DNA of 64,000 nt from Nitrosopumilus zosterae (GTDB lineage: Archaea > Thermoproteota > Nitrososphaeria > Nitrososphaerales > Nitrosopumilaceae): positions 860,038-924,037 of the forward strand of contig NZ_AP026695.1 of the NCBI RefSeq assembly GCF_025998175.1, read 5' to 3'. The position numbers and the translations under genes were made by a program. Below, in pieces: positions 1 to 64,000 of the stretch (position 1 is the first letter of the stretch; each line of letters begins with the position of its first letter). The notes beneath the pieces were generated by a model, which saw nothing but the letters and a program-made list of their open reading frames with translations, searched no databases and had not been told where the DNA came from.

Positions 1-205
1 AATCCCTAATTTTGATGACCTATTGTTTATTTCCAATTTTGAAATTCTAAATATCATTTTTCAAAAAACAATGATTGTTTAAATGGAATTTGTTGAACTT
101 GAGATTATTATTGTGATGCTTGTTGGACTATGCTCTTTTTAACGGACTTGAAATTGCAATATTTTTTATCTAATTATTTAAATTCCTCAAAAAAACTAAT
201 CATAT

Positions 206-634
206 ATGCCTGAAATACGTGAAAAACAACATGATGATTTTGAAGTATTTGACAAAATTAACCAAAGATATTTTTCTGAAATAGAACATTCTGTTCCTCA
301 TTTTCAGCAAACATTGTTTGATTTACAAAATGAGTGTTACAAGTTATGGAAAAACACTATCAATGCAAATGTACAATTGCAAAAAGAACTTTTAGGCAAA
401 TCTGGATTTAATTTTGTTTTGCCTAAAATTACTCAAAAAATAATTGACAATGTTGGTGCGGAAATTGTAAAGTATCGACTAGCCTGTATAAAAATAGCAA
501 TAACAACAATAGAATCGGGCACAAAAAATGTTAAAACCTGGAATGACAGTGCAAATACGTTTCTTGATTTGAATAGAAAAATAATACACAGTTGGTTTTT
601 ACCGTTTATGCCCAAACCAGACACTGAAAAATGA
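206..634 (+). CDS. Phasin-like helical protein, unrecognised
   Basis: The 142-residue protein is soluble and mostly helical, with no signal peptide or membrane segment. Charged helices fill residues 1-60 and a second helical block covers 70-130, ending in a Trp-rich stretch with motif HSWFLPFMP. The general look resembles small helical granule-associated (phasin/PhaE-like) proteins, but no signature residue proves this and no PHA synthase lies in the window. Its stop codon overlaps the start of a 28-residue membrane peptide (ATGA), so the two are probably co-translated. Confidence 0.6.
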   Translation: MPEIREKQHDDFEVFDKINQRYFSEIEHSVPHFQQTLFDLQNECYKLWKNTINANVQLQKELLGKSGFNFVLPKITQKIIDNVGAEIVKYRLACIKIAITTIESGTKNVKTWNDSANTFLDLNRKIIHSWFLPFMPKPDTEK

Positions 635-717
635 AAAAATCCACCATTGGCATTATCGCTATTGCAATCTCTGTTGCAGTATTTTATGGCATAATGAGTT
701 TATTATGGCAACTTTAA
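631..717 (+). CDS. 28-residue single-span membrane peptide
   Basis: The ATG overlaps the stop of the preceding gene in an ATGA junction. The peptide starts MKKSTIGIIAIAISV: a short basic head, then about 20 hydrophobic residues, ending in a few residues including Trp. It is a plausible single-span microprotein coupled to the upstream helical protein. Function is unknown. Confidence 0.45.
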   Translation: MKKSTIGIIAIAISVAVFYGIMSLLWQL

Positions 718-788
718 AAATACAAGTATCTTTAACAAATGAAACATGTTTTTTACAAAATTAAATCTATTTTCACCAAAAATGATTT

Positions 789-869
789 TTATTCTTCATC
801 AGGCTCGCCCGCTTTATCTCTGACTTTTTTGAGAATACAAAATTTACTTAATTTTTTGAGAAATCCCAT
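789..869 (-). CDS. 26-residue basic peptide, hypothetical
   Basis: A very short frame reading MGFLKKLSKFCILKKV at its start, with a basic amphipathic head and an acidic end (GEPDEE). It fills an otherwise empty interval and has sensible amino-acid use. No homology is claimed, and it could be chance. Confidence 0.25.
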   Translation of the reverse strand: MGFLKKLSKFCILKKVRDKAGEPDEE

Positions 870-921
870 TAGTGTAGTTACAAACTAGATCTTTATGTGT
901 GTTGAAATTTTTGCTTGATCT

Positions 922-1125
922 CTACTCTTCATCGATTTTTTTGTTATATTCGTCCACTTTGTAATTGTATTCTTCAATCTCTTTGTTCTCATTATTGATG
1001 TCCTCTTCAAATAGTTCGGGATTTTCTTCTTGGGCTCGTTTCATTAGTTTCTTGAATGTGTCAGGATCATCTTTTTGAAGTTCGAGTAGAATTTTTCCTA
1101 TTGATTCATCTAGATTGCTCATCAT
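922..1125 (-). CDS. Small acidic helical protein, hypothetical
   Basis: The 67-residue protein is extremely rich in Asp and Glu. It has an N-terminal helix (LDESIGKILLELQ), then a KLMKRAQEENPELF block, then a charged tail. No cysteine or membrane segment is present. The start MM could be either of two adjacent ATGs. It lies on the same strand as, and downstream of, the next gene to the right. Function is not recognised. Confidence 0.5.
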   Translation of the reverse strand: MMSNLDESIGKILLELQKDDPDTFKKLMKRAQEENPELFEEDINNENKEIEEYNYKVDEYNKKIDEE

Positions 1126-1184
1126 TATTTATGATTCAAATCTCATATTTTTATCATTCCTAAAATCAAGACAAAGTCGCGTTT

Positions 1185-1610
1185 CTATTTTTTTCCATTT
1201 GTTGAATAGTCATATAGCATTCTTGCTTCTTTCCATTGATACCACACAAAATCCCATACTAGATCATCTATTGACTGACGTTCTTCTTCTTTGATTTGCC
1301 TATCTCTCAGATTGTAATTTATTTTACTTCTAATTGTCCCTAGTCGTAATCCTAGCATTACGCATTCTCTATTGTTACTGGGAAGTTCTTTTCCTCTAAA
1401 ACTGTTTGATTTTGAATCAAAAATATCAAAATGTTCCTTGTGCCACCTGAATTTTGACTTGTCAAATATCTCAAGAATTAAAGTGATTATGTCATAATCT
1501 AGTTTTTTCTGATCAAGTTTTTCTTTGATTATCTGCTCTACTTTTTCTTTTCTTTGCTTGTCGAGTTTTCTCTCTAAATCTTTTAGTTCTTTTGATATTT
1601 TCGCTTGCAT
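1185..1610 (-). CDS. Coiled-coil hypothetical protein
   Basis: This 141-residue protein has an N-terminal charged coiled coil (residues 1-40, repeated KELKDLERKLDKQ-type heptads). A globular part follows, rich in Trp, Arg and Tyr (about 55-135), with the segment DLVWDFVWYQWKEAR. There is no signal peptide and no known motif. Real coding is supported by the composition and by the absence of a competing frame. Confidence 0.55.
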   Translation of the reverse strand: MQAKISKELKDLERKLDKQRKEKVEQIIKEKLDQKKLDYDIITLILEIFDKSKFRWHKEHFDIFDSKSNSFRGKELPSNNRECVMLGLRLGTIRSKINYNLRDRQIKEEERQSIDDLVWDFVWYQWKEARMLYDYSTNGKK

Positions 1611-1701
1611 TAATTCAACACTGTGTAGAGTGGTAAATTGTCTCTTAATAACTATGAAATCAAGTTAAAAAATTATTAATCAAATCACACCCATTTCAAT
1701 T

Positions 1702-2124
1702 ATGCCGTTAGATAAAATGCCTGATGTTGAGCAATACGTGCCAACTCACAAATCTACAGTTCTACATGTAAAAGGTAAACCCGTAGCATGTATAATTGAT
1801 GACATAAGTAATGAATTGCGATTTAAATCTGTATCAAAAAATAATTCATTAAAAGCTAGTTTGATTGGTTTTCTAAACAAACATGATGATTTAGGTCTTC
1901 TATTGGGATTCAAATTAAAGATTCAAACTGATTTGGAGAATTTTGAATATACCGTATATCCAAATGATGAATTCATTGAAACGGTAATCTTTGATGAATC
2001 CGTTTTTATTATTAACAAAAAATTGGAACCTCTTTTTTCTTTGAAAAAAATAGTAACTGATCAATTTGTTAAAACTAAAACAGAGTTTGACAAATTTCAG
2101 TCATTAATAAATAAAAAAACTTGA
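1702..2124 (+). CDS. Hypothetical soluble protein
   Basis: A 140-residue protein with a beta-rich first half (STVLHVKGKPVACIIDD) and a helical C-terminus. It has one Cys and no membrane segment. It lies 50 nt upstream of a PD-(D/E)XK nuclease gene on the same strand and may share its transcript. No family is recognised. Confidence 0.55.
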   Translation: MPLDKMPDVEQYVPTHKSTVLHVKGKPVACIIDDISNELRFKSVSKNNSLKASLIGFLNKHDDLGLLLGFKLKIQTDLENFEYTVYPNDEFIETVIFDESVFIINKKLEPLFSLKKIVTDQFVKTKTEFDKFQSLINKKT

Positions 2125-2174
2125 GTCAATTGCTTTCCAAATATTCAATAAATGCCTTTTTCTAAAATTTTTTA

Positions 2175-2840
2175 ATGACGAATTTTTCTCACATGTTAAA
2201 GATCAGGGAGCCTGAACTACTAGATCGTGCAGATGGCCATTGGTATAAGACAAAATTTGATGCAATTTATCCCTCTATTAGCACGATTCTTTCAGCTACT
2301 TCCTCTGATGAAAAACAAAATATCTTGAATGCTTGGAGAGAAAATGAACCAGCACATGAATACATTACAGCACAAGCACAAGATATTGGTACACAATCTC
2401 ACAAGATTATTGAAAATTATCTGAACAACTGTTTGTCTTTAGAAGAATTTGATTTGTTACCTGTTGCTCATTTTAATAACCTAAAACCCTACTTGGAACA
2501 TATTTCTGATGTTACATCAATCGAACAAAGGATGTATTCTGATAAATTGAAGGTTGCAGGAACTAGTGATTTGATTGCCAGATACAATGGAGAATTATCA
2601 ATCATTGATTACAAAACTAAAAGAAAACCTCAGAGGGATGAATACATGTATGAATATTATTTGCAAACTACTTGCTATGCTCAAATGTTTCATGAAGTAA
2701 CTGGAAGGAGAATCAACCAAGTTGTAATTTTAGTCAGTAGTGAAAAAAATACTCGTCAAGAATTCATTAAATCATGTGATGACTATGTTGAACCTCTCAA
2801 TGAAAGAATTGAAAAATACTATCTAAATAGTCTTAATTGA
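2175..2840 (+). CDS. PD-(D/E)XK nuclease (MGME1/RecB-like exonuclease fold)
   Basis: The motifs follow the RecB-nuclease order: YPSISTILSA near residue 33, GTQSHKIIE near 72 with the metal-binding His, GTSDLIA near 128 with the Asp, and IIDYKTK near 142 giving the D-x-K core. The motif YYLQTTCYAQMF near 160 holds the conserved Gln-Tyr of motif IV. At 221 residues it is a single-domain nuclease with no helicase part and no Cas4 cysteine cluster, so it is closer to MGME1-type DNA exonucleases. A role in DNA end processing is inferred. Confidence 0.75.
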   Translation: MTNFSHMLKIREPELLDRADGHWYKTKFDAIYPSISTILSATSSDEKQNILNAWRENEPAHEYITAQAQDIGTQSHKIIENYLNNCLSLEEFDLLPVAHFNNLKPYLEHISDVTSIEQRMYSDKLKVAGTSDLIARYNGELSIIDYKTKRKPQRDEYMYEYYLQTTCYAQMFHEVTGRRINQVVILVSSEKNTRQEFIKSCDDYVEPLNERIEKYYLNSLN

Positions 2841-2877
2841 CTATATCTGCCTGGGTAATAAAACAAAGGCTTCTATA

Positions 2878-3051
2878 GTGTCAAAATTGTCAGAATCAGA
2901 TATGAAGTATTTGTGTAGAACCTGCAAGAAAAAATGTGATGATATTCCAAAACATATGATGTCTGTTCACAACTTTTCAAAAACAGTAGTTGAATCTCAA
3001 CTAAAGGCTAACCCTAATTGCTATAACAATTCCTTTGAAATTATCGAATAA
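2878..3051 (+). CDS. Small zinc-finger-like protein
   Basis: The 57-residue frame starts at GTG (an in-frame ATG lies 24 nt later). It contains CRTCKKKC followed by HMMSVH, a C2H2-like arrangement with the two histidines 13 and 18 residues after the last Cys. Such miniproteins usually bind one zinc ion and act as nucleic-acid or protein adaptors. No catalytic residues are visible. Confidence 0.5.
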   Translation: MSKLSESDMKYLCRTCKKKCDDIPKHMMSVHNFSKTVVESQLKANPNCYNNSFEIIE

Positions 3052-3124
3052 GGAAAAATAATTTTGTGTTTTAAAAATGACATAGGTTTAACTATGTGTT
3101 CCAAATAATGGTGGTTGAATTTCT

Positions 3125-5293
3125 TTGAAAGTTGCATTGATCTATAATGAAGATGTTATTGATCCTAATGATGTAATTAACGTCTTTGGGATGACAACAA
3201 AAGAACATTACAGTACAAAGGCTGTGGAGAGAGTTGCAAGAGCTTTAGAAAAAGGGGGACATACAGTAAAAGTTGTTGAAGGCGATATTCATCTTGCTGA
3301 CGAATTACGTGAATTCATGCCAAAGGTAGTTGCTGGTGAAAACCCTGGAATGGTTTTCAACATGGCATATGGTATTCAAGGTCAGAATAGGTATACTCAT
3401 GTTCCTGCTATGATGGAAATGCTCGGAATACCATACATTGGATCAGGCCCCGCAGGTCATGCAATTGTCCAAGATAAGGTTCTGACCAAGATTGTTTTAC
3501 AAAAAAATAATATTCCGACACCTGGATTTTGGGTGTTTAGAACTCCTGAGGATACTTATGATGATTTAGTTTTCCCTGTAATTGTAAAACCAAAACTAGA
3601 ATCTACCTCTATGGGGATGGAGGTGGTAAATAACTGGGACGATCTTCATGCCGCAGTAAAAGTGCAGATTGAAAAATTTGAGCAAGACATACTGGTGGAG
3701 CAATTTATTTCGGGTAGAGAGTTTGCAGTGGGGTTGTTAGGAAATACTCCTAACGTAGATGTTCTTCCAATTGTTGAAATCAATCTTGATCATCCTGATC
3801 AAATACAAACAATTTCAGATAAAAAACAAAAAGGCGGTGTTAATAAAACATGTCCTGCAAAACTATCCAAAGAAAAAATAGACGAGATAAAGCAATTATG
3901 CATAAAGGCATTTAGCTGTTTGGGATTAAATGATTACAGTCGAGTTGATTTCAGAATGGATAAAGATGAAAATCTTTACATTCTTGAATTAAATTCCATG
4001 GCAAGTCTTGGAATGAGTGGTTCCTTTTATTATGCTGGGCAGACTGCTGGGTATACATACGATTCATTAATCAATAAGATTTTAGATGTTGCAGTTATTC
4101 GATATTTCGGATCATCAATACAACCACAAGATGCCGATGTTGATCTTACTCAACCACTACGTGTTGTTGCTAGAACCTATCTTAGAGGTCACCTACAAAG
4201 TTTAAAGGAAACTCTGAGGGGATTTGTAAACCTAAATACCCATGTATATAATATTGAAAATGTAAATCAGTTAGGAGCGACAATTTCCAAGCGATTAAAG
4301 CATCTTGGGTTTAGGGAACATATTCACCGACAACACGAGGTTGGAAATTTCTATTATTTCAAAAATCATTCTGAATCTCAAAATGATGTTTTACTAGTAT
4401 CTCATCTTGATACTCATTATGGACCAGATGATTTGATTAGTTATTACGAGGATAATGACAAAATTGTCGGTTCTGGCATAGCTGAAAGTAAAGGTGGGTT
4501 AGCAGTTATGCTGGGATCATTGCACGCATTAAGATTTGCAAAAAAACTCAAAAAAATAAGATGTGGCATATTGCTTACCACTGATGATAGTTTGGGAGGT
4601 CGCTATAGCAAGAGATTTGTTAAAGAATACTCTAAAAAATCTAGATATATTCTTGGGTTAAAATCTGCAAGCAAAGATGGTGGAATAATTACTACATGTT
4701 ATGGAAGAAGTGACTACCAAATTAGATTTACCAGTACTGGCGACCAATTAACTTCTGACATTCATGGCATAATTCCAGTTTTAGCAAAAAAGTTATCTGC
4801 TATTGAGAAACTTTCAAAAGATGAAAAAGACTATCGGTTAAGAACCACTTCTATTGTTTCAAAGGGCTCTCATGGTCAGACTCCTAATTTTGCAACACTG
4901 ACATTGATTTGCAGTTACAAAACAACAAAGTTGGGTGATCTACTTGATACAAAAATCCAGTCAATCATGAAAAAGAGAGAAACTGGTTCACAAAAGTTAG
5001 ATGTATCAATAAATAAAATTCAAACGAGACCTCCCGTGGTAGAAGAGCCATCTGATACAAAATTCTATGAACTAGTAGATGATCTTGCTAAAAAACATGA
5101 AATAAAAATCAAAAAACACTCTCAACTCATATCTTCTGATATCTGTAATGTCCCAGTTAAACTTCCTGCATTAGATGGATTTGGTCCAATAGGCCATAAT
5201 TATCGTTCGGCAAAAGAATACATTCTTCATGACAGTATTGTTGAGCGTGCAGCACTGTTGGCATCAGTTCTCTTCAAATGTGCTGAGAAATAA
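3125..5293 (+). CDS. ATP-grasp (D-Ala-D-Ala ligase-like) fused to degenerate M20-like peptidase domain
   Basis: Residues 1-330 are an ATP-grasp ligase of the D-Ala-D-Ala ligase type: lid/ATP Lys in FPVIVKPK at 150-157, VEQFISGREF at 191-200, and metal-binding VDFRMD at 274 and ILELNS at 286-291. Residues 370-722 resemble an M20 zinc peptidase: SHLDTH at 426-431, GIAESKGG at 451-458, TTDDS at 485-489 and a late His at 702. M20 enzymes normally have D-x-KGG and an EE pair, so ESKGG and DDS suggest altered metal binding. The start must be TTG, because an in-frame stop (TGA) lies just upstream. Archaea lack peptidoglycan, so the substrate is probably another amino acid or peptide conjugate (inference). 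Confidence 0.8.
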   Translation: MKVALIYNEDVIDPNDVINVFGMTTKEHYSTKAVERVARALEKGGHTVKVVEGDIHLADELREFMPKVVAGENPGMVFNMAYGIQGQNRYTHVPAMMEMLGIPYIGSGPAGHAIVQDKVLTKIVLQKNNIPTPGFWVFRTPEDTYDDLVFPVIVKPKLESTSMGMEVVNNWDDLHAAVKVQIEKFEQDILVEQFISGREFAVGLLGNTPNVDVLPIVEINLDHPDQIQTISDKKQKGGVNKTCPAKLSKEKIDEIKQLCIKAFSCLGLNDYSRVDFRMDKDENLYILELNSMASLGMSGSFYYAGQTAGYTYDSLINKILDVAVIRYFGSSIQPQDADVDLTQPLRVVARTYLRGHLQSLKETLRGFVNLNTHVYNIENVNQLGATISKRLKHLGFREHIHRQHEVGNFYYFKNHSESQNDVLLVSHLDTHYGPDDLISYYEDNDKIVGSGIAESKGGLAVMLGSLHALRFAKKLKKIRCGILLTTDDSLGGRYSKRFVKEYSKKSRYILGLKSASKDGGIITTCYGRSDYQIRFTSTGDQLTSDIHGIIPVLAKKLSAIEKLSKDEKDYRLRTTSIVSKGSHGQTPNFATLTLICSYKTTKLGDLLDTKIQSIMKKRETGSQKLDVSINKIQTRPPVVEEPSDTKFYELVDDLAKKHEIKIKKHSQLISSDICNVPVKLPALDGFGPIGHNYRSAKEYILHDSIVERAALLASVLFKCAEK

Positions 5294-5350
5294 TTTTTAT
5301 TTTAATATTTTTTTCCTGTGTTGAATTAAACAAAATCTACCCGTTGACTA

Positions 5351-5485
5351 TCAAACCTTACGAATGATTTCAGAATCATTGTTGACAAAATTTCCACATG
5401 TTTCACAAAGCCAAAATGTTACATTTTCTTCTTTTATCCATTTTGGTAATCTTCGATTATTACATATTTTACAAAATAATGACAT
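5351..5485 (-). CDS. 44-residue zinc ribbon protein
   Basis: The frame encodes MSLFCKICNNRRLPKW, then a linker and LCETCGNF, giving two CxxC knuckles 22 residues apart: a classic zinc ribbon. It lies opposite a 71-codon plus-strand frame that lacks any such pattern, so the minus strand is the coding one. Function is unknown; zinc ribbons of this size are often transcription or translation accessory factors. Confidence 0.65.
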   Translation of the reverse strand: MSLFCKICNNRRLPKWIKEENVTFWLCETCGNFVNNDSEIIRKV

Positions 5486-5549
5486 GCTTTCTTGTATTTT
5501 TACCTCTATTTGTACTGGCGTTATTTTTCTAATTTGTAAAAATTATCTG

Positions 5550-5909
5550 CTATTCATTCCAAATAGGTTGAGTTTTTAGCCATGCAATCAAATCTTGATA
5601 TAATTTACTTTTTTGCATGTTTAAAACTCCGATTTCTAAATTAGTTGATGATTTTACTGTTTTTGTATATTTTTCATAGACTGAAAAAATTATCTTGTCT
5701 AGAAACATCTCATTTTGCATTTCTTTTTTTGCCAATTCTTCAGATTCTGTCATGGCAAAACTTGCAAATAATACGCCATCCACCCAATATGCATTTGCTG
5801 CCTCCAAGGACGACATCATTCCAATCAAATCATCAAGATCTAGTTTAATCATATCTCTAACATAAATTTGATCATATGGTTTGTGTACAAATTCTGTCAT
5901 GAAATTCAT
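5550..5909 (-). CDS. Hypothetical soluble protein
   Basis: A 119-residue helical protein with an acidic first half (KLDLDDLIGMMSSLEAANAYW) and a C-terminus ending in Trp-rich TQPIWNE. The second in-frame ATG, giving MTEFVHKP, is also a plausible start. No Cys motif, signal or membrane segment is seen. It is divergent from the next small gene. No family is recognised. Confidence 0.55.
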   Translation of the reverse strand: MNFMTEFVHKPYDQIYVRDMIKLDLDDLIGMMSSLEAANAYWVDGVLFASFAMTESEELAKKEMQNEMFLDKIIFSVYEKYTKTVKSSTNLEIGVLNMQKSKLYQDLIAWLKTQPIWNE

Positions 5910-5969
5910 TTTTTGTAGAGTCTAATGAGTATTTGGAAATTTTATAACTAGTTTTTCTTAAATTAAATC

Positions 5970-6200
5970 ATGACTGAAAATAATGATTTGTCTGAGCACG
6001 ATCTATTTGTAACAGAGTTTCCAAAAAAAGATTTTGGAATTGTAGATTATCTTCAAGGACGGGTTCATTTTGCACTACTAGATCAGATGAAATTCATGAG
6101 TGCATCCGGCATGACTAAAACCCAAATCAAAGAAGTAATCCTTACCAATGTTACTGAAATCATTGATAAACTTGAGGAAAAAGAATCAGAAAGTTTTTGA
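5970..6200 (+). CDS. Small acidic hypothetical protein
   Basis: This 76-residue protein has an acidic N-terminus, a central VDYLQGRVHFALLDQM segment and a C-terminal helix ending in EEKESES. It could be a small helix-turn-helix-like adaptor (the GMTKTQIKEVIL segment resembles a turn-helix), but this is only suggestive. It shares a divergent intergenic region with the minus-strand gene ending at 5550. Confidence 0.5.
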   Translation: MTENNDLSEHDLFVTEFPKKDFGIVDYLQGRVHFALLDQMKFMSASGMTKTQIKEVILTNVTEIIDKLEEKESESF

Positions 6201-6337
6201 TTCCATTTTTCCTGATTCTACCATTATAATTTTATGGCATTGACAATAGCAATTCGTATGGGGCATGTCATGATCATTTCGGTATTTACACTCTTTTGTG
6301 TGCTCTATCATTGACATTTTTGACAAAACCTGCCAGC

Positions 6338-6730
6338 TTATTCTTTTGTTGGATCTCTACTTAGTATGTTTAAGACGTGTTGAACAATTTGCTGTTGACC
6401 TCCTGCATGCATGTCTGTTCGTACTGAATCAGAACCCATGCTGACAAAAATCAAATTTTCATTGCCTAGTGGGAAAGTCATTCTTGTAATTTTTTCAAAT
6501 GCTGCTACTGCATATAACCCATCTCCAATTTTTGGAGATAATGCTTTTCTTCCTTTCCATGCGGTAGCTGCTCTTTTCAACGAAGCAGCTGTTTCTTCTG
6601 GAGATAGATAATTTGTAATTCCATCTCTGTGACTTGTAGCAAGAATATTTCCTTCAATATCAGTAATTATGCTGTGTCTGATGTTGATGTCTGAATCCAT
6701 TATTCTCTGTAAGAGATTTTCAAAATTCAT
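6338..6730 (-). CDS. Roadblock/LC7-like (profilin-fold) regulatory protein
   Basis: The 130-residue sequence has the alternation typical of roadblock/LC7 or DUF6659-type thaumarchaeal proteins. A first strand pair IRHSIITDIEGNILATSHRDG is followed by helix LSPEETAASLKRA, then strands YAVAAFEKITRM and NLIFVSMG, then a final helix. Proteins of this fold often regulate small GTPases or sense ligands. A distant relative is encoded at 50879-51265. Assignment to the fold is inferred by pattern only. Confidence 0.55.
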   Translation of the reverse strand: MNFENLLQRIMDSDINIRHSIITDIEGNILATSHRDGITNYLSPEETAASLKRAATAWKGRKALSPKIGDGLYAVAAFEKITRMTFPLGNENLIFVSMGSDSVRTDMHAGGQQQIVQHVLNILSRDPTKE

Positions 6731-6773
6731 ATCATAAATGGCCTGAAATATTACTTAAATTATTCTAAGACTC

Positions 6774-6929
6774 TTATTTTTGATTTTTGTATTCGAAATA
6801 GTCTAAAAATGCATCATTGAGATTTTTTAGCAATACTTTATCCTTGAACCCCGTATCTCTTAATTCATTCCATTTTCTTTCAATCTCTTCTTTTAAAACA
6901 TAGAGTGTTCTTTTATCGTCACAGTGCAT
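6774..6929 (-). CDS. 51-residue hypothetical protein
   Basis: The frame reads MHCDDKRTLYVLKEEI and continues as a charged helical protein ending in DYFEYKNQK. One Cys and one His lie near the N-terminus. It follows the roadblock-like gene on the same strand, 44 nt upstream of it. Coding is supported by composition only. Confidence 0.4.
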   Translation of the reverse strand: MHCDDKRTLYVLKEEIERKWNELRDTGFKDKVLLKNLNDAFLDYFEYKNQK

Positions 6930-7330
6930 GTTGGATATATCATAATCTCAAATTTATGGATTTTTTTAAACTCTTGGTTATGTATTGTTAATTCTCTTTT
7001 TTCACTATATTGACTAACGCTTATCGCATTATATTTTCTGGTAGGTGTTTCTAGAAATTATGCTGTCTTTTATCCATAATTTCCGATTTTCACTTACCCG
7101 ATAGTTAGAACTATGTATGAGATGATACCTTGACGTATTATTCGTCAGAAATAAGCCATGATATTCCTATTACTTCTTCCCATGATGATTGGTTATTGTT
7201 ATCTTGCATGTTTTGTTGTAGAATATTTTGTATTTAACATCGATGAATGATTTATCAGTATCAACAGTATGTACAATTTAGTAGTGATTCTTTATATTCA
7301 GATTGAGTAATCTTTGATACCCGACCATAG
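6930..7330 (+). other. Intergenic region without a recognised gene
   Basis: No credible reading frame is visible on either strand. Small inverted repeats occur: an ATAGTT/AACTAT pair near 7103-7116 and a TGACG/CGTCA pair near 7132-7148. The right end leads into the strong hairpin at 7331-7372. Confidence 0.4.
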
Positions 7331-7372
7331 ATGGTGAGAAATTCAAATCTGTGTAGTTTTGAATCTCACCAT
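7331..7372 (+). repeat. Long inverted repeat (hairpin) at a gene end
   Basis: The arms ATGGTGAG (7331-7338) plus ATTCAAA (7341-7347) pair with TTTGAAT (7358-7364) plus CTCACCAT (7365-7372). That gives 15 pairs with a two-base bulge and a 10-base loop. It sits one base past the stop of the minus-strand gene ending at 7374. On the plus strand it is followed by TTTTAATTTT, so it could end a plus-strand transcript or protect the 3' end of the minus-strand mRNA. Confidence 0.6.
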
Positions 7373-7373
7373 T

Positions 7374-7847
7374 TTAATTTTGATTCTGTATACTTGCATT
7401 TTTTTCATAATAGTATTCTTGCTTCTTCAAGTCTTTTTCAGAGATTATCCTGCATTTTCTCATTGGAACTAATCTTGAAATTTGCTCATATGTGTTCATG
7501 TCTCTAACATCTGCTGCATATGCAATTTGCAATAATGGTGATTTTTCTTCAATCATTGGCTTTGCTTGTTCATATCCGCCACTTTGGCGCATTCCTGTTC
7601 GAAATAGCCCTACATGTGTAGCACTTTTTGAAATTTGTGGATCCTGATAACAACAGATTGCAAATTCATCATCATCTTTTTCAATTATTGTTAATCTGGT
7701 GAATTTATCGCTCCAATCTTCCACTTCTTTTGCTATAGAAATTGCCTCTTTTTTGTCTTCAAATACAGTTGAAACCACTAATCTATCTTTTTCGTACGCC
7801 CATGAAATACCATAGAAATTTTTGTGCCAATTAATCTCGTAAGACAT
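7374..7847 (-). CDS. Hypothetical protein, 157 residues
   Basis: The protein starts MSYEINWHKNFYGISWAY if the second in-frame ATG is used. I prefer that start because a TATA-like stretch (GCATTAATTT) is centred about 27 nt upstream; an ATG four codons earlier is also open. The sequence alternates strands and helices, with an ERLTIIEKDDDEF-like region and a CCYQ pair near the middle. No signal peptide or known motif is seen. Confidence 0.55.
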   Translation of the reverse strand: MSYEINWHKNFYGISWAYEKDRLVVSTVFEDKKEAISIAKEVEDWSDKFTRLTIIEKDDDEFAICCYQDPQISKSATHVGLFRTGMRQSGGYEQAKPMIEEKSPLLQIAYAADVRDMNTYEQISRLVPMRKCRIISEKDLKKQEYYYEKNASIQNQN

Positions 7848-7953
7848 ATTTTTTATCAAAAAATTATCAAATTAATGCTTTCGAATTTCTTTTCCACAAT
7901 TTTGTCTAGACTGTTCCTTATACACGATTAACCTGCAGTATTTAAAAAATCTG

Positions 7954-8187
7954 CTAGCATAATTTTTCGCATTCGCATTGTCTACTTGTAAAGATATTTT
8001 TGAACACTTCTGATCTTGACTGGATTATTGATGGTTTTGCTCTTCCGACAATTTTGAACAATTTGATTCCCGTCTCGGCACTTGTGCCTTTGAGAGCCCA
8101 TGATCCATTCCTCATAAGATATGGCTGTGGGTTTTTCATTAGTACTTTTTTTCTTGCCTTGATATCATATGCCTTGATTCCTGACAT
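7954..8187 (-). CDS. DUF5679-type protein lacking all zinc cysteines
   Basis: The core MSGIKAYDIKARKKVLMKNP, then NGSWALKGTSAETGIKLFKIVG, follows the DUF5679 pattern, in which CVKC and CPxCG zinc knuckles flank KNGRPATKGT. Here both knuckles are replaced (YDIKA and SAETG), so the fold cannot bind zinc at that site. The tail ends in CECEKLC, which is unlike the family. A start five codons upstream is also possible. Function is unknown; the antisense 75-codon frame is taken as a shadow. Confidence 0.65.
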   Translation of the reverse strand: MSGIKAYDIKARKKVLMKNPQPYLMRNGSWALKGTSAETGIKLFKIVGRAKPSIIQSRSEVFKNIFTSRQCECEKLC

Positions 8188-8302
8188 GGTAAATACTGTC
8201 ATGGAAACTATTACAGATTTGGAGTGAATTTTTTCACAGTTTTTAGTTTAAAATTAATTTTCAATCACGCATGTACTGATTCTAAACTCTGCAAAAATGA
8301 AA

Positions 8303-8440
8303 TTATGATGCAAATGACAGAGATTTAATCTCACATTCACATCCATCACGCTTTCCACAATAAGGGCAATTGCAATCACAGTAGATCAATGCCTGATTAC
8401 ATGATGCGCATTTTGTGTACTCTGCAAAATCTTCCTTCAA
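8303..8440 (-). CDS. 45-residue cysteine-rich zinc protein, TTG start
   Basis: The frame contains CASC, then CDCNCPYC, then CEC, nine Cys in 45 residues, enough for two zinc sites. A stop (TAA) lies three codons upstream, so the start must be TTG at 8440. The spacing resembles small double-knuckle zinc ribbons. No homologue is recognised. Confidence 0.55.
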   Translation of the reverse strand: MKEDFAEYTKCASCNQALIYCDCNCPYCGKRDGCECEIKSLSFAS

Positions 8441-8565
8441 AAAATCTTACCTCTCATGTGTATTGTACTGTTTTAAACTTGATAAATCACACGATTTGAT
8501 TACTGTAAATTAGTTTTATTTTTTAATTTGAATCAAACAAACGTTTGAAAATTAATACAAATTTC

Positions 8566-8573
8566 TTTTATAA
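8566..8573 (+). promoter_or_regulatory. TATA-like box for a putative small RNA
   Basis: The stretch TTTATAAC is centred near 8570, about 25 nt before the base of the hairpin at 8594. This is the spacing expected between an archaeal TATA box and its transcription start. Confidence 0.4.
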
Positions 8574-8593
8574 CTTGAACTTGATGTTATTTT

Positions 8594-8665
8594 GACGCCT
8601 TCGTATAGTGGTCTAGGCATGCTATAAACGACCGCTATTCCAAGACGTCTTGATCTCGTTTTTTT
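8594..8665 (+). ncRNA. Putative structured small RNA (hairpin plus T-run)
   Basis: GACG (8594-8597) pairs with CGTC (8646-8649), CTT (8599-8601) with AAG (8642-8644), and ATAGTGGTC (8605-8613) with GACCGCTAT (8630-8638), leaving a 16-nt loop. Seven T residues follow at 8659-8665, as in an archaeal terminator, and a TATA-like box lies about 25 nt upstream. The first half (GTATAGTGGTCTAG) resembles a tRNA D-arm, but there is no T-arm or acceptor pairing. The 3' arm overlaps the end of an antisense zinc-protein gene. Confidence 0.45.
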
Positions 8666-8799
8666 AACAATGCCTCTTCAGGCGTTTTCTCTTTGTTTGA
8701 TTCCCAATGCCAATTATGATGTTTCTTCCAATGTTTTTCTAACTCTTCAGCAGTTGGTTCTTTTCCAAGTGGAGTGCCACACAATTTACACTGCTTCAT
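8635..8799 (-). CDS. 54-residue zinc-finger protein
   Basis: The frame starts MKQCKLCGTPLGKEP and has a second half with HWKKHHNWH, giving a CxxC and several candidate His ligands, a C2H2-like zinc finger. The last codons lie inside the 3' arm of the plus-strand hairpin at 8594-8649. Its start overlaps the end of the 29-residue frame upstream by 14 nt, so translational coupling is possible. Confidence 0.55.
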   Translation of the reverse strand: MKQCKLCGTPLGKEPTAEELEKHWKKHHNWHWESNKEKTPEEALLKKRDQDVLE

Positions 8800-8875
8800 T
8801 GTTTATTTCCTTCTTTCTCTTTCGTGATTTTATTATGGAGTGGCACTGGGTAGGCAGATTTTCATCATAATCCAT
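8786..8875 (-). CDS. 29-residue basic peptide, hypothetical
   Basis: The frame reads MDYDENLPTQCHSIIKSRKR and continues with more basic residues to NNEAV. It overlaps the start of the next zinc-finger gene on the same strand. An acidic head and basic tail give a strong charge split. It may be real but has no recognised family. Confidence 0.35.
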   Translation of the reverse strand: MDYDENLPTQCHSIIKSRKRKKEINNEAV

Positions 8876-8941
8876 TAGTTTCATCCCTCATTCTTCAAAA
8901 TTAAGAGTTTTGGATTTTATGGTTTTGTCGTTTTTATAATT

Positions 8942-9301
8942 TCAGATATTCTTTTGAATTTTTTTCTTTTTTAAAATTGGTTTATTATTTTTTGTTGTGT
9001 GAAATTTGGTTCTTTTTCTCTTTTTTTCTAAATCCATAATAGAATAAATTTTTCCAGTCTCGCAGAGTTTCATTTCTCCAGTAACTTCATCATGAAATGA
9101 TTCTAATACTCCACTTGATAATAACCCTCCAATAATATTCCATGTGGCGTCCTCTGAAATTTCAAACTTATATGGGATGGTCGAAACTTTCGTAAAATAC
9201 CCGTTTTTAGAATTTCTTATGATAAACTGTTCTATCTTTTGTTCTGTAGTCAATGAAGGTTCTCTTTTTCGAAATCTTCTAAATGGTTTTCTTTCAGACA
9301 A
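8942..9301 (-). CDS. Winged-helix-like basic protein, possible DNA binding
   Basis: Residues 18-85 show helix TTEQKIEQFIIRNS, a turn, then ISEDATWNIIGGLLSSGVLESF and a strand pair EVTGEMKLCETGKIY. This resembles a small winged-helix domain with the recognition helix followed by a wing. The N-terminus (RKPFRRFRKR) and the C-terminal 30 residues are strongly basic, as in DNA- or RNA-binding proteins. No named family is assigned. Confidence 0.5.
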   Translation of the reverse strand: MSERKPFRRFRKREPSLTTEQKIEQFIIRNSKNGYFTKVSTIPYKFEISEDATWNIIGGLLSSGVLESFHDEVTGEMKLCETGKIYSIMDLEKKRKRTKFHTTKNNKPILKKKKIQKNI

Positions 9302-9334
9302 TATTTTTTTTAATATTTTCTAGTATTTTAGTAA

Positions 9335-9925
9335 TCATTTGGCGTTTATAGTATCAGGATCATTATTGCCTGGCAAATACTTGTCTCCTAATCGCTCTTT
9401 CATCTTTTCGTCAAATTCTTCTTGAAGTCGGGTAAGATAGATCTCAGCTTCTGTCTCGTCATCGGGAATGCCAGTATCTACATCGTAATTGAATCCTGTT
9501 GCTAGATGGTAAAATTCCTCAAAAAATTCTTTACAGTCAATTACATCTGCACTGGAATCAATTGACACCACTAAACAATTATTCTCAAATCGAAAATTCA
9601 GACAAATTTCCTCTTCTATCATTATGTCTGTCATTACAGCCATAAGATATGGTATGTATTGATCATCTAGTCTTCCTTGGTCTTTGTTTACAATCCATAA
9701 CTCCTTTCCATCTATTAAATTATCAAAAGTTCTGACCGTTACATCTCTTATTTCCGAATCTGCAAATGCAAGTTTTGATTTCCAAGAATTTGTCTCATAA
9801 CCTTTTGGCTCTGCAAAAACCACGTCAAATCTTAGGTTTTCGTTTAGTTGTTCAAATTCCCATACTTGCTTATTTGTCCACATGGGAGAATATTGACCAA
9901 TTAATTTCCTCGTACTTTGATCCAA
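9335..9925 (-). CDS. Hypothetical acidic protein, 196 residues
   Basis: A soluble acidic protein with an N-terminal Trp-rich segment (YSPMWTNKQVWEFEQ), a central alpha-beta part and an acidic C-terminus ending in NNDPDTINAK. No Cys clusters, signal or membrane segment are visible. It is the longest gene in this run of small minus-strand genes. No function is recognised. Confidence 0.55.
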   Translation of the reverse strand: MDQSTRKLIGQYSPMWTNKQVWEFEQLNENLRFDVVFAEPKGYETNSWKSKLAFADSEIRDVTVRTFDNLIDGKELWIVNKDQGRLDDQYIPYLMAVMTDIMIEEEICLNFRFENNCLVVSIDSSADVIDCKEFFEEFYHLATGFNYDVDTGIPDDETEAEIYLTRLQEEFDEKMKERLGDKYLPGNNDPDTINAK

Positions 9926-9966
9926 TAAATAATTTTCATTATTCTGTTGTTTATTCTTATCTTAAA

Positions 9967-10170
9967 CTAGTTAATTCCTGATTTGAGATACTCTAGTGTG
10001 CATTCAGCTAATTGTTTATCTGAATGTTTTTTAATATCATGTTTACAATTTGGGCATTTTCCTGCTTGTCCTTCATTGAATTCATCTCCCACTTGTTTCA
10101 TACAGCATTCCATTAATTCTGTTGTTGAATGGGATTCCATTAAGAGTTTGCATGTTGGACATTGAGTCAA
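9967..10170 (-). CDS. Small protein with two tandem zinc-knuckle repeats
   Basis: The 67-residue protein has two copies of a CPxCK-x5-HS-x3-L-x-EC unit: CPTCKLLMESHSTTELMEC near residue 4, and CPNCKHDIKKHSDKQLAEC near 39. Each unit gives Cys-Cys-His-Cys, enough to bind zinc, so the gene probably arose by internal duplication. It ends 41 nt from the gene starting at 9925 on the same strand. Confidence 0.6.
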   Translation of the reverse strand: MTQCPTCKLLMESHSTTELMECCMKQVGDEFNEGQAGKCPNCKHDIKKHSDKQLAECTLEYLKSGIN

Positions 10171-10232
10171 TTATTGAATTTATTTTTAACCGATTCTTAA
10201 TAAATTATATTTGAATTTTCCATGATTTTATT

Positions 10233-10505
10233 ATGACTTTAGTTGATAAATTCCAAAATAAACTACGTTGTAGTTGTAATGATGTGGTTCTTTTTGATAT
10301 AATTGATGATATTGAATGTGATTGGGGAAATCATGTGGTAATTCAGTGTCCTAATTGTGAGGAACTTTTTAGTATCGACAATCAATGCTCTGCCTTTCAA
10401 AATATCTCTAAATTAATTGATTGTAATATGGGATTATATTCTAAAGACGAACTTACAAATTATTTATCCAATTCACATCCAACTGAACTTTTTGGCCACA
10501 GATGA
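10233..10505 (+). CDS. Zinc-ribbon-like protein, 90 residues
   Basis: The motifs CSC near residue 13 and CPNCEELF near 39 form a zinc-ribbon-like arrangement, with further Cys residues near 52 and 64. The rest is mostly helical. It is divergent from the tandem zinc-knuckle gene, separated by 62 nt. No family is recognised. Confidence 0.55.
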   Translation: MTLVDKFQNKLRCSCNDVVLFDIIDDIECDWGNHVVIQCPNCEELFSIDNQCSAFQNISKLIDCNMGLYSKDELTNYLSNSHPTELFGHR

Positions 10506-10954
10506 TTTGACAATCAATGTCGTTTGGATTGTCAATATCCCAGCCTATCCGTGGCAATATTTTTGATTAAAGAATAATTCTAAAAATAAAAAAGTACGTA
10601 AAAATTGATTTATCCAATTAAAATTTTAAATCAAAAATTCTGTTGATTTCAGTCTTAATATGTAAAAAAATTCTTAGTTATTCAGAGTGATTTTTAGAAT
10701 TTTTCTAATTGTGGACATAATTGGATTACTTTGCATTTTGACATTTTGCATTCGGAGAGATAAATTCATCTGTTAAATTTATTTCCGCGGTAAAGACTGT
10801 TCAACAAATATTTGATGTTTTTACTAGATGTGAAAATCCAATAATTTACTATTAATTTAAACATCCAAAACCCCAGATAATAAAATCCCAACAGCGTATT
10901 AAAAAAATCAACTGCTTAACGGGAATTTAATAACTCTGTTTTAAAATTTCATAG
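10506..10954 (+). other. AT-rich intergenic region, no gene seen
   Basis: About 450 nt with very high A+T, several homopolymer runs and no convincing reading frame on either strand. No long inverted repeat is evident. Confidence 0.4.
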
Positions 10955-11032
10955 TTATCCAAACAACAAAATAAATCCCACAATCAATGCTGCAATTGAA
11001 ATGCCCATGGTGATGTAAAATTTGGTGTTCAT
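10955..11032 (-). CDS. 25-residue membrane microprotein
   Basis: The frame reads MNTKFYITMGISIAALIVG and ends in FILLFG, one hydrophobic span after a short basic head. Composition and ATG start support it. It stands alone between AT-rich gaps. Function is unknown. Confidence 0.45.
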   Translation of the reverse strand: MNTKFYITMGISIAALIVGFILLFG

Positions 11033-11489
11033 TGATAACGTTAATTTCTTCTAAAATTAATAGATTCTGTATTAGATCTAAATACTTTTTTCTAGCAAAA
11101 ATAATTTGGAATGCCTAAAAGATTTAGAATCAAATATCTCCACTCCAGTGTGACAGAATAATCCGTGTTTTGCTAATTCAATATCTGTGACATTCCTCTG
11201 TACTGCAATATGTGTATGTTTTCAAGTATCTTCAACATTCTATTTTTTCTGTGTATTGCGAATAGACCCTCCATGGTGTACCAATCGAATCTATGCAAAC
11301 TCATTTTCAAGTTTATTTGATTTATGGACATTGATAATCACAAAATCTTTTTTTGAGACATTAGTTATTTTGCAATGACTTTGTCTACTGCAAACCCTGT
11401 TGGAAATACTGCAGTTCATTTCTGTTCTAAGTTCTGATGTCATCTTGTTTTCGAAGAAATATTTTATTTACATTGATAATTTAGAAAAT

Positions 11490-11571
11490 GAAAGCAAGCA
11501 TGTTTGAAATCTTTTTGCATCGACTCTTTGGGAGTTACGGCCGATTTCAAACAAGCAATCACCTTGCTTTC
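11490..11571 (+). ncRNA. Putative structured RNA: two-tier hairpin
   Basis: GAAAGCAAG (11490-11498) pairs with CTTGCTTTC (11563-11571), and TGTTTGAAATC (11501-11511) pairs with GATTTCAAACA (11543-11553). This gives 20 perfect pairs around an asymmetric internal loop. A small ACTC/GAGT stem lies in the 31-nt terminal loop. A TATA-like ATATTTTATTTA (about 11459-11470) sits about 26 nt before the 5' arm. No open frame covers it. Confidence 0.45.
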
Positions 11572-11775
11572 AATACTTATGATTTCAATCCTCAAAAATT
11601 CTTAAAATAAAACATGTCTTGAAATTTAATCAAAATGGGTTGAAAAAATGATCCAATTCTTAATTTTACAAAAATTGACCTATTTTTGGAAAAAACACTG
11701 TTTCAGGCACAGTGTGTTCAATGTGTACACACAGTTTCTTTTAGTCCACACTATGTATAGTATATTGAGTCATCC

Positions 11776-11845
11776 GTTTGACGGTATTCCTACGTTTGCC
11801 TTAACCGACCATACCCCTAGAATTCGTTTGCCGTCAAACATTTTT
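11776..11845 (+). ncRNA. Putative small RNA or terminator hairpin
   Basis: GTTTGACGG (11776-11784) pairs perfectly with CCGTCAAAC (11831-11839), enclosing 46 nt that can form a GGTAT/ATACC inner helix as an alternative. The 3' arm is followed by ATTTTTCTTT, a terminator-like T-run. A TATA-like stretch (GTATAGTATATTG) lies about 20-25 nt upstream. A tRNA was considered, but no T-loop or anticodon arm can be drawn. Confidence 0.4.
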
Positions 11846-11889
11846 CTTTAACAATATATTTTTCAGTCTTAAAATACATCTAAAATTGA

Positions 11890-12093
11890 TTGATAATACA
11901 ATGTAAAGGAGTACAAAAAAATCACAGATTCGAGAAATGCGAGTTTATTCATGCGGGTGATTGGGGCGATATTCCGTTAATTGAACATCAAAATTTCCAT
12001 AAATCCTTAGAAAATACCAACTATTCTTGGTTAGGCTTTGATTCCTCCCAACCATTTGGAAAATTTAGTGGTCGTGATGGAAAGCGAATTTAA
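11890..12093 (+). CDS. Hypothetical 67-residue protein, TTG start
   Basis: The frame opens with TTG and gives a protein with CKGV near the start and SWLGFDSSQPFGKFSGRDG near the end. The composition is protein-like (Trp, Gly and charged residues in a mixed order). No ATG is available upstream in frame. No family is recognised; it may be a remnant of a longer gene. Confidence 0.4.
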   Translation: MIIQCKGVQKNHRFEKCEFIHAGDWGDIPLIEHQNFHKSLENTNYSWLGFDSSQPFGKFSGRDGKRI

Positions 12094-12165
12094 TTCATTT
12101 TTAATGATTAATTTTATTTTGATATCCTATTATAAAGAAAAACATCCAATGTTATCGTCAGATAA

Positions 12166-12714
12166 GTGATATGTAATATGAATGAAAATGATGTTGTTGT
12201 TTGGTCAAAGGAGACGTTTCTCAAATGGGCAGATTTTCAAGCAGAATCAAACCCTGCAACATTTGAAGATTCTCATAGTGTAATAAAATATAAATTCACA
12301 TGGACAATAAATTCTGAAAAAATCGATGAACAAATTTTATTCCTAATTGAAAACATTCGTATCTATGTAGAATTCTTTCCTCATCTTTCTTGGGTAAGAA
12401 TTTCACAAGACACTGATCGTCTATTAAATCATGAACAAGGCCATTTTGATTTAGCAGAGATGATAAGACAAGAATACATTGAAAAATTACAAGCTGTATT
12501 TTATGGAAAACATTTTCCTACTAGAGGTCAGAACGAAGAGCAACAAAAACAGTTTGCAAAAGAAGATTCTGGAAGAATGATTGCTGAAGAAATTGAAAAA
12601 CTAGAGCAGGTGTTAGTTAAACGACGTCAGGAATATGATGCTATGACGGAATTTGGCCATAATCTTGAAAAACAATTAGAATTTGATTTGAAATTTAATA
12701 AACTAAGATCTTAG
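12166..12714 (+). CDS. DUF922-type predicted zinc protease-like protein
   Basis: Residues 90-97 read NHEQGHFD, matching the HExxH-like HEQGHF signature of the DUF922 family, in which the histidines and Glu form a predicted metallopeptidase site. A preceding strand SWVRISQDTDRLLNHE fits the family. The C-terminal half is a long charged helix (EEIEKLEQVLVKRRQEYDAM), probably coiled coil. There is no signal peptide, although bacterial relatives are often exported. The start may be GTG here or ATG at 12178. Confidence 0.6.
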   Translation: MICNMNENDVVVWSKETFLKWADFQAESNPATFEDSHSVIKYKFTWTINSEKIDEQILFLIENIRIYVEFFPHLSWVRISQDTDRLLNHEQGHFDLAEMIRQEYIEKLQAVFYGKHFPTRGQNEEQQKQFAKEDSGRMIAEEIEKLEQVLVKRRQEYDAMTEFGHNLEKQLEFDLKFNKLRS

Positions 12715-12730
12715 CCGATTTGAAAAGTTA

Positions 12731-12997
12731 CTATGACTGATTTCTAATTACTTTATTTTCAGGAATTAAATTTATGTAATTTACTAAACTTCTATAATAT
12801 TTTAAATGAAATTCCAGATCTCTGATTTCAGTTTGTTTTAATTCTTCAAGTTCAGGACCAAAATCCCGTGTATCTGTTTGAATTTGATTTAATGTATTTT
12901 CATTCACTTCAATCATATGAAATAAACTGTGAAGCACTTCACTTTTCGTAAGTGTTTTTTCACATGATTTTTTCAGAATCATTTCTACCCAATCCAT
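12731..12997 (-). CDS. Small helical hypothetical protein
   Basis: This 88-residue acidic protein is almost all helix (EVLHSLFHMIEVNENTLNQI and LEELKQTEIRDLEFHLKYY). It is convergent with the DUF922-type gene, 16 nt from its end. No Cys pair or membrane segment is seen. No family is recognised. Confidence 0.5.
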   Translation of the reverse strand: MDWVEMILKKSCEKTLTKSEVLHSLFHMIEVNENTLNQIQTDTRDFGPELEELKQTEIRDLEFHLKYYRSLVNYINLIPENKVIRNQS

Positions 12998-13085
12998 ACT
13001 TAATGAAATTAAAATTATTATATCTGTCCCTGAATTGGATAAATTCTGACCTTTGCTCTATTTTTTTTACTTTAGCCTAAAACAA

Positions 13086-13217
13086 TTATTTTTTCCCTAG
13101 TTTCTTTTTTCTTTCCATGATTTCTTTATTTCTTTCAATGTCTGAATGAACTTCAACATGCTCATACAACTGTTCTTTTGATTCAAATAATTGTTCACAA
13201 TAGTAACATTGATGCAT
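13086..13217 (-). CDS. 43-residue C2H2 zinc finger
   Basis: The frame reads MHQCYYCEQLFESKEQLYEH and then VEVH, the textbook C2H2 pattern Cys-x2-Cys-x12-His-x4-His, followed by a basic tail (ERKKKLGKK). It is a one-finger protein and could bind DNA or RNA through the tail. Confidence 0.65.
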   Translation of the reverse strand: MHQCYYCEQLFESKEQLYEHVEVHSDIERNKEIMERKKKLGKK

Positions 13218-13363
13218 TCCAATATTACATTAATCTTAGATTAATTGTTTTCCCTAAAATAATGATTTTCTATTCATAAAATTTGGATATTTTATCATAA
13301 TTCAAACATCTAGAATGTCTATTTTCTGACAATAAAATAAAAAAGAATTAAAATCTGAATTAA

Positions 13364-13606
13364 TTATCTTCCATTCTGTTCTCTGATTTTTTGGGCCAAA
13401 TCTCCAAATGGATCCTCATGCCATTTCTCTTTGTTTAAATCAGCTCCAAGTACTCCTGTCTTTGGAAGTAAACCTTGCTCTGCTGCGGGTGCCAATACTG
13501 CATCTTCTGAGATGTAGTTTTGTTGATTTGCAGTGCCATAAGCAATTGCTCCTGCCATTGCGACCACACCAATAGCAATTCCTACGTAAATCATTGCATT
13601 AGACAT
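13364..13606 (-). CDS. Small membrane-anchored protein
   Basis: Residues 5-24 (MIYVGIAIGVVAMAGAIAYG) form one membrane span or uncleaved signal anchor. The remaining 55 residues are soluble and charged, with the segment LPKTGVLGADLNKEKWHEDP. The LPKTG string is a coincidental sortase-like match: it is central, not C-terminal. Function is unknown. Confidence 0.6.
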   Translation of the reverse strand: MSNAMIYVGIAIGVVAMAGAIAYGTANQQNYISEDAVLAPAAEQGLLPKTGVLGADLNKEKWHEDPFGDLAQKIREQNGR

Positions 13607-13666
13607 GATTGGATTTCTTTTTGTTAATATTAATTCAGTAGGATTTCAATGCAATGCAGTGCATTT

Positions 13667-13984
13667 TTAATGTGTTTCTAGTTGTATCTCTGAATTACAT
13701 GAAGGCATTTTTCCTGTTTCATTTTTAAAATCTTCAATCAATTTTGTTTGTAATTCTTTGGGGTTTTCTAGAAACACTCTTTGATATGATTGTGTTTTTT
13801 GTTTGCATTCATTTCCCTCAAAATTTGTATCTACATATTTTGTAAATGTCTCTTCAAGATTATCTGTTTCTCCAATGTATATTGGTTCTTTATTTCTGTT
13901 GTAGAGAACATATACTCCAGATGCAGGTTTTACAAATTTAGCACTTTCAAGCCACACTCTCATTTTGTCTTCTAATAATTCCAT
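13667..13984 (-). CDS. GIY-YIG domain protein, possibly inactive
   Basis: Residues 20-40 contain SGVYVLYNRNKEPIYIGETD, the GVY...YIG strand pair that defines the GIY-YIG nuclease fold. The usual catalytic Arg after the second strand (in SxxLRxR) is not seen: the sequence runs NLEETFTKYV. At 105 residues it is a bare domain with no DNA-binding extension. A structural role or a nuclease with shifted residues are both possible. Confidence 0.6.
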   Translation of the reverse strand: MELLEDKMRVWLESAKFVKPASGVYVLYNRNKEPIYIGETDNLEETFTKYVDTNFEGNECKQKTQSYQRVFLENPKELQTKLIEDFKNETGKMPSCNSEIQLETH

Positions 13985-14250
13985 AATTTGTAATGGTTTT
14001 ACTAGATATTAAACAAGTTTCTCCTTTTGATATTAAATATCATAAATCCTTATATTGTTATCATAATGGCGATTCAAAAAACACGTTCATGACTCTGGGA
14101 ATTATGCTCGCTTTCCAAAACTAGGACCTTGTATTCTACGCTGATCAATCTTTTGCAATTATCATAATATTCCATTATTAGATTATGCTTTTCTTTCATA
14201 TTTGCGTAATACAATTTCAAATACTGTGATGCAAATTTCAAAATTTTAAA

Positions 14251-14266
14251 CAATACGCTTAAGTTC
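14251..14266 (+). promoter_or_regulatory. Promoter box CAATACGCTTAAGTTC, copy 1
   Basis: This 16-nt box lies exactly 36 nt before the ATG of the gene at 14287. The TATA-like core GCTTAAG is centred about 27 nt before the ATG, so the mRNA is probably leaderless. A perfect copy sits at 14839-14854. Confidence 0.55.
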
Positions 14267-14286
14267 ATTGTTTTCAGATTATAGTC

Positions 14287-14469
14287 ATGGTTGACTATGA
14301 TCTAGGTGAATATGAAACAATAATGATTGAATCAAAAATAAGAGAGGGAGTTTTTCATAAAGTTGTCAAAGACTTGAAAAGTGGAAAAGCCGTTTCTTGT
14401 TCTTGTAAGTGCTGGAGTAAAGGAAACAAACCTTGTGTGGGTATGAGAACTGTGGGTTTTGATAATTAA
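14287..14469 (+). CDS. Small Cys-rich protein, 60 residues
   Basis: The protein has CSCKCW near residue 38 and another Cys near 50, enough for one zinc site. The N-terminal half is MVDYDLGEYETIMIESKIRE. The stop overlaps the next ATG by one base (TAATG), forming a two-gene unit with the next zinc protein under the promoter box at 14251. Confidence 0.55.
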   Translation: MVDYDLGEYETIMIESKIREGVFHKVVKDLKSGKAVSCSCKCWSKGNKPCVGMRTVGFDN

Positions 14470-14627
14470 TGGCGTTTAAGAAAGGGATTCACAAATGTGT
14501 TGAATGTGAAAAGAAACAGAAAGAAGATCCACAAGACATGGGTTTATGTAGTAAATGCAGTGCAACTGAGACCAGACTAGAAAAAACCATATACAAAGAA
14601 ATGATCAACGATGGAAGTTTTCCTTAG
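14469..14627 (+). CDS. 52-residue zinc ribbon protein
   Basis: The frame reads MAFKKGIHKCVECEKKQKE, with a second knuckle LCSKCSATE, so two CxxC pairs bind one zinc. The start overlaps the stop of the previous gene, indicating translational coupling. The C-terminal third is a charged helix. Confidence 0.6.
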   Translation: MAFKKGIHKCVECEKKQKEDPQDMGLCSKCSATETRLEKTIYKEMINDGSFP

Positions 14628-14650
14628 ATTCTAAACCTTTTTGGACTGTA

Positions 14651-14749
14651 CTATTCATCTAATTGTCCCCATTCTTGCTCAGGCTCCTCTAATTGATTCC
14701 ATTTACTTTGAATTGCTTTGAAGAACTTTTTATTTTTCAACTGAACCAT
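14651..14749 (-). CDS. 32-residue hypothetical peptide
   Basis: The frame reads MVQLKNKKFFKAIQSKWNQL and ends EEPEQEWGQLDE, a basic head and an acidic tail. It is convergent with the zinc ribbon pair. Too short for a family assignment. Confidence 0.35.
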   Translation of the reverse strand: MVQLKNKKFFKAIQSKWNQLEEPEQEWGQLDE

Positions 14750-14838
14750 GACTTTGTAATACAAAATTTCTATTTAACCTCCACTCAGGAATCATACGTG
14801 AAAAATACCCTTAATCCTAAAACTCTTTTGATAACCCG

Positions 14839-14854
14839 CAATACGCTTAAGTTC
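14839..14854 (+). promoter_or_regulatory. Promoter box CAATACGCTTAAGTTC, copy 2
   Basis: A perfect copy of the box at 14251, again exactly 36 nt before a start codon (TTG at 14875). The same distance in two places marks it as the core promoter (BRE/TATA) of leaderless genes. Confidence 0.55.
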
Positions 14855-14874
14855 GTACAATTCTCTGATAATCA

Positions 14875-14958
14875 TTGAAAACTCTTTTCAAGGGCGTTAT
14901 CATAGTTGCAGGAATTATCTTTGTTGTTCTTTTGACGTTAAGCAGTTTTGAATTCTAA
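14875..14958 (+). CDS. 27-residue membrane microprotein, TTG start
   Basis: The frame from TTG encodes MKTLFKGVIIVAGIIFVVLL and ends TLSSFEF, a single membrane span after a basic head. The promoter box 36 nt upstream fixes the start at this TTG. Function is unknown. Confidence 0.5.
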   Translation: MKTLFKGVIIVAGIIFVVLLTLSSFEF

Positions 14959-15193
14959 ACTCATCAAAAGAAACTATCCATTCTAACCAAATGGACAATG
15001 TGCCAAACATATTTCTATGATACCAATTTTCATATCCAATTCGTGCATCTTCAAATGAAGGTTATTCATTGTAATATGATCAAAGTATGTCCTATTTCTG
15101 AATAATCTTTTGAATTAAGGGATGGTAATTATTCTGAAATTAAATTCTTTTTGGAACTAAATGTTAAATTACTACAATGAATTTCTAAAGTAC

Positions 15194-15391
15194 ATGGCAA
15201 CAAGTAAAACACGTAAAGTAGATGCTGCAGAGTTACAAAAATTACAAAAAGATGAAAAAATACGAAATGATGCTAGACGTACGGGGCAAAAAAAGGGTGT
15301 GAGTATATCTACTGATAAACCAAAATTAAAAACTGAAAAAGTTGATAGACCAGCACGTAAAACTATTAAAAAACGAGTTGCAGTTAGGTAA
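15194..15391 (+). CDS. Basic Lys-rich protein, 65 residues
   Basis: The protein is strongly basic (KTRKVDAAELQKLQKDEK, then RPARKTIKKRVAVR) with no Cys, and probably binds nucleic acid. The start at MATSKTRK is preferred over an ATG 33 nt earlier, because a TATA-like TGTTAAATTAC is centred 27 nt upstream and the longer form would lie inside that promoter. Confidence 0.55.
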   Translation: MATSKTRKVDAAELQKLQKDEKIRNDARRTGQKKGVSISTDKPKLKTEKVDRPARKTIKKRVAVR

Positions 15392-15493
15392 AATAGGATC
15401 CAAGTAAAGAAAAAAGAATCTAAGTATACACTAGATTGCTACTTTTTGATATCATTAGAACCTTCATGCTTTTAATATTGAGAAAAAATAGAT

Positions 15494-17179
15494 TTGATCC
15501 TGTCTCTTATAGAAAAATTCCCTGCACATTTTACTCCACGTGAAATACAAAAAGAAATAATTTCAAAAATTGAAGAGAATTTAAAATCAGGATATAAAAA
15601 AATTATTTTATGTGCTCCTACTGGTGTTGGAAAATCCCTAGTAGGAGCTACTGTTTCCAACCATTTTGATAGTTCATTCACAGTTACTGCATCGAAACAT
15701 CTTCAAGATCAATATATCAAAGATATTCCATTTCTGAAACCTGTTAAAGGTAAACAAAATTTTCCATGCTTGAAATTAATGGATTTGGAGAAAATTGACA
15801 ATGATAGACGAGCTATGAGATGGGGCCTAACTTGTGATAAAGGAGTTTGTCAAGAGAGAATAAGTAAAAACGGAAAAGAGATAGTTGAGGTGTGCAAATT
15901 CAAACCCACAATAAAACAAGTTGAAGATCATACGCAGGATGAAAAATCCTGCCATTATTATTTACAAAAATACGATGCTCTTACGTCCAAACACTCTCTG
16001 TGGAATTATCATGCATTTTTTACAATTATGAAATTTAACAAAAAACTTTTTGAAGATTATCTCGCCAGGAAGGTGACTGTCTTTGATGAGGCACATAAAA
16101 TTGAGGATCAAATAATTCAATTTGTAGGGTTTGATATTTTCAGTGGACAAATTGATGAATGTAATCTGAATTCAGAAAAGTATGATTTTACAGATTTGGA
16201 TTCTGTGATTAAACTAACTGATGATATGGCATACTCATATGCAAAAAAAATCCAAGATATCAAAGAAAGTTCTGCATTTCAAAAAGATCCGGACTATGAA
16301 TTGCTCAGCGGATTGGAAAGACGTCATGATAGAACGGCCCAGGCAAAAATTGACATCGTGTCTGATAAGAATAATTTTGTTGTAAATGATCCTGTGAAAG
16401 ATTTTAACGGAAATTTTAGAACTATTTCAGTAAGACCTATCGATGTTTCAAAATTCACAAATGCATTTTTTGAGACTGAATATCAAATATTCATGTCTGC
16501 CACAATTGACAAATCAAGTTTTTGTGAAAATATGGGGTTGGAAAAAGATGATGTTGCCTTTGTGGATACTGAAAAATCTCCTTTCCCTATTGAGCACAGG
16601 AGCATCGAACTTCTAAATATTCGAAGATTAAGTTATGGCTCTAACGATGAGGATGAGCTTGAAGTAATCAAAACAATTGATCGAATTTTAGATGAGCATT
16701 CACATGAACGAGGCTTGATCCTTACATCTTCCATCCCGCGATGTCAAAAGATTCTTCGATGTCTTTCCTCTAAAAACTCTAAACGAATCAGAATCTGTCA
16801 TAGTAAAAATAATGATGGAAAATCTCAAGATGATGTGATTTCAGAACATGCTTCTGATCCTACTGGTGTGTTGTTGTCCTCTTCTCTTTGGGAAGGTGTT
16901 GATCTAAAAGATGATTTATCTAGATTCCAAATCATTGCAAAGGTTCCTTATCCAAATTACACAGAAAAAAGAACTAAGGCAAAAATGAATAAATTTCCTT
17001 TATGGTATACCTCTCAAACTTTAACTAAGATATTACAAGGGTTTGGTCGTTCAATTAGAAGTAATGATGATTGGGCAAAAACTTACGTATTGGATACTGC
17101 TGTAAATAATGTCTTTTTCAAGGGACAGCAGATGATTCCAAAGGCATACTATGATGTACTGGGAATGGAAAATCAATAG
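15494..17179 (+). CDS. Superfamily 2 DNA helicase, XPD/DinG type
   Basis: Walker A is APTGVGKS at 41-48 and the DEAH box is FDEAHK at 197-202. Late motifs include MSATID near 335 and LLSSSLWEGVDL near 455, followed by AKVPYPN and a QGFGRSIR arginine-finger motif near 518-525. Cysteines at 92, 114, 119, 134 and 153 lie where XPD and DinG carry their 4Fe-4S cluster. At 561 residues it is close to archaeal XPD length. The role is DNA unwinding in repair. TTG is the only reasonable start. Confidence 0.85.
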   Translation: MILSLIEKFPAHFTPREIQKEIISKIEENLKSGYKKIILCAPTGVGKSLVGATVSNHFDSSFTVTASKHLQDQYIKDIPFLKPVKGKQNFPCLKLMDLEKIDNDRRAMRWGLTCDKGVCQERISKNGKEIVEVCKFKPTIKQVEDHTQDEKSCHYYLQKYDALTSKHSLWNYHAFFTIMKFNKKLFEDYLARKVTVFDEAHKIEDQIIQFVGFDIFSGQIDECNLNSEKYDFTDLDSVIKLTDDMAYSYAKKIQDIKESSAFQKDPDYELLSGLERRHDRTAQAKIDIVSDKNNFVVNDPVKDFNGNFRTISVRPIDVSKFTNAFFETEYQIFMSATIDKSSFCENMGLEKDDVAFVDTEKSPFPIEHRSIELLNIRRLSYGSNDEDELEVIKTIDRILDEHSHERGLILTSSIPRCQKILRCLSSKNSKRIRICHSKNNDGKSQDDVISEHASDPTGVLLSSSLWEGVDLKDDLSRFQIIAKVPYPNYTEKRTKAKMNKFPLWYTSQTLTKILQGFGRSIRSNDDWAKTYVLDTAVNNVFFKGQQMIPKAYYDVLGMENQ

Positions 17180-17211
17180 GTGGATTTAGAAAATAACAAA
17201 ATTAAAAAATT

Positions 17212-17295
17212 CTATCCCTTGCGATCCTCAAAGTCATAGTCTGGAAAGTCATCATAACCTTCTATTATGTCGAAATCATAATCGGTTAATTTCAC
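17212..17295 (-). CDS. 27-residue acidic peptide, GTG start
   Basis: The frame reads VKLTDYDFDIIEGYDDFPD and ends YDFEDRKG, with ten acidic and several aromatic residues. It is convergent with the helicase. The strong composition bias suggests a real small protein, but evidence is thin. Confidence 0.35.
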   Translation of the reverse strand: MKLTDYDFDIIEGYDDFPDYDFEDRKG

Positions 17296-17603
17296 GTTAT
17301 TTTTAGCAAGTTTTTACTATTAGGTTTAGATTAAATGAATTATGAAAATTTTGTAATCTATATAGAATTTGAAATTTATCGTATTTTTGTTAATATCATG
17401 CCTCAATCAAAAAATTCCAGCTCGTAGGATTAATTTAGAGAACCTGTAGTAGACAACAGTAATTTCCTAGAATAGTGTTATTTTTTCCTGTTATCTCTAT
17501 GAGCAATTTCTGATCTTGATCTATAAATCTTGTGGGCAATTTGTTCATCATAATTCTGAAAATCTACAAAATCCTTATTTCATGATTATTTCTTTGTTGT
17601 CCA
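17296..17603 (+). other. Intergenic region with a start-less minus-strand frame
   Basis: No complete gene is seen. On the minus strand, about 17478-17578, an open stretch reads NYDEQIAHKIYRSRSEIAHR and ends DNRKK. It looks protein-like but has no ATG, GTG or TTG after the preceding stop. It could be a remnant. Confidence 0.35.
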
Positions 17604-18158
17604 ATGAGCGTACCTCATTTTATTGCCAGCATAAAAGGTAAAAAAAGAATATCTTCGAAAATTCGACTATACCTAATTGATAAAGAAAAACATTATTTTT
17701 TAAATGACGGTGTATTGAAAAATGGATTTAATCCAAAACTGTCTATTTCAAAAAATCGAGACAGCGTGTTGTCTGCATTTTCAAAAATGGCTTTTTTGTT
17801 TGATGAAATAATTAGATTGAGAATAATTGGTTATTCCAATAACAGTGATAGTGCTGACTTGCTCTATCTGCTAAATCTTGTTCCAGTTAATCGAAAAATT
17901 AGAACTTTTCTTGATTGGAAAGTATTTGCACCAGAATTTACACGAAATATGTCTCGTTTATTTGAAGTTAGAAATGCTACTGTTCATTGTATATCTCTTA
18001 GTGAGGTGAACTATGCCCCAAAAAACAAACTCTCTTTATCTTCAACATCTGGTTTTAATAAATTTGTGAAAGATTTTCAAAAAGCTTGGGGTGTATTGTT
18101 GAAAATTTATGTTAAAGAACAAGAAAAATTAGACTGGAAAAAACTGTCTCAGTTATAA
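17604..18158 (+). CDS. HEPN-like protein (RNxxxH motif)
   Basis: This 184-residue helical protein contains [14 protein letters not shown] at about residues 120-133. RNATVH fits the R-N-x3-H motif of HEPN domains, which in active members cleave RNA. Long helices flank it ([16 protein letters not shown] and [16 protein letters not shown]), consistent with the four-helix HEPN bundle. No nucleotidyltransferase (MNT) partner is adjacent. Its end overlaps the ilvD end by 6 nt. Activity is inferred from one motif. Confidence 0.5.
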
Positions 18159-19826
18159 GATTGCACTAGTAATTGCACCTTGTGCTGCAGAACCTACTAG
18201 TGTTGCATATTTTGCCAAGGCACCTCTTGTGTAATTGGGTTTAGGAGGACTCCACGTCTTTCTTCTTTTTTCTAATTCTTCTGGTGATACATGTAAATCA
18301 ATTATGTTGGTTTCTGTATCTATTGTAATTTCATCATCATTTCTGACAAGTGCTATTGGACCACCAACATATGCTTCTGGTGCAACATGGCCTACCATAA
18401 ATCCACGTGTTCCTCCTGAAAATCTTCCGTCAGTTACCATTGCAACTTTCTTACCCAATCCTTGTCCTACAAGTGCAGCAGTAGTAGCTAGCATTTCTCG
18501 CATTCCTGGACCGCCCTTTGGTCCTTCATATCTTATCACTACTACATGCCCCTCATCTATCTCGCCTTTTGCAACAGCATCAAATGCATATTCTTCTCGG
18601 TCAAAAACACGGGCCTTCCCAGTAAATTTTGTCATTTCTACACCTGCTGTCTTGATTACTGCTCCTTCCGGTGCAAGGCTTCCTTTGAGAATTACTGCTG
18701 TTCCTACCTGGTGAATTGGATTCTCAACTGATCTTACAATATGTTGTTCCACATCTGGCATTTTCATAGATGTAAGATTTTCTTTGATGGTTTTTCCAGT
18801 AACTGTCATACAGTTTTCATTTAACAATCCTTTTTCAAGAAGTTTTTTTAGTACAAATGGTATTCCTCCAATTTTGTCCAATGAATTCATTACATAACTT
18901 CCTCCTGGTTTCATATCTGCTAAATGTGGTGTTTTCTTTCTTATTCTTTCAAAATCATCATAGGTCAAATCAATATTAACTTCATTTGCTAGTGCTAGCA
19001 AATGTAATATCCCATTAGTTGATCCACCAACAGAATTCAACATCGTAATTGCATTTTCAAACGCTTCAAAACTCAAAATTTCTTTTGGTCTGATATTCAT
19101 CTCCAACAATCTAGCACATGCAACTCCTGTATCATACACCATTTTGTTTCGTCTATCGTCTTCTGCAGGTGGGCTGGCACTTCCTGGCAATGCAAGTCCA
19201 ATAGCTTCAGAAATTGATGCCATTGTGTTTGCAGTAAACATTCCACCACAAGAACCTGAATTTGGGCAAGCAGTATTTTCAATATTTTTTAAGGATTCAA
19301 GTGATAATTGACCTGAATCATATGCTCCCACTGCTTCATACACATCAACTATTGTCAATTCTTGTCCGTCAAGCATTCCCGGCATGATTGTTCCTCCATA
19401 CACAAAAACTGATGGTATGTTTAGTCGAGCCATCGCCATCATTGTTCCAGGTAAACTTTTATCACATCCTGCAATTCCTACTAGTGCATCATATTGGTGT
19501 GCTCTAACCATTAATTCAATTGAATCTGCAATTACTTCACGAGAAACTAAAGATGATTTCATCCCTTCGTGACCCATTGCAATACCATCACTTACTGCAA
19601 TTGTTGAAAATTCTCTAGGTGTTGCACCTGCATCTGACACTCCTTGTTTTGCTTGGAGAGCTAATTTGGGAAGGTGAATGTTACACGGTGTTGCTTCATT
19701 TCCAGTATGACAAACACCGATAAATTGTTTAGATAAATCATCATCATTTAATCCCATAGCTTTGTACATTGCTCTTTGTGGAGCTCTGGATGTTCCTTCT
19801 ACTACATTTTTACTTGAAATTTCCAT
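18153..19826 (-). CDS. ilvD: Dihydroxy-acid dehydratase
   Basis: IlvD converts 2,3-dihydroxy acids to 2-keto acids in valine, isoleucine and leucine synthesis, using an Fe-S cluster and Mg. The family signatures are present: ATPCNIH with Cys48, [11 protein letters not shown] with Cys121, [13 protein letters not shown] with Cys193, and [11 protein letters not shown] in the C-terminal half. The three Cys are cluster ligands. At 557 residues it is the usual length. The 184-residue HEPN-like gene runs into its 3' end from the opposite strand. Threonine ammonia-lyase of the same pathway is at 54031. Confidence 0.95.
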
Positions 19827-19905
19827 GATGCCTAAATCTCAGTTTGCTATAATTTAGACTTTATTGATATTGAAAAACTCTCACTGAGTTTAAATTGTAA
19901 ACATT

Positions 19906-20127
19906 TTGGAGAAAATTGTGGAGCAGAAAGCATTAGAATGTCCTGTTTGTAAAAGCAATAAAGCAACAATTGCTGGAGAAAATATAAAACTCAGTGGGCG
20001 ATTTGAGGACAAGGAATTTCTTACAACGGAGTTAACGGTATTGCGTTGTACCAAATGCGGGTATTACATGTTCTTTGATAAGATGGCTCAATTTACAACA
20101 AAAGATGAATCAGACAAATCTATTTGA
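19906..20127 (+). CDS. Zinc ribbon protein, 73 residues
   Basis: Two knuckles, CPVCKS at 12-17 and RCTKCGYY at 47-54, form a zinc ribbon. The TTG start at 19906 gives MEKIVEQKALECPVC; no ATG is available. A TATA-like GTTTAAATTG lies upstream. It ends with an 8-nt tail-to-tail overlap with the next gene. Confidence 0.6.
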   Translation: MEKIVEQKALECPVCKSNKATIAGENIKLSGRFEDKEFLTTELTVLRCTKCGYYMFFDKMAQFTTKDESDKSI

Positions 20128-20716
20128 TTAATTCTCTGCTTTCCAATTTTAACAACAGCGCATCAATTTCTTCTGGAGTCTCTGCACCATATGCAATTAG
20201 AATTTTATCATCTTCTTGAATTTCATAATCTCTGATATCTGGAACTTGTTCACCATTTATGTAAAACACCAGTTTGTAATCCTCATTAGTACAGAAACTT
20301 CTTCCGTCCTGGAATACAAAGCATTGATCATCTAGACCTAAAGAAAGTGTGTCAAAGAGATATCCTAGTGTGACTCCTGTTGCATGTTTGTGTACTGTAG
20401 AGCCATCTCTTCCTTCAAAATGAATCCAACTTGATTTAATCTGATAAGCCGGAGCTGAAAAATCAAATTCATCACCAAAAATAGATACCAATAATCCTGC
20501 ATGTGAGTGTTCACTGCCCAATGCACCGGCATTTTCTGGCCCTCCAGGTACATTATCCGACATGTTGATGAATATCCACACCGCATATCCTACAATAACT
20601 GCAATTACTGCTAGAACTCCTATTGCAATTAGAGTCTGCTTTCTTTTTTCTGCTGAATGTCTGGTAGCGTAATTATCACGTTTTAGTTCACGCTCTCTTC
20701 TTTCTTTTCTACCCAT
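20120..20716 (-). CDS. Membrane-anchored extracytoplasmic protein
   Basis: A basic cytoplasmic head (KERRERELKRDNY) is followed by one span at about residues 30-51 (IAIGVLAVIAVIVGYAVWIF), then a 145-residue outer domain with SEHSHAGLLVSIFGDEFDF and His-rich HKHATGV. The C-terminal part holds CFVFQDGRSFC, two Cys eight residues apart that could form a disulfide. The N-terminal architecture is shared with thaumarchaeal proteins annotated as thiol-disulfide isomerases, but no CxxC is present here. Confidence 0.6.
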   Translation of the reverse strand: MGRKERRERELKRDNYATRHSAEKRKQTLIAIGVLAVIAVIVGYAVWIFINMSDNVPGGPENAGALGSEHSHAGLLVSIFGDEFDFSAPAYQIKSSWIHFEGRDGSTVHKHATGVTLGYLFDTLSLGLDDQCFVFQDGRSFCTNEDYKLVFYINGEQVPDIRDYEIQEDDKILIAYGAETPEEIDALLLKLESRELIK

Positions 20717-20795
20717 AGGATGTACACAGTTTGAAAAGTGGCCTAATTAATCATTCGATAAAAACAATAAATAAAATCACAAAATGCTGATCCAT

Positions 20796-21203
20796 ATGAA
20801 TTGCATTTTTTGTGAAATCTTAGATGGGAAAAGAGCTGGGCATCTGCTTTATGAAGATGATTCTCACATTGCATTTCTAGACAAATATCCAATTGATGTC
20901 GGACACAGTTTGATAATTCCTAGAACTCATCATGAAAGAATTACTGACATGGATTCAGAAGATGTTGGAAAAATATTTTCGTTGGTGCCAAAAATTGCAA
21001 GGGCGATATTAGATGCAACTGGTGCGGATGCATTTAGTTTGGGTCAAAATAATGGAAGAGCTGCAAAACAAATCATCCCACATGTTCACATACACATCAT
21101 TCCTAGGTATAATAGCAAAGGAACAGTTTGGACAAAACGTCAAATTTCTAGTGACGCTGAACTTGTTGAACTTTCAAAAAATATTCGTAGTTTTATCACT
21201 TAA
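20796..21203 (+). CDS. HIT family nucleotide hydrolase
   Basis: The histidine triad HVHIHIIPR near the C-terminus is the HIT signature. These enzymes hydrolyse adenosine phosphoramidates or dinucleoside polyphosphates. The N-terminus MNCIFCEILDGKRAG matches the family; the CxxC there binds zinc in some members. An in-frame ATG 12 nt earlier is less likely, because the TATA-like AATAAATAAAA lies about 26 nt before this one. Its end overlaps the aRF1 end by 4 nt. Confidence 0.9.
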   Translation: MNCIFCEILDGKRAGHLLYEDDSHIAFLDKYPIDVGHSLIIPRTHHERITDMDSEDVGKIFSLVPKIARAILDATGADAFSLGQNNGRAAKQIIPHVHIHIIPRYNSKGTVWTKRQISSDAELVELSKNIRSFIT

Positions 21204-22477
21204 CCGTGACCTGGATTATATCTTAAAATGGCACCAATCTTTCCCAGACTCGCAAGCATGTTTCCATGTTCTGAACTTCCTGAAATTACCTCTAATTGAG
21301 AACCTGTTTTTGCTGCTAATAATTCCAGATAATCTACAATGTCTTGTTCATTTACTTCTACTTCCATAGCATTACAGCCTGGACATGGACTATTTGCAAA
21401 TTCTGTTTTTTTAGGAATGACTTGTGGTCTCTCTACAATTTCTTCTTGAAAATGTTTGCATCTTTTGCAAATCCCTTCAACCCTGTGCAAATTTGTATTA
21501 TCTGTAATCAGGACGACTTTGACAACGTTGTTCTTTAGAAACTCTATCACTTCTTTCAATCCGTAAGATCCTTTTCCAGAGTTGGTGTTTATTTCTCGGA
21601 ATAAATCTTCTATTAGTTTTTTCTCTTCAACCATTCTAAAGTCTCCTAAAATATCTGAAGATTTTCCAAAAGCTTCTCTAATTCCTTCTGCACCAGAGTA
21701 CGAAGCGTCAATTGTATTGATGATCATATTTTGTAATCTGTATTCTAGATAATTTCCATTAATGAAATCTTCTTTTGTAGGGCCTGGTCCTGAAATCACC
21801 AAACCTTTAATCGGATAAATATCAATAAAATATTCTTTTGTTGTTTCTGCAACTCGATTAAAATAATATGTCAATTCCATCTCTCTGAGTTTTTGAAATC
21901 TTTTTGCAGATTGACCTCCTTGTCTGTGTTTTCCTGCTACACCGGAACCCGTTTGAGCTAAAACTTCAATTTTATCGCCATGTAACAATCCCCACCCTGC
22001 ATCTTTTGCATCAATTGCCAAGAACCCAATTAGATTGTCATCTTTTAACATGTCCTTTAGAATGTCTACGTGAAAGTGATCATCACATCTGTACAAATAT
22101 TGGTTCAAATCTTTTGGTGGCTCAATTTCCCAAACAGTTACAATTTCACTTCCAAGAGGACCTCCTCCTTCTGGAGGCAGTGCACCACAAAAAACCACCA
22201 ATCCTTTTTCTGGAGTTTTTTTATACATTTTTAGTCTCTGCACAACTTTACCTAGTGAATCGACCACATGTGACCTAGTAAGATCTGATTTGATGTTATC
22301 TGCTGTTCCTTGCTCTTGTTGAAGAGAGCTAATAATTTCATGAAGTTGTTTTCCTTTGGGTATGTATACTGTAATTAACTCAGTTCCACGACCTGATTTT
22401 TTTGATAATTCTTCTAATATTTTTCGAATTTTATAGAGTTTAACTGAATCTTGCTTTTCTACATCTATTTTCTTCAT
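21200..22477 (-). CDS. prf1: Archaeal peptide chain release factor aRF1
   Basis: aRF1 reads all three stop codons and triggers peptide release on the ribosome. The diagnostic motifs are present: NIKS at 61-64 and YRCDDHF (YxCxxxF) at 129-135 for stop-codon reading, and GGQ at 187-189 (in RQGGQS) for peptidyl-tRNA hydrolysis. The C-terminal domain has a CKRCKHF...CPGC knuckle pair. The 425-residue length is typical. Confidence 0.95.
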   Translation of the reverse strand: MKKIDVEKQDSVKLYKIRKILEELSKKSGRGTELITVYIPKGKQLHEIISSLQQEQGTADNIKSDLTRSHVVDSLGKVVQRLKMYKKTPEKGLVVFCGALPPEGGGPLGSEIVTVWEIEPPKDLNQYLYRCDDHFHVDILKDMLKDDNLIGFLAIDAKDAGWGLLHGDKIEVLAQTGSGVAGKHRQGGQSAKRFQKLREMELTYYFNRVAETTKEYFIDIYPIKGLVISGPGPTKEDFINGNYLEYRLQNMIINTIDASYSGAEGIREAFGKSSDILGDFRMVEEKKLIEDLFREINTNSGKGSYGLKEVIEFLKNNVVKVVLITDNTNLHRVEGICKRCKHFQEEIVERPQVIPKKTEFANSPCPGCNAMEVEVNEQDIVDYLELLAAKTGSQLEVISGSSEHGNMLASLGKIGAILRYNPGHG

Positions 22478-22538
22478 TTATGATTACTCCAGATCATGCG
22501 AATATTAATTTTGATTGTATTTGTTCTTCTTTTTCAAA

Positions 22539-23180
22539 TTATAATTCTGCAAATGTTTTTAGAAATACTTCTAGTGGTTGATTTCCTCTAATTTTGATTA
22601 TTTTGTTATCATTAAAAACCAAAAATGAAGGTGTAGCATCAATTCCTACCTCTTTTCCAAATTCATGAAGTGTAATTACTTTATTTTGATATTTCTTTTC
22701 ATTTAGACATTTGTTAAATTCATCTAAATCCAAATTTACTGTTTGTGCAAATTTATCCAAAGATTCCCTCGTAATCCATCCTGTTCTTTCCCCACCCCAA
22801 TTATTGTATAATTCATCATGATATTCCCAATATTTTTCTTGATCATCTGCACAATATGCTGCCTCTGCTGCTAAAAATGAATCAGAACCATTAAGTGGAA
22901 AATCCTTGAAGACTAGTTTTACTTTACCTGTTTTGATATATTCTTCATAAATGATATCTAGTGTATTTTGATGAAATTTGTAGCAAAAAGTACATTGATA
23001 GTCCCCCCATTCTAAAATTGTTATTGGAGCATTTGGATCTCCCATTATTGGTGAACCGTTGTGAATCAGTTTTTGGACCGTAAGTAATTTTGAATCCTGA
23101 TTTTCAGGAAAATACACCATTGACATTCCAGTTACAATTCCAATTATTACGGGGATTGTTAATAGGTAAATTTTTGTCAT
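22539..23180 (-). CDS. DsbA-like thiol-disulfide oxidoreductase
   Basis: An N-terminal hydrophobic anchor (residues 3-22) exports the protein. The DsbA core follows: ITILEWGDYQCTFCYKFH near residue 60, with active-site CTFC. Helical-insert motifs come next (FPLNGSDSFLAAEAAYCA), and the cis-Pro loop is GIDATPSFLVF near 181. It would oxidise or isomerise disulfides in extracytoplasmic proteins. Divergent from CbtB across a 246-nt gap. Confidence 0.85.
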   Translation of the reverse strand: MTKIYLLTIPVIIGIVTGMSMVYFPENQDSKLLTVQKLIHNGSPIMGDPNAPITILEWGDYQCTFCYKFHQNTLDIIYEEYIKTGKVKLVFKDFPLNGSDSFLAAEAAYCADDQEKYWEYHDELYNNWGGERTGWITRESLDKFAQTVNLDLDEFNKCLNEKKYQNKVITLHEFGKEVGIDATPSFLVFNDNKIIKIRGNQPLEVFLKTFAEL

Positions 23181-23271
23181 GTTTTAAGAAAAATCATTAT
23201 AACTAAATATCTTCGTTAATTTGTCGCCAAGTCTACAATATTGAATTTTAGCAGAAATTTCTGTAACAATA

Positions 23272-23297
23272 GATCGTTTGATGATGAACTAACGATC
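23272..23297 (+). repeat. Inverted repeat between dsbA-like gene and cbtB
   Basis: GATCGTT (23272-23278) pairs perfectly with AACGATC (23291-23297) around a 12-nt loop. It lies midway in the divergent intergenic region and could be an operator or RNA hairpin. Confidence 0.4.
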
Positions 23298-23426
23298 ACA
23301 TCTACTCTACTGGCACTAGATTTTCCAAAATATGTTTTTTAGATTTTTTAGATCTTTCAACGAGAATCTTTTATAATTGGACAACTTATCCAAGTGCTTA
23401 AATAGATTCAGATATTGTTTTGATTT

Positions 23427-23642
23427 ATGTCTGAAACGAGACAAATTAGTGTGTCCAAAACCGGTGTATCCAAACTAGCAATAGTTACACTGGCCATAAT
23501 CTTTACAGCAGGACTATTTGTTGTAGGATTTGATCAAGGACATGTATTTAGTTTAGTTTATGGTGATCAAGCATTTGTAGATCTTTATCTCCATGAACTC
23601 ACTCATGATATGAGACATGCTGCAGGTTTTCCCTGTCATTAA
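23427..23642 (+). CDS. cbtB: CbtB-type cobalt transporter small subunit
   Basis: The 71-residue protein has one span (SKLAIVTLAIIFTAGLFVV) and a His-rich outer segment: FDQGHVFSLV, then LHELTHDMRHAAGFPCH. This His pattern at the C-terminus is the CbtB signature; CbtB works with the larger membrane subunit CbtA in predicted cobalt uptake. A TATA-like GTGCTTAAATAG is centred 28 nt before the ATG. The adjacent cbtA is decayed. Confidence 0.8.
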   Translation: MSETRQISVSKTGVSKLAIVTLAIIFTAGLFVVGFDQGHVFSLVYGDQAFVDLYLHELTHDMRHAAGFPCH

Positions 23643-23651
23643 GAGTCTTTC

Positions 23652-23817
23652 ATGAGGACATCTCTTTTTATTATCTAGTGTTATTTCTGGTGTGTTTGAT
23701 GATTTCATGATACTTAGCTTTGTAATTGTAGAATCGTATCTTGATCAGGTAATTGTAATTGAAAATCAAAATCTTTGTGCATCTGGAGAAAAGGAAGATG
23801 TTCCTGAATTTCATTAA
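23652..23817 (+). pseudogene. cbtA: CbtA pseudogene remnant
   Basis: The ATG 9 nt after cbtB gives MRTSLFII and then a stop. In another frame the sequence continues SVISGVFDDF, then VIVESYLDQVIVIENQNL and CASGEKEDVPEFH before the next stop. This matches the first 60 or so residues of thaumarchaeal CbtA, where the Glu-Pro-Tyr, IENQNL and ASGE-x-x-D-x-PEF parts are conserved, from memory. The rest of the roughly 200-residue membrane protein is missing, so the gene is both frameshifted and truncated. Confidence 0.6.
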
Positions 23818-23927
23818 TACTAAATTTGGTATTTGGATTATTTTGGAATCGATTTATATCTAAAAAATAATCCCATTTAATTATAATTGACTATTCTAAT
23901 TCTTTAGAATGAGAATCAAAACATCTC

Positions 23928-23939
23928 CTTTAAATATAT
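23928..23939 (+). promoter_or_regulatory. TATA-like box CTTTAAATATAT
   Basis: Centred 27-28 nt before ATG 23962, this box fixes the start of the first winged-helix gene. An in-frame upstream ATG at 23938 lies inside the box and so cannot be used. Confidence 0.5.
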
Positions 23940-23961
23940 GAAGTATTTTTTTGATATTTAC

Positions 23962-24291
23962 ATGTCCAGAAAAATCACTTTACCTCAGTTAAAAAAATAC
24001 GATATCACTCAAAAAGTTATAGAAGCATTAGCAGATTCTGAATCTAGAGCAATCCTATTTTCAATTATTAAAAAAGGTAATACTGCTGCAGAACTTTCAG
24101 ATAAATTAAAAATCCCATTAAGCTCTGTTTACAAAAAATTAGGAGACCTTGAAGAATTGACATTGATTGAAGTTGAAAAATGGTTACTATCTGATAAAGG
24201 TAGAAAATACAAGGTTTACCGAAGTAGAATCAGTAAGGCAGATATCTCCATTAGAAAACCTGAACCCACATTGACATTGGTAGCCAATTAA
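23962..24291 (+). CDS. Winged-helix transcription regulator, paralogue 1
   Basis: The protein contains DITQKVIEALADSESRAILF, then a helix-turn-helix TAAELSDKLKIPLSSVYKKLGDL, then a wing ending YKVYRSRIS. It is an ArsR/MarR-like winged helix without metal-binding Cys. The next gene is a paralogue about half identical over this core. Both precede the PhnD-PhnC-PhnE operon and may regulate it (inference). Confidence 0.75.
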   Translation: MSRKITLPQLKKYDITQKVIEALADSESRAILFSIIKKGNTAAELSDKLKIPLSSVYKKLGDLEELTLIEVEKWLLSDKGRKYKVYRSRISKADISIRKPEPTLTLVAN

Positions 24292-24300
24292 GTGATGTTT

Positions 24301-24651
24301 ATGTCAAAATCTAATATTATTCAACTATCTGAATTTGACATAACCCAAAAAATTATTGAATCGCTTACCAATGTTTGTACTAGAGCTGTTTTGTTTTCAG
24401 TTAAAAACAAATCAAAAGATGCAACACAGATAGCTGAAGAGTTGAAAATTTCTCTTTCTACGGTATACAAAACACTATCTGTACTTGAGGATCTTGCACT
24501 TGCCGAAGTTGATAAATATGTTATTTCCCCAGAGGGCAAAAAAATAAAACTTTATCGTAGTAGAATCGGAAAAGTTGAAATCACCTTAGATAATTTGGAG
24601 CCTAGTTTGAATTTATATCCAAACACCGAAAATCCTAAATCCAATACATGA
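24301..24651 (+). CDS. Winged-helix transcription regulator, paralogue 2
   Basis: This repeats the architecture of its neighbour: DITQKIIESLTNVCTRAVLF, TQIAEELKISLSTVYKTLSVL and a wing ending KLYRSRIG. The gene begins 9 nt after the neighbour's stop, so they form one operon made by tandem duplication. The C-terminal tail differs (NTENPKSNT). The likely partner or target is the transport operon 90 nt downstream. Confidence 0.75.
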   Translation: MSKSNIIQLSEFDITQKIIESLTNVCTRAVLFSVKNKSKDATQIAEELKISLSTVYKTLSVLEDLALAEVDKYVISPEGKKIKLYRSRIGKVEITLDNLEPSLNLYPNTENPKSNT

Positions 24652-24741
24652 TTTGTGTTCTCATTCTATAGAGTTGGAATAGTAATCGGGAATGAGACCC
24701 TACATTAAATAACTTAGTTCATCCTAATATTTTTGTAAATC

Positions 24742-25833
24742 ATGAAAAAACAAAAGATGTTGACATTGATTGCTGTAATTGCAGTAATTGGTGTTACAAC
24801 TATGTCCTTGGCCCAAAATGTCCAAGCTGAAAGTTTGGTTCCTGAATGGATCAAATCAAATGCTGGATGGTGGGCCGATGGTACTGTAGATGATGAGACA
24901 TTTCTTAATGGAATTAGATTCCTGATTGAAAATGACATCATCAACGTTTCATCTGAATCAAATACGGTTGATGTTGATACCTTGACAATTGGTTTTATTC
25001 CAGTTGAAAAAGCTGATGAATTGACTCCAAAGGCACAATCTCTAGAAAAATTCTTAGAATCCAAACTTGGCATTGATGTTGAAATAGTGGTACCAACAAA
25101 TTATGAGACCATAATCGAGGGTATGAGATTTGGTCACATTGATGGAGCCTTTATGGATACTGGACCTGCCTGGATCACTCATCAAAGAACAGGTGCGGAA
25201 GCTGTTTTGGCAGAACTTGTTGCAGGCAAAGTAAACTATCAGGCAACAGTTTGGGCATTAGCTGATAATGATTCTATTCATTCAATAGAAGACACTGTTG
25301 GCAAAAGAGTGGCATTTACTAGTATTACTGGTTCATCAGGATTTGTTAGACCTATGGGTACACTTGTCACTGATGGACATGTTGTAATTGAGGATGGTGG
25401 CGATATTGTCGCATTAGAATCCGCGCTAGCAAAAAACTTTGAAAGCTATACTTTTGCTGGCGGATACAAGGCTGCATTAGAATTGCTGCTCAATGACAAT
25501 GTAGATGTTGCATTTGGTTCAGATATTGCTCCACAACAATATCTTGAATTAGAAGATCAAGTCAAATTACGTCCAGTTACTACAATTGGACCTGTACCAT
25601 CACATGTGTTTATGGTAAGTGCTGACATGTCAGACTCTACCAAAAATGCACTTGTTGATGCACTAATTGAGCTCAATTATGATGAGAGAAACTACATTTT
25701 GAAGGATCTCTATGGCGCTGAAGCATTAGTTCCAACAACCACAACTATGCATATCGGCGAATTTGGAACTTTCATTGATGCTCTGACAGGACTAGATCAA
25801 GTAATTCTAGACAGTTATAACAAGAGCAAATAA
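24742..25833 (+). CDS. phnD: PhnD-type phosphonate/phosphate-binding protein with extra Trp-rich module
   Basis: A signal peptide covers about residues 1-29. Residues 31-60 (LVPEWIKSNAGWWADGTVDD, then FLNGIRFLIENDII) are the thaumarchaeal WIKxNAxWWADGxI-type module seen on many exported proteins. From residue 80 the PhnD fold begins with LTIGFIPVEKADELTP; later motifs are GAFMDTGPAW near 135 and AFGSDIAP near 254. It would bind a phosphonate, phosphite or phosphate outside the cell for PhnC and PhnE. The exact ligand is not visible. Confidence 0.85.
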   Translation: MKKQKMLTLIAVIAVIGVTTMSLAQNVQAESLVPEWIKSNAGWWADGTVDDETFLNGIRFLIENDIINVSSESNTVDVDTLTIGFIPVEKADELTPKAQSLEKFLESKLGIDVEIVVPTNYETIIEGMRFGHIDGAFMDTGPAWITHQRTGAEAVLAELVAGKVNYQATVWALADNDSIHSIEDTVGKRVAFTSITGSSGFVRPMGTLVTDGHVVIEDGGDIVALESALAKNFESYTFAGGYKAALELLLNDNVDVAFGSDIAPQQYLELEDQVKLRPVTTIGPVPSHVFMVSADMSDSTKNALVDALIELNYDERNYILKDLYGAEALVPTTTTMHIGEFGTFIDALTGLDQVILDSYNKSK

Positions 25834-25850
25834 AAATCAGGCATCCTGAA

Positions 25851-26681
25851 ATGAAACAAATTCAGATGACCAAAAACCCTTCTTTTTCCTCAATTTCCAC
25901 AAATAAAATCATTCAGATGAATAATGTGTCAACATCATATGATTCTAAAAATTTTGCGCTTGAAGGAATCAATCTTTCAATTGATAGAGGAACAAATTAT
26001 GCTATTGTAGGCCAATCAGGTTCAGGCAAATCCACGTTGCTCAAATTAATGAATGGCATGATGATTCCAAGTAAAGGCACTATCAAAATTGATTATACAA
26101 CTCCAAACATGAATAATAAAAAATTCAAAAAAATGATGCATGAAATTGGATATATTCCTCAAAGTTTAGGATTGGTAAAAAATATCAGCGTCTTTGAAAA
26201 CATTATGATTGGGGCGTTACCTAGATTAAGTAAAATTCAATCATTGCTCAAAAAATTCCCTGATGGTGAGATTCAAGAAGCAATGAAAATAATTGATCAA
26301 GTTGGATTGAGCGGAAAAGAAACCCGTAAAGCATACATGCTCAGTGGCGGAGAAAAAAGAAGAGTTGCCATTGCTCGTGCACTTATGCAAAAACCCACAA
26401 TTTTACTTGCAGATGAAATCGTTTCAGAATTAGATCATGTTACTTCACGTGAAATTATGGATTTAATTGCTGAAGCTCAAAAAAGAATGAATTTGACTGC
26501 AATCATGGTGCATCATGATATTCAACTTGCATTAAAATACGCAAATAGAGTAGCAGTAATTAAAAAAGGTCAGAAAATTCTGGAAATTGGTGTTGAAGGG
26601 GACACAATAGTTGATTTTCAAACAGGGGATATGAATACTGAGGAAATTATGGAGATGTATGCAAATGACACCGAAAAATAA
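25851..26681 (+). CDS. phnC: PhnC-type ABC transporter ATPase
   Basis: Walker A is GQSGSGKST near residue 54, the ABC signature is LSGGEKRRVAIARAL near 164, and the Walker B stretch ILLADEIVSELD near 185 has E followed by I rather than the usual P. A His switch (VHHDI) is near 221. It powers uptake by the adjacent permease. The gene begins 18 nt after phnD and its end overlaps phnE. Confidence 0.9.
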   Translation: MKQIQMTKNPSFSSISTNKIIQMNNVSTSYDSKNFALEGINLSIDRGTNYAIVGQSGSGKSTLLKLMNGMMIPSKGTIKIDYTTPNMNNKKFKKMMHEIGYIPQSLGLVKNISVFENIMIGALPRLSKIQSLLKKFPDGEIQEAMKIIDQVGLSGKETRKAYMLSGGEKRRVAIARALMQKPTILLADEIVSELDHVTSREIMDLIAEAQKRMNLTAIMVHHDIQLALKYANRVAVIKKGQKILEIGVEGDTIVDFQTGDMNTEEIMEMYANDTEK

Positions 26682-27450
26682 CATCATCATAGGAATTATT
26701 GTTGCATTGCTTGTCGTCGCATCATACAATGTAGACGCAAACCCCATGGAGTTTGTTGATGGACTGCCAAATCTTGTAATAATTATAGATGAAATGCTTC
26801 AAGTAGAATCAAAATACATCCCTACTGCTTTTTTGGCAATGTTTGAAACAATTCAGATGGCATTTATAGGAACCGTTGTAGGAGTTGCAATTGCATTACC
26901 TCTTAGTTTGCTTGCTGCACGAAATCTGAACAGTAAATTTGTTTATGCTCCCACACGTGCATTACTAGCAGCAACTAGAACATTCCCTTCTATTCTATGG
27001 GCACTTTTGTTTGTAATCATGGTGGGATTGGGTCCTTTTGCAGGGGTATTGGCCATCATAATGTACACAGTAGGATTTATTGCCAAATTACAATACGAGG
27101 TAATTGAAACAATAGATTCTGATCCGATGGATGCAGTTAGTTCCATTGGCGTTTCAAAATTACAGCTTATTCGGTATGTAGTGATTCCTGAATCTGCCTC
27201 TCATCTATTAAGTCAAATTCTCTACATGTTTGATTACAATGTACGCCAAACAAGCATTTTGGGATTAGTTGGTGCGGGAGGTATAGGATTTTACATTATA
27301 AATTATATCAAATTCTTCGAGTATGGCAAAGCAGCAATTTTCATGATTGTAGTATTAGTTACAGTATTGATCATTGATTGGGTTAGTGTAAAGATTCGAG
27401 ACAAATATATAATAAAATCGCAACATGGGATGGAAATTACTGTAAAATAA
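26665..27450 (+). CDS. phnE: PhnE-type ABC transporter permease
   Basis: The protein has a first span (NIIIGIIVALLVVASY) and at least five more, with the permease EAA loop near 160-175 (AVSSIGVSKLQLIRYVVIPE), which docks the ATPase. The GLVGAGGIGFYI segment is typical of PhnE. The ATG at 26665 is preferred over one 6 nt earlier; either overlaps the phnC end, showing translational coupling. Confidence 0.88.
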   Translation: MTPKNNIIIGIIVALLVVASYNVDANPMEFVDGLPNLVIIIDEMLQVESKYIPTAFLAMFETIQMAFIGTVVGVAIALPLSLLAARNLNSKFVYAPTRALLAATRTFPSILWALLFVIMVGLGPFAGVLAIIMYTVGFIAKLQYEVIETIDSDPMDAVSSIGVSKLQLIRYVVIPESASHLLSQILYMFDYNVRQTSILGLVGAGGIGFYIINYIKFFEYGKAAIFMIVVLVTVLIIDWVSVKIRDKYIIKSQHGMEITVK

Positions 27451-27463
27451 TTTAATTGATTTT

Positions 27464-28489
27464 TTATGTTGTGATTTTATCTAATTGATTTGTCTCTGTA
27501 GCTATTTTTATCTCTCTTGCTATTCTTCTACCCATACTCATTGATTCATTAAACAAAAGAGAATAGTACGGTGAGCCATCCATATAGATATTAGTTCCTG
27601 CTACAATCCTTGCTGAAAATTCAAATGATGTAAATTTTGCATTTTCGTCATACACTCCTTCTATACAAAAAGGACCATTCATTCCCGGTGATACCATTTT
27701 TTTAGATGCATCGACAAAACTCTCCCCCATATTGTAGACTTCTTCTAACAGAGACTCTCTCAAAACCAGAGGACTATTACCAATTACGTTGAATGATGGA
27801 ACTTTCTTTGATTTTAATTGTTGTTCAGATGGGATTCTAGATATTCCCTCAATATCTGATTCATGTCTTTGATCAACCCCGAAAAACTCCAGCTCTTCAT
27901 TTAATGGTGAATAAAAGAATTGTAAATATGCTAAAACACCTGCAGCGTATTCTTGAATGTAGAGTGTTTCTTCTTTTGAAATTATTCCATCTGCAATCAA
28001 TTGATTTTTTTTTATGTTGTAATCTTCTTCATTTGCTGCCATAAAGTATCCTTTGCCACCTGCAGCACCCTGTCTTTTGACAATTACTAATTTGTTAATA
28101 TCTTTAGGATTTGAGACTGGTTTTGGAACTGGGAGTTTGGCTTCCACCATGAGTTTTTCTTTCATCTCTCGGTCTGATTCCCATCTTAGAATCCACTTGT
28201 TTCCAAAAACAGGCGTTTTGATTGATTCAATTTCTTCCGAATTCATTTGAGCAATTAATGTGCCATGAGGAACCAGTATTGCCTTGTTTTCTTCAAGAAT
28301 CAATTGACATTTTTGATCTAAAACTTCTTTAAAAGAATCTACGATAATTAATTCGTCAATAAATGGAAATCTTCGATATAGTTTTTCACGCTTCTTTTCA
28401 CATATCAAAATACTTTTGATTCCTTCATCTTTAGCACCTTTGAGCACTTGCAAAGCACAATGAGATCCTAATGTTGCTATGGCTACCAT
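27464..28489 (-). CDS. purP: PurP, formate-dependent FAICAR synthetase
   Basis: PurP is the archaeal ATP-grasp enzyme that formylates AICAR with free formate in purine synthesis. The signatures are an N-terminal ATLGSHCALQVLKGAKDEG, FGNKWILRWESDREMKEKL near 95, KRQGAAGGKGYFM near 136 and EFSARIVAGTNIYM near 293. The 341-residue length is typical. It stands alone; PurE and PurK are encoded at 55242-57070. Confidence 0.88.
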   Translation of the reverse strand: MVAIATLGSHCALQVLKGAKDEGIKSILICEKKREKLYRRFPFIDELIIVDSFKEVLDQKCQLILEENKAILVPHGTLIAQMNSEEIESIKTPVFGNKWILRWESDREMKEKLMVEAKLPVPKPVSNPKDINKLVIVKRQGAAGGKGYFMAANEEDYNIKKNQLIADGIISKEETLYIQEYAAGVLAYLQFFYSPLNEELEFFGVDQRHESDIEGISRIPSEQQLKSKKVPSFNVIGNSPLVLRESLLEEVYNMGESFVDASKKMVSPGMNGPFCIEGVYDENAKFTSFEFSARIVAGTNIYMDGSPYYSLLFNESMSMGRRIAREIKIATETNQLDKITT

Positions 28490-28517
28490 TATGATATTTT
28501 CAATTAAATTTTGTACC

Positions 28518-28727
28518 TTATGAACTATGTGTGGATGTGACGAATTGGAATACCTCGTCTATCAGTTCCACACTTAATTCGGATTTTATATTTTCAGGCA
28601 CTATTTTTAGAATAAAATCATACATTGTGGTGTTTTTTGGAAGACTATCTCTTTCCTGTAAAAGCGAAAAAACTGCAATTCCATTTGAAATGATGGCAAT
28701 CATTTTTTCTTTATCAGTAAGAACCAC
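28518..28727 (-). CDS. Small hypothetical protein, 69 residues
   Basis: The protein is helical and has the segment KEKMIAIISNGIAVFSLLQ followed by an acidic C-terminal half. The antisense frame of similar length is more Phe/Ser-rich and less protein-like. It lies just upstream of purP on the same strand, 28 nt away, and may be in its operon. No family is recognised. Confidence 0.5.
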   Translation of the reverse strand: MVLTDKEKMIAIISNGIAVFSLLQERDSLPKNTTMYDFILKIVPENIKSELSVELIDEVFQFVTSTHSS

Positions 28728-28778
28728 AAATTAATAGAAAAACTATGGTAATTTAATGTAAATCTAATTCAACAAAAA

Positions 28779-28964
28779 TTAGATATGTGTTTTGATAATG
28801 ATGGTATTTTGATCTATTTGCTCAATTCCAGAATTAACATTCAAAAGTTCAAATTCCACATTGTGGTCTTTTATTTCTTCTACTGGTTGCTGCATTGCAT
28901 GATATCCTACATATACTGCAGTTATGATAAACATTGCCATTACTAGTCCCATTAGAATATTCAT
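28779..28964 (-). CDS. Small membrane protein, 61 residues
   Basis: Residues 3-24 (ILMGLVMAMFIITAVYVGYH) form one membrane span. The C-terminal half is soluble and acidic (VEEIKDHNVEFELL) and probably extracytoplasmic. No motif is recognised. Confidence 0.55.
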   Translation of the reverse strand: MNILMGLVMAMFIITAVYVGYHAMQQPVEEIKDHNVEFELLNVNSGIEQIDQNTIIIKTHI

Positions 28965-29067
28965 CTTATTTTGATGTGGAATTCCTGCCGGCTATAAGCA
29001 TTATGAAAAATATGGATTTTTTCGTGTAAAAATTAATTACACCATCAAATATGCAATAAAGTAAATT

Positions 29068-30378
29068 ATGATTGAAACTGAATTAGGAACATTACGTAGA
29101 TCTCATTATTCTGATGAAATCCTCCCCTCTATGGATGGTTCTCAAGTAACAATAATGGGATGGGTCGTGACAATTCGAGGTCATGGAAATATTAGTTTTG
29201 CAACAATTCGTGACAAAAATGGCGATATTTCAGTTGTGGCCAAAAAAGGAGACTGTTCTGATGAAATACGTGCAACTATTTCATCATTAAAATCTCATTC
29301 ATCCATTGCCGTTACCGGAAACGTCAAATCTTCAGAAAAAGCTCCTAGCGGGTTTGAAATAATTCCAACCGAATTAAGAGTTTTTTCCAATGTTGAAAAG
29401 ATTCCTCCTTTTGAACCCACTGCAAAAACAGTGAAAAATATTGATACTAGATTGGAGGTACGACCCATTGATCTTAGACGAATTTCTTTACAACATATTT
29501 TCAAAACTAGAAGCTTAGTTTTAAAATCAATTCGAGATTATTTTAATGAACAAAAATTCATTGAAATCAATACTCCTAAAATGATTGCAACAGCTACTGA
29601 AGGCGGTGCAGCATTATTTCCCATATTTTATTACAACAAAGAAGCATTTCTAGCTCAAAGTCCGCAATTATACAAAGAACAATTAACGATGAGCTTTGAA
29701 AAAGTATTTGAAATTGCACCAATCTTTAGAGCAGAACCTTCTAGAACCAATCGTCATCTTGCCGAAGCAATATCTATTGATTTGGAAGAAGCATTTGTGG
29801 ATTACAATGACGTGATGAATAGAATAGAAGAAATTATAAAAATTTCAATAATGTCTGTGAATAAATATGTAGATGAAAATGCAGGTGTTGAATTTACAAT
29901 ACCTTCTATGCCTGAAACCATACCGCGATATTCTTATGATGAATTAGTTGACAGAATGCAAAAAGCTGGAGCAAAAACTGAATGGGGAGATGACCTCTAT
30001 CCTTCTAATCTAAAAAAGATTGGCCTGGATGGATTCTATTTTATAAAAGATTGGCCGTTGGCACCAAAACCGTTTTACGTAAAGGATAGTAAATCCAACC
30101 CTAAAGTTTCTGAATCTTTTGATTTAATGTTTGGTGATTTAGAATTATCCTCAGGCAGTACAAGAATTGAAAAAAGAGAAGAGTTAGCTGAGAGAATGAA
30201 GAACAAAGGAATGAATACAGATGCGTTTGAATATCATTTGGGGGCATTTGACTATGGAGTTCCTCCTCACGCAGGTTGTGGAATAGGTCTTGAACGGCTG
30301 ATTATGGCACTTACAGGCACAGAAAACATTCGGGATGTAACGTTTTATCCCAGAGACGTTGACAGATTAACACCGTAG
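29068..30378 (+). CDS. aspS: Aspartyl-tRNA synthetase, probably non-discriminating
   Basis: The N-terminal OB-fold anticodon domain (residues 25-110, GWVVTIRGHGNISF) is followed by the class II catalytic domain: motif 2 FEIAPIFRAEPSRTNRH near 215 and motif 3 GCGIGLERLIMAL near 407. Where discriminating archaeal AspRS have Trp and Lys, this one has Val34 and Pro93 (KAPSGFEI). The Pro matches non-discriminating enzymes. It would make Asp-tRNA(Asp) and Asp-tRNA(Asn); GatCAB then amidates the latter. GatC starts 10 nt downstream. Confidence 0.93.
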   Translation: MIETELGTLRRSHYSDEILPSMDGSQVTIMGWVVTIRGHGNISFATIRDKNGDISVVAKKGDCSDEIRATISSLKSHSSIAVTGNVKSSEKAPSGFEIIPTELRVFSNVEKIPPFEPTAKTVKNIDTRLEVRPIDLRRISLQHIFKTRSLVLKSIRDYFNEQKFIEINTPKMIATATEGGAALFPIFYYNKEAFLAQSPQLYKEQLTMSFEKVFEIAPIFRAEPSRTNRHLAEAISIDLEEAFVDYNDVMNRIEEIIKISIMSVNKYVDENAGVEFTIPSMPETIPRYSYDELVDRMQKAGAKTEWGDDLYPSNLKKIGLDGFYFIKDWPLAPKPFYVKDSKSNPKVSESFDLMFGDLELSSGSTRIEKREELAERMKNKGMNTDAFEYHLGAFDYGVPPHAGCGIGLERLIMALTGTENIRDVTFYPRDVDRLTP

Positions 30379-30387
30379 GTGTATTGA

Positions 30388-30657
30388 ATGGGTATTGAAG
30401 AAGAAATAGAACATGTTTCAAAATTAATGAAAATCGATATAGATGATCATAAAGAACATGTTGAAAAAGTACGTATGATGATCAGCTATTTTGATATTTT
30501 AGATTCTGCAGGTGTTGAATCTGAAGAAATATCTGTGCATGAAATATCCCTTTCAAATCTAAGAGATGATGAATACATTCCATTTAATGAAAAATTAATT
30601 GAACAATTAAAACACTACAAGGGAACGTATGTTCGCGCACCCAAGATGTCTTCATGA
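30388..30657 (+). CDS. gatC: GatC subunit of Asp/Glu-tRNA amidotransferase
   Basis: The 89-residue protein has the GatC pattern: EIEHVSKLMKIDI, then YFDILDSAGVESEEI, then LRDDEYIPF. GatC wraps around GatA and stabilises the complex. Its stop overlaps the gatA start by 4 nt. Confidence 0.88.
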   Translation: MGIEEEIEHVSKLMKIDIDDHKEHVEKVRMMISYFDILDSAGVESEEISVHEISLSNLRDDEYIPFNEKLIEQLKHYKGTYVRAPKMSS

Positions 30658-32099
30658 ACCTAAAAATATCTGCTCTTGAATATGTTCAAGAAGTAAAAAA
30701 TGGAAATATTTCTGCAGAAGATTATGTTGCAAAAACTATAGAACACATACAAAATGTTGATGATAAACTCCATGCATTCTTATCTGTAAATAATGATGCT
30801 ATTGATCAGGCAAGAGAAATTGACAAGAAAATAAAATCGGGTAAAAAGGTAGGCGATTGTTTTGGAATGCCTATTTCAATTAAAGATAATTTGTGTATTA
30901 AGGGAAGCAAAACCACATGTGCGTCAAAGATGCTTAAAGATTTTATCGCACCATACGATGCTACAGCAATTACAAAATTAAAAGAACAAGATGCAATATT
31001 TGTTGGAAAAGTCAACATGGATGAATTTGCAATGGGGCTTACAACAGAATTTAGCGCATATGGTCCTAGCAAAAATCCTTGGAATACAGAATATGTTCCA
31101 GGTGGTTCTTCTGGAGGTAGTGCAGTTTCAGTAAGTGCATTTGAATGTGTAGCTTCACTTGGTTCTGATACCGGAGGTTCTGTAAGAAATCCTGCAAGTT
31201 TTTGTTCAACTGTTGGTTACAAACCAACATATGGTTTGATTAGCAGATTCGGTCTAATTTCATATGCTAACAGTATTGAGCAAATAGGTCCTCTTACAAG
31301 AACGGTCAAAGACACCGCATTTATGCTAAATTTGATTTCTGGAATAGATCCTAATGACAATACTACTATCGATAATCACCAGGAGGATTATCTGTCAGGC
31401 ATAGACTCTGGTATCGAAGGCAAGAAAATTGGCATCATTCAAGAAATGATGGGGGAAGGAATAGATCCATCTGTACTTCGTGCCACAAAAGAGGCAATAT
31501 CTAAACTTGAAGGATTAGGAGCAATTTGTGAGAATGTATCCCTTGACATGGTAAAATACTCCGTAGCTGCATATTACACCATTACTGCAACTGAAGCCGG
31601 AAGCAATCTTGCAAGATATGATAACTTGAGATATGGTTATGACTTTCCAGTTGAAGGATACGAATTCAATTCTTACATTTCAAAAGCAAGAAAAAACTTT
31701 GGTCCTGAAGTAACAAGAAGAATGATTCTTGGCGGATTTGTGCCATCATCTGGACACGCTGGAAAATATTTTCTAAAGGCATTAAAAGTTAAAACTAAAC
31801 TCACAAAAGAAATCAATGATGCGTTTGAAAAATTTGATCTGTTAATTGCCCCAACCGTACCAATACTTCCATTCAAATTTGGTGAAAAAATCGATAATCC
31901 TATCTCATTATTCTTAGTTGACATAAATACAATTACTGCAAATCTTACAGGTAAACCTGCAATTTCAGTTCCGTTTTCCCATTCAAATGGATTGCCAATT
32001 GGAATACAATTAATTGCAAATTCAAATCATGACAAACTATTGCTTCAAGCTGCTTATGCCTTAGAACAAACTGTTACTTTGCCGGTGGTACCACTATGA
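30654..32099 (+). CDS. gatA: GatA amidase subunit
   Basis: GatA hydrolyses glutamine and passes ammonia to GatB. The amidase-signature triad is clear: Lys77 (SIKDN), cis-Ser152 (GGSSGGS) and Ser176 (TGGSVRNPAS), the same spacing as in bacterial GatA. The 481-residue length is typical. The gene overlaps gatC and gatB by 4 nt each. Confidence 0.94.
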   Translation: MNLKISALEYVQEVKNGNISAEDYVAKTIEHIQNVDDKLHAFLSVNNDAIDQAREIDKKIKSGKKVGDCFGMPISIKDNLCIKGSKTTCASKMLKDFIAPYDATAITKLKEQDAIFVGKVNMDEFAMGLTTEFSAYGPSKNPWNTEYVPGGSSGGSAVSVSAFECVASLGSDTGGSVRNPASFCSTVGYKPTYGLISRFGLISYANSIEQIGPLTRTVKDTAFMLNLISGIDPNDNTTIDNHQEDYLSGIDSGIEGKKIGIIQEMMGEGIDPSVLRATKEAISKLEGLGAICENVSLDMVKYSVAAYYTITATEAGSNLARYDNLRYGYDFPVEGYEFNSYISKARKNFGPEVTRRMILGGFVPSSGHAGKYFLKALKVKTKLTKEINDAFEKFDLLIAPTVPILPFKFGEKIDNPISLFLVDINTITANLTGKPAISVPFSHSNGLPIGIQLIANSNHDKLLLQAAYALEQTVTLPVVPL

Positions 32100-33499
32100 T
32101 TGGATTAGAAATACATTGCCAATTAACAAATTTGCAAAGCAAATTGTTTTGTTCATGTAAAGCAAACTATCGTGAATTTGAAATAAATGAAAACATTTGC
32201 CCTATTTGTATTGGATTGCCAGGAAGTCTGCCTAGATTAAATAAAGAAGCCATAAAAAAAGCAACAACTATTGCAATGGCATTAAACTGTACCACTCCTG
32301 AAAAAATTGCTTTTTTTAGGAAAAATTATTTTTATCCTGATTTGCCTAAAAACTTCCAAATAACTCAACTCAACATTTATGGAGATACAAGCGTTGGAGG
32401 GCATGGTTCCGTCACGGTAGGAAATAAAAAAATCCGAATTACTCGAATACAGTTAGAAGAAGATCCGGGTAGGCTCGTTTATGAGGGAAGTTCATCAAAA
32501 AATATGATCACACTTGTTGATTACAATCGTGCTGGTACGCCATTAGTGGAAATTGTAACCGAACCTGATTTTGAAACTCCAAAAGAAGTAAGAGACTTTC
32601 TAAACATATTGTCTGATTTGCTTGAAAATCTTGAAGTTTCAGATCCTAGTTTAGAAGGAGCAATGAGAGCAGATGCAAATGTTTCAATTAAAGGTGGCAA
32701 AAAAGTGGAAATAAAAAATATCGGTTCATTTCATGATTTAGAAAAAGCCGTTCATTTTGAAATCACCCGACAAGAAAGTTTGAATTCCCGCGATATCCCC
32801 ATCATTCAAGAAACACGCCACTGGGACGATAAGAGAAAAATTACTGTATCTGCGCGTTCTAAAGAAGAAGAACATGATTATCGCTATTTTCTAGAAGGAG
32901 ACATTCCGTGGATTAAAATCGATACTGCGATCTTGGAAGAATTGAAATCAGAAATGCCTGAAAGCATAATCTCTAAAAAAGAAAGATATGTTTCAAAATA
33001 CAACATACCTGCTCAGGTGGCAGATGTTTTATCATCGGATAAATTTTACTCAGATCTATTTGAAAAAGCACATACAGAAAAAAACGCTAAAGAAATTGCA
33101 AATATTATCACTACTGATTTGATGGGATTAGTCGATACAAGAGAGAAACGTGAAGCATCAAAACTCACTTCAACACATTTACGAGAACTAGCAGATTCAA
33201 TACAATCAGGTAAAATTTCAAGAAATTCTTCTAAAAATGCATTACAAGAAATTGTGAAAAGTGGAAAAGATTTATCTGTAATTATTTCAGAATTAGATCT
33301 TGGAAATGTTTCTGATGCTTCAGAATTGATTGCCATTATTCAACAGGTAATTTCTGAAGAGCCTCAAGCAATAGAACAAACAAAAATAAATCCTCAAGCA
33401 ATTAATTTTCTAGTGGGAAAAGTAATGCAAAAAACAAAAGGGAAAGCAGATCCAATTTTGACATTGGATTTGTTGAAAAAACAAATAGACAGTTCATGA
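32096..33499 (+). CDS. gatB: GatB kinase/transamidase subunit
   Basis: GatB phosphorylates the misacylated tRNA carboxylate and amidates it. The N-terminus MIGLEIHCQL is typical, followed by CSCKANY...CPICIGLPGSLP (zinc Cys), YFYPDLPKNFQITQ and LEEDPGRLVY. The C-terminal GatB/YqeY domain (TSTHLRELADSIQSGKISRN) binds the tRNA. At 467 residues it is full length. Confidence 0.94.
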   Translation: MIGLEIHCQLTNLQSKLFCSCKANYREFEINENICPICIGLPGSLPRLNKEAIKKATTIAMALNCTTPEKIAFFRKNYFYPDLPKNFQITQLNIYGDTSVGGHGSVTVGNKKIRITRIQLEEDPGRLVYEGSSSKNMITLVDYNRAGTPLVEIVTEPDFETPKEVRDFLNILSDLLENLEVSDPSLEGAMRADANVSIKGGKKVEIKNIGSFHDLEKAVHFEITRQESLNSRDIPIIQETRHWDDKRKITVSARSKEEEHDYRYFLEGDIPWIKIDTAILEELKSEMPESIISKKERYVSKYNIPAQVADVLSSDKFYSDLFEKAHTEKNAKEIANIITTDLMGLVDTREKREASKLTSTHLRELADSIQSGKISRNSSKNALQEIVKSGKDLSVIISELDLGNVSDASELIAIIQQVISEEPQAIEQTKINPQAINFLVGKVMQKTKGKADPILTLDLLKKQIDSS

Positions 33500-33759
33500 C
33501 CGAATTATCCTTGACAGATATTGAATTTATCAAAATTCTTGCAAATTCTGACGCATCCATCCTTCAAATTGGCATGAATGATGCCACTAGAAAGAGGTTA
33601 GATGAACAAATAGGCGTAATTTTGAGAGAATATTATCGGGAAAATACTATGAATCTAAAAACTGGATGGACTGAAAAATTTCTAAAAGCAGGAATCAACG
33701 AAGATGATGGAAAATCGGCCCTGGCATGCGCTAGACGACTTGGGTTGGACATATCATAA
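33496..33759 (+). CDS. Small conserved-looking protein in gat operon
   Basis: The 87-residue helical protein starts inside the gatB stop (overlap 4 nt), so it belongs to the operon. It has LSLTDIEFIKILANSDASIL and ends with SALACARRLGLDIS. No known motif or metal ligands are seen. Co-translation with GatB suggests a link to tRNA-dependent amidation or tRNA handling, but this is inference only. Confidence 0.6.
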   Translation: MTELSLTDIEFIKILANSDASILQIGMNDATRKRLDEQIGVILREYYRENTMNLKTGWTEKFLKAGINEDDGKSALACARRLGLDIS

Positions 33760-33805
33760 ATCAAAAAATCTTTTTACATCCTTTTAGTTTTCATAAAATT
33801 GAATA

Positions 33806-35731
33806 TTGTCCAATTTTGAATTTATCCCAACTGAAAAACAAATTCATGAATCGAATATTTTTCAATTCATGAAAAAACATAACATAGATTCCTTAGAGGA
33901 TTTATCTCACAAGGCCAAAAATAATTTAGAGTGGTATTGGGAATCTGTTGATAAAGACATAGGAATTGTTTGGGATAAACCATACACAAAAACTCTTGAT
34001 ATGTCAAAGGGTATTGCATGGTCAAAATGGTTTGTGGATGGAAAAACAAACATTTACACATCATCTGTAGAAAAATTTGCAAAATCAAATCCAGAAAAGA
34101 TAGCATATTATTTTGAATCAGAAGACGGGCGAACATCCAAAATTACTTATTCAGAATTGAATTCTAAAGTATCTAAACTTGCTAATGCTCTAAAATCATT
34201 TGGCATAAAAAAAGGAGATGTTATTGCAATTTATCTTCCAATGATCGAAGAGGCAATACTGGCAATTCTTGCTGCCTCTAAGATTGGTGCAGTTCAAACA
34301 ACTATTTTTTCAGGATACAGCTCACAATCATTGCATGTACGTTTACAAGATTGCAGAGCAAAAATTCTATTCGTTTCAGACGGATTTCACCGAAAAGGAA
34401 AACCTATTTCTCAAAAACAAATAATGGAAAATGCAGTAAAAAATACCAGTATTGAAAAAATCATAGTTGTATCATACAAAGGAATTGACAAATATATTGA
34501 ATCTGAAAATACTATTTCATTCAAAAAAATTGTGTCTGACGAGACGGACTTGTGTGATACTGAGGTAATGGATTCCGAGGATCCTTTGTTTATATTATAT
34601 ACTTCAGGCACTACAGGCAATCCTAAAGGTGTAATTCACAGTCATGGGGGTTTCTCAGTATTTGCAGGTCATCAATCTGCTTATTTGATTGATACGCATG
34701 AAAATGATATTCTATTTTGGCCTGCAGATATAGGTTGGATCACAGGTCTTGTATGGAATGTTTATGGGCTTTTGATCATGGGAGCAAGTGCTGTAATTTA
34801 TGACGGCGCACTTGATTTTCCAACATCTGATAGAATTTGGAAAATGATGTCGGATTACAATGCAACTATCTTTGGAATATCTCCAACTGCCGTTAGATTG
34901 TTTAAAAAAAATGATGTAGAACCGTTGAAATCACATTCGTTAGATAAAATCAAAAATATTCCTACTACGGGTGAACCTCTTGATGAAGATTCATGGTGGT
35001 GGCTGTTTGAAAAAGTTGGTAATAAAAAAATTCCCATCATGAATTTATCTGGAGGAACTGAAATTGGGGGTGCAATGTTGTCAGTATTTCCAGGAATGAA
35101 ATTAAAACCGTCTAGTGTGGGAATTCCAATTCCCGGAATGGATATTGATGCTTTTGATGATGACGGTAATTCTGTAAAGGGTGAAAACGGATATTTGGTT
35201 ATCAAATCACCTTGGCCCGCAATGACTCGAGGTTTGCTAAATGACGATGTTAAATATATTGAAACATACTGGTCTAGATTTGAAAATATCTGGTTTCATG
35301 GAGATTATGTCTATGTAGATGAGGATAATTTATGGTATATGCGTGGAAGAACTGATGATGTGATTAATGTATCTGGGCATCGTATGAGCACAGTAGAAAT
35401 TGAACACATAGTAATCTCACATGATGACATTTCGGATGCTGCTTCAATAGCAATTCCCGATGAACTTACTGGAGAAGCTATCGTCATATTTGTTGTTACA
35501 GATAAAACGCTCAACATAGATTTAGAATCTGAAATTTCTAATTATATCTCTGAAAAAATAGGGAAAGTTGCAAAACCGAAATATATTTTCAGGTTGACTG
35601 AATTGCCAAAAACCAGAACAGGTAAAATTATGCGGAGATTGTTGAAATCAAAATTACTTGGAAAGAAACTGGGAGATTTATCATCACTTGAAAATCCTCA
35701 TGTTTTAGATGAAATTCGTAAATTAGGTTGA
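33806..35731 (+). CDS. AMP-forming acyl-CoA synthetase (acetyl-CoA synthetase family)
   Basis: The adenylate-forming signature LYTSGTTGNPKGVIHSHGG is near residue 253, followed by FWPADIGWITG, NLSGGTEIGG near 413, and FHGDYV...YMRGRTDDVINVSGHRM near 495-530. The C-terminal PKTRTGKIMRR near 608 holds the catalytic, acetylation-prone Lys. It would activate acetate or a related short acid (propionate, 3-hydroxypropionate). The TTG start is the only one that fits the TATA-like box. Confidence 0.88.
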   Translation: MSNFEFIPTEKQIHESNIFQFMKKHNIDSLEDLSHKAKNNLEWYWESVDKDIGIVWDKPYTKTLDMSKGIAWSKWFVDGKTNIYTSSVEKFAKSNPEKIAYYFESEDGRTSKITYSELNSKVSKLANALKSFGIKKGDVIAIYLPMIEEAILAILAASKIGAVQTTIFSGYSSQSLHVRLQDCRAKILFVSDGFHRKGKPISQKQIMENAVKNTSIEKIIVVSYKGIDKYIESENTISFKKIVSDETDLCDTEVMDSEDPLFILYTSGTTGNPKGVIHSHGGFSVFAGHQSAYLIDTHENDILFWPADIGWITGLVWNVYGLLIMGASAVIYDGALDFPTSDRIWKMMSDYNATIFGISPTAVRLFKKNDVEPLKSHSLDKIKNIPTTGEPLDEDSWWWLFEKVGNKKIPIMNLSGGTEIGGAMLSVFPGMKLKPSSVGIPIPGMDIDAFDDDGNSVKGENGYLVIKSPWPAMTRGLLNDDVKYIETYWSRFENIWFHGDYVYVDEDNLWYMRGRTDDVINVSGHRMSTVEIEHIVISHDDISDAASIAIPDELTGEAIVIFVVTDKTLNIDLESEISNYISEKIGKVAKPKYIFRLTELPKTRTGKIMRRLLKSKLLGKKLGDLSSLENPHVLDEIRKLG

Positions 35732-35800
35732 TAAAATTAACACATTGATATTTTCTGATTAACGTTTTACATCTAAATTTGCATGTGAGAAAATTGATTA

Positions 35801-37159
35801 TTGAAATTTGTAGTTGATCAGCAGGTTAAAGATATCGAGATGCCTGAAAATCTTAAATTAAACACGTTTTTGCAGGAATTTCATTCTGATTGCCCTCATC
35901 CTGAATGTAGTTTTGGATTCTATGGTTTTGCTTTTGGGCAATCTCCGTTCCCAGTACCTAAATTAATCCAAGATGCATTAGTAAAAAACGCATGTAAGGG
36001 TGCATATGCACCGATATCAGGAATTCCAGAATTACGTGATGCCATATCAAAGTATAACAAACACTATTTTGGAATGGATGTCTCAACTGAACGAATTCAT
36101 GTTGGTCCTGGAACAAAAGAATTGATCTTTAATTTATTGGAAGTTTTACATGGGACTGTAATTTTGCCAACTCCTGCATGGTTAGGATATCTTCCACAAA
36201 TTAGATATTTGAAGAAAAATTATCACATGTTGCCAACTAGATCAAATAAAAAAATATCTCCTACTTCTCTAAAAAAATTAGCTTTGAGATTACATGATCG
36301 ACAAAAGATTCTGATTCTAAATAACCCGAATAACCCTACTGGATTACTTTATAATAAATTGGAATTAGAAGAAATTTCTGATGTGTGCAGAGAGCAAAAT
36401 ATCACAGTAATCTCTGACGAAATTTATGCACAAACAACATATGATTTTTCAAAATTTGTAAGCATGGGAAAAATTTACCCTGAAGGTACATTTGTAACAA
36501 ACGGGTTATCAAAATCTCATGCTGCAGGCGGATATCGTTTAGGTTATGTGATTTTTCCTCAAGATACTGCAGATCTGAGTACCCAATTCAAAAAAATTCT
36601 CGCTACTGAATACACTGCAGTTTCAACCCCTATTCAACATGCGGCAGTTGCAGGATTTGAAATAAGTAAAGAAATGGAAGAATATTTTGAAGTTACTAGA
36701 AGCATTCATCAAATAATGGGAGAATACACATACGATGGATTATCTTCTATCAAGGGGGTAACAGCTACAAAACCCGATGCGACATTCTATCTTTTAGCGG
36801 ATTTTAATTATTATGCAGCTGATTTAGAAAAATCAAAAATTCTCACATCTCAGAAATTATCTGAATCATTAATAGTACATCCCTATCATACAGCAATTGT
36901 GGGCGGAGATAGTCTAGTTTTGGAAAGAACTGATTTTAGCGCAAGAATTGCTTATGTTGATTATGATGGCTCCAAAGTGTATCAAAATTATCTCGATAAT
37001 AAACCAAAATCTAATTCTGAAAAAACAGCCTTTGTAGAACACAATGCTCCAAAAGTTGTTGCAGGAATTGAAATGATTAAAACATTTTTTGACAATATTC
37101 AAACAACATTTGTGAGAGATTTACAATCTCAAAAAAATTCTATGATGACTCCCAACTAA
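35801..37159 (+). CDS. Class I/II PLP aminotransferase
   Basis: The fold-type I signature LNNPNNPTG lies near residue 170, ISDEIYAQTTYDF near 206, and the PLP Lys in TNGLSKSHAAGGYRLGYV near 231. The C-terminal half has a 60-residue extension after the usual small domain. The TTG start fits a TATA-like CATCTAAATTTG centred 27 nt upstream. The substrate is uncertain (aspartate- or aromatic-type); it is distantly similar to archaeal aspartate aminotransferases. Confidence 0.85.
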   Translation: MKFVVDQQVKDIEMPENLKLNTFLQEFHSDCPHPECSFGFYGFAFGQSPFPVPKLIQDALVKNACKGAYAPISGIPELRDAISKYNKHYFGMDVSTERIHVGPGTKELIFNLLEVLHGTVILPTPAWLGYLPQIRYLKKNYHMLPTRSNKKISPTSLKKLALRLHDRQKILILNNPNNPTGLLYNKLELEEISDVCREQNITVISDEIYAQTTYDFSKFVSMGKIYPEGTFVTNGLSKSHAAGGYRLGYVIFPQDTADLSTQFKKILATEYTAVSTPIQHAAVAGFEISKEMEEYFEVTRSIHQIMGEYTYDGLSSIKGVTATKPDATFYLLADFNYYAADLEKSKILTSQKLSESLIVHPYHTAIVGGDSLVLERTDFSARIAYVDYDGSKVYQNYLDNKPKSNSEKTAFVEHNAPKVVAGIEMIKTFFDNIQTTFVRDLQSQKNSMMTPN

Positions 37160-37281
37160 TCTAATTTTGATATTATCTGATCATATTCCTCTAAAGTGAC
37201 TTTCTCTTTGACCAATCTAATTTGAAAGATATTTTTTGGATTTAAACCAATTATGGATTGGATAATTTTTTTATTGGATTT
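37156..37281 (-). pseudogene. Start-less C-terminal fragment
   Basis: An open stretch of 41 codons reads KSNKKIIQSIIGLNPKNIFQ and ends KVTLEEYDQIISKLD, ending in the 3' end of the aminotransferase gene. No ATG, GTG or TTG lies near its beginning. The end resembles SHOCT-like short C-terminal modules. It lies 27 nt past the end of the short TrmB-like gene and may be its lost C-terminus after a frameshift or deletion. Confidence 0.4.
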
Positions 37282-37307
37282 TTATTGATTGAGATTTGTT
37301 TTGAATT

Positions 37308-37688
37308 TTATTCCCATCTACTATTAATTGTTAAATGGTTTCTTCTTGTTTCGGATTCTATCTGGGCAATTTTATTTCTTATTTTATTAGATAGAATTTC
37401 CAATACCTCTTCTGTTCTAACAGCGTTAAATTTGGTCGGTTTACTAAAAGTGGAGAAAACAACTCCTTTTCGTTGCAATGCAGATAATAATCTGTATGTT
37501 TCTGTTCTTGGAATATTCAGGATTTTTGATATATTTGAAGCTGTTTCAACGCCATTTTTATTTAAAAACAAAAAAATTTTTGTTTCTTCAACTGTAAAAT
37601 AATAATCTATGATCATTAGATTTAGTTTGTTGATGGTATTTTCAATTCCTAAAGAAGAATGTGTTTTATCGGCATTAATCCTACCCAT
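37308..37688 (-). CDS. Short TrmB-like HTH protein, possibly truncated
   Basis: Residues 28-95 contain the TrmB winged helix: YYFTVEETKIFLFLNKNGVE, ASNISKILNIPRTETYRLLS and ALQRKGVVFSTFSKPTKFNAV. It closely parallels the first 110 residues of the 282-residue TrmB protein at 38944, but lacks the effector domain. Stop codons and a start-less fragment lie downstream, which suggests truncation. It could also work as a bare DNA-binding domain. Confidence 0.65.
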   Translation of the reverse strand: MGRINADKTHSSLGIENTINKLNLMIIDYYFTVEETKIFLFLNKNGVETASNISKILNIPRTETYRLLSALQRKGVVFSTFSKPTKFNAVRTEEVLEILSNKIRNKIAQIESETRRNHLTINSRWE

Positions 37689-37764
37689 TAAGAATGCATG
37701 AAGATTTTTTAGACATTAATGGAAGTATGTCATATTGTATTACATCATGTTTTATGCCTAAATA

Positions 37765-38457
37765 TCACATTCCCAGAAATGTGCCTAGAAGCATGTCCCC
37801 AAAAAACAATTGAATTAGAAACCCTCCCGTGATTAATGGAAGATAAGGGACTCCTGGAGTAACCCATGTGTCAGGTTTAGTACAAAACTCGTGGTTTTCT
37901 GCATGATGTAATTTCAAATCTAATCTTTTTCTGCCTTTTTTGGTTTTTTCTATTGAAAATCCAAATTTTGGATTTTTTGCCCTATACCCAATTAATATGG
38001 CAACAATTTTTTTCCCAGTTGTTTCATCAAACCCTTCAAAAATATTTTCTCCCTTTAATTGTGCTATGGTATTTCTCAAAACATTAACGATAAACGGAAT
38101 AACAAACAATAGGACTGCATTGGATAATGTTGTAAATGGAGTGATTGGGTTTTCACTTAATGTTGCCATTGGTGCAATTATTGCTAATGTTATAAGTGCA
38201 AAAGCATCAGCACCGCCAAAGAGACCTATTCTCCACATCAAAATTACTATTGGCGCAATAATTAATGCAAACCCTAAGGTAAATAAATCAGACATTAAAT
38301 CAGGGCTGAAAAATATGAGTAAAAACCCTGCAATGCCAAATACGATCCAATAATAATCATGTATTTCTCGTTTCAAAACATCGATAATGGATGCAACAAC
38401 CAACATTATCAAAGCTAGACCCATTCCTACAATATGATAGTCAGGGAGTAAGTCCAT
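37765..38457 (-). CDS. Prepilin/preflagellin peptidase, A24 family
   Basis: Predicted to cleave signal peptides of archaellins or pilins. The first catalytic Asp lies in SIIDVLKREIHDYYW (Asp26), and the second in GLFGGADAFAL (Asp84), the GxGD-type motif in its GGAD form. At least six membrane spans flank a cytoplasmic stretch (about 140-190). The 230-residue length fits archaeal FlaK/PibD types. No archaellin or pilin gene lies in the window. Confidence 0.82.
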   Translation of the reverse strand: MDLLPDYHIVGMGLALIMLVVASIIDVLKREIHDYYWIVFGIAGFLLIFFSPDLMSDLFTLGFALIIAPIVILMWRIGLFGGADAFALITLAIIAPMATLSENPITPFTTLSNAVLLFVIPFIVNVLRNTIAQLKGENIFEGFDETTGKKIVAILIGYRAKNPKFGFSIEKTKKGRKRLDLKLHHAENHEFCTKPDTWVTPGVPYLPLITGGFLIQLFFGDMLLGTFLGM

Positions 38458-38943
38458 CCATTAGATTTGCATATGATTAACTATATTTGAAATGAAATGA
38501 AAAAGTCTTTTCTTTTTGTCATATTTTTTAATGATTTTTTTCGGCAAACTATGATTTGATTTCAAGAGTAATTTTAATCACGTATTGGGAGAGTGTATCG
38601 AATTATAGAGAATTTTTCTTGTGTCGTAATACAATATTACTAAAATTTGAGATAAAAGTTACAAAAGACAACTGGAGTTATTTACTATTTTATAAAATTC
38701 ATGATGTTTTGTAGAATAGCATCATGCAGGAATACATTAGATGGATGAATTTTTTGCTAACAGATCAGCTGGAAACCCATATTTTTTACAAAAATTAAGT
38801 ATATTTCTAAATTAAGTCCATATTCACGCCTAAATATGTTTTATTTTGAGTCTAAAATAGATAAAAACGATCAAGCCGATCTAACAAATTTAGCTTTACT
38901 ACAATATAGTTTAGTGTTTTCTTAATGAAGATCCTGAAAAAAG
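38458..38943 (+). other. Intergenic region, no convincing gene
   Basis: About 480 nt of AT-rich sequence. A 29-codon plus-strand frame at 38836-38925 (starting MFYFESKIDKN) is possible but weak, as is a 24-codon frame near 38725. It separates the divergent prepilin peptidase and TrmB genes and probably holds their promoters. Confidence 0.4.
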
Positions 38944-39792
38944 ATGGCAAAAGATACTCAAGAATCAGTGTTTGATTCAATTCCGGATTCAAAAATGTAT
39001 GAATACAAATTATCTGTAGAAAAAGTTCAAACGGAATTACTTCAATATGGGTTGACTACTAATCAAAGTAAAGTTTTCATCTATCTTGGAAAATATGGTT
39101 CCAAAACTGCACCCGAAGTGTGTAAATCTCTAAAATTACCAAGAACAGAAACGTATCATTTACTTTCTGCATTACAAAATAAAGGGATTGTTTCTGCAAC
39201 TTTTCAACATCCAATACAATTTACTGCATTACCATTAAACAAAGCAATATGGATATTGGTTAATGCAGAAAAAGAACGAGTAAAATCTCTTGAAAGAATG
39301 GAACAAGGATTATCGAAATTATGGGACAATATCCCTGTGTTTAATTCAATGGATTCGGATGTAGAAGAAAAATTCCAGATGTTGCAAGGGTCTAATCAAA
39401 TACATTCAAAAATTACTGAAATGACAGATAGTCATAATGATGAATTTTTGATTTTAGGATCTGAAAAAGATTATCTTAAATTATATCACGGAGATTTTCT
39501 TGAATCATTTGTCAAATCAAAACAAAAATTTAGATTGTTAAGTGGATGTTCTGATAAAACTACATACATATTTGATGATTTAGAGAGAAAGAATATCAAA
39601 AAACTCCATAATGACATAAAAAATCACCTGTGTTTTATCGTAAAAGACGACTCTGAAATGCTGTTTTTTACTAAAAATGCAATGTCTCCAGAAGAACCGT
39701 TTGCTATGTGGACAAACTCTAATTCAATGGTATATGCAATGAAATTATTATTTGAATCATTGTGGTCAAATTCTAAAAATATTCATTTGTAA
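38944..39792 (+). CDS. TrmB-type transcriptional regulator
   Basis: The N-terminal winged helix (about residues 30-110) holds TTNQSKVFIYLGKYGSKTA, CKSLKLPRTETYHLLSALQ and ATFQHPIQFTALPLNKAI. The C-terminal region (about 140-282) is a ligand- or signal-sensing domain in this family. A KaiC-like ATPase begins 80 nt downstream on the same strand, suggesting a joint signalling role (inference). The short TrmB-like gene at 37308 shares the N-terminal half. Confidence 0.8.
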   Translation: MAKDTQESVFDSIPDSKMYEYKLSVEKVQTELLQYGLTTNQSKVFIYLGKYGSKTAPEVCKSLKLPRTETYHLLSALQNKGIVSATFQHPIQFTALPLNKAIWILVNAEKERVKSLERMEQGLSKLWDNIPVFNSMDSDVEEKFQMLQGSNQIHSKITEMTDSHNDEFLILGSEKDYLKLYHGDFLESFVKSKQKFRLLSGCSDKTTYIFDDLERKNIKKLHNDIKNHLCFIVKDDSEMLFFTKNAMSPEEPFAMWTNSNSMVYAMKLLFESLWSNSKNIHL

Positions 39793-39872
39793 AAGCAACA
39801 TTCTTGTTTTTTGTAAGACTTAAACTAGTACCCTTCTTTATATAGAAAATTTACGTTATTTTCTTTATTGAT

Positions 39873-40610
39873 ATGGATGCAACATACTCTAAAGTAAAGA
39901 CAGGGATTCCGGGATTGGATTCTGTAATTTCCGGAGGAATGAAGTCAGGGCGCTCTGTGACAGTTTCTGGTCCTGCCGGAAGCGGAAAAACAACATTTGG
40001 CCTACAATTTCTCCATTCTGGCGCTAAAGATTTCGAGGAGCCAGGAGTTTATGTAACCATGGCTCAAAATATTCGGGAGATTAAAGATGATTGTAAATCA
40101 TATGGTTGGGATTTTGACAACCTTATCTCCAATGATAAAATTTTAATGGTTGACGCCAGACCTTTTAAAATTCAAGAAGAACTAATTGGAAAAGATGATT
40201 CACTTTATAGAGGAGAGCAATTACCGTTTGAACATTTGACAAAATTAATTCTAAGTAGTATTAAACGCATTGAAGCAAAAAGAGTTGTAATTGATTCTGT
40301 CACTATTTTATCGATTCAATATTCAGATAAATTTAGTATGAGACAAGGATTGCAAGCAATGGTTCAGGCACTGGAGAATTTTGGCGTGACAAGTTTAATT
40401 TTATCCGAAAATTCAGATCATTCTGAAATTCCTTTGGAATGGTTTGTAACTTCAGGAATTATTCAACTACGTCATACACGGACAGGTGATACGATGGAGA
40501 GAACTATCCAAATTACAAAAATGAGAGGGATAAAACATAGTGAACAAATTCACCCAATTGAACTTGATTCTGACGGAATGCATTTATTGCATCCCAGATT
40601 ATTACCTTAA
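39873..40610 (+). CDS. KaiC/RadA-like RecA-superfamily ATPase
   Basis: Single RecA-like domain: GIPGLDSVISGGMKSGRSV at 11-29, Walker A GPAGSGKTT at 33-41, Walker B VIDSVTILS near 138, and EIPLEWFVTSGIIQL near 192. KaiC-like one-domain archaeal proteins act in signalling or in archaellum control (FlaH). The C-terminus ends in LDSDGMHLLHPR. A TATA-like CTTTATATAG lies 30-35 nt upstream. Its end overlaps the convergent ornithine cyclodeaminase by 9 nt. Confidence 0.85.
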   Translation: MDATYSKVKTGIPGLDSVISGGMKSGRSVTVSGPAGSGKTTFGLQFLHSGAKDFEEPGVYVTMAQNIREIKDDCKSYGWDFDNLISNDKILMVDARPFKIQEELIGKDDSLYRGEQLPFEHLTKLILSSIKRIEAKRVVIDSVTILSIQYSDKFSMRQGLQAMVQALENFGVTSLILSENSDHSEIPLEWFVTSGIIQLRHTRTGDTMERTIQITKMRGIKHSEQIHPIELDSDGMHLLHPRLLP

Positions 40611-41834
40611 TTTTTTCTTTTTTCTAAGTTGATGTGCAACTAATGGTAGGAATGCCCCAACATCAGAAACAATTCCTAAAGCTTGCCATGTTCCTCTATC
40701 CATGAGTTTTGTTACTGTAGGTTGATTGATATCGACCACTATGACCTTGACATTCGCTGGAAGCATGTTGCCAGTTGCAATAGAGTGAAGCATTGTTGAA
40801 ATCATGATGACCATGCTTGCATCTTTTACAATTTTTTTGTACTCTCTTTGAGCTTGAGCAACATCTGTAATGACATCGGGCAATGGTCCATCATCACGAA
40901 TGGAACCTGCAAGTACAAATGGAACTTTATTTTTTACACACTCATACATTATTCCTTTTTTCAGCTTCTTAGTTTTCACCATATTTGCAATAGAACCTGC
41001 TTTGAATACGGCATTGATTGTATCCATATGGTTTCTATGCCCGTGATATGCCAAAGTAGCATTGTGTACATTCATTCCCAAAGACGTTCCTAATGTTGCA
41101 TATTCAATATCATGAACTGCCAGAGCGTTTCCCGCTAGTACGCCGTCAATATAGCCTAATCTTATTAATTCAGATACTGAATCATCTGCACCAGTGTGTA
41201 CTATTGCAGGACCACCTACTATGACAATTTTTCCACCGTTCTTTTTGGTGTCATAGATATCATCCGCAACTTGTTTTGCAATATGTTGTGTTGGCCTTTC
41301 ACTAGAGCTTGAACTCCCCATGAATTCAAAAACATTGATTCCTTCTCTTGGACGTTCAGGGGGTGTAATTTTGATTCCTTCTTCTCCAACAATTATCTGA
41401 TCCCCTTTTTTTACATCTCTAACTGGAACGCAAAACGCTCTATTTTGTTTAACTACGATGCATTTATCCATCATCATGTTTTCTACTTGAATCCATCTTT
41501 TTTTATAGAAAACTTGTGTGTGGTTGTTTGTTGTACTGTAAAAATCATCAGGCATTACATAATTCTTTGGAGATTTTTTTAATGTAATTTCTTTTTGTAT
41601 TTTGGATACTGCACCTAATCGATAAACTGTCTCTAAAATTTCATCTAAATGTTTTTGATTTTTGCCTTTAACTAATAATCTTACATATGATTGATCTTTT
41701 TTTCTTTTACCAATGTTGATTTCTTCTACTTGGAATTCTCCATGCAAATCCATAATCTTATCAAAGATCTTAGTTAGAATTGATGAATCAATTAAATGAC
41801 CACTAACTTCAATTTCTTGAGAAAATTTGCTCAT
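40602..41834 (-). CDS. Archaeal-type ornithine cyclodeaminase (LOR/SDH-like, TIGR00300)
   Basis: The protein has the N-terminal LOR/SDH-type regulatory domain (EIEVSGHLIDSSILTKIFD, about residues 1-110). The C-terminal catalytic domain has IVGGPAIVHTGADDSVSEL near 203, DGVLAGNALAVHDIEYATLG near 227 and VIMISTMLHSIATGNMLP near 341. Members convert ornithine to proline with release of ammonia, using NAD. Proline synthesis is the likely role. Confidence 0.8.
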   Translation of the reverse strand: MSKFSQEIEVSGHLIDSSILTKIFDKIMDLHGEFQVEEINIGKRKKDQSYVRLLVKGKNQKHLDEILETVYRLGAVSKIQKEITLKKSPKNYVMPDDFYSTTNNHTQVFYKKRWIQVENMMMDKCIVVKQNRAFCVPVRDVKKGDQIIVGEEGIKITPPERPREGINVFEFMGSSSSSERPTQHIAKQVADDIYDTKKNGGKIVIVGGPAIVHTGADDSVSELIRLGYIDGVLAGNALAVHDIEYATLGTSLGMNVHNATLAYHGHRNHMDTINAVFKAGSIANMVKTKKLKKGIMYECVKNKVPFVLAGSIRDDGPLPDVITDVAQAQREYKKIVKDASMVIMISTMLHSIATGNMLPANVKVIVVDINQPTVTKLMDRGTWQALGIVSDVGAFLPLVAHQLRKKKKLR

Positions 41835-41890
41835 TTTATATCACTCAGCATAATGATAACTAAAGGTTACGTTTTTCTTTATGGGCATGA

Positions 41891-42238
41891 TCATACAGGT
41901 AGAATTACCTTTCCTTCAAATTTTGGTATATTAGCTGCCTTGAATACTTTCTCCAAATTTTCTTTTTGCTTAGGAGTTACTCCTTGAACAATTGTTTTAG
42001 AAGAACCTGTTTTGTCAACTAATGCTAGGATATAACCACTATTATCCGTTAAAACAAATCCTGCAGATTCATCTACAAACGCATATAGATTTTCTTCTCC
42101 AACAGGTTGCCAAATGTTTGAATCTGTACTTGCTAAGGCCAATGCAGGCATAGCACGTCCGTCTGTTAATGTATTGAGATATGCTCTTGCTTCTGCGACT
42201 CTTTTTTGTCCTAATTTTAATGCCTGAAAATACTGCAT
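41891..42238 (-). CDS. Hypothetical protein, 115 residues
   Basis: An alpha-beta protein with helix QALKLGQKRVAEARAYLN, then strands around LYAFVDESAGFVLTDNSGYI and LALVDKTG. This strand-turn pattern resembles PAS- or roadblock-type folds but is not diagnostic. It is encoded upstream of the ornithine cyclodeaminase gene on the same strand. Confidence 0.55.
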   Translation of the reverse strand: MQYFQALKLGQKRVAEARAYLNTLTDGRAMPALALASTDSNIWQPVGEENLYAFVDESAGFVLTDNSGYILALVDKTGSSKTIVQGVTPKQKENLEKVFKAANIPKFEGKVILPV

Positions 42239-42315
42239 GTTCTCAAATTATCGAGTTATTATAAAAACAATTTCGCTACAAAAGATAGTTATAGAATCCT
42301 AGTTATTTTGCTAAT

Positions 42316-42615
42316 ATGCCATTAACAAATAATGTCATCATAAAATTAAATGAGATAACTACAATGATTGAAGACAAATCAAAATTATCCGAATCAGACA
42401 TTTCAGTGATTAAATCTATTTTTCAAAATCTTGTTGAGAATAATGAGAGATATGATGTTGATGAAATTGAATTTTGGTTTACGAATGAAGGCAGTTGGAC
42501 TAAAAAAGAATCAATAATACGGATTGCTAATCTTTCAAGTTATGTGCAAGACAAATACCAACAGACAGCCCATCTAAGAATTATCTCGGATGATGATTGT
42601 GGATGTGGAAATTAA
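42316..42615 (+). CDS. Hypothetical protein with C-terminal Cys pair
   Basis: A 99-residue helical protein ending in SDDDCGCGN, a CxC pair that might bind metal or form a disulfide. The core is ILSELNE-like helices and an EFWFTNEGSWTKKESIIR stretch. The end overlaps the next minus-strand gene by 4 nt, tail to tail. Confidence 0.5.
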   Translation: MPLTNNVIIKLNEITTMIEDKSKLSESDISVIKSIFQNLVENNERYDVDEIEFWFTNEGSWTKKESIIRIANLSSYVQDKYQQTAHLRIISDDDCGCGN

Positions 42616-42836
42616 ATTTCTAATTGTTCTAGCAGTCTTCCAGCAATTTTGGCGTTTTCTGATCTTTCGTTCAAAATTTGCTGAAGACGCGTTTCATCTT
42701 TAATTTCTTCAGATATGATTTTAAAATATTCGTCATCAAGATCGTTGTTTGCTTGTAATCTCTTTATCACTTCAAACAGAATTCCAATAACTTGTTTTTG
42801 AGCATCAATCAATTCATCTTTGTTTTTTTCAGACAT
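42612..42836 (-). CDS. Small coiled-coil protein, 74 residues
   Basis: The sequence is nearly all charged helix (ELIDAQKQVIGILFEVIKR, EEIKDETRLQQILNERSEN). It may form a coiled-coil dimer. It lies directly downstream of the HD-domain gene on the same strand, 7 nt away, and probably shares its operon. Function is unknown. Confidence 0.5.
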   Translation of the reverse strand: MSEKNKDELIDAQKQVIGILFEVIKRLQANNDLDDEYFKIISEEIKDETRLQQILNERSENAKIAGRLLEQLEI

Positions 42837-42843
42837 TTTCTAA

Positions 42844-43377
42844 CTAATTCTCATCAACAATCTTTGTAAATAATTCTTTTAGAGATGGATCAACAATGTC
42901 TTTTTTTGCGTATTCAAAAAATGAGTTCAGTTTATCTATTGAATAACCCTCTTTTTGATATATTTTAGCTTGAAGTGTCATTTCTAATCGGTCTATCTGA
43001 TGAACTAACATGGATTCTTTAGATGTGCCATCTTGGTATTCTTTCCAAATTTCTGAATAATTAGATTGGATGTTTTCAGGTAATTTTTCTATAATTTCAT
43101 TGAATGCATTATTTTCTAATTCTTTTTTATTTTCTTTGCTTAGTTGATCTGGTGTATAGTCGCCAATTCTTGATTCAGCCAAGTCATGAAGTAAAACCAT
43201 TCTGAGTATTTTTTCTGTATCGTAATTTTTCAAGTCAGACAACACCATGCCCATGATCGCCATTGAATACGTGTGATCTGCGACTGATTCTGAATCATCT
43301 ATAGAAAGTTTGTCAATCCATCCCTGTCTTGAAATTTTTTTAAGATTTGCTGCAGTTTTTAAGAAATCTACCACCAT
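42844..43377 (-). CDS. HD-domain nucleotidase (HDDC2/YfbR-like)
   Basis: The metal-binding HD residues are His in SVADHTYSMAIMG near residue 35 and HD in RMVLLHDLAESRIGDYTP near 64-65, with a later Asp in HQIDRLEMTLQA. The 177-residue length and spacing match HDDC2/YfbR-type 5'-deoxynucleotidases, which dephosphorylate dNMPs. The substrate is inferred from the family. Confidence 0.8.
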   Translation of the reverse strand: MVVDFLKTAANLKKISRQGWIDKLSIDDSESVADHTYSMAIMGMVLSDLKNYDTEKILRMVLLHDLAESRIGDYTPDQLSKENKKELENNAFNEIIEKLPENIQSNYSEIWKEYQDGTSKESMLVHQIDRLEMTLQAKIYQKEGYSIDKLNSFFEYAKKDIVDPSLKELFTKIVDEN

Positions 43378-43464
43378 GACAAAATGAAATAATTGTTTTC
43401 TCCTAATGAATTTTCATATTTTATTTTCGAATCACATAATAGGTCATTCTGAGATGAGAAACTA

Positions 43465-44001
43465 TTGAAAATTTACACAAAGACGGGGGATGATGGAAAT
43501 ACAGGTCTTCAAGGAAATTTTCGAATATCAAAGTCCCATCCAAGAATAATTGCATATGGTGCTGTGGATGAAGTCAATGCCGCATTAGGAATAGTTTTGA
43601 CAAACATCTTAGATGACGACATAGTAAAACTTTTGACAAAAATCCAAAATGATTTATTTCTGGTAGGTGCCGATCTTTCAAACCCAAATCTAAATGATGT
43701 TAAAAATAGAGTCACATTAGAAATGATTCAAAATTTAGAACACTCTATTGATAAATTTGAATCTGAACTTCCTCCTTTAACCAATTTTATTTTACCTGGA
43801 GGAAGTATTGCAGGTGCACAATTACATTATGTAAGAACAATTGTGCGAAGAGCTGAAACTCAAATAGTCCAATTGAGTGAAAAAGATGAAATTAATTCAA
43901 ACTGCATCATATATCTTAATAGATTATCTGATTTATTGTTTGTAATGGGACGATTAATCAATAAACGAAAAGGCAAGGATGATATTCTTTGGAAGATCTA
44001 A
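43465..44001 (+). CDS. ATP:cob(I)alamin adenosyltransferase, PduO type
   Basis: The ATP-binding N-terminus MKIYTKTGDDGNTGLQG and the YGAVDEVNAALGI helix are typical of PduO/MMAB enzymes. The C-terminal RTIVRRAETQIVQLSE holds the catalytic Arg-Glu cluster, followed by NRLSDLLFVMGRLIN. It makes adenosylcobalamin. The TTG start is supported by a TATA-like stretch about 27 nt upstream. With CbtB it shows cobalt/B12 use. Confidence 0.93.
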   Translation: MKIYTKTGDDGNTGLQGNFRISKSHPRIIAYGAVDEVNAALGIVLTNILDDDIVKLLTKIQNDLFLVGADLSNPNLNDVKNRVTLEMIQNLEHSIDKFESELPPLTNFILPGGSIAGAQLHYVRTIVRRAETQIVQLSEKDEINSNCIIYLNRLSDLLFVMGRLINKRKGKDDILWKI

Positions 44002-44338
44002 AAAGACAAACTGTTGTAGACGTTTTCTAACAAAGATCAATCCTGTCATTCCAGAAAAATGGTAAAAACCACATTAAATAATATTCAGTAAACTGAAATC
44101 ATCCGCAAAAAGATGTGAGTCTTTATATCACTAAATCTGAAATGCCTAACTTTAAAACAAATAATTCAGATTGTTTAAATCGGAGTTGCAGTTCATATTT
44201 GTCGTAACAAGAATTGTATGTAGATCTAATTAGAAAAATCCATATAAAATGAAAACCCTATAACCCAAGAATTTAATTAAAAAGCATAGATAAATGGAAT
44301 GATGCAACTGAAATTGATAATGTATAGGGTTGAATTTA
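44002..44338 (+). other. Intergenic region, nothing recognised
   Basis: About 330 nt of AT-rich sequence between the adenosyltransferase and the TPR gene. No reading frame or strong hairpin was found. Confidence 0.4.
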
Positions 44339-45454
44339 ATGATTAAAAAATATTTATTTGTATTATTTTGTATTGGATTTTTTATTCCAATTGTATGTGC
44401 ACAAACAGTTGATGAAGCAACATTATTAGAGAATACTAAAAAATTTCTTATGGATAAACAATATGATGATGCGATTATTGAATTAGATAAAATTTTAGCA
44501 GTACAACCAGAAAATGTCAACGCATTAATTGAAAAAGGACATGTTCGTCTAATTCAGGGAAAATATGTAAAAGCATTTCAAAATTTTGAAAAGGCCTTGC
44601 AATTTGAACCAAAAAACATCCTTGCACTAAGTGGCCAAGGAACTGCACAATATCATCTTAAACAATATGAAGATGCCTTGGATTCTTTTAATTCTGTTTT
44701 GAAAGTAGATAAAGACAATACGGTTGCACTTGTTGGAAGCGGAAACATACTACTCAAAGAACAACAATACGATAATGCCATTTTATTTTTTAATATAGTG
44801 TTAGAACGAGAACCCAATAACATTTCTGCAATGATTGCTAAAGCAAGTGCGTTAGCTGGCATTAACCAATATGATAAATCCCTTGAGTTACTTGATAATA
44901 TACTTCAATTAGATTCAGATAACATCCTTGCATTAAATGAGAAAGGTCAAGTGTATTTAGAGATAGAAAAATATGCATTAGCACGAGATGTTTTTACTGA
45001 TTTGATGGAAATCGACGAAAATGATATTTATGCACTACTTGGAATGGCAGAATTGAATTTCCTAGAAAATAAAAATATCAAAGCAGAGCAACTTTATGAC
45101 AAAGTATTGTTATTGGATCCAGATAATGTGGAAGGCCTGTTAGGAAAAGCCAATGTTTTAGAAAGCCGAGGACAGTATGATGACGCATTAAGATATTTTG
45201 ATGAAGCCTTGGAGGTAGATCCTGATAATTTGGAGGCATCAAACGGAAAAGGTTCTATTTTAGAACACGAGGTAAATGCTTCATTGGATTTGATCTTGAT
45301 AATTACAATTATCGGTAGTGTCACATCAGTTTTTTCTTTCATTATAGTGATGATCAAAATTAAAGAAAATAAAAAATTACAAGAAAGAGTACTGATTGCA
45401 GATGAGCAGATTGAAGATATGGTTGATAAATTCATGAAAAGACAAAAAAAATAG
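44339..45454 (+). CDS. Exported TPR protein with C-terminal membrane anchor
   Basis: A signal peptide covers about residues 1-21 (MIKKYLFVLFCIGFFIPIVC). At least seven TPR-like units of 34 residues follow, each with a D-(N)-hydrophobic-(A/L)-L pattern such as VQPENVNALIEKG and FEPKNILALSGQG. Residues about 312-333 form a C-terminal span, then a charged tail EDMVDKFMKRQKK. The protein is therefore anchored with its TPR face outside, probably for protein-protein contacts. ATG 44339 is preferred to the TTG 9 nt earlier. Confidence 0.8.
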   Translation: MIKKYLFVLFCIGFFIPIVCAQTVDEATLLENTKKFLMDKQYDDAIIELDKILAVQPENVNALIEKGHVRLIQGKYVKAFQNFEKALQFEPKNILALSGQGTAQYHLKQYEDALDSFNSVLKVDKDNTVALVGSGNILLKEQQYDNAILFFNIVLEREPNNISAMIAKASALAGINQYDKSLELLDNILQLDSDNILALNEKGQVYLEIEKYALARDVFTDLMEIDENDIYALLGMAELNFLENKNIKAEQLYDKVLLLDPDNVEGLLGKANVLESRGQYDDALRYFDEALEVDPDNLEASNGKGSILEHEVNASLDLILIITIIGSVTSVFSFIIVMIKIKENKKLQERVLIADEQIEDMVDKFMKRQKK

Positions 45455-45580
45455 AAAAAGATCATTAATTGATTTCATCCATAATTGTCAATCTTGATGT
45501 TCAATGATTAAGCAGTATTATTCCGTAAATGGAGATAAGAAATAAAGAGCATGAAAATGAGAATATTTTTTATAGTAACC

Positions 45581-47227
45581 TTAGAGCCATTTCTTTCGTT
45601 TAAACCACAATATCATCATACCAGAAACAATCGCCATTCCGGTCAACATGGAAAAATAGCTTCCTTCCCATTGTAATTCTGGAACATATACAAAATTGGT
45701 GCCATAGATACTAGCTATGAATGTAATAGGTATGAAAATAGATGCAATTATTGTAAGTGTCTTCATCACCTCATTCGTGCGATTACTAACACTGGACAAA
45801 TATGTATCAAGCATGCCTCCAATCACATCTCGTAATCCTTCTATAGTATCGATTACCTGAATTACATGATTATAAACATCTCTCAAATACGTTCTAGTAT
45901 TATCTGAAATTAATATTGTGGAATCTCGCCCTAGGAAATCAATAATTTCACGAACAGGCCAGATTGATTTTCTCAAAGATATCATTCGCCGTTTCAATGT
46001 TTGAATTGTCTGCATAGTTTCTGCAGTAGGATTTTGCATCAATTCTTCTTCTAGATCTTCGGTAATATCTCCAATTTTTTCTATAACTAGGAAATAACTA
46101 TCAATAATCGCATCAATAATTGCATATGCGAGATAGTCACTTTTGAGATTCCTAATTGTACCTGTTTTACTTCTAAGTCTTTTTCTAATTTGATCAAAAA
46201 AATCAGCCTCAATTTCTTGAAATGTCACTACATGATCCTTTGCAAGAATTATTGAAATTTGCTCTAATTCTAGCTTTCCTGTTTCACTTGTATAATGAGG
46301 CATCTTTAACATGATCATAATGTAATTGTCAGAAATTTCAATTGAGGGTCTCAATTCAGTATTCATAATATTTGCCTGATGAAGAGGATGAATTTCAAAA
46401 CTATTTCCAAACGCTTCAATTATTTTAGGATCATGTATGCCAATTACATTTATCCATGAAACATTTGGCTTATCTTTGGATTCTAAACATTCTTCAATTT
46501 TTACATCACTTTTTTCAGTAATTGTTTCAGGATCATATTCCACTATGTCTATTCTGACATTTTCTACTCTTTGCTGTCCAACATGAATAAGTGCACCAGG
46601 ACTGTGTCCAATTGTATCTGCTAATGATGTTTTTTGAGTCTTTGTTTTGTTGAGAATTTTTGAAATTTTTGTAATATCTTGCAGTCCTATGTCTTTTGTC
46701 ATTTCTTTAACTTTTGATGTTTTGCTAGCCACGCCCACAATAATGAATCCTGCAACTATTGAAAAGATAATACTGATTAGTAATGGGACAAAATCACCCA
46801 CAATTGCTGCCTGATAAATTGCCTCTACATCAGTTGCAGTTCCAGATTTTATAATTAACCCAATTATGGAATCTAGTAAGAAGAATAAGAAAGAAATCAA
46901 AGCACCAATAATTATTGCTGTGACTATAGTGATTCTTGGTGGAACTTCAATGTTTTTTTCATCCTTGTAAGGAGATAGATATTTTTTATATCTAATTATC
47001 AATAGTGCCATAACTGTGATTATAATTGTGGAAATTATCCACCATGCTACAAGCCAAGGACCTTGTTGTGAATCTATTTGTTCAACTCCAGATATAAGAT
47101 CTTGAATGTTGCCAGTCAATGGTAATGAAAGTAATGATGTGGCTATTCCAATAACAATTTGATACAAAAAAGCAAAAGTGAAACCATAGACCAACCTATT
47201 GATAATTACTCCTATTTTATTTCTCAA
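45581..47227 (-). CDS. CorA-family divalent cation transporter with N-terminal membrane extension, GTN motif
   Basis: Residues 1-190 form an extra membrane domain with about four spans, unusual for CorA. The cytoplasmic CorA domain follows (about 220-480): WINVIGIHDPKIIEAFGNSF, ELRPSIEISDNYIMIML and ILAKDHVVTFQE. Two C-terminal spans carry the signature SIYGTNFVYVPE, where Tyr508-Gly-Thr-Asn replaces the YGMN of Mg channels. The altered filter may change the cation selected (Zn/Ni/Co?); ZntB uses GVN or GIN. Confidence 0.8.
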   Translation of the reverse strand: MRNKIGVIINRLVYGFTFAFLYQIVIGIATSLLSLPLTGNIQDLISGVEQIDSQQGPWLVAWWIISTIIITVMALLIIRYKKYLSPYKDEKNIEVPPRITIVTAIIIGALISFLFFLLDSIIGLIIKSGTATDVEAIYQAAIVGDFVPLLISIIFSIVAGFIIVGVASKTSKVKEMTKDIGLQDITKISKILNKTKTQKTSLADTIGHSPGALIHVGQQRVENVRIDIVEYDPETITEKSDVKIEECLESKDKPNVSWINVIGIHDPKIIEAFGNSFEIHPLHQANIMNTELRPSIEISDNYIMIMLKMPHYTSETGKLELEQISIILAKDHVVTFQEIEADFFDQIRKRLRSKTGTIRNLKSDYLAYAIIDAIIDSYFLVIEKIGDITEDLEEELMQNPTAETMQTIQTLKRRMISLRKSIWPVREIIDFLGRDSTILISDNTRTYLRDVYNHVIQVIDTIEGLRDVIGGMLDTYLSSVSNRTNEVMKTLTIIASIFIPITFIASIYGTNFVYVPELQWEGSYFSMLTGMAIVSGMMILWFKRKKWL

Positions 47228-47358
47228 GTTTCGCCCACCATTTTTCTAATAGATGGAGAATAAAAAAATTATTCATGTTTAAGTCCTTGAAAATTATCTG
47301 TCTCGAATAACATCGGATTTGCAAAGTGAACCAGAATTTGTAAAATAATTTGCAGATT

Positions 47359-48117
47359 TTAGTTTTGAGGAGAATCCAGAATATTTTTCTGAAAATTCCC
47401 AATTACTCGATTAAAAACCACAAATGATAATGCGGCACCGATTCCTGCAAATACAAGCATTACAATGGTAAAATCAGAACCTGTGAAATTTAACAAGCTG
47501 GAATATGGATCAAAATAAGGGGTTCCAGAACCTGCACCGGGATTTGAGACTACGGAATCCACCTTTGTTTTTGCCATATATAGTGATTCATCAACAGAAT
47601 TGACTAGTCCAGTTCCAGAAATCTTTACAGGCAAAATAAAATCAGAATACCAATTTTTTATAGGATTAAGAAGACTGCTTTCTGCTGTAACCATAACTAA
47701 TGAAAGTGCAGTTATTGCCGAAACAATTCCCATTCCAAAGAATTTAGAAATAGAATTAAAAGATCGAATCAATAATTTGCTTTGTTTTGTTTTCTCAGTA
47801 ATCTTTGATGGAGTTATTATTATTGCAAGATTGGATGTTTTGTAATAATTCATGTTTCGTGCTTTGCAGTTTTTTTCAGTCTTGGAAATTTGTATTAATT
47901 CAATCTGTTGCATTTTATCCAAATAATACTTTACAAGCTGCAAGGACATGTTTGTTTTTTGTGCAATTTCATTTGCGGTTAACTCATTGTAAAATAACAA
48001 ATTCAAAATTTCTATGCTGGATTTATTAGAGATAACTTTGGCTAAAATTTTTAATTTTTCATCATCCAAAGAAAAAATATTTACAGAATTATCTGCATGT
48101 AAATTGTTATTGCTCAT
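47359..48117 (-). CDS. Membrane-bound winged-helix regulator with extracytoplasmic GSGTPxF loop
   Basis: Residues 28-90 (numbered from an ATG 24 nt upstream) form a winged helix: ILNLLFYNELTANEIAQKTN, then MSLQLVKYYLDKMQQIELIQ. Two membrane spans at about 133-152 and 222-245 enclose an outer loop with NPGAGSGTPYF. This is a membrane-anchored one-component regulator. The start at MSNNNL is preferred because a TATA-like CATACTATG lies about 27 nt upstream. The divergent gene encodes a protein with the same GSGTPxF motif. Confidence 0.7.
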   Translation of the reverse strand: MSNNNLHADNSVNIFSLDDEKLKILAKVISNKSSIEILNLLFYNELTANEIAQKTNMSLQLVKYYLDKMQQIELIQISKTEKNCKARNMNYYKTSNLAIIITPSKITEKTKQSKLLIRSFNSISKFFGMGIVSAITALSLVMVTAESSLLNPIKNWYSDFILPVKISGTGLVNSVDESLYMAKTKVDSVVSNPGAGSGTPYFDPYSSLLNFTGSDFTIVMLVFAGIGAALSFVVFNRVIGNFQKNILDSPQN

Positions 48118-48209
48118 AGATATCATACTATATGACAACATAGTATGTAAGTATTAGTGAAATAATAATTTCATCAAACGCTTTATGTGAATTTCACGTA
48201 GTTGTGTCA

Positions 48210-48521
48210 ATGAGTGAAAAGAAAACAATCATGGCAGCAGGAGTGATGTTGAGCCTTTTGATATTACCTTCTGTCAGCCTTGCATTTGCACAATACATTC
48301 CAAGTCAGGGACAAACTGGACTTGATGACCTAATGAAACTCTCAGAGGAACGAGTTAGAATAGCCAAAGAAAACCCACATACAGGTTCTGGAACCCCCAT
48401 GTTTGCATTAGATGGAGTTTTAGGAGCACTACTTTTATCGACTGGGGTGTTTGGTGGAATTGCCACTGCATTTTTTGTCAAAGGTCGCAAGGGAAAATAT
48501 GCCGCAATGGGAAGAGGATGA
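48210..48521 (+). CDS. Small two-span membrane protein with GSGTPxF motif
   Basis: A signal/anchor span (KKTIMAAGVMLSLLILPSVS), an outer segment of about 40 residues with ERVRIAKENPHTGSGTPMF, and a second span (VLGALLLSTGVFGGIATAF) with a basic tail. The outer motif NPHTGSGTPMF parallels NPGAGSGTPYF in the divergent membrane regulator. ATG 48210 fits a TATA-like ACGCTTTATGTG about 27 nt upstream; a GTG two codons earlier is also open. Confidence 0.65.
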   Translation: MSEKKTIMAAGVMLSLLILPSVSLAFAQYIPSQGQTGLDDLMKLSEERVRIAKENPHTGSGTPMFALDGVLGALLLSTGVFGGIATAFFVKGRKGKYAAMGRG

Positions 48522-48974
48522 ACATTCTCTTTTCTATTTTTTATGTAAGAATTCAATACTCAATCATTTTTGCACATACTCGATTTAATTAACTATTTTT
48601 TGCAGGTATGAACAGGAATCACGCCTTAATGAGGTGTTGTATTTTTGAGATCCCCCCCCTATCTTTGGGAAAAGTTATGAGAAATGTTTGTTCAAATGAA
48701 TGTCCATTTTAGATGTTTATTCAAAAGGAAGTCATTTTGACAAATCAGATTAATTTCTAAAAAATAGTTTGTTAAAAAATATTTTTTTAATGATATTTGT
48801 TGACAGTCACTAGGATCAACAAATGAGCATCGTTTTTCAATGACGTAATAATGTTGGCAGAAAACCCAGAATCATTGAAAGTCACTCTCTTGGAGGTTCT
48901 TTAAGAAATTACTAATCATTGATCGAGGTAAGAAGACAAACTTTAATTCCTCAACTGATTGCATTTTTCTAAGT
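48522..48974 (+). other. Intergenic region before tRNA-Phe
   Basis: No credible gene is found. A small ACGCCT/AGGTGT hairpin occurs near 48621-48637, followed by a T-run, and a run of eight C residues at 48652-48659. A TATA-like CTTTAATTC about 30 nt upstream of the tRNA is likely its promoter. Confidence 0.4.
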
Positions 48975-49048
48975 GCCAGGGTAGCTCAGCCTGGGAGAGC
49001 ACTCGGCTGAAGACCGGGCTGTCGCGCGTTCAAATCCCGCCCCTGGCA
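48975..49048 (+). tRNA. tRNA-Phe (GAA)
   Basis: Acceptor GCCAGGG pairs with CCCTGGC, the D-stem is GCTC/GAGC, and the anticodon stem CTCGG/CCGGG surrounds loop CTGAAGA with anticodon GAA at 49009-49011. The T-loop is TTCAAAT with discriminator A at 49048. The T-stem GCGCG/CCCGC has one C-C mismatch (49027/49037). No CCA is encoded and no intron is seen. Confidence 0.95.
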
Positions 49049-49231
49049 TCGTATTATGTTCTGTATGGATTTCAATGAATAACATTTTCAAATATTTGTA
49101 TCAAAATTGAGTGATTTTCACATCGTCAAAATAATCGAAAAATTACTTTTGGTTTAATTTCTATAATTATGAATAATATACAATCATACAAAATCTTTAA
49201 AAATAAGGCAAACTCTTGTTTTTCGACATTC

Positions 49232-49504
49232 ATGGCTGAAAAAAAGACTACCAAAAAAACTACCAAAAAAGATACTAAAAAAATACCTTCTAAAAAAACT
49301 AAATCTAAAACCACAAAAATAGTAAAAGCATCAAAACCCAAAACAAAAATCACAAAATCAAAGAGTAAAAAATCTAAAGAAGAACCAATTAGCGATATGG
49401 GCATTGTCATAGTCGATGATCATATTGAAATTGATCAAGAAAAAGTCAATGAAGAAAGACGGGCATACCTAGAAGAAGCAAGATCTCAAGAAGCCTTCGA
49501 CTAG
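49232..49504 (+). CDS. H1-like Lys-rich protein with acidic C-terminal motif
   Basis: The first 60 residues are Lys/Thr/Ser-rich repeats (KKTTKKTTKKDTKK), resembling histone H1-type tails, and probably bind DNA or RNA. The last 40 residues are a compact acidic part with MGIVIVDDHIEIDQEKVN. The start at MAEKKTTKK is chosen because a TATA-like CTTTAAAAAT is about 30 nt upstream; the longer frame would lie across the promoter. Confidence 0.6.
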   Translation: MAEKKTTKKTTKKDTKKIPSKKTKSKTTKIVKASKPKTKITKSKSKKSKEEPISDMGIVIVDDHIEIDQEKVNEERRAYLEEARSQEAFD

Positions 49505-49538
49505 GAATCTTTATCCGATCCTATTGCATATACTAGAT

Positions 49539-49778
49539 ATGCGTGCATTGTGCCTTATTACAGTAAAACCAGGTAAAGCAGATACTGTTGTTGAAATTTT
49601 AAAGAAAAAAAGAAAGATTGTCAAACAAATCATGGTCGTTACAGGCAGAGCTGACATTAGTGTAATTTTACAGGGCAATATTGATGAAATTAACGGAATG
49701 GTGATTGATTTTAAAAAAATTAAAGATATTGTTACGACTGAGACATTAATTGAAGTGGAGGTTAATTTAGGATGGTAA
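49539..49778 (+). CDS. Stand-alone Lrp/AsnC RAM-domain protein, copy 1
   Basis: The sequence MRALCLITVKPGKADTVVEIL and the following VTGRADISVIL match the ligand-binding RAM domain of Lrp/AsnC regulators, with no DNA-binding domain. Such solo RAM proteins may bind amino acids as small sensors. The TATA-like ATCTTTATCCG is centred about 27 nt upstream. The next RAM gene overlaps it by 7 nt. Confidence 0.75.
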   Translation: MRALCLITVKPGKADTVVEILKKKRKIVKQIMVVTGRADISVILQGNIDEINGMVIDFKKIKDIVTTETLIEVEVNLGW

Positions 49779-49990
49779 GAGCAATAATTTTGGTAAAATC
49801 CCCAAAAAAGCTCATTGCGGCCAGACTTCGAAAAATATCCTCTGTTTCAGATTCGTTTCCTACAAGCGGTCAATTTGACGCAGTTGCCATAATTGATGTT
49901 AAACAACTCAGCCAGATTAAAGACGTAGCCACTCTTATTCAGAAAATTAGTGGGGTAGAAAGAACTGAAACCATGGTTGAAGTCCAATAA
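49772..49990 (+). CDS. Stand-alone Lrp/AsnC RAM-domain protein, copy 2
   Basis: A 72-residue RAM domain starting MVRAIILVKSPKKLIAARL, with FDAVAIIDVKQLSQIKDVA and SGVERTETMVEVQ at the end. It is co-translated with copy 1 and may form a mixed dimer or octamer with it. Confidence 0.72.
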   Translation: MVRAIILVKSPKKLIAARLRKISSVSDSFPTSGQFDAVAIIDVKQLSQIKDVATLIQKISGVERTETMVEVQ

Positions 49991-50023
49991 AAAGGATTTA
50001 AACAACTTTGAGGTAGCATATCT

Positions 50024-50437
50024 GTGAATATCAAAAAAGTTGGAAATGTCATATTGGCTGTAAAAGACATTGACAAATCCATACAATTCTATCATGAACT
50101 CATAGGATTGCCAATCAAAAATCAAAGAAGATCTTGGGTTGATTTAGGTACTTCCGGAGCCATGTTGAGTTTACATCCTGCATCTTTAACTGCACAGCAT
50201 GTTGGAAGTTCTATTGATAATGGAATAACAATAGGATTTCTTGTTGGTGATGTTCAATCCGCAATTGATGAATTAAAAGAAAAAGGTGTAAGAATACATA
50301 GAGATATTGTAGAAAGGGATGCCGGCAAAAATGCAGTAATTTTAGATCCTGATGACTACCTAATTTCATTGTTTGAGCCAAACTTTGAAGACAAGGATCA
50401 ACAAACAGGCGGATATCACGGATTTACACCATCTTAG
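50024..50437 (+). CDS. Glyoxalase/VOC-superfamily protein
   Basis: The 137-residue protein shows the VOC repeat: VGNVILAVKDIDKSIQFYHE near the start and ERDAGKNAVILDPDDYLISLFEP near the end. The pattern of a paired beta-alpha-beta fold fits, and the C-terminal Glu (LFEP) is a usual metal ligand. The GTG start at 50024 is the best. The substrate is not visible. Confidence 0.8.
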   Translation: MNIKKVGNVILAVKDIDKSIQFYHELIGLPIKNQRRSWVDLGTSGAMLSLHPASLTAQHVGSSIDNGITIGFLVGDVQSAIDELKEKGVRIHRDIVERDAGKNAVILDPDDYLISLFEPNFEDKDQQTGGYHGFTPS

Positions 50438-50517
50438 ATTATCTTTTTAATAAAAAGAATAATCTGAGTCTTTTATTTTTCATAAATTGTAATGTTGATT
50501 TATTTATATTGAAAAAT

Positions 50518-50841
50518 TTACCTCCCTGGTCTTTTAAAACCTTGTTTGATGTTACAATTCGAGGCAGATGATTTTTGGAATTTTTTACTGGGGTTGTTCT
50601 TTTTATTTTTTAATTTTTCAGCGTCTGAAATTTCTTCTATTTTGAAAACTTTAGCCGTAGATTTTGATTTCGGATTAATACCATAAATGATATTTTTATG
50701 GGAATCTTTTTGGAATTTTTTATTGAAATTATTTTTAGTTATTTTTTCAATGTTTGTTGACTTTTTTTTCGTCCACACAATATTTTTAATATTATATGAA
50801 GATGATTTTTCAATATTATAATCACCTAACGATTTATTCAT
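50518..50841 (-). CDS. Lys/Asn-rich hypothetical protein
   Basis: A 107-residue basic protein rich in Lys, Asn and Ser, with repeats of NKKFQK and KKFQK and a C-terminal GFKRPGR. The low complexity suggests a disordered nucleic-acid-binding protein. It could be a chance frame, but no competing frame exists. Convergent with the VOC gene. Confidence 0.45.
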   Translation of the reverse strand: MNKSLGDYNIEKSSSYNIKNIVWTKKKSTNIEKITKNNFNKKFQKDSHKNIIYGINPKSKSTAKVFKIEEISDAEKLKNKKNNPSKKFQKSSASNCNIKQGFKRPGR

Positions 50842-50878
50842 ATTACTTTAATCCTTTAATCTTATTAAAATACAACTA

Positions 50879-51265
50879 TTAGATGATTTTCTTAATAGAC
50901 GAAATTATAGGTTCTATACCTTTTTCTTTTCTATCAATTGAAACATAGAATGTAACATCCTTTTTTTGCAAAATAACAATTGTAACGTTTTGATGTTGCA
51001 ATATAACATGTTCTAATATTCCAACCGTACCAATTGTTTCTTTTCTTAATGACATTAAAGTAGAAATGATAAAAAATTCATTTTTGACTTGTTCAGATTT
51101 TAACAAGGGTTTTAGATCTGGTTTGATTATGCCAGTTAACGTTCTGCCATATGCATTAATTACTCCGGCATAACGAATACTGTCAGATAATTTCAGAATG
51201 TTTTGACACTGTTTTCTATATTTCACTATAGCATCTTTCCATTTATCAGCAGGCGTTTTTGCCAT
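50879..51265 (-). CDS. Roadblock/DUF6659-like protein
   Basis: A 128-residue alpha-beta protein with ILKLSDSIRYAGVINAYGRT, GIIKPDLKPLLKSEQVKNEF and IISTLMSLRKE, followed by strands around ILEHVILQHQNVTIVILQ. The pattern fits the DUF6659 or roadblock-type fold common in thaumarchaea. It is a distant counterpart of the protein at 6338-6730. Confidence 0.6.
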   Translation of the reverse strand: MAKTPADKWKDAIVKYRKQCQNILKLSDSIRYAGVINAYGRTLTGIIKPDLKPLLKSEQVKNEFFIISTLMSLRKETIGTVGILEHVILQHQNVTIVILQKKDVTFYVSIDRKEKGIEPIISSIKKII

Positions 51266-51328
51266 AAACGGGCTTGATTTATTAAACTAATAAGGATTCT
51301 TACTAAAAATACGTGAAAAAAATTATTT

Positions 51329-51706
51329 TTAATGTGTTTTTGAATTTGATTCTTTATCTAGTTTTTTCTTTAACTCTAAATTCTCTTTCAATAATTTGTC
51401 GTTTTCATTTTGAAGTGTTTCAACAGAATTATGTCTAGTATAAAGTGGATGTCCTGGAGGCATTACATCTGAGCTCATTGTAAGTAATCCTGCAGCATAT
51501 TGTTGGTACATTTGTTGAAATCCTTGAAGTTTTTGATTTAGTGTTCCTGCATTCTTTAGAAATTGCTCTTTCATAGGATTTTCATAAATCTTGAACATTG
51601 GATTGGTTAGACCTGGAGGCAACCTTGGGAATTGGAATGCCATGTGCGGAATATTTGGATTGAGTCCATAAAGGTCTTGAAGATGTTTGATTACCAAATT
51701 ATCCAT
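51329..51706 (-). CDS. Coiled-coil hypothetical protein
   Basis: The protein has a first half with FPRLPPGLTNPMFKIYENPM and LNQKLQGFQQMYQQYAAGL, and a C-terminal coiled coil (ETLQNENDKLLKENLELKKKL). The start at the second in-frame ATG (MDNLVIKH) is likely. The Pro/Met-rich centre recalls PhaE-type accessory proteins but no partner is in the window. Function is unknown. Confidence 0.55.
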   Translation of the reverse strand: MDNLVIKHLQDLYGLNPNIPHMAFQFPRLPPGLTNPMFKIYENPMKEQFLKNAGTLNQKLQGFQQMYQQYAAGLLTMSSDVMPPGHPLYTRHNSVETLQNENDKLLKENLELKKKLDKESNSKTH

Positions 51707-51847
51707 ACTGAGCACTCCTTATTTGCCATATTTCTGCATTGCTTTAGGCGTTTGATATACTATTTTGTAAAACCTCAGTCGTTTTTTATCAAATTGAGCT
51801 GATCGCTGATCCTTATAGATTCCATATTTAGATCGCTAGTACGCATA

Positions 51848-51991
51848 ATGGAGTCAAAAAAGACATGTCTAAAATGTAAAAAAGACATTGAAGAAAGAGA
51901 ACTGCACAAAATTGTAATTTACGTAGTTCAAGAAAAATTTACAGAACACCATTATGAGCATGTTGAATGTCCTGAAAAATTTACAGTTTGA
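51848..51991 (+). CDS. 47-residue zinc-binding protein
   Basis: The frame reads MESKKTCLKCKKDIEERELH, ending with EHHYEHVECPEKF. The CxxC, His residues and final Cys form a probable zinc site. ATG start; sits between two minus-strand genes. Function is unknown. Confidence 0.55.
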   Translation: MESKKTCLKCKKDIEERELHKIVIYVVQEKFTEHHYEHVECPEKFTV

Positions 51992-52004
51992 AATTTATTT
52001 GAAA

Positions 52005-52814
52005 TCATCCTTTAAATTCATAAATTTTGTAAATTTCTCCTGTTAGCCTAGATCTATATTTCCATTCGTTATTTTTCCAAACTATTTGCAAAAAATTTTT
52101 TTGAGATGTTGGATGTAATTTTTGGTATACATCATTTCCAATCAAAATTTGATTTGGTTTCGCGATATTTTGTATCTTAGCAGCAATGTTCATTGCAGGT
52201 CCCATCAAATCAACATGGGACTGCTCTGCATCAGAACCATATCTTACTACAATATTTTGCCCAAAATCTATTCCAATCTTCACCATTAGATCTGGATAAT
52301 CATATTGATTTAGAATTGGATTAATTCCTTTTTGAATAACGGTTATCATTGATTTTGCACAGTTTACTGCATTATCTGCAGCCAATAATGAGTTACCTTC
52401 TGCAACAAAATATCCAATTACTGCGTCACCTACAAATTTTAACACATAACCATGATGCTGTCTAATAACTGCAGCCATCTCTTGTGAAAATGAACTGACG
52501 ATAATTGCAATTTTTTCAGCAGGCATTTCCAATGTCATCGTAGTGGAACCTACCAAATCCACATACAATACAACCATATCCAATTTTAAAAACACGTTTT
52601 TTCTTAGAAATTTTTCAGATTCATCTGCCATTCCAGAATACTCATAACCTTTTTTGAGGGATCCCCAAACACGTTTTTGTGTTTCCAAGATCATAGTTTC
52701 AAAATCTACAGTCTGTTCTTTATTTTTACTTAGAAGCATATCTACCACATCAGTATTATCCATGGATGTTTTAGACAATTTTTCATCTTTGTTTTTATCT
52801 ATATTTTCAGTCAT
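52005..52814 (-). CDS. Class III nucleotidyl cyclase
   Basis: The catalytic core has VLYVDLVGSTTMT (metal Asp86), LKFVGDAVIGYF (substrate Lys126 and metal Asp130) and VDLMGPAMNIAAKIQ (Asp202, Asn209). At the place of the transition-state Arg in cyclases, Lys213 is present (AAKIQ). The N-terminal 75 residues are a helical linker, with no membrane span. The product (cAMP, cGMP or another) is uncertain, and the Arg to Lys change may weaken activity. Confidence 0.82.
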   Translation of the reverse strand: MTENIDKNKDEKLSKTSMDNTDVVDMLLSKNKEQTVDFETMILETQKRVWGSLKKGYEYSGMADESEKFLRKNVFLKLDMVVLYVDLVGSTTMTLEMPAEKIAIIVSSFSQEMAAVIRQHHGYVLKFVGDAVIGYFVAEGNSLLAADNAVNCAKSMITVIQKGINPILNQYDYPDLMVKIGIDFGQNIVVRYGSDAEQSHVDLMGPAMNIAAKIQNIAKPNQILIGNDVYQKLHPTSQKNFLQIVWKNNEWKYRSRLTGEIYKIYEFKG

Positions 52815-53003
52815 CTCATTTCATCATTCTAGAGGGGAACCTATCTTATAGAATAGATATTTTTGTCTTATTTCTGTATACGCCTTATCATAATTATCAG
52901 TCATATTATCATCACAATGTACGCATAAATAATACCATTTTCATGCCTAAAATCTAAATTTTGTATATTTAGATATTCATGAAGGTTTAAGGAGAGCAAC
53001 ATT

Positions 53004-53852
53004 TTGTTATTTTTTGTGCGTTTAGGAACAAGATCCCCTAATGAATTCATTCAATTACTAAATCAAAGAAACGATACGATTCAAAAAAAATGCGTTAAAA
53101 AGATATCAGAATTAGCAGAAATGATCGATACAAAAGTTATGTTAGGAGATTCTACTATTACAGGGCAAAAAACATTTGATCCTAAATTGGTGACAGACTA
53201 TTTTCAAAAAATCAATGATTCGCTTGAAGATTGGTCTGTACAAGATGTATCGATCTCCAACAATGAAGATCTACGAAGAGTTTTCACAAAATTTGAAATT
53301 ATGGAAGGAAGTTACTTGATATCAGGACATATTTCTTTACAATACCATGTTTTACTATATTATAAACCGGATCAAAGGGTGATTGATTGTCAAAAAGAAT
53401 TAGCAGACATTGTTGATATTACAAAAAATAAAGAAAAGGAACTTTCAGATAACAGTGATCAATTTGTGTTGAATAAGTTAAAGGAAATGGGTTACAAAGA
53501 CTTTGATCATCAGAAATTATTTGAAGTATTTTACGAAAATGATGAGTTTCGTGAAAAAGTTTATGCAGAAATAGAAAAAGATGCAGGGATGGATTTTAAA
53601 GAATTATCAGAAAAGAAAAGAAAATTGTTTAATGAATTAGATTCTCTTTTAATTGAAACATATCAAACCAGTCCTGTGTTGATTGATGATGCCAGACTAG
53701 TTTCAGGTGAAGAGGGTTGTTTATGTACCATAGATTTGGAGTTTGTGAAAAATGAAATAAAGGAAGGGTTGTTTGATCCTAGAAAAATGTCGGATTCAGT
53801 AAAAGAGAAAATCATAAAACGATTGGATGAATTTGAGAAAATTTTAAGTTAA
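53004..53852 (+). CDS. Hypothetical protein, 282 residues
   Basis: The protein is charged and helical, with an N-terminal globular part (ITGQKTFDPKLVTDYFQKIN, FTKFEIMEGSYLISGHISL) and a long helical C-terminus (KKRKLFNELDSLLIETYQTS). It ends in EEGCLCTIDLEFVKNE, with a CLC pair. The start is uncertain: TTG at 53004 or GTG 12 nt later. No recognised domain. Antisense to no other gene and clearly coding. Confidence 0.6.
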   Translation: MLFFVRLGTRSPNEFIQLLNQRNDTIQKKCVKKISELAEMIDTKVMLGDSTITGQKTFDPKLVTDYFQKINDSLEDWSVQDVSISNNEDLRRVFTKFEIMEGSYLISGHISLQYHVLLYYKPDQRVIDCQKELADIVDITKNKEKELSDNSDQFVLNKLKEMGYKDFDHQKLFEVFYENDEFREKVYAEIEKDAGMDFKELSEKKRKLFNELDSLLIETYQTSPVLIDDARLVSGEEGCLCTIDLEFVKNEIKEGLFDPRKMSDSVKEKIIKRLDEFEKILS

Positions 53853-53907
53853 GATCAAGGAACCGGAAAATGAGAATTTTCTCAAAGGGGAGTTCCGATC
53901 CCTTGAT
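53853..53907 (+). repeat. Nested inverted repeat after gene end
   Basis: ATCAAGG (53854-53860) pairs with CCTTGAT (53901-53907), GGAAC (53859-53863) can pair with GTTCC (53892-53896), and TGAGAA (53871-53876) with TTCTCA (53879-53884). The structure begins directly after the stop codon of the upstream gene. There is no clear T-run right after, so it may be a transcript-end stabiliser or a regulatory RNA. Confidence 0.45.
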
Positions 53908-54030
53908 ATGATCTGAACGGTATTTTTGAACTATTTAGGCATATCTACAAATACAGGCATAAAAATTGACTAAAATTGTAATTTTTCTATAGAAGAAGTC
54001 AAATACGGCGTTTCGTTAGCAACATTTCCA

Positions 54031-55239
54031 ATGAACCCATCATATGATGAAATATTAAAAGCAAATTCATTACGAGGTAATGAAATTAAAAAAACACCAT
54101 TAATACATTCTAGTACGTTTAGTGAATTTACAAACTCTGACGTTTATCTAAAATTAGAATTTCGACAAAAAACAGGTTCATTTAAAATTCGCGGGGCATA
54201 TTATAAAATTCAATCATTATCTGAGGAAGAAAAAAAATATGGTGTTGTAGCTGCATCAGCTGGTAATCATGCTCAAGGAGTTGCATTTGCATCAGCATTA
54301 GAAAAAATTCCATGTACTATTGTAATGCCTAAAAATGCTTCACCTGCAAAAGTAGCTGCTACAAAAGGATATGGTGCAAAGGTAATTTTAGAGGGAACAA
54401 ATTATGATGAATCGTCTGCTAAAGCAAAAGAGATAGCAAAAATAACAAAAGCTACTATGATTCATGCATTTGATGATCCTCAAATAATTGCAGCGCAGGG
54501 GGTTATAGGATTAGAAATTCTTGAAGATTTACCTGATGTTGATGAAGTTTATGTTCCAATAGGGGGCGGAGGATTAGCTGCAGGTACTGCAATTGCAATA
54601 AAAGAAAAAAATCCCAAGATCAAAGTAATAGGTGTTCAATCAAGATCATTTCCTTCGATGTATGATTCATACAAAAAAGGCTCAATCACTGCAAGTGGCG
54701 GCGCAAGAACAATTGCAGACGGTATTTCTGTAAAAGTTCCAGGCAAATTGACTTTTGAAATTATCAAAGAACTCATAGATGATATTGTTCTAGTGGATGA
54801 CACAGAAATTACAAAAGCAATGTTTCTACTAATGGAACGAATGAAATTTGTCGTAGAACCAGCAGGAGCTATAAGTTTAGCACATCTCATTTCAAAGAAG
54901 CCTTCACCAGGAAAGAAAGTTGTTGCGATTTTAGCAGGGGGAAATGTTGACATGTATCTTTTAGGTCAAATAGTAGACAAAGGACTTGCAGCAATGGGAA
55001 GATTGCTGAAATTATCTATTCTGCTACCGGATAGACCTGGTGCATTTAAAGAAATTGTAGATGAGATAACACTGGCTAACGCAAACATTGTTGAAGTTGT
55101 TCATGATAGGCTTAGTTCTAACATCAATGCAGGTTCAGCAGGAGTGACATTAAGTCTTGAAACACAAGGTCAAGAACAAGCCAATTTATTGATTGAAGCA
55201 TTAAGACGGAAGAACATCCAATTTACTCTGATGACCTAA
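54031..55239 (+). CDS. ilvA: Threonine ammonia-lyase with ACT domain
   Basis: IlvA makes 2-oxobutanoate from threonine for isoleucine synthesis. The PLP Lys52 lies in RQKTGSFKIRGAYYK, AASAGNHAQGVA near 82 is the substrate loop, and the PLP phosphate is held by VPIGGGGLAAGT near 176. The C-terminal ACT domain (about 325-402, LSILLPDRPGAFKEIVDEI) gives allosteric control. The 402-residue length is typical. Confidence 0.92.
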   Translation: MNPSYDEILKANSLRGNEIKKTPLIHSSTFSEFTNSDVYLKLEFRQKTGSFKIRGAYYKIQSLSEEEKKYGVVAASAGNHAQGVAFASALEKIPCTIVMPKNASPAKVAATKGYGAKVILEGTNYDESSAKAKEIAKITKATMIHAFDDPQIIAAQGVIGLEILEDLPDVDEVYVPIGGGGLAAGTAIAIKEKNPKIKVIGVQSRSFPSMYDSYKKGSITASGGARTIADGISVKVPGKLTFEIIKELIDDIVLVDDTEITKAMFLLMERMKFVVEPAGAISLAHLISKKPSPGKKVVAILAGGNVDMYLLGQIVDKGLAAMGRLLKLSILLPDRPGAFKEIVDEITLANANIVEVVHDRLSSNINAGSAGVTLSLETQGQEQANLLIEALRRKNIQFTLMT

Positions 55240-55241
55240 AT

Positions 55242-55817
55242 TTATTTGAATTTATTTTTGGCAAATTTTGAAAGTCCTTCCTTCTTTAATTGTTCTGATT
55301 CTTTAATCACAGAGTCATGTTGATTGGATTTGTGCTGAATCAATTTCTTTTTTAATTCTGGAAATTCATTTGCAAGAATTTTCATGGCATAAATTGCTGC
55401 ATTTCCTGCTTTGTTAATTCCGACTGCAACAACAGGAGAACCTGAGGGCATTTCAGTTATAGATAACAATGAATCCAATCCACCAAATGCAGAAAATTTT
55501 GAAGTGTTATTTTTTTGTGGATGTTTATCGTTATAGACTAGTATTGGAACACCAATGACTGGAATTACTGTGTGTGATGCAATCATTCCAGGTAAATGAG
55601 CAGCACCGCCAGCGCCAGCAATAATTACATGAAACCCCATTTTTTCAGCATGTTGTGCATATTCCGCTAATCTGGAAGGTGTACGATGTGCTGAAACAAT
55701 TTGATCTTCGTGTTTAATTTTGAATTGATCTAATACTTTTGATGCATCTTGCATCACTCTACTGTCAGAGCTTGAACCCATAATAATTCCAACTAAGGGT
55801 TTCTTGGAAAATATCAT
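55242..55817 (-). CDS. purE: PurE, N5-CAIR mutase
   Basis: PurE moves the carboxyl group from N5-CAIR to CAIR in purine synthesis. The signatures GIIMGSSSDSRVM near residue 11, SAHRTPSRL near 43 and GAGGAAHLPGMIASHT near 66 mark class I PurE. A C-terminal helical tail of about 25 residues (after residue 165) is added. Divergent from purK with a 107-nt spacer holding both promoters. Confidence 0.93.
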   Translation of the reverse strand: MIFSKKPLVGIIMGSSSDSRVMQDASKVLDQFKIKHEDQIVSAHRTPSRLAEYAQHAEKMGFHVIIAGAGGAAHLPGMIASHTVIPVIGVPILVYNDKHPQKNNTSKFSAFGGLDSLLSITEMPSGSPVVAVGINKAGNAAIYAMKILANEFPELKKKLIQHKSNQHDSVIKESEQLKKEGLSKFAKNKFK

Positions 55818-55924
55818 AATTATAGAAAAGATTGAGAGTAATTATCTATAACTATTAGAAAAAACCCGACAAAATTGTTCAAATTAACATTAACTATTTT
55901 TAATCAATATCTGATGTCATTATA

Positions 55925-57070
55925 ATGACAAAGGTTCTAGGGATTATTGGGGGAGGACAACTTGGAATGATGATCACAGAGGCTGCAAAAAAAATGCCTC
56001 AGCACATATCAAAAATTATTGTTTTAGATCCTACAAAGAATTGCCCTGCATCACAAGTAGGTGCTGAACAAATCATAGCAGATTTTAAAGATAAAAATGC
56101 CATAGTGGACTTGGCGAACAAATCAGATATTATTACTTATGAAATTGAATCAGGCGACAGCACCATACTAAAAAATGTTGAAAAAAATACCAAGATCAAC
56201 CCATCCCCTGAAACATTAAGGATAATTCAGGATAAATTTTTACAAAAATCATTTTTAAAAGAAAACAACATTCCAGTACCCGAATTTATCAAAATTGAAA
56301 ATATTGAAGAACTTAAAACAGGATTGAGAAATTTTGGATATCCAGCTTTGCTTAAAGCAAGAAGGGATGCATATGATGGACGAGGGAATTATAAAATTGA
56401 TTCTGAAAAAGACATACAGAAAGCATTAGATTATTTTAAGGGTCAGAATTTGTTATTAGAAAAATTTGTTAAATTTAAAATGGAAGTTTCTGTAATCGCA
56501 TCTAGAAATACTAAAGGTCAAATCAAAACATATCCATTAGTAGAAAACATTCATGAGCAAAATATTTTGCGTGAAACAATTGCGCCTGCAAGAGTGTCAC
56601 ATGAAATAACAAAAAAAGCAGAAGTGATTGCTGAAAAAACAATGCAGGTTCTTAAAGGTGCAGGAATTTTTGGAATCGAAATGTTCGTAACACAAGAAGA
56701 CGACATTGTAATAAATGAGATTGCACCAAGAGTACATAATTCTGGACATCATACACTACAATCAACCAAAACATCCCAGTTTGAACAACACCTCAGAGCA
56801 ATTTTAGGTCTTGAATTGGGAGATACAGAACTTTTACATCCCACCATAATGTACAATATTTTAGGTGATGTTTCATTTGAAGGAAAATATGCACCAATAA
56901 ACATATCTGAAGAAAATGTTTTTTTGAAAATGTATGGAAAAGAAATTTCAAAACCATTACGTAAATTAGGTCATTTTAATTTAGTTGCAAAAGAAGGGGA
57001 GACAATGGAAGAATTACTTAAAAAGATTGAAAAGATAAAAGAAAAAGTTGTTGTCAAACAAGTATCATAA
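55925..57070 (+). CDS. purK: PurK, N5-CAIR synthetase
   Basis: The ATP-grasp PurK makes N5-CAIR from AIR, ATP and bicarbonate, which PurE then converts. The N-terminus VLGIIGGGQLGMM, the central QDKFLQKSFLKENNIP and KARRDAYDGRGNYKI near 140, and EIAPRVHNSGHHTLQ near 265 are typical. The 381-residue length fits. A bicarbonate-dependent two-step carboxylation is thus encoded. Confidence 0.93.
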   Translation: MTKVLGIIGGGQLGMMITEAAKKMPQHISKIIVLDPTKNCPASQVGAEQIIADFKDKNAIVDLANKSDIITYEIESGDSTILKNVEKNTKINPSPETLRIIQDKFLQKSFLKENNIPVPEFIKIENIEELKTGLRNFGYPALLKARRDAYDGRGNYKIDSEKDIQKALDYFKGQNLLLEKFVKFKMEVSVIASRNTKGQIKTYPLVENIHEQNILRETIAPARVSHEITKKAEVIAEKTMQVLKGAGIFGIEMFVTQEDDIVINEIAPRVHNSGHHTLQSTKTSQFEQHLRAILGLELGDTELLHPTIMYNILGDVSFEGKYAPINISEENVFLKMYGKEISKPLRKLGHFNLVAKEGETMEELLKKIEKIKEKVVVKQVS

Positions 57071-57126
57071 TTTTCTAAATTTATCGTGCCCTGCTCCGTT
57101 ATAGGTTTATTAATTAATAAAAAATT

Positions 57127-57522
57127 ATGACAAGCATGGTGTCAATCCCTCATGTATTGTCAGGAATTTCTATTGTTCTTTTAGTTGTTTACGGTGTGGA
57201 TGTAATGATAGGTGGTGGTGGAGCTGGTGAAGGGTTCTTACCATTTGACGCCATGACTAGAGGTATTGGATTTGGAATGCCGCCCATAATTTTTTCATTT
57301 ATTGCATTCTTCATATCTAAAAAGCCCCCTTTCAAAGGATTGGGAATTATGTTAGTCATTACAGGAGTTTTGATCATTATTGGCGGCATAATATCTATGG
57401 CAAGTGCAGAAGAATCTGAAAATGCTGCAAGAATGGCAGGTGAAGGAGGAGGACTAATTGCAGTGGGAGTAATTATTGCCGCATTAGGCGGAATAAAGAT
57501 AAAAAAATCACTGTCAACATAA
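57127..57522 (+). CDS. Membrane protein with four spans, hypothetical
   Basis: Hydrophobic stretches lie at about 12-28 (SGISIVLLVVYGVDVMI), 48-65 (FGMPPIIFSFIAFFI), 73-90 (LGIMLVITGVLIIIGG) and 110-125 (GLIAVGVIIAALGG). Gly-rich loops (GGGGAGEG) separate them. No known transport or catalytic motif. Start could be MTSM or the second Met. It opens a run of plus-strand genes after purK. Confidence 0.6.
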   Translation: MTSMVSIPHVLSGISIVLLVVYGVDVMIGGGGAGEGFLPFDAMTRGIGFGMPPIIFSFIAFFISKKPPFKGLGIMLVITGVLIIIGGIISMASAEESENAARMAGEGGGLIAVGVIIAALGGIKIKKSLST

Positions 57523-57528
57523 TGTCAT

Positions 57529-57654
57529 ATGGCTATTTGTACAAAATGTCAAAATGAAGTACCAAAAGTATATGACTGCGATCATACTGATTTTGAAGAA
57601 TATTGTGTGGAATGTTATACAGAATTACATTACTATCTAACAGAAAAGGAATGA
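57529..57654 (+). CDS. 41-residue zinc-binding protein
   Basis: The frame reads MAICTKCQNEVPKVYDCDH, then EEYCVECYTELHYY, giving two CxxC pairs and extra Cys/His ligands. It starts 7 nt after the membrane protein stop and ends 3 nt before the next gene, so it is part of the operon. Confidence 0.6.
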   Translation: MAICTKCQNEVPKVYDCDHTDFEEYCVECYTELHYYLTEKE

Positions 57655-57657
57655 AAT

Positions 57658-57888
57658 ATGCCTACAGATAAAGAAATTGCAATTTATGCATTAGGAAAAA
57701 CAGAAGGGGTGCATTCCATTGCAGAAACACTTGGAAAAGGACTGGATGATGAAAAATACATTGAATCCTGGAAGAAAACAATGAACATGCTAGGAATCGA
57801 CATGTCTCTAAAAGATCTTGAAAAAATATATGATGATTTTGCAATGAAAATGGAAGAGATTGTAAAATCAAATGAATCAAAAAAATAA
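57658..57888 (+). CDS. Small helical protein, 76 residues
   Basis: The sequence MPTDKEIAIYALGKTEGVHS and the following ESWKKTMNMLGIDMSLKDL form helices; the C-terminus is acidic/basic mixed. It follows the zinc protein by 3 nt and precedes the nucleotidyltransferase by 38 nt. No family is recognised. Confidence 0.55.
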   Translation: MPTDKEIAIYALGKTEGVHSIAETLGKGLDDEKYIESWKKTMNMLGIDMSLKDLEKIYDDFAMKMEEIVKSNESKK

Positions 57889-57926
57889 AATAGAAAATTT
57901 TCATATACTCTAAAAATAAGCCAATA

Positions 57927-58598
57927 ATGTTGAAAGCAATAATTTTAGCAGGAGGTCGCGGAAAAAGATTAAGACCTATAACAGACTACATACCAAAACC
58001 CCTTGTTCCAATAAAAAATATTCCAATAATTGAATGGCAAATAAAATATTTAAAAAAATTTGGGATTGATGAAATAATTATTTGTACAGGATACAAACAA
58101 GACATTATAGAACATTACCTAAACATAAAAAATATTGGCATTAAGATAAAATTTTCAGTTGAAAAATCACCATTGGGTACTGGAGGTGCAATTAAAAAAG
58201 CGGCAAAGTTGATCAATGAAAAATCTTTTTTTGTCATTAATGGTGATACAATCACCAATATAGACTTGAAAGAACTTGCAAAAAAACAAAATTCCTTAGC
58301 ATCAATTGAGTTGCGAACAAATTTTGGAATTTTAGAAACTAATAATGATAAAATAACAAAATTTAGAGAGAAAAAGGAAATTGTGGGCGTATGGATGAAT
58401 GCAGGAATTTATCATTTAGACAAAGAAATACTCAGAGATTTACCAGATAAAGGCGATATCGAAAAAACAGTTTTTCCAAATTATGCTAAAAAAGGCAAAC
58501 TAAGCACTGTAAAGTTTAAAAATGTGAGATGGTATTCTATTGATTCCTTTAAAGATATGGAAGAGTGTGCATTAGAAATTGAAAAAATAATAAAATGA
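57927..58598 (+). CDS. Sugar-1-phosphate nucleotidyltransferase
   Basis: The N-terminus MLKAIILAGGRGKRLRPITD is the nucleotide-binding signature of NDP-sugar pyrophosphorylases, followed by KPLVPIKNIPIIEW, GTGGAIKKAA near 90, FVINGDT near 104 and WMNAGIYHLD near 151. At 223 residues it is the short form without a C-terminal beta-helix, like archaeal mannose-1-phosphate or glucose-1-phosphate guanylyl/thymidylyltransferases. It supplies activated sugar for glycosylation or exopolysaccharide. Confidence 0.87.
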   Translation: MLKAIILAGGRGKRLRPITDYIPKPLVPIKNIPIIEWQIKYLKKFGIDEIIICTGYKQDIIEHYLNIKNIGIKIKFSVEKSPLGTGGAIKKAAKLINEKSFFVINGDTITNIDLKELAKKQNSLASIELRTNFGILETNNDKITKFREKKEIVGVWMNAGIYHLDKEILRDLPDKGDIEKTVFPNYAKKGKLSTVKFKNVRWYSIDSFKDMEECALEIEKIIK

Positions 58599-58602
58599 AA
58601 TT

Positions 58603-58749
58603 TTATGCCCCAGTTCTATGAAGTGTCACCATCATGTATGCTACTTCTTCAACAAATGCCTCGTCTTTACTAATTGATGCATATTTCGTAGCATCATTCC
58701 AAAATGTTGGTGACGGATTCATTTTCTCAACAAAATCTTGTTCAGTCAT
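58603..58749 (-). CDS. 48-residue hypothetical protein
   Basis: The frame reads MTEQDFVEKMNPSPTFWND, then ISKDEAFVEEVAYMMVTLHR, a compact helical protein. It is convergent with the nucleotidyltransferase and divergent from the LLM gene. No recognised family. Confidence 0.45.
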   Translation of the reverse strand: MTEQDFVEKMNPSPTFWNDATKYASISKDEAFVEEVAYMMVTLHRTGA

Positions 58750-58848
58750 ACTTTGAGTTCTAATTTGATCTGATAATACTCCACCTCAATGAAAATTAAC
58801 TCAATACTAAAACAGAACACTAGAATATCCATTCAACACAGTATTTTC

Positions 58849-59814
58849 ATGCGTATTGGGTTCAGCTTAGGTTCATTGCTTTCAGTAGATGAGGTTCTAA
58901 AATGCTCAGAGATTCTCTCAAAAACAAGTGTAGATACAATATGGATCCCCGAAACATGGGGCATGGAAAATTTTTCGATGCTCAGTGCAGTTTCAAATAG
59001 AACAAAATCTCAAAAAATTGGTTCATCAATCATCAACATCTATTCTAGAAGTCCCGCAACGATTGCAATGGGGGCAGCCACTGTAGATGTATTGTCTGAT
59101 GGAAGATTGATTTTAGGTCTTGGAACAAGTAGTTTGCCAATAATTGAAGATTTTCATGGAATGGAATTCATAGATCCATTGAAACGTATGAAAGAATATG
59201 TAGAAATAATTAGGTTGATTTTATCTGGAAGAGTAGTTAATTATAATAGCAGTAATTTTAATTTGAAAAATTTTACATTGTTAATTAAAACGAAAAGAGA
59301 GTTTATTCCAATCTACTTAGCTGCAATTAATCAAAAAATGGTAGATTTAGCATGGAGTATAGGCGACGGAGTAATTTTTTATTTGAGACCAATTGAAGAA
59401 ATGAAAAAAACGATTTCAAAAATGCAAACACGAAATAAAATTGATGTCACATGTCAGATAATTACTAGCGTATCTGAAGATTCAGATGATTCTATAATAC
59501 GTGCTAAAAAAACACTGGCATTTTATATTTCGGTAGGAAAAATCTATAGAGATTTTTTGGCTAGTCATGGTTTTAAAAATGAAACTAGTGCGGTATATGA
59601 CGAATTTAAAAAGTCAGGATTTAAATCAAATCATGAATTAATTTCAGATTCCATGTTGAGATCATTAGTGATTGCCGGAACATCTGAAGAATGTAGAAAA
59701 CAAATGAAGAATTTCCGAAACACAGGAATAGATTTACCAATTATTCAATTCAATCCAATAGGAGATGTTGTAAAGTCTTTTAGATTATTTAAAAAAACAT
59801 TTCTGGATGATTAG
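58849..59814 (+). CDS. LLM-class F420-dependent oxidoreductase
   Basis: The luciferase-like TIM barrel shows MRIGFSLGSLLSVDEVL at the start, DTIWIPETWGMENFSML, IYSRSPATIAMGAATVDVL, then SDGRLILGLGTSS and GDGVIFYLRP. These match the F420-dependent methylene-H4MPT reductase family (LLM). ATG 58849 is preferred to an ATG 60 nt earlier, because the extra N-terminal 20 residues are not part of the fold and a TATA-like GAATATCC lies 27 nt upstream. Overlaps or abuts the thiolase gene. Confidence 0.82.
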   Translation: MRIGFSLGSLLSVDEVLKCSEILSKTSVDTIWIPETWGMENFSMLSAVSNRTKSQKIGSSIINIYSRSPATIAMGAATVDVLSDGRLILGLGTSSLPIIEDFHGMEFIDPLKRMKEYVEIIRLILSGRVVNYNSSNFNLKNFTLLIKTKREFIPIYLAAINQKMVDLAWSIGDGVIFYLRPIEEMKKTISKMQTRNKIDVTCQIITSVSEDSDDSIIRAKKTLAFYISVGKIYRDFLASHGFKNETSAVYDEFKKSGFKSNHELISDSMLRSLVIAGTSEECRKQMKNFRNTGIDLPIIQFNPIGDVVKSFRLFKKTFLDD

Positions 59815-59815
59815 T

Positions 59816-60925
59816 ATGAAAAAGGTTGGCATCATATCTTATGGGATTACTCCTTTTTCAAAAGAGGATCAAAAAATAGAATCAGTTTTACTCAAATCGG
59901 TAAAGAATCTTTTTGAAAATAATCCCAATATCAATCGAAATGATATCGATGCAGTTTTAGTATCTACAAATAACAATTCAAAATATTTATCCCCTATTTT
60001 GTCCGAAATGATTGAAATACATCCTAAAATTGCACACTCTATAGAGAGTTTGTGTAATTCAGGCACAAATTCAATAGTTTCGGCATATTCATACATTTCA
60101 GCTGGATTGGCAGATATGGTGCTTATTTCTGGTGCTGAAAGGTATGATAGTCCGGGACAGATTTTGGAGTGGGATAACTCAAGAGGAGAATACAAGCATC
60201 CAATTTTTTGGGCCTCAATTTTTACAAAATCATACAAACGTGAATTTTCTATTTCTGATGAAGAACTTGCGGTCGTACCAGTAAAGAATCACAAACAGGC
60301 TAAAGAAAACCCTAACGCAATGTCAAATAAGAATTTTTCAATCCAGGACGTGATAAATTCTAAAAAATTAACTGACGATATTAGATTGTTAGATTGTTCA
60401 AGACCATGCACTGGTAGTGCATCAGTAATTCTTGCATCCGAAGAGATAGTTAGGAAAAACACCGATGCTCCTGTATGGATTACAGGAATTGGTCAAAAAA
60501 CAACATCTGCAAGTTTTACAAAAAATACCTCATTTAGTTTCATGGAATCAACTAAACTAGCCGTAGAATCCGCATTAAAAATGTCAAATAAGACCATTTC
60601 AGATATAGATGTTGCTGAAATTCATGATGCCTTTTCCGTTTGCGAACCCATGGCATTGGAATCGTTGGGTTTTGCAAATTTGGGCAAAGGAATCGATATG
60701 ATAAAAGAGTTACATGAAACAAATAATTTTAAAATAAATCCTAGAGGAGGATTAATTGGGTCAGGTCATCCGCTTGGGGCAACAGGCATAGCACAGACAA
60801 TTGAAATTATCCAACAAATACAATCAAACGCAATGAATAGGCAAGTCGATAACGCAAAGATTGGTTTGGTCCACAATATGTCAGCTGCAGCTACTTCGTC
60901 AACAGTATTGGTTTTAGAAAAATGA
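59816..60925 (+). CDS. Thiolase-like acyl-CoA acetyltransferase
   Basis: The nucleophile Cys lies in IESLCNSGTNSIVSAYSYI near residue 85. The C-terminal half has the EIHDAFSVCEP His near 268 and GSGHPLGATG near 313, as in thiolases. The last thiolase motif CxGGG is replaced by HNMSAAATSS, like archaeal and SCP-x-type thiolases. It begins 2 nt after the LLM stop and overlaps the DUF35 partner; in archaea such thiolases often need the DUF35 protein to function. Confidence 0.85.
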   Translation: MKKVGIISYGITPFSKEDQKIESVLLKSVKNLFENNPNINRNDIDAVLVSTNNNSKYLSPILSEMIEIHPKIAHSIESLCNSGTNSIVSAYSYISAGLADMVLISGAERYDSPGQILEWDNSRGEYKHPIFWASIFTKSYKREFSISDEELAVVPVKNHKQAKENPNAMSNKNFSIQDVINSKKLTDDIRLLDCSRPCTGSASVILASEEIVRKNTDAPVWITGIGQKTTSASFTKNTSFSFMESTKLAVESALKMSNKTISDIDVAEIHDAFSVCEPMALESLGFANLGKGIDMIKELHETNNFKINPRGGLIGSGHPLGATGIAQTIEIIQQIQSNAMNRQVDNAKIGLVHNMSAAATSSTVLVLEK

Positions 60926-61230
60926 ATTTTGAATCAGAGTTGCATAATGGAAATTTTTACATTCCTGAATGTATAAAATGCTTGAAAGTGGTCTGGCCAC
61001 CGTCGGAATTCTGCAATCATTGTTTTGGGGAAATATCTCTAAAGAAAAAAGCGCATGAAGGAAAAATAATTGAATTCTCAAGACAAGATGACATGTATTT
61101 TTGTCTAGTTGAATTTGATGAAGAGATCAAGGTTATGGCAAAAATCCCTGACACGCCAAAGATTGGTCAAACTGTAAAAATTTTAAAATGTGGAATATCC
61201 AACGGGAATTATTTTTTTCAAGTTATTTGA
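60922..61230 (+). CDS. DUF35-type OB-fold/zinc-ribbon thiolase partner
   Basis: The protein has a rubredoxin-like zinc ribbon (IPECIKCLKVVWPPSEFCNHC) followed by an OB-fold (about 45-102, GKIIEFSRQDDMYFCLVEF). DUF35 proteins bind archaeal thiolases and HMG-CoA synthases and channel the acyl intermediate. It overlaps the thiolase stop by 4 nt, so a complex is very likely. Confidence 0.85.
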   Translation: MNFESELHNGNFYIPECIKCLKVVWPPSEFCNHCFGEISLKKKAHEGKIIEFSRQDDMYFCLVEFDEEIKVMAKIPDTPKIGQTVKILKCGISNGNYFFQVI

Positions 61231-62050
61231 ATTTTGTATAGATATATGGTGTTTCAATTTCCTGATCAAATGTCCAAACAGTTGGAAGTGAAATAGTATC
61301 AATCACATCAAGATTATGTTTTTCAATTAATGTACTCCAACCACCATTTTCTAAATTTCCTGACAAGTGTCTTTTTGAATGGGTTCCAGCAAATACAATA
61401 CAAGTGTTATTTTTAAGATCAGGCATTGAATTTATTTTATCGATGATGTTAGTGGCTAAAACATCACCTCCCATTTGAGGTAATCCGCCTATGAAAAATA
61501 CTGGATGAATTAATTTAATTTTAGAGTAATCAAATTCCAATGCATCTTCACATTTTGGATGAAAATTTTGATGTGTGGATTGACAAAGAGTGTCTTGTAA
61601 TTTTACTAAAACATCATCAATTTCAATACTATGAGAAATTAACTTTAAAAAAGTACCACAGAATGCAATTCGTCCATCACCAGAACCAATATCTACTAAT
61701 TCTGAATAACCCAATTGTTTTGCAAAGAATGCCATAATATATGCAGACATTATCCAAGTAGGATAAAACGGCTGACAACTTGTACCGTGTTTAATACTAT
61801 TAAGCCAGTGTTCATTAATGTCTCCTTCATATACAGTACATGATATGCCGGCAATTTGTTGTTCAAATGAATTAAAATAAATCGGATTTTGTTTAGCAAA
61901 GTAGTGAAGTAAATTCAAATGATCTTCTGCAATGGGAAATTCTTTAGATGGTTGGAAAGGAATTACTTCTTGAATATGTGCACTACCAGAATAATTTTTT
62001 ACAAAATCTTGTTTTATTAAAATTAAATTTTTAACTATCTGGTTTAACAC
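61223..62050 (-). CDS. SAM-dependent methyltransferase
   Basis: Motif I is ELVDIGSGDGRIAFCGTFLK at about residue 116, followed by SIEIDDVLVKLQ. The N-terminal 100 residues form a helical cap. The end overlaps the DUF35 end by 8 nt, tail to tail. The substrate is unknown; the GSGDGR type occurs in small-molecule and protein methylases. Confidence 0.72.
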   Translation of the reverse strand: MLNQIVKNLILIKQDFVKNYSGSAHIQEVIPFQPSKEFPIAEDHLNLLHYFAKQNPIYFNSFEQQIAGISCTVYEGDINEHWLNSIKHGTSCQPFYPTWIMSAYIMAFFAKQLGYSELVDIGSGDGRIAFCGTFLKLISHSIEIDDVLVKLQDTLCQSTHQNFHPKCEDALEFDYSKIKLIHPVFFIGGLPQMGGDVLATNIIDKINSMPDLKNNTCIVFAGTHSKRHLSGNLENGGWSTLIEKHNLDVIDTISLPTVWTFDQEIETPYIYTKFK

Positions 62051-62091
62051 TATTTTTGTAAAACTAAAGGGATTGATATACTCATTGCGAT

Positions 62092-62295
62092 CTAGAAAGT
62101 TTTTTCTGATAAAATTAATCTAATTTCGGATTCTATTTTTTTTAATTCCTTTATTGTAATAATTTTTAATTTTTCATTTTGAAGGATTTCATCAGGCGTA
62201 GGTTCCATTATTAATTGAAATTCCAGATGTTTTATAGTATTCAGATAGAAATCGCGCTGTTCAAATAATTTCTCAATAATTATTTCAGTCAACAA
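62092..62295 (-). CDS. Small coiled-coil protein, 67 residues
   Basis: The sequence is nearly all charged helix (EKLFEQRDFYLNTIKHLEFQ and KIITIKELKKIESEIRLIL). It lies 41 nt upstream of the methyltransferase gene on the same strand and may be co-transcribed. No recognised family. Confidence 0.45.
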   Translation of the reverse strand: MLTEIIIEKLFEQRDFYLNTIKHLEFQLIMEPTPDEILQNEKLKIITIKELKKIESEIRLILSEKTF

Positions 62296-62499
62296 TGAAT
62301 CTAAAAAATACGCGTATTTATGGATTAGAAAATATTGGGTTAATGACTCATTGAATTAACAAGCCCTCAAAATTTATTTTTGAATTAGATGGATGTACCC
62401 ACTATTTTTAAAAATGTTGGTATAAAAATGACCTTAATCTAACAATTTAGTGAGTTATTATGTAATTACCTTCTTTTCTATATCTATAATTAGAATAAA

Positions 62500-63072
62500 A
62501 TGTCCATGAGAAAAAAAGTTGCGGCATTGACAATAATAAAGCAAAAAACAAAAAAAGAAAAGAGTAAAAATAATCAAAACGCTGCAAGAACAAGAAGACA
62601 AAGAGGTTATCAATGGGAAGATGCCATTGTAAAGAGATTCAATAATACTGAAAAGTGGAAAGCATTCAGACTTGGATCTCCAAGCATAGCATTACCAGAT
62701 GTATTGGCTGTGAATACAGAAGCAAGTGCAATATTTACCATAGAAGCAAAATCAGGAACCAGTACATCACTTCCTGTTCCAGGAGATCAAATTGAGCGAT
62801 GTTTATCTTGGATTAAGACTTTTGATATTTATGAAAAGAGAAATGTTTTGTTAGCATTCAAATTTTTGTCAAAAAAAAGAATCGATGTGGGAAAATATGA
62901 AAATAGAGAATTAAGAGAATTTTTTAAGATTTGGGATGAATCAATAGAAATAACAGATTGTGTTTGTACATACGAAGGGAAATTTTTTGCAAAAACAAAT
63001 GGCAAAAGAAAAGAATTATTCCTAAAAGAATGTCCAATGCCCTTTAAAACAAAACAAAGAACTAATGCCTAA
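62500..63072 (+). CDS. Hjc-like Holliday junction resolvase
   Basis: The PD-(D/E)XK core of archaeal Hjc is present: RGYQWEDAIVKRF (Glu near 41), SPSIALPDVLAVN (Asp near 67) and FTIEAKSGTS (Glu-x-Lys near 84). An N-terminal basic extension (KQKTKKEKSKNNQ) and a C-terminal region about 70 residues long exceed the usual Hjc length of about 130. It would cut recombination intermediates. An in-frame ATG six nt later is an alternative start. Confidence 0.7.
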   Translation: MSMRKKVAALTIIKQKTKKEKSKNNQNAARTRRQRGYQWEDAIVKRFNNTEKWKAFRLGSPSIALPDVLAVNTEASAIFTIEAKSGTSTSLPVPGDQIERCLSWIKTFDIYEKRNVLLAFKFLSKKRIDVGKYENRELREFFKIWDESIEITDCVCTYEGKFFAKTNGKRKELFLKECPMPFKTKQRTNA

Positions 63073-63119
63073 GTGAATGAATGTGCAAATCATTTTTTAA
63101 GGATAAGATACAACTGAAA

Positions 63120-63572
63120 ATGTTGTCTGAAGAAAAAACAGATGTTGAATCAAGTGAGATTAGAACAGAAGCACTACTGGAAACGGTGTCTGATGCAGAA
63201 GTAAATTCACGCATAAGTTTTGAAGAATTTACTGATGAAAGAATACTCATAAGCCATGATGCTTTTGGAAACAAACAAATGAAAATCAAGGTATTAGAAG
63301 TATCAGATGAAACACCTCCTTCAAAATGGAAGTTTGGGGATCGTGTCAAAGTTACAAAAATTCTTGTTACAATCAAACATCTTACGACTCAACAAGTTGA
63401 AGAAGGTGAATTTGACATAGAAGCAATTGAAAGAGAGCTAGCAGAAAAAAGGCATTATTCATCTACAAACAGATGGATTCCTGCAAGCGATATAAAAAAT
63501 GGTTATGTGATAGGTTCCAAGCACACCAGGTTAATCAGTGATGCATCAGCATTAGACTACATAGCATTTTGA
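63120..63572 (+). CDS. Hypothetical protein, 150 residues
   Basis: A mixed alpha-beta protein: an acidic head, then SRISFEEFTDERILISHDAF, KVLEVSDETPPSKWKFGDRV and a C-terminal SDIKNGYVIGSKHTRLI. The ATG at 63120 is preferred to an ATG 39 nt earlier, because a TATA-like CATTTTTTAAGG is centred 26-27 nt upstream. It is close behind the Hjc-like gene, 47 nt. No recognised family. Confidence 0.55.
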   Translation: MLSEEKTDVESSEIRTEALLETVSDAEVNSRISFEEFTDERILISHDAFGNKQMKIKVLEVSDETPPSKWKFGDRVKVTKILVTIKHLTTQQVEEGEFDIEAIERELAEKRHYSSTNRWIPASDIKNGYVIGSKHTRLISDASALDYIAF

Positions 63573-63637
63573 ATTTTTAATTATTAGTAATAATTTGATG
63601 CAAAATTCAAATGTGTCTTTTTTATTTTTAATGTAAG

Positions 63638-64000
63638 ATGGATTCAGATGTTTTTCGAAAACGGAATCTCACAAAAATTAATTTTGATTATGAGGAATTA
63701 ATAGGCAGAAACTTAGCTAATACAAATATGAGTGGGGTGAATCTTAAGAACCGAGACATACATGATGCAGACCTTAGTTGCACAGATCTTAGAGGAGCTA
63801 ATCTCAGTTACTCCATTTTATTTTATGTAAAACTAAGAGGTGCAGATATGAGAAATGCTGATCTTTCTAATGCGAAATTATGGGACACAGAAATGTATGG
63901 AGTAGATCTTCGCGGTGCAGACATTAATGGGGCAGATTTGTTTTATGCAGATTTAAGAAATGCTGATCTAAGTGATGCAAATCTTAGTGGAATAAATTTA
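63638..64000 (+). CDS. Pentapeptide-repeat protein, partial
   Basis: After a 27-residue head (MDSDVFRKRN), repeats of A(D/N)LXX type fill the rest, for example GANLS, GADMRNADLSNAKL and GADINGADLFYADLRNADLS. They build a right-handed beta-helix. The gene runs out of the window at 64000 with no stop seen. The role is often DNA mimicry or a scaffold; not determinable here. Confidence 0.8.
   Translation, partial: MDSDVFRKRNLTKINFDYEELIGRNLANTNMSGVNLKNRDIHDADLSCTDLRGANLSYSILFYVKLRGADMRNADLSNAKLWDTEMYGVDLRGADINGADLFYADLRNADLSDANLSGINL

Follow-up and report, generated by a model that had tools for sequence, protein, structure and literature searches.

Why should a membrane-anchored DNA-binding protein and the small membrane protein encoded beside it carry the same motif on the outside of the cell? 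The question was raised by two divergent genes in a window of 64,000 nucleotides from Nitrosopumilus zosterae (contig NZ_AP026695.1, positions 860,038 to 924,037 of the forward strand). A sequence-only reading of this window had noticed the motif in both proteins and proposed that they bind one outside ligand, or each other, and form a signalling pair. It had also pointed to a CorA-like transporter encoded just downstream.

The first gene (47359..48141, minus strand; 260 aa as called) encodes a membrane-anchored winged-helix regulator that belongs to clade A of the family described below; judged from its orthologues, translation probably starts at 48117 (codon 9). The second gene, here named AmoZ2 (48204..48521, plus strand; 105 aa, with a conserved start ATG at 48210), is separated from the first by a gap of 62 bp between the ORFs as called. 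A check of the ORFs confirmed that two adjacent membrane proteins share the outside motif, with NPGAGSGTPYF in the regulator and NPHTGSGTPMF in AmoZ2, each at the place first reported. The regulator consists of an ArsR-like winged helix, a K/R-rich stretch, TM1 (residues ~133-152), about 70 outside residues and TM2 (~223-242), followed by a basic tail. AmoZ2 comprises a signal peptide ending in LAFAQ, an ecto helix, the motif NPHTGSGTPMF, a single TM and the basic tail VKGRKGKY; the motif forms the end of its 29-residue segment (48372..48407, plus strand; approximate, hand-computed). Judging by the charge pattern around the TMs, the regulator motif is predicted to be extracytoplasmic, and the charge pattern of AmoZ2 likewise places its motif outside. 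Charge and signal-peptide signals agree with the outside placement proposed earlier for both motifs.

The motif of eleven residues was real, but its extent had been underestimated. The shared feature is an ungapped segment of 29 residues, formed by a helix followed by NPxxGSGTPxF, and is the signature of a known protein, AmoZ, which is reported as a subunit of archaeal ammonia monooxygenase (AMO). In the regulator, this AmoZ-like ecto-segment corresponds to residues 193-221 (SVDESLYMAKTKVDSVVSNPGAGSGTPYF; 47479..47565, minus strand, approximate to ±1 codon). The ungapped match between the regulator and AmoZ2 scored 54, compared with 35 +/- 3.7 for shuffled sequences (z = 5.0), and related pairs reached z = 17. 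An AmoZ profile matched the regulator ecto-segment with E = 5e-7 in its own genome and with about 1e-8 to 1e-18 in relatives. The predicted local shape is the same in the regulator and AmoZ2 (helix, NP, loop, TM). At the DNA level, the pattern of the motif occurs at five sites in the 1.775-Mb genome, namely in the regulator, AmoZ2, a second copy termed AmoZ1, one aminotransferase-like enzyme and, in one case, out of frame of the gene concerned. As judged by these comparisons, the likeness exceeds chance, and the ecto-segment of the regulator was shown to be homologous to that of AmoZ. It is made up of a helix and a short loop, with no conserved metal ligands or Cys/His residues.

AmoZ and AmoY were described as Nmar_1507 and Nmar_1506, encoded 1-2 genes from amoABCX in most Nitrosopumilaceae (PMC10030591). 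AmoZ1 (110 aa, C1:248101-248427), the second and housekeeping copy of the small protein in the window genome, lies in a locus with the order amoA, amoX, amoC, amoB, two small genes, a gene for an 89-aa membrane protein, AmoZ1 and the gene for ribosomal protein S15. Because this order fits the position of Nmar_1507 in the amo cluster, AmoZ1 was equated with the published AmoZ. The amo genes were named from their own sequences, with amoA recognised by reading the locus; the PF02461 (AMO) profile gave no match in the window genome, and none of the controls matched it either. In a Nitrososphaera-like genome, the homologues of AmoZ and AmoY adjoin S15 and have masses of 12.4 and 9.3 kDa, compared with 12.8 and 9.6 published for N. 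viennensis. This AmoZ homologue contains two Cys, and a disulfide has been predicted for AmoZ (PMC10030591). The role of AmoZ as a subunit of archaeal AMO is indirectly supported; the N. viennensis protein failed the correlation analysis by BN-PAGE, and among subunit combinations in the satisfied cross-links the exception concerned AmoZ (PMC10030591). Searches of the PDB retrieved no AmoZ relative by sequence and no archaeal AMO structure, and a literature search retrieved no papers on Nmar_1507 other than the AMO paper.

GSGT is invariant across an alignment of 30 AmoZ sequences. AmoZ2 matched the AmoZ profile over its full length, with GSGTP, the TM with FGG and the basic tail retained; it was itself part of the AmoZ alignments, and reciprocal support came from a single-sequence search. 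Its identity to AmoZ1 amounts to 44-48% across most of the length. Since AmoZ2 sits outside the amo cluster, from which it is separated by ~660 kb, it was termed a paralogue and not AmoZ itself. On this sequence evidence, the small protein of the window is a paralogue of AmoZ, an extra copy that is present in part of the Nitrosopumilaceae. It is like AmoZ (NVIE_004550 / Nmar_1507; PMC10030591) in its architecture, GSGTP signature, TM and basic tail, but unlike AmoZ it is encoded outside the amo cluster, beside a regulator, and has a palindrome in its promoter. Neither an AmoZ paralogue like AmoZ2 nor a regulator with an AmoZ segment is described in PMC10030591. Members of the AmoZ family were found in 141 of 151 Nitrosopumilaceae. 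In the wider order, the AmoZ profile matched in families f1 (the Nitrosopumilaceae), f8, f2 and f3, with one borderline match in f10 (E 7e-4). Families f8 and f2 have amo genes at the loci read, and the AmoZ family tracks the ammonia-oxidiser families.

The winged helix of the regulator matched HTH_24 in Pfam (E 2e-5), and its predicted structure resembles the ArsR-type proteins NolR, SmtB and CzrA (Foldseek E 5e-5 to 1e-3); AlphaFold confidence is low beyond the winged helix. The score against NF033788 (ArsR/SmtB metalloregulators) was 19.8 bits, far short of the NCBIfam cut-off of 55 bits for this curated family. The regulator is of the same winged-helix type as ArsR/SmtB regulators but adds two TMs and an outside segment. 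No published work on this regulator family was found in a literature search. The window genome also contains two paralogues of the regulator, which are divergent to genes for an exported beta-propeller (PF09826) and a SIMPL protein (PF04402) and have an inverted repeat of their own near -61 (gene pairs L067 3286-4077 and 4221-6437; L068 3862-4542 and 2995-3768).

The intergenic region contains the inverted repeat TTAGTGAAA-TAATAA-TTTCATCAAA (48154..48178), a putative operator common to both genes. It is followed by a probable TATA box of the AmoZ2 promoter, GCTTTATG (48180..48187, plus strand), located ~25 bases 5' of the ATG; its position is kept in all four clades (A to D) of regulators with the AmoZ segment, and the right arm of the palindrome overlaps the probable BRE. 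In clades A to D, the TATA box of the AmoZ paralogue is preceded by the palindrome TTTGRTGAAA-N6-TTTCATCAAA, which is perfect in nearly all members of clade C (TTTGATGAAA-N6-TTTCATCAAA). The palindrome core has one exact copy in the window genome. In clade B, where the genes are arranged in tandem, the inverted repeat still lies 5' of AmoZ2. Where a paralogous regulator adjoins a beta-propeller or SIMPL gene, a repeat variant of its own is mostly present at about -61. When the best inverted repeat of any kind was searched for, the results were noisy except in clade C and the paralogue groups. The conservation of the repeat before AmoZ2, even in the tandem arrangement of clade B, is good support for binding of these palindromes by the family and for AmoZ2 being a target. 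A second inverted repeat, CATACTAT-N8-ATAGTATG, is located at 48124-48147 of the window, near the start of the regulator ORF; it may be due to chance, since it is not conserved in relatives.

For a census of the family, 84 distinct regulators were collected by similarity to the window regulator, and the set is for this reason biased towards its relatives. The AmoZ segment was found in 35 of them (degenerate in one case), and 33 of these 35 have an AmoZ-type gene within 700 bp; the exceptions are L060, on a truncated contig, and L222, with a degenerate segment. None of the 49 regulators devoid of the segment has an AmoZ neighbour (Fisher p 2e-21, to be read as a strong association and not as a probability, because related genomes are not independent). 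The earlier impression of a conserved pair with the appearance of a signalling unit is supported. Nearly all orthologues of the regulator and of AmoZ2 retain the motif, and neither of the refuting conditions set in the sequence-only reading, loss of the motif from orthologues or a predicted position inside the cell, applies. In a tree of the winged helix, the segment occurs in clades A (the window genome, with named records including Nitrosopumilus and Nitrosarchaeum), B (genus g18, including Nitrosomaritimum khambatensis), C (g9 and relatives) and D (one genome), and GSGTP is retained in nearly all regulators of these four deep clades.

The clades differ in what their segments resemble. In clade A, the helix part has diverged and mostly shares 4-10 of 22 residues with AmoZ, a weak likeness, so that homology rests on NP-GSGTP, the spacing and the intermediate clade C, whose segment is ~50% identical to that of the partner AmoZ. 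Clade B is sister (100/96) to 17 regulators that have neither the segment nor an AmoZ neighbour; a beta-propeller gene adjoins 16 of these 17 and 7 of the 8 clade B members, in which AmoZ2 has been added in tandem. The clade B segment shares 14-18 of 22 residues with the AmoZ1 of the same genome in five of seven genomes (the other two have 8 and 11), as against 4-6 of 22 with the neighbouring AmoZ2, and it is closer to its own AmoZ1 than to the segments of other regulators. Because it resembles AmoZ1 and not the neighbour, the clade B segment was probably captured separately. A single ancient gain followed by one loss appears the weaker reading; the winged-helix tree has a minimum of two changes and leaves the deep order open.

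AmoZ is not the only protein whose sequence recurs in this family. Membrane winged-helix regulators of three genera have an AmoA-like outside segment (L247 2892-3587, minus strand; L249 2787-3479, minus; L127 5505-6197, plus; L257 2466-3185, minus), and none of these four has an amoA neighbour. In L247, the segment LELAFKYPRPTLPPFMAPVGPQSG is identical to LETAFKYPRPTLPPYMTPIEPQVG of the AmoA from the same genome in 20 of 30 aligned residues (z = 17.7); the matches in L127, L249 and L257 are shorter. A protein of 113 aa from the genus of the window genome (L256 3005-3346, minus strand; G046:C1) has two hydrophobic stretches and contains the exact AmoA stretch TLPPYMTPIEPQVGKF (z = 15). Shuffle z-scores for AmoA were calculated for L247 and L256 only, and a DNA pattern for TLPPYM that allowed just CTN codons for leucine was too restrictive for a count of AmoA-type regulators. 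In AmoA itself, the copied stretch is followed directly by the last hydrophobic stretch; it bears no resemblance to the AmoZ segment. In a further clade, ANTGSVSLDRTVYPxP is common to the regulator and its divergent beta-propeller partner (z 8-10), and a looser form of it is frequent in exported proteins of ammonia-oxidising archaea. An AmoZ ecto-segment was also found at the N-terminus of an exported vWA protein (PF00092) of genome G143, which belongs to the genus of the window genome (L122 3353-6397; G143:C1:1440000-1448000), with no TM after it. The gene adjoins an AmoZ paralogue as well as a regulator in decay that has this segment too, and the relatives of this vWA protein in G129, G124 and G049 have other N-termini in its place.

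Archaeal AMO performs a large part of the world's nitrification, and to our knowledge it is not known how ammonia-oxidising archaea sense and adjust this enzyme. We favour, at slightly better than even chances, an AMO-derived sensing module in which the regulator mimics AmoZ, reads the status of AMO and controls AmoZ2. The outside segment would be a copy of the AmoZ ecto stalk, with an amphipathic helix, NPxxGSGTPxF and then a TM. The regulator would bind the intergenic palindrome, probably as a dimer, and would control AmoZ2 and probably its own gene. By imitating AmoZ outside the cell, the regulator could take the place of AmoZ on the AMO complex, or on a factor that assembles it, and its segment would compete for that place. 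The occupancy would be set by the amount of unfilled AMO or free AmoZ and would alter the oligomeric state or the DNA binding of the regulator. As output, AmoZ2 would go up or down, and this alternative AmoZ would be able to replace AmoZ1 in AMO. The AMO complex, or a binder of its subunits, is the likely object of recognition because clade B copies AmoZ1 and the AmoA-type regulators have no amoA neighbour. The predicted control of AmoZ2 by the regulator is well supported. We infer that the regulator senses AMO, and the same applies to its DNA binding, the direction of control, docking on AMO and the role of AmoZ2 as an exchangeable subunit. In a more general form, to which we give somewhat less than an even chance, ammonia-oxidising archaea would have a family of membrane one-component regulators that sense the assembly or occupancy of the key enzyme by mimicry; each would display a copied segment of AmoZ, AmoA or its own exported partner and compete for the binding place of that protein, and in the AmoZ case the supply of a spare AmoZ subunit would be adjusted. 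On the mimicry reading, the AmoZ segment would have been copied in four clades and the AmoA segment in three genera.

Other readings account for parts of these results. The ecto-segment might bind AmoZ or AmoZ2 through helix pairing at the membrane. Free AmoZ would then exert feedback on the AmoZ2 gene, with no direct sensing of AMO. The nearly constant AmoZ neighbour of segment-bearing regulators and the likeness of the clade C segment to its partner fit such pairing, and a free pool of AmoZ may exist, because much AmoZ was found outside the AMO band in BN-PAGE of N. viennensis (PMC10030591). We nevertheless regard it as unlikely, given that the clade B segment resembles AmoZ1 and not its neighbour, that AmoA-type relatives have no adjoining amoA and that helix pairing per se needs no copied sequence. 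The proposal made in the sequence-only reading, in which both proteins recognise a single small ligand outside the cell, or form a private pair by binding each other, agrees with the conserved adjacency and the conserved common segment. It has become improbable, since a segment devoid of conserved metal ligands and Cys/His turned out to be the signature of AmoZ and occurs in the AmoZ1 of almost every family member, whether or not the pair exists, and since clade B copies AmoZ1 and other family members copy AmoA or different segments.

A similarly small chance is given to the view that one common factor, be it a membrane protease, a chaperone or an insertion factor, recognises the segments, with the regulator being freed or stabilised while this factor is busy with AMO subunits. 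The copying from two AMO subunits and from exported partners, and the exact AmoA stretch in a small two-TM protein, would be in line with it. By contrast, the vWA protein of G143 has no TM after its segment, and a single recognition rule is not obvious for AmoZ and AmoA segments that are so dissimilar. That the segment is left over from a fusion with an adjacent AmoZ copy, or from gene conversion by it, and has no sensing role, appears highly improbable. Additional copies of AmoZ are frequent and certain clusters are in decay, for instance in G143, but GSGTP has been kept in nearly all members of four deep clades and the clade B segment is not derived from the neighbour.

The AMO-derived sensing module has parallels in known systems. 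BlaR1/MecR1 (PMC5957439) are like it in principle, as their outside sensor is homologous to one class of beta-lactamase, the effector they control. BlaR1, however, binds a small molecule covalently and works with a zinc protease and a separate repressor, whereas the regulator described here combines a DNA-binding domain and a short segment in one protein; its Pfam and NCBIfam matches include neither a penicillin-binding sensor nor a zinc protease domain. By this comparison, it is not a BlaR1/MecR1 member, and the resemblance is one of principle only. The Kuenenia Amt-histidine kinase (PMC5764959) is also a sensor built from an effector of nitrogen metabolism, in this case an ammonium transporter. 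It joins a whole transporter domain to a kinase and senses ammonium, whereas the DNA-binding protein described here has no more than 29 residues of an enzyme subunit and is not a member of that group. The locus supplies a concrete regulator, a putative operator and, as the target, a spare AmoZ subunit. The GSGTP segment of AmoZ and the TLPPYMTPIEP segment of AmoA are candidate docking sites on AMO and may be important because they are copied. Together, the results suggest that ammonia-oxidising archaea monitor their key enzyme with a sensor that mimics part of the enzyme itself.

Some further observations concern the surroundings of these genes. The CorA gene adjoins the pair in just two genomes, that of the window and the one most closely related to it. 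Because synteny is limited to these two genomes, the metal link via CorA is unsupported, and a partnership with CorA was rejected. In one Nitrosopumilus genome (L021/L045; G143:C1:1405098-1409145), the AmoZ2 member of the pair is frameshifted and the adjoining regulator ORF is apparently open. In genus g4, the gene for a P-II (PF00543) nitrogen regulatory protein has in its vicinity an extra AmoZ copy that is almost identical to AmoZ1 (L133 4028-4396 with 5094-5426; L135 3278-3607 with 4287-4685). Three loci from the genus of the window genome (L128, L130 and L131) contain another extra AmoZ without this regulator, divergent from the gene for an exported protein of ~366 aa and followed by two other proteins that resemble HTH regulators.
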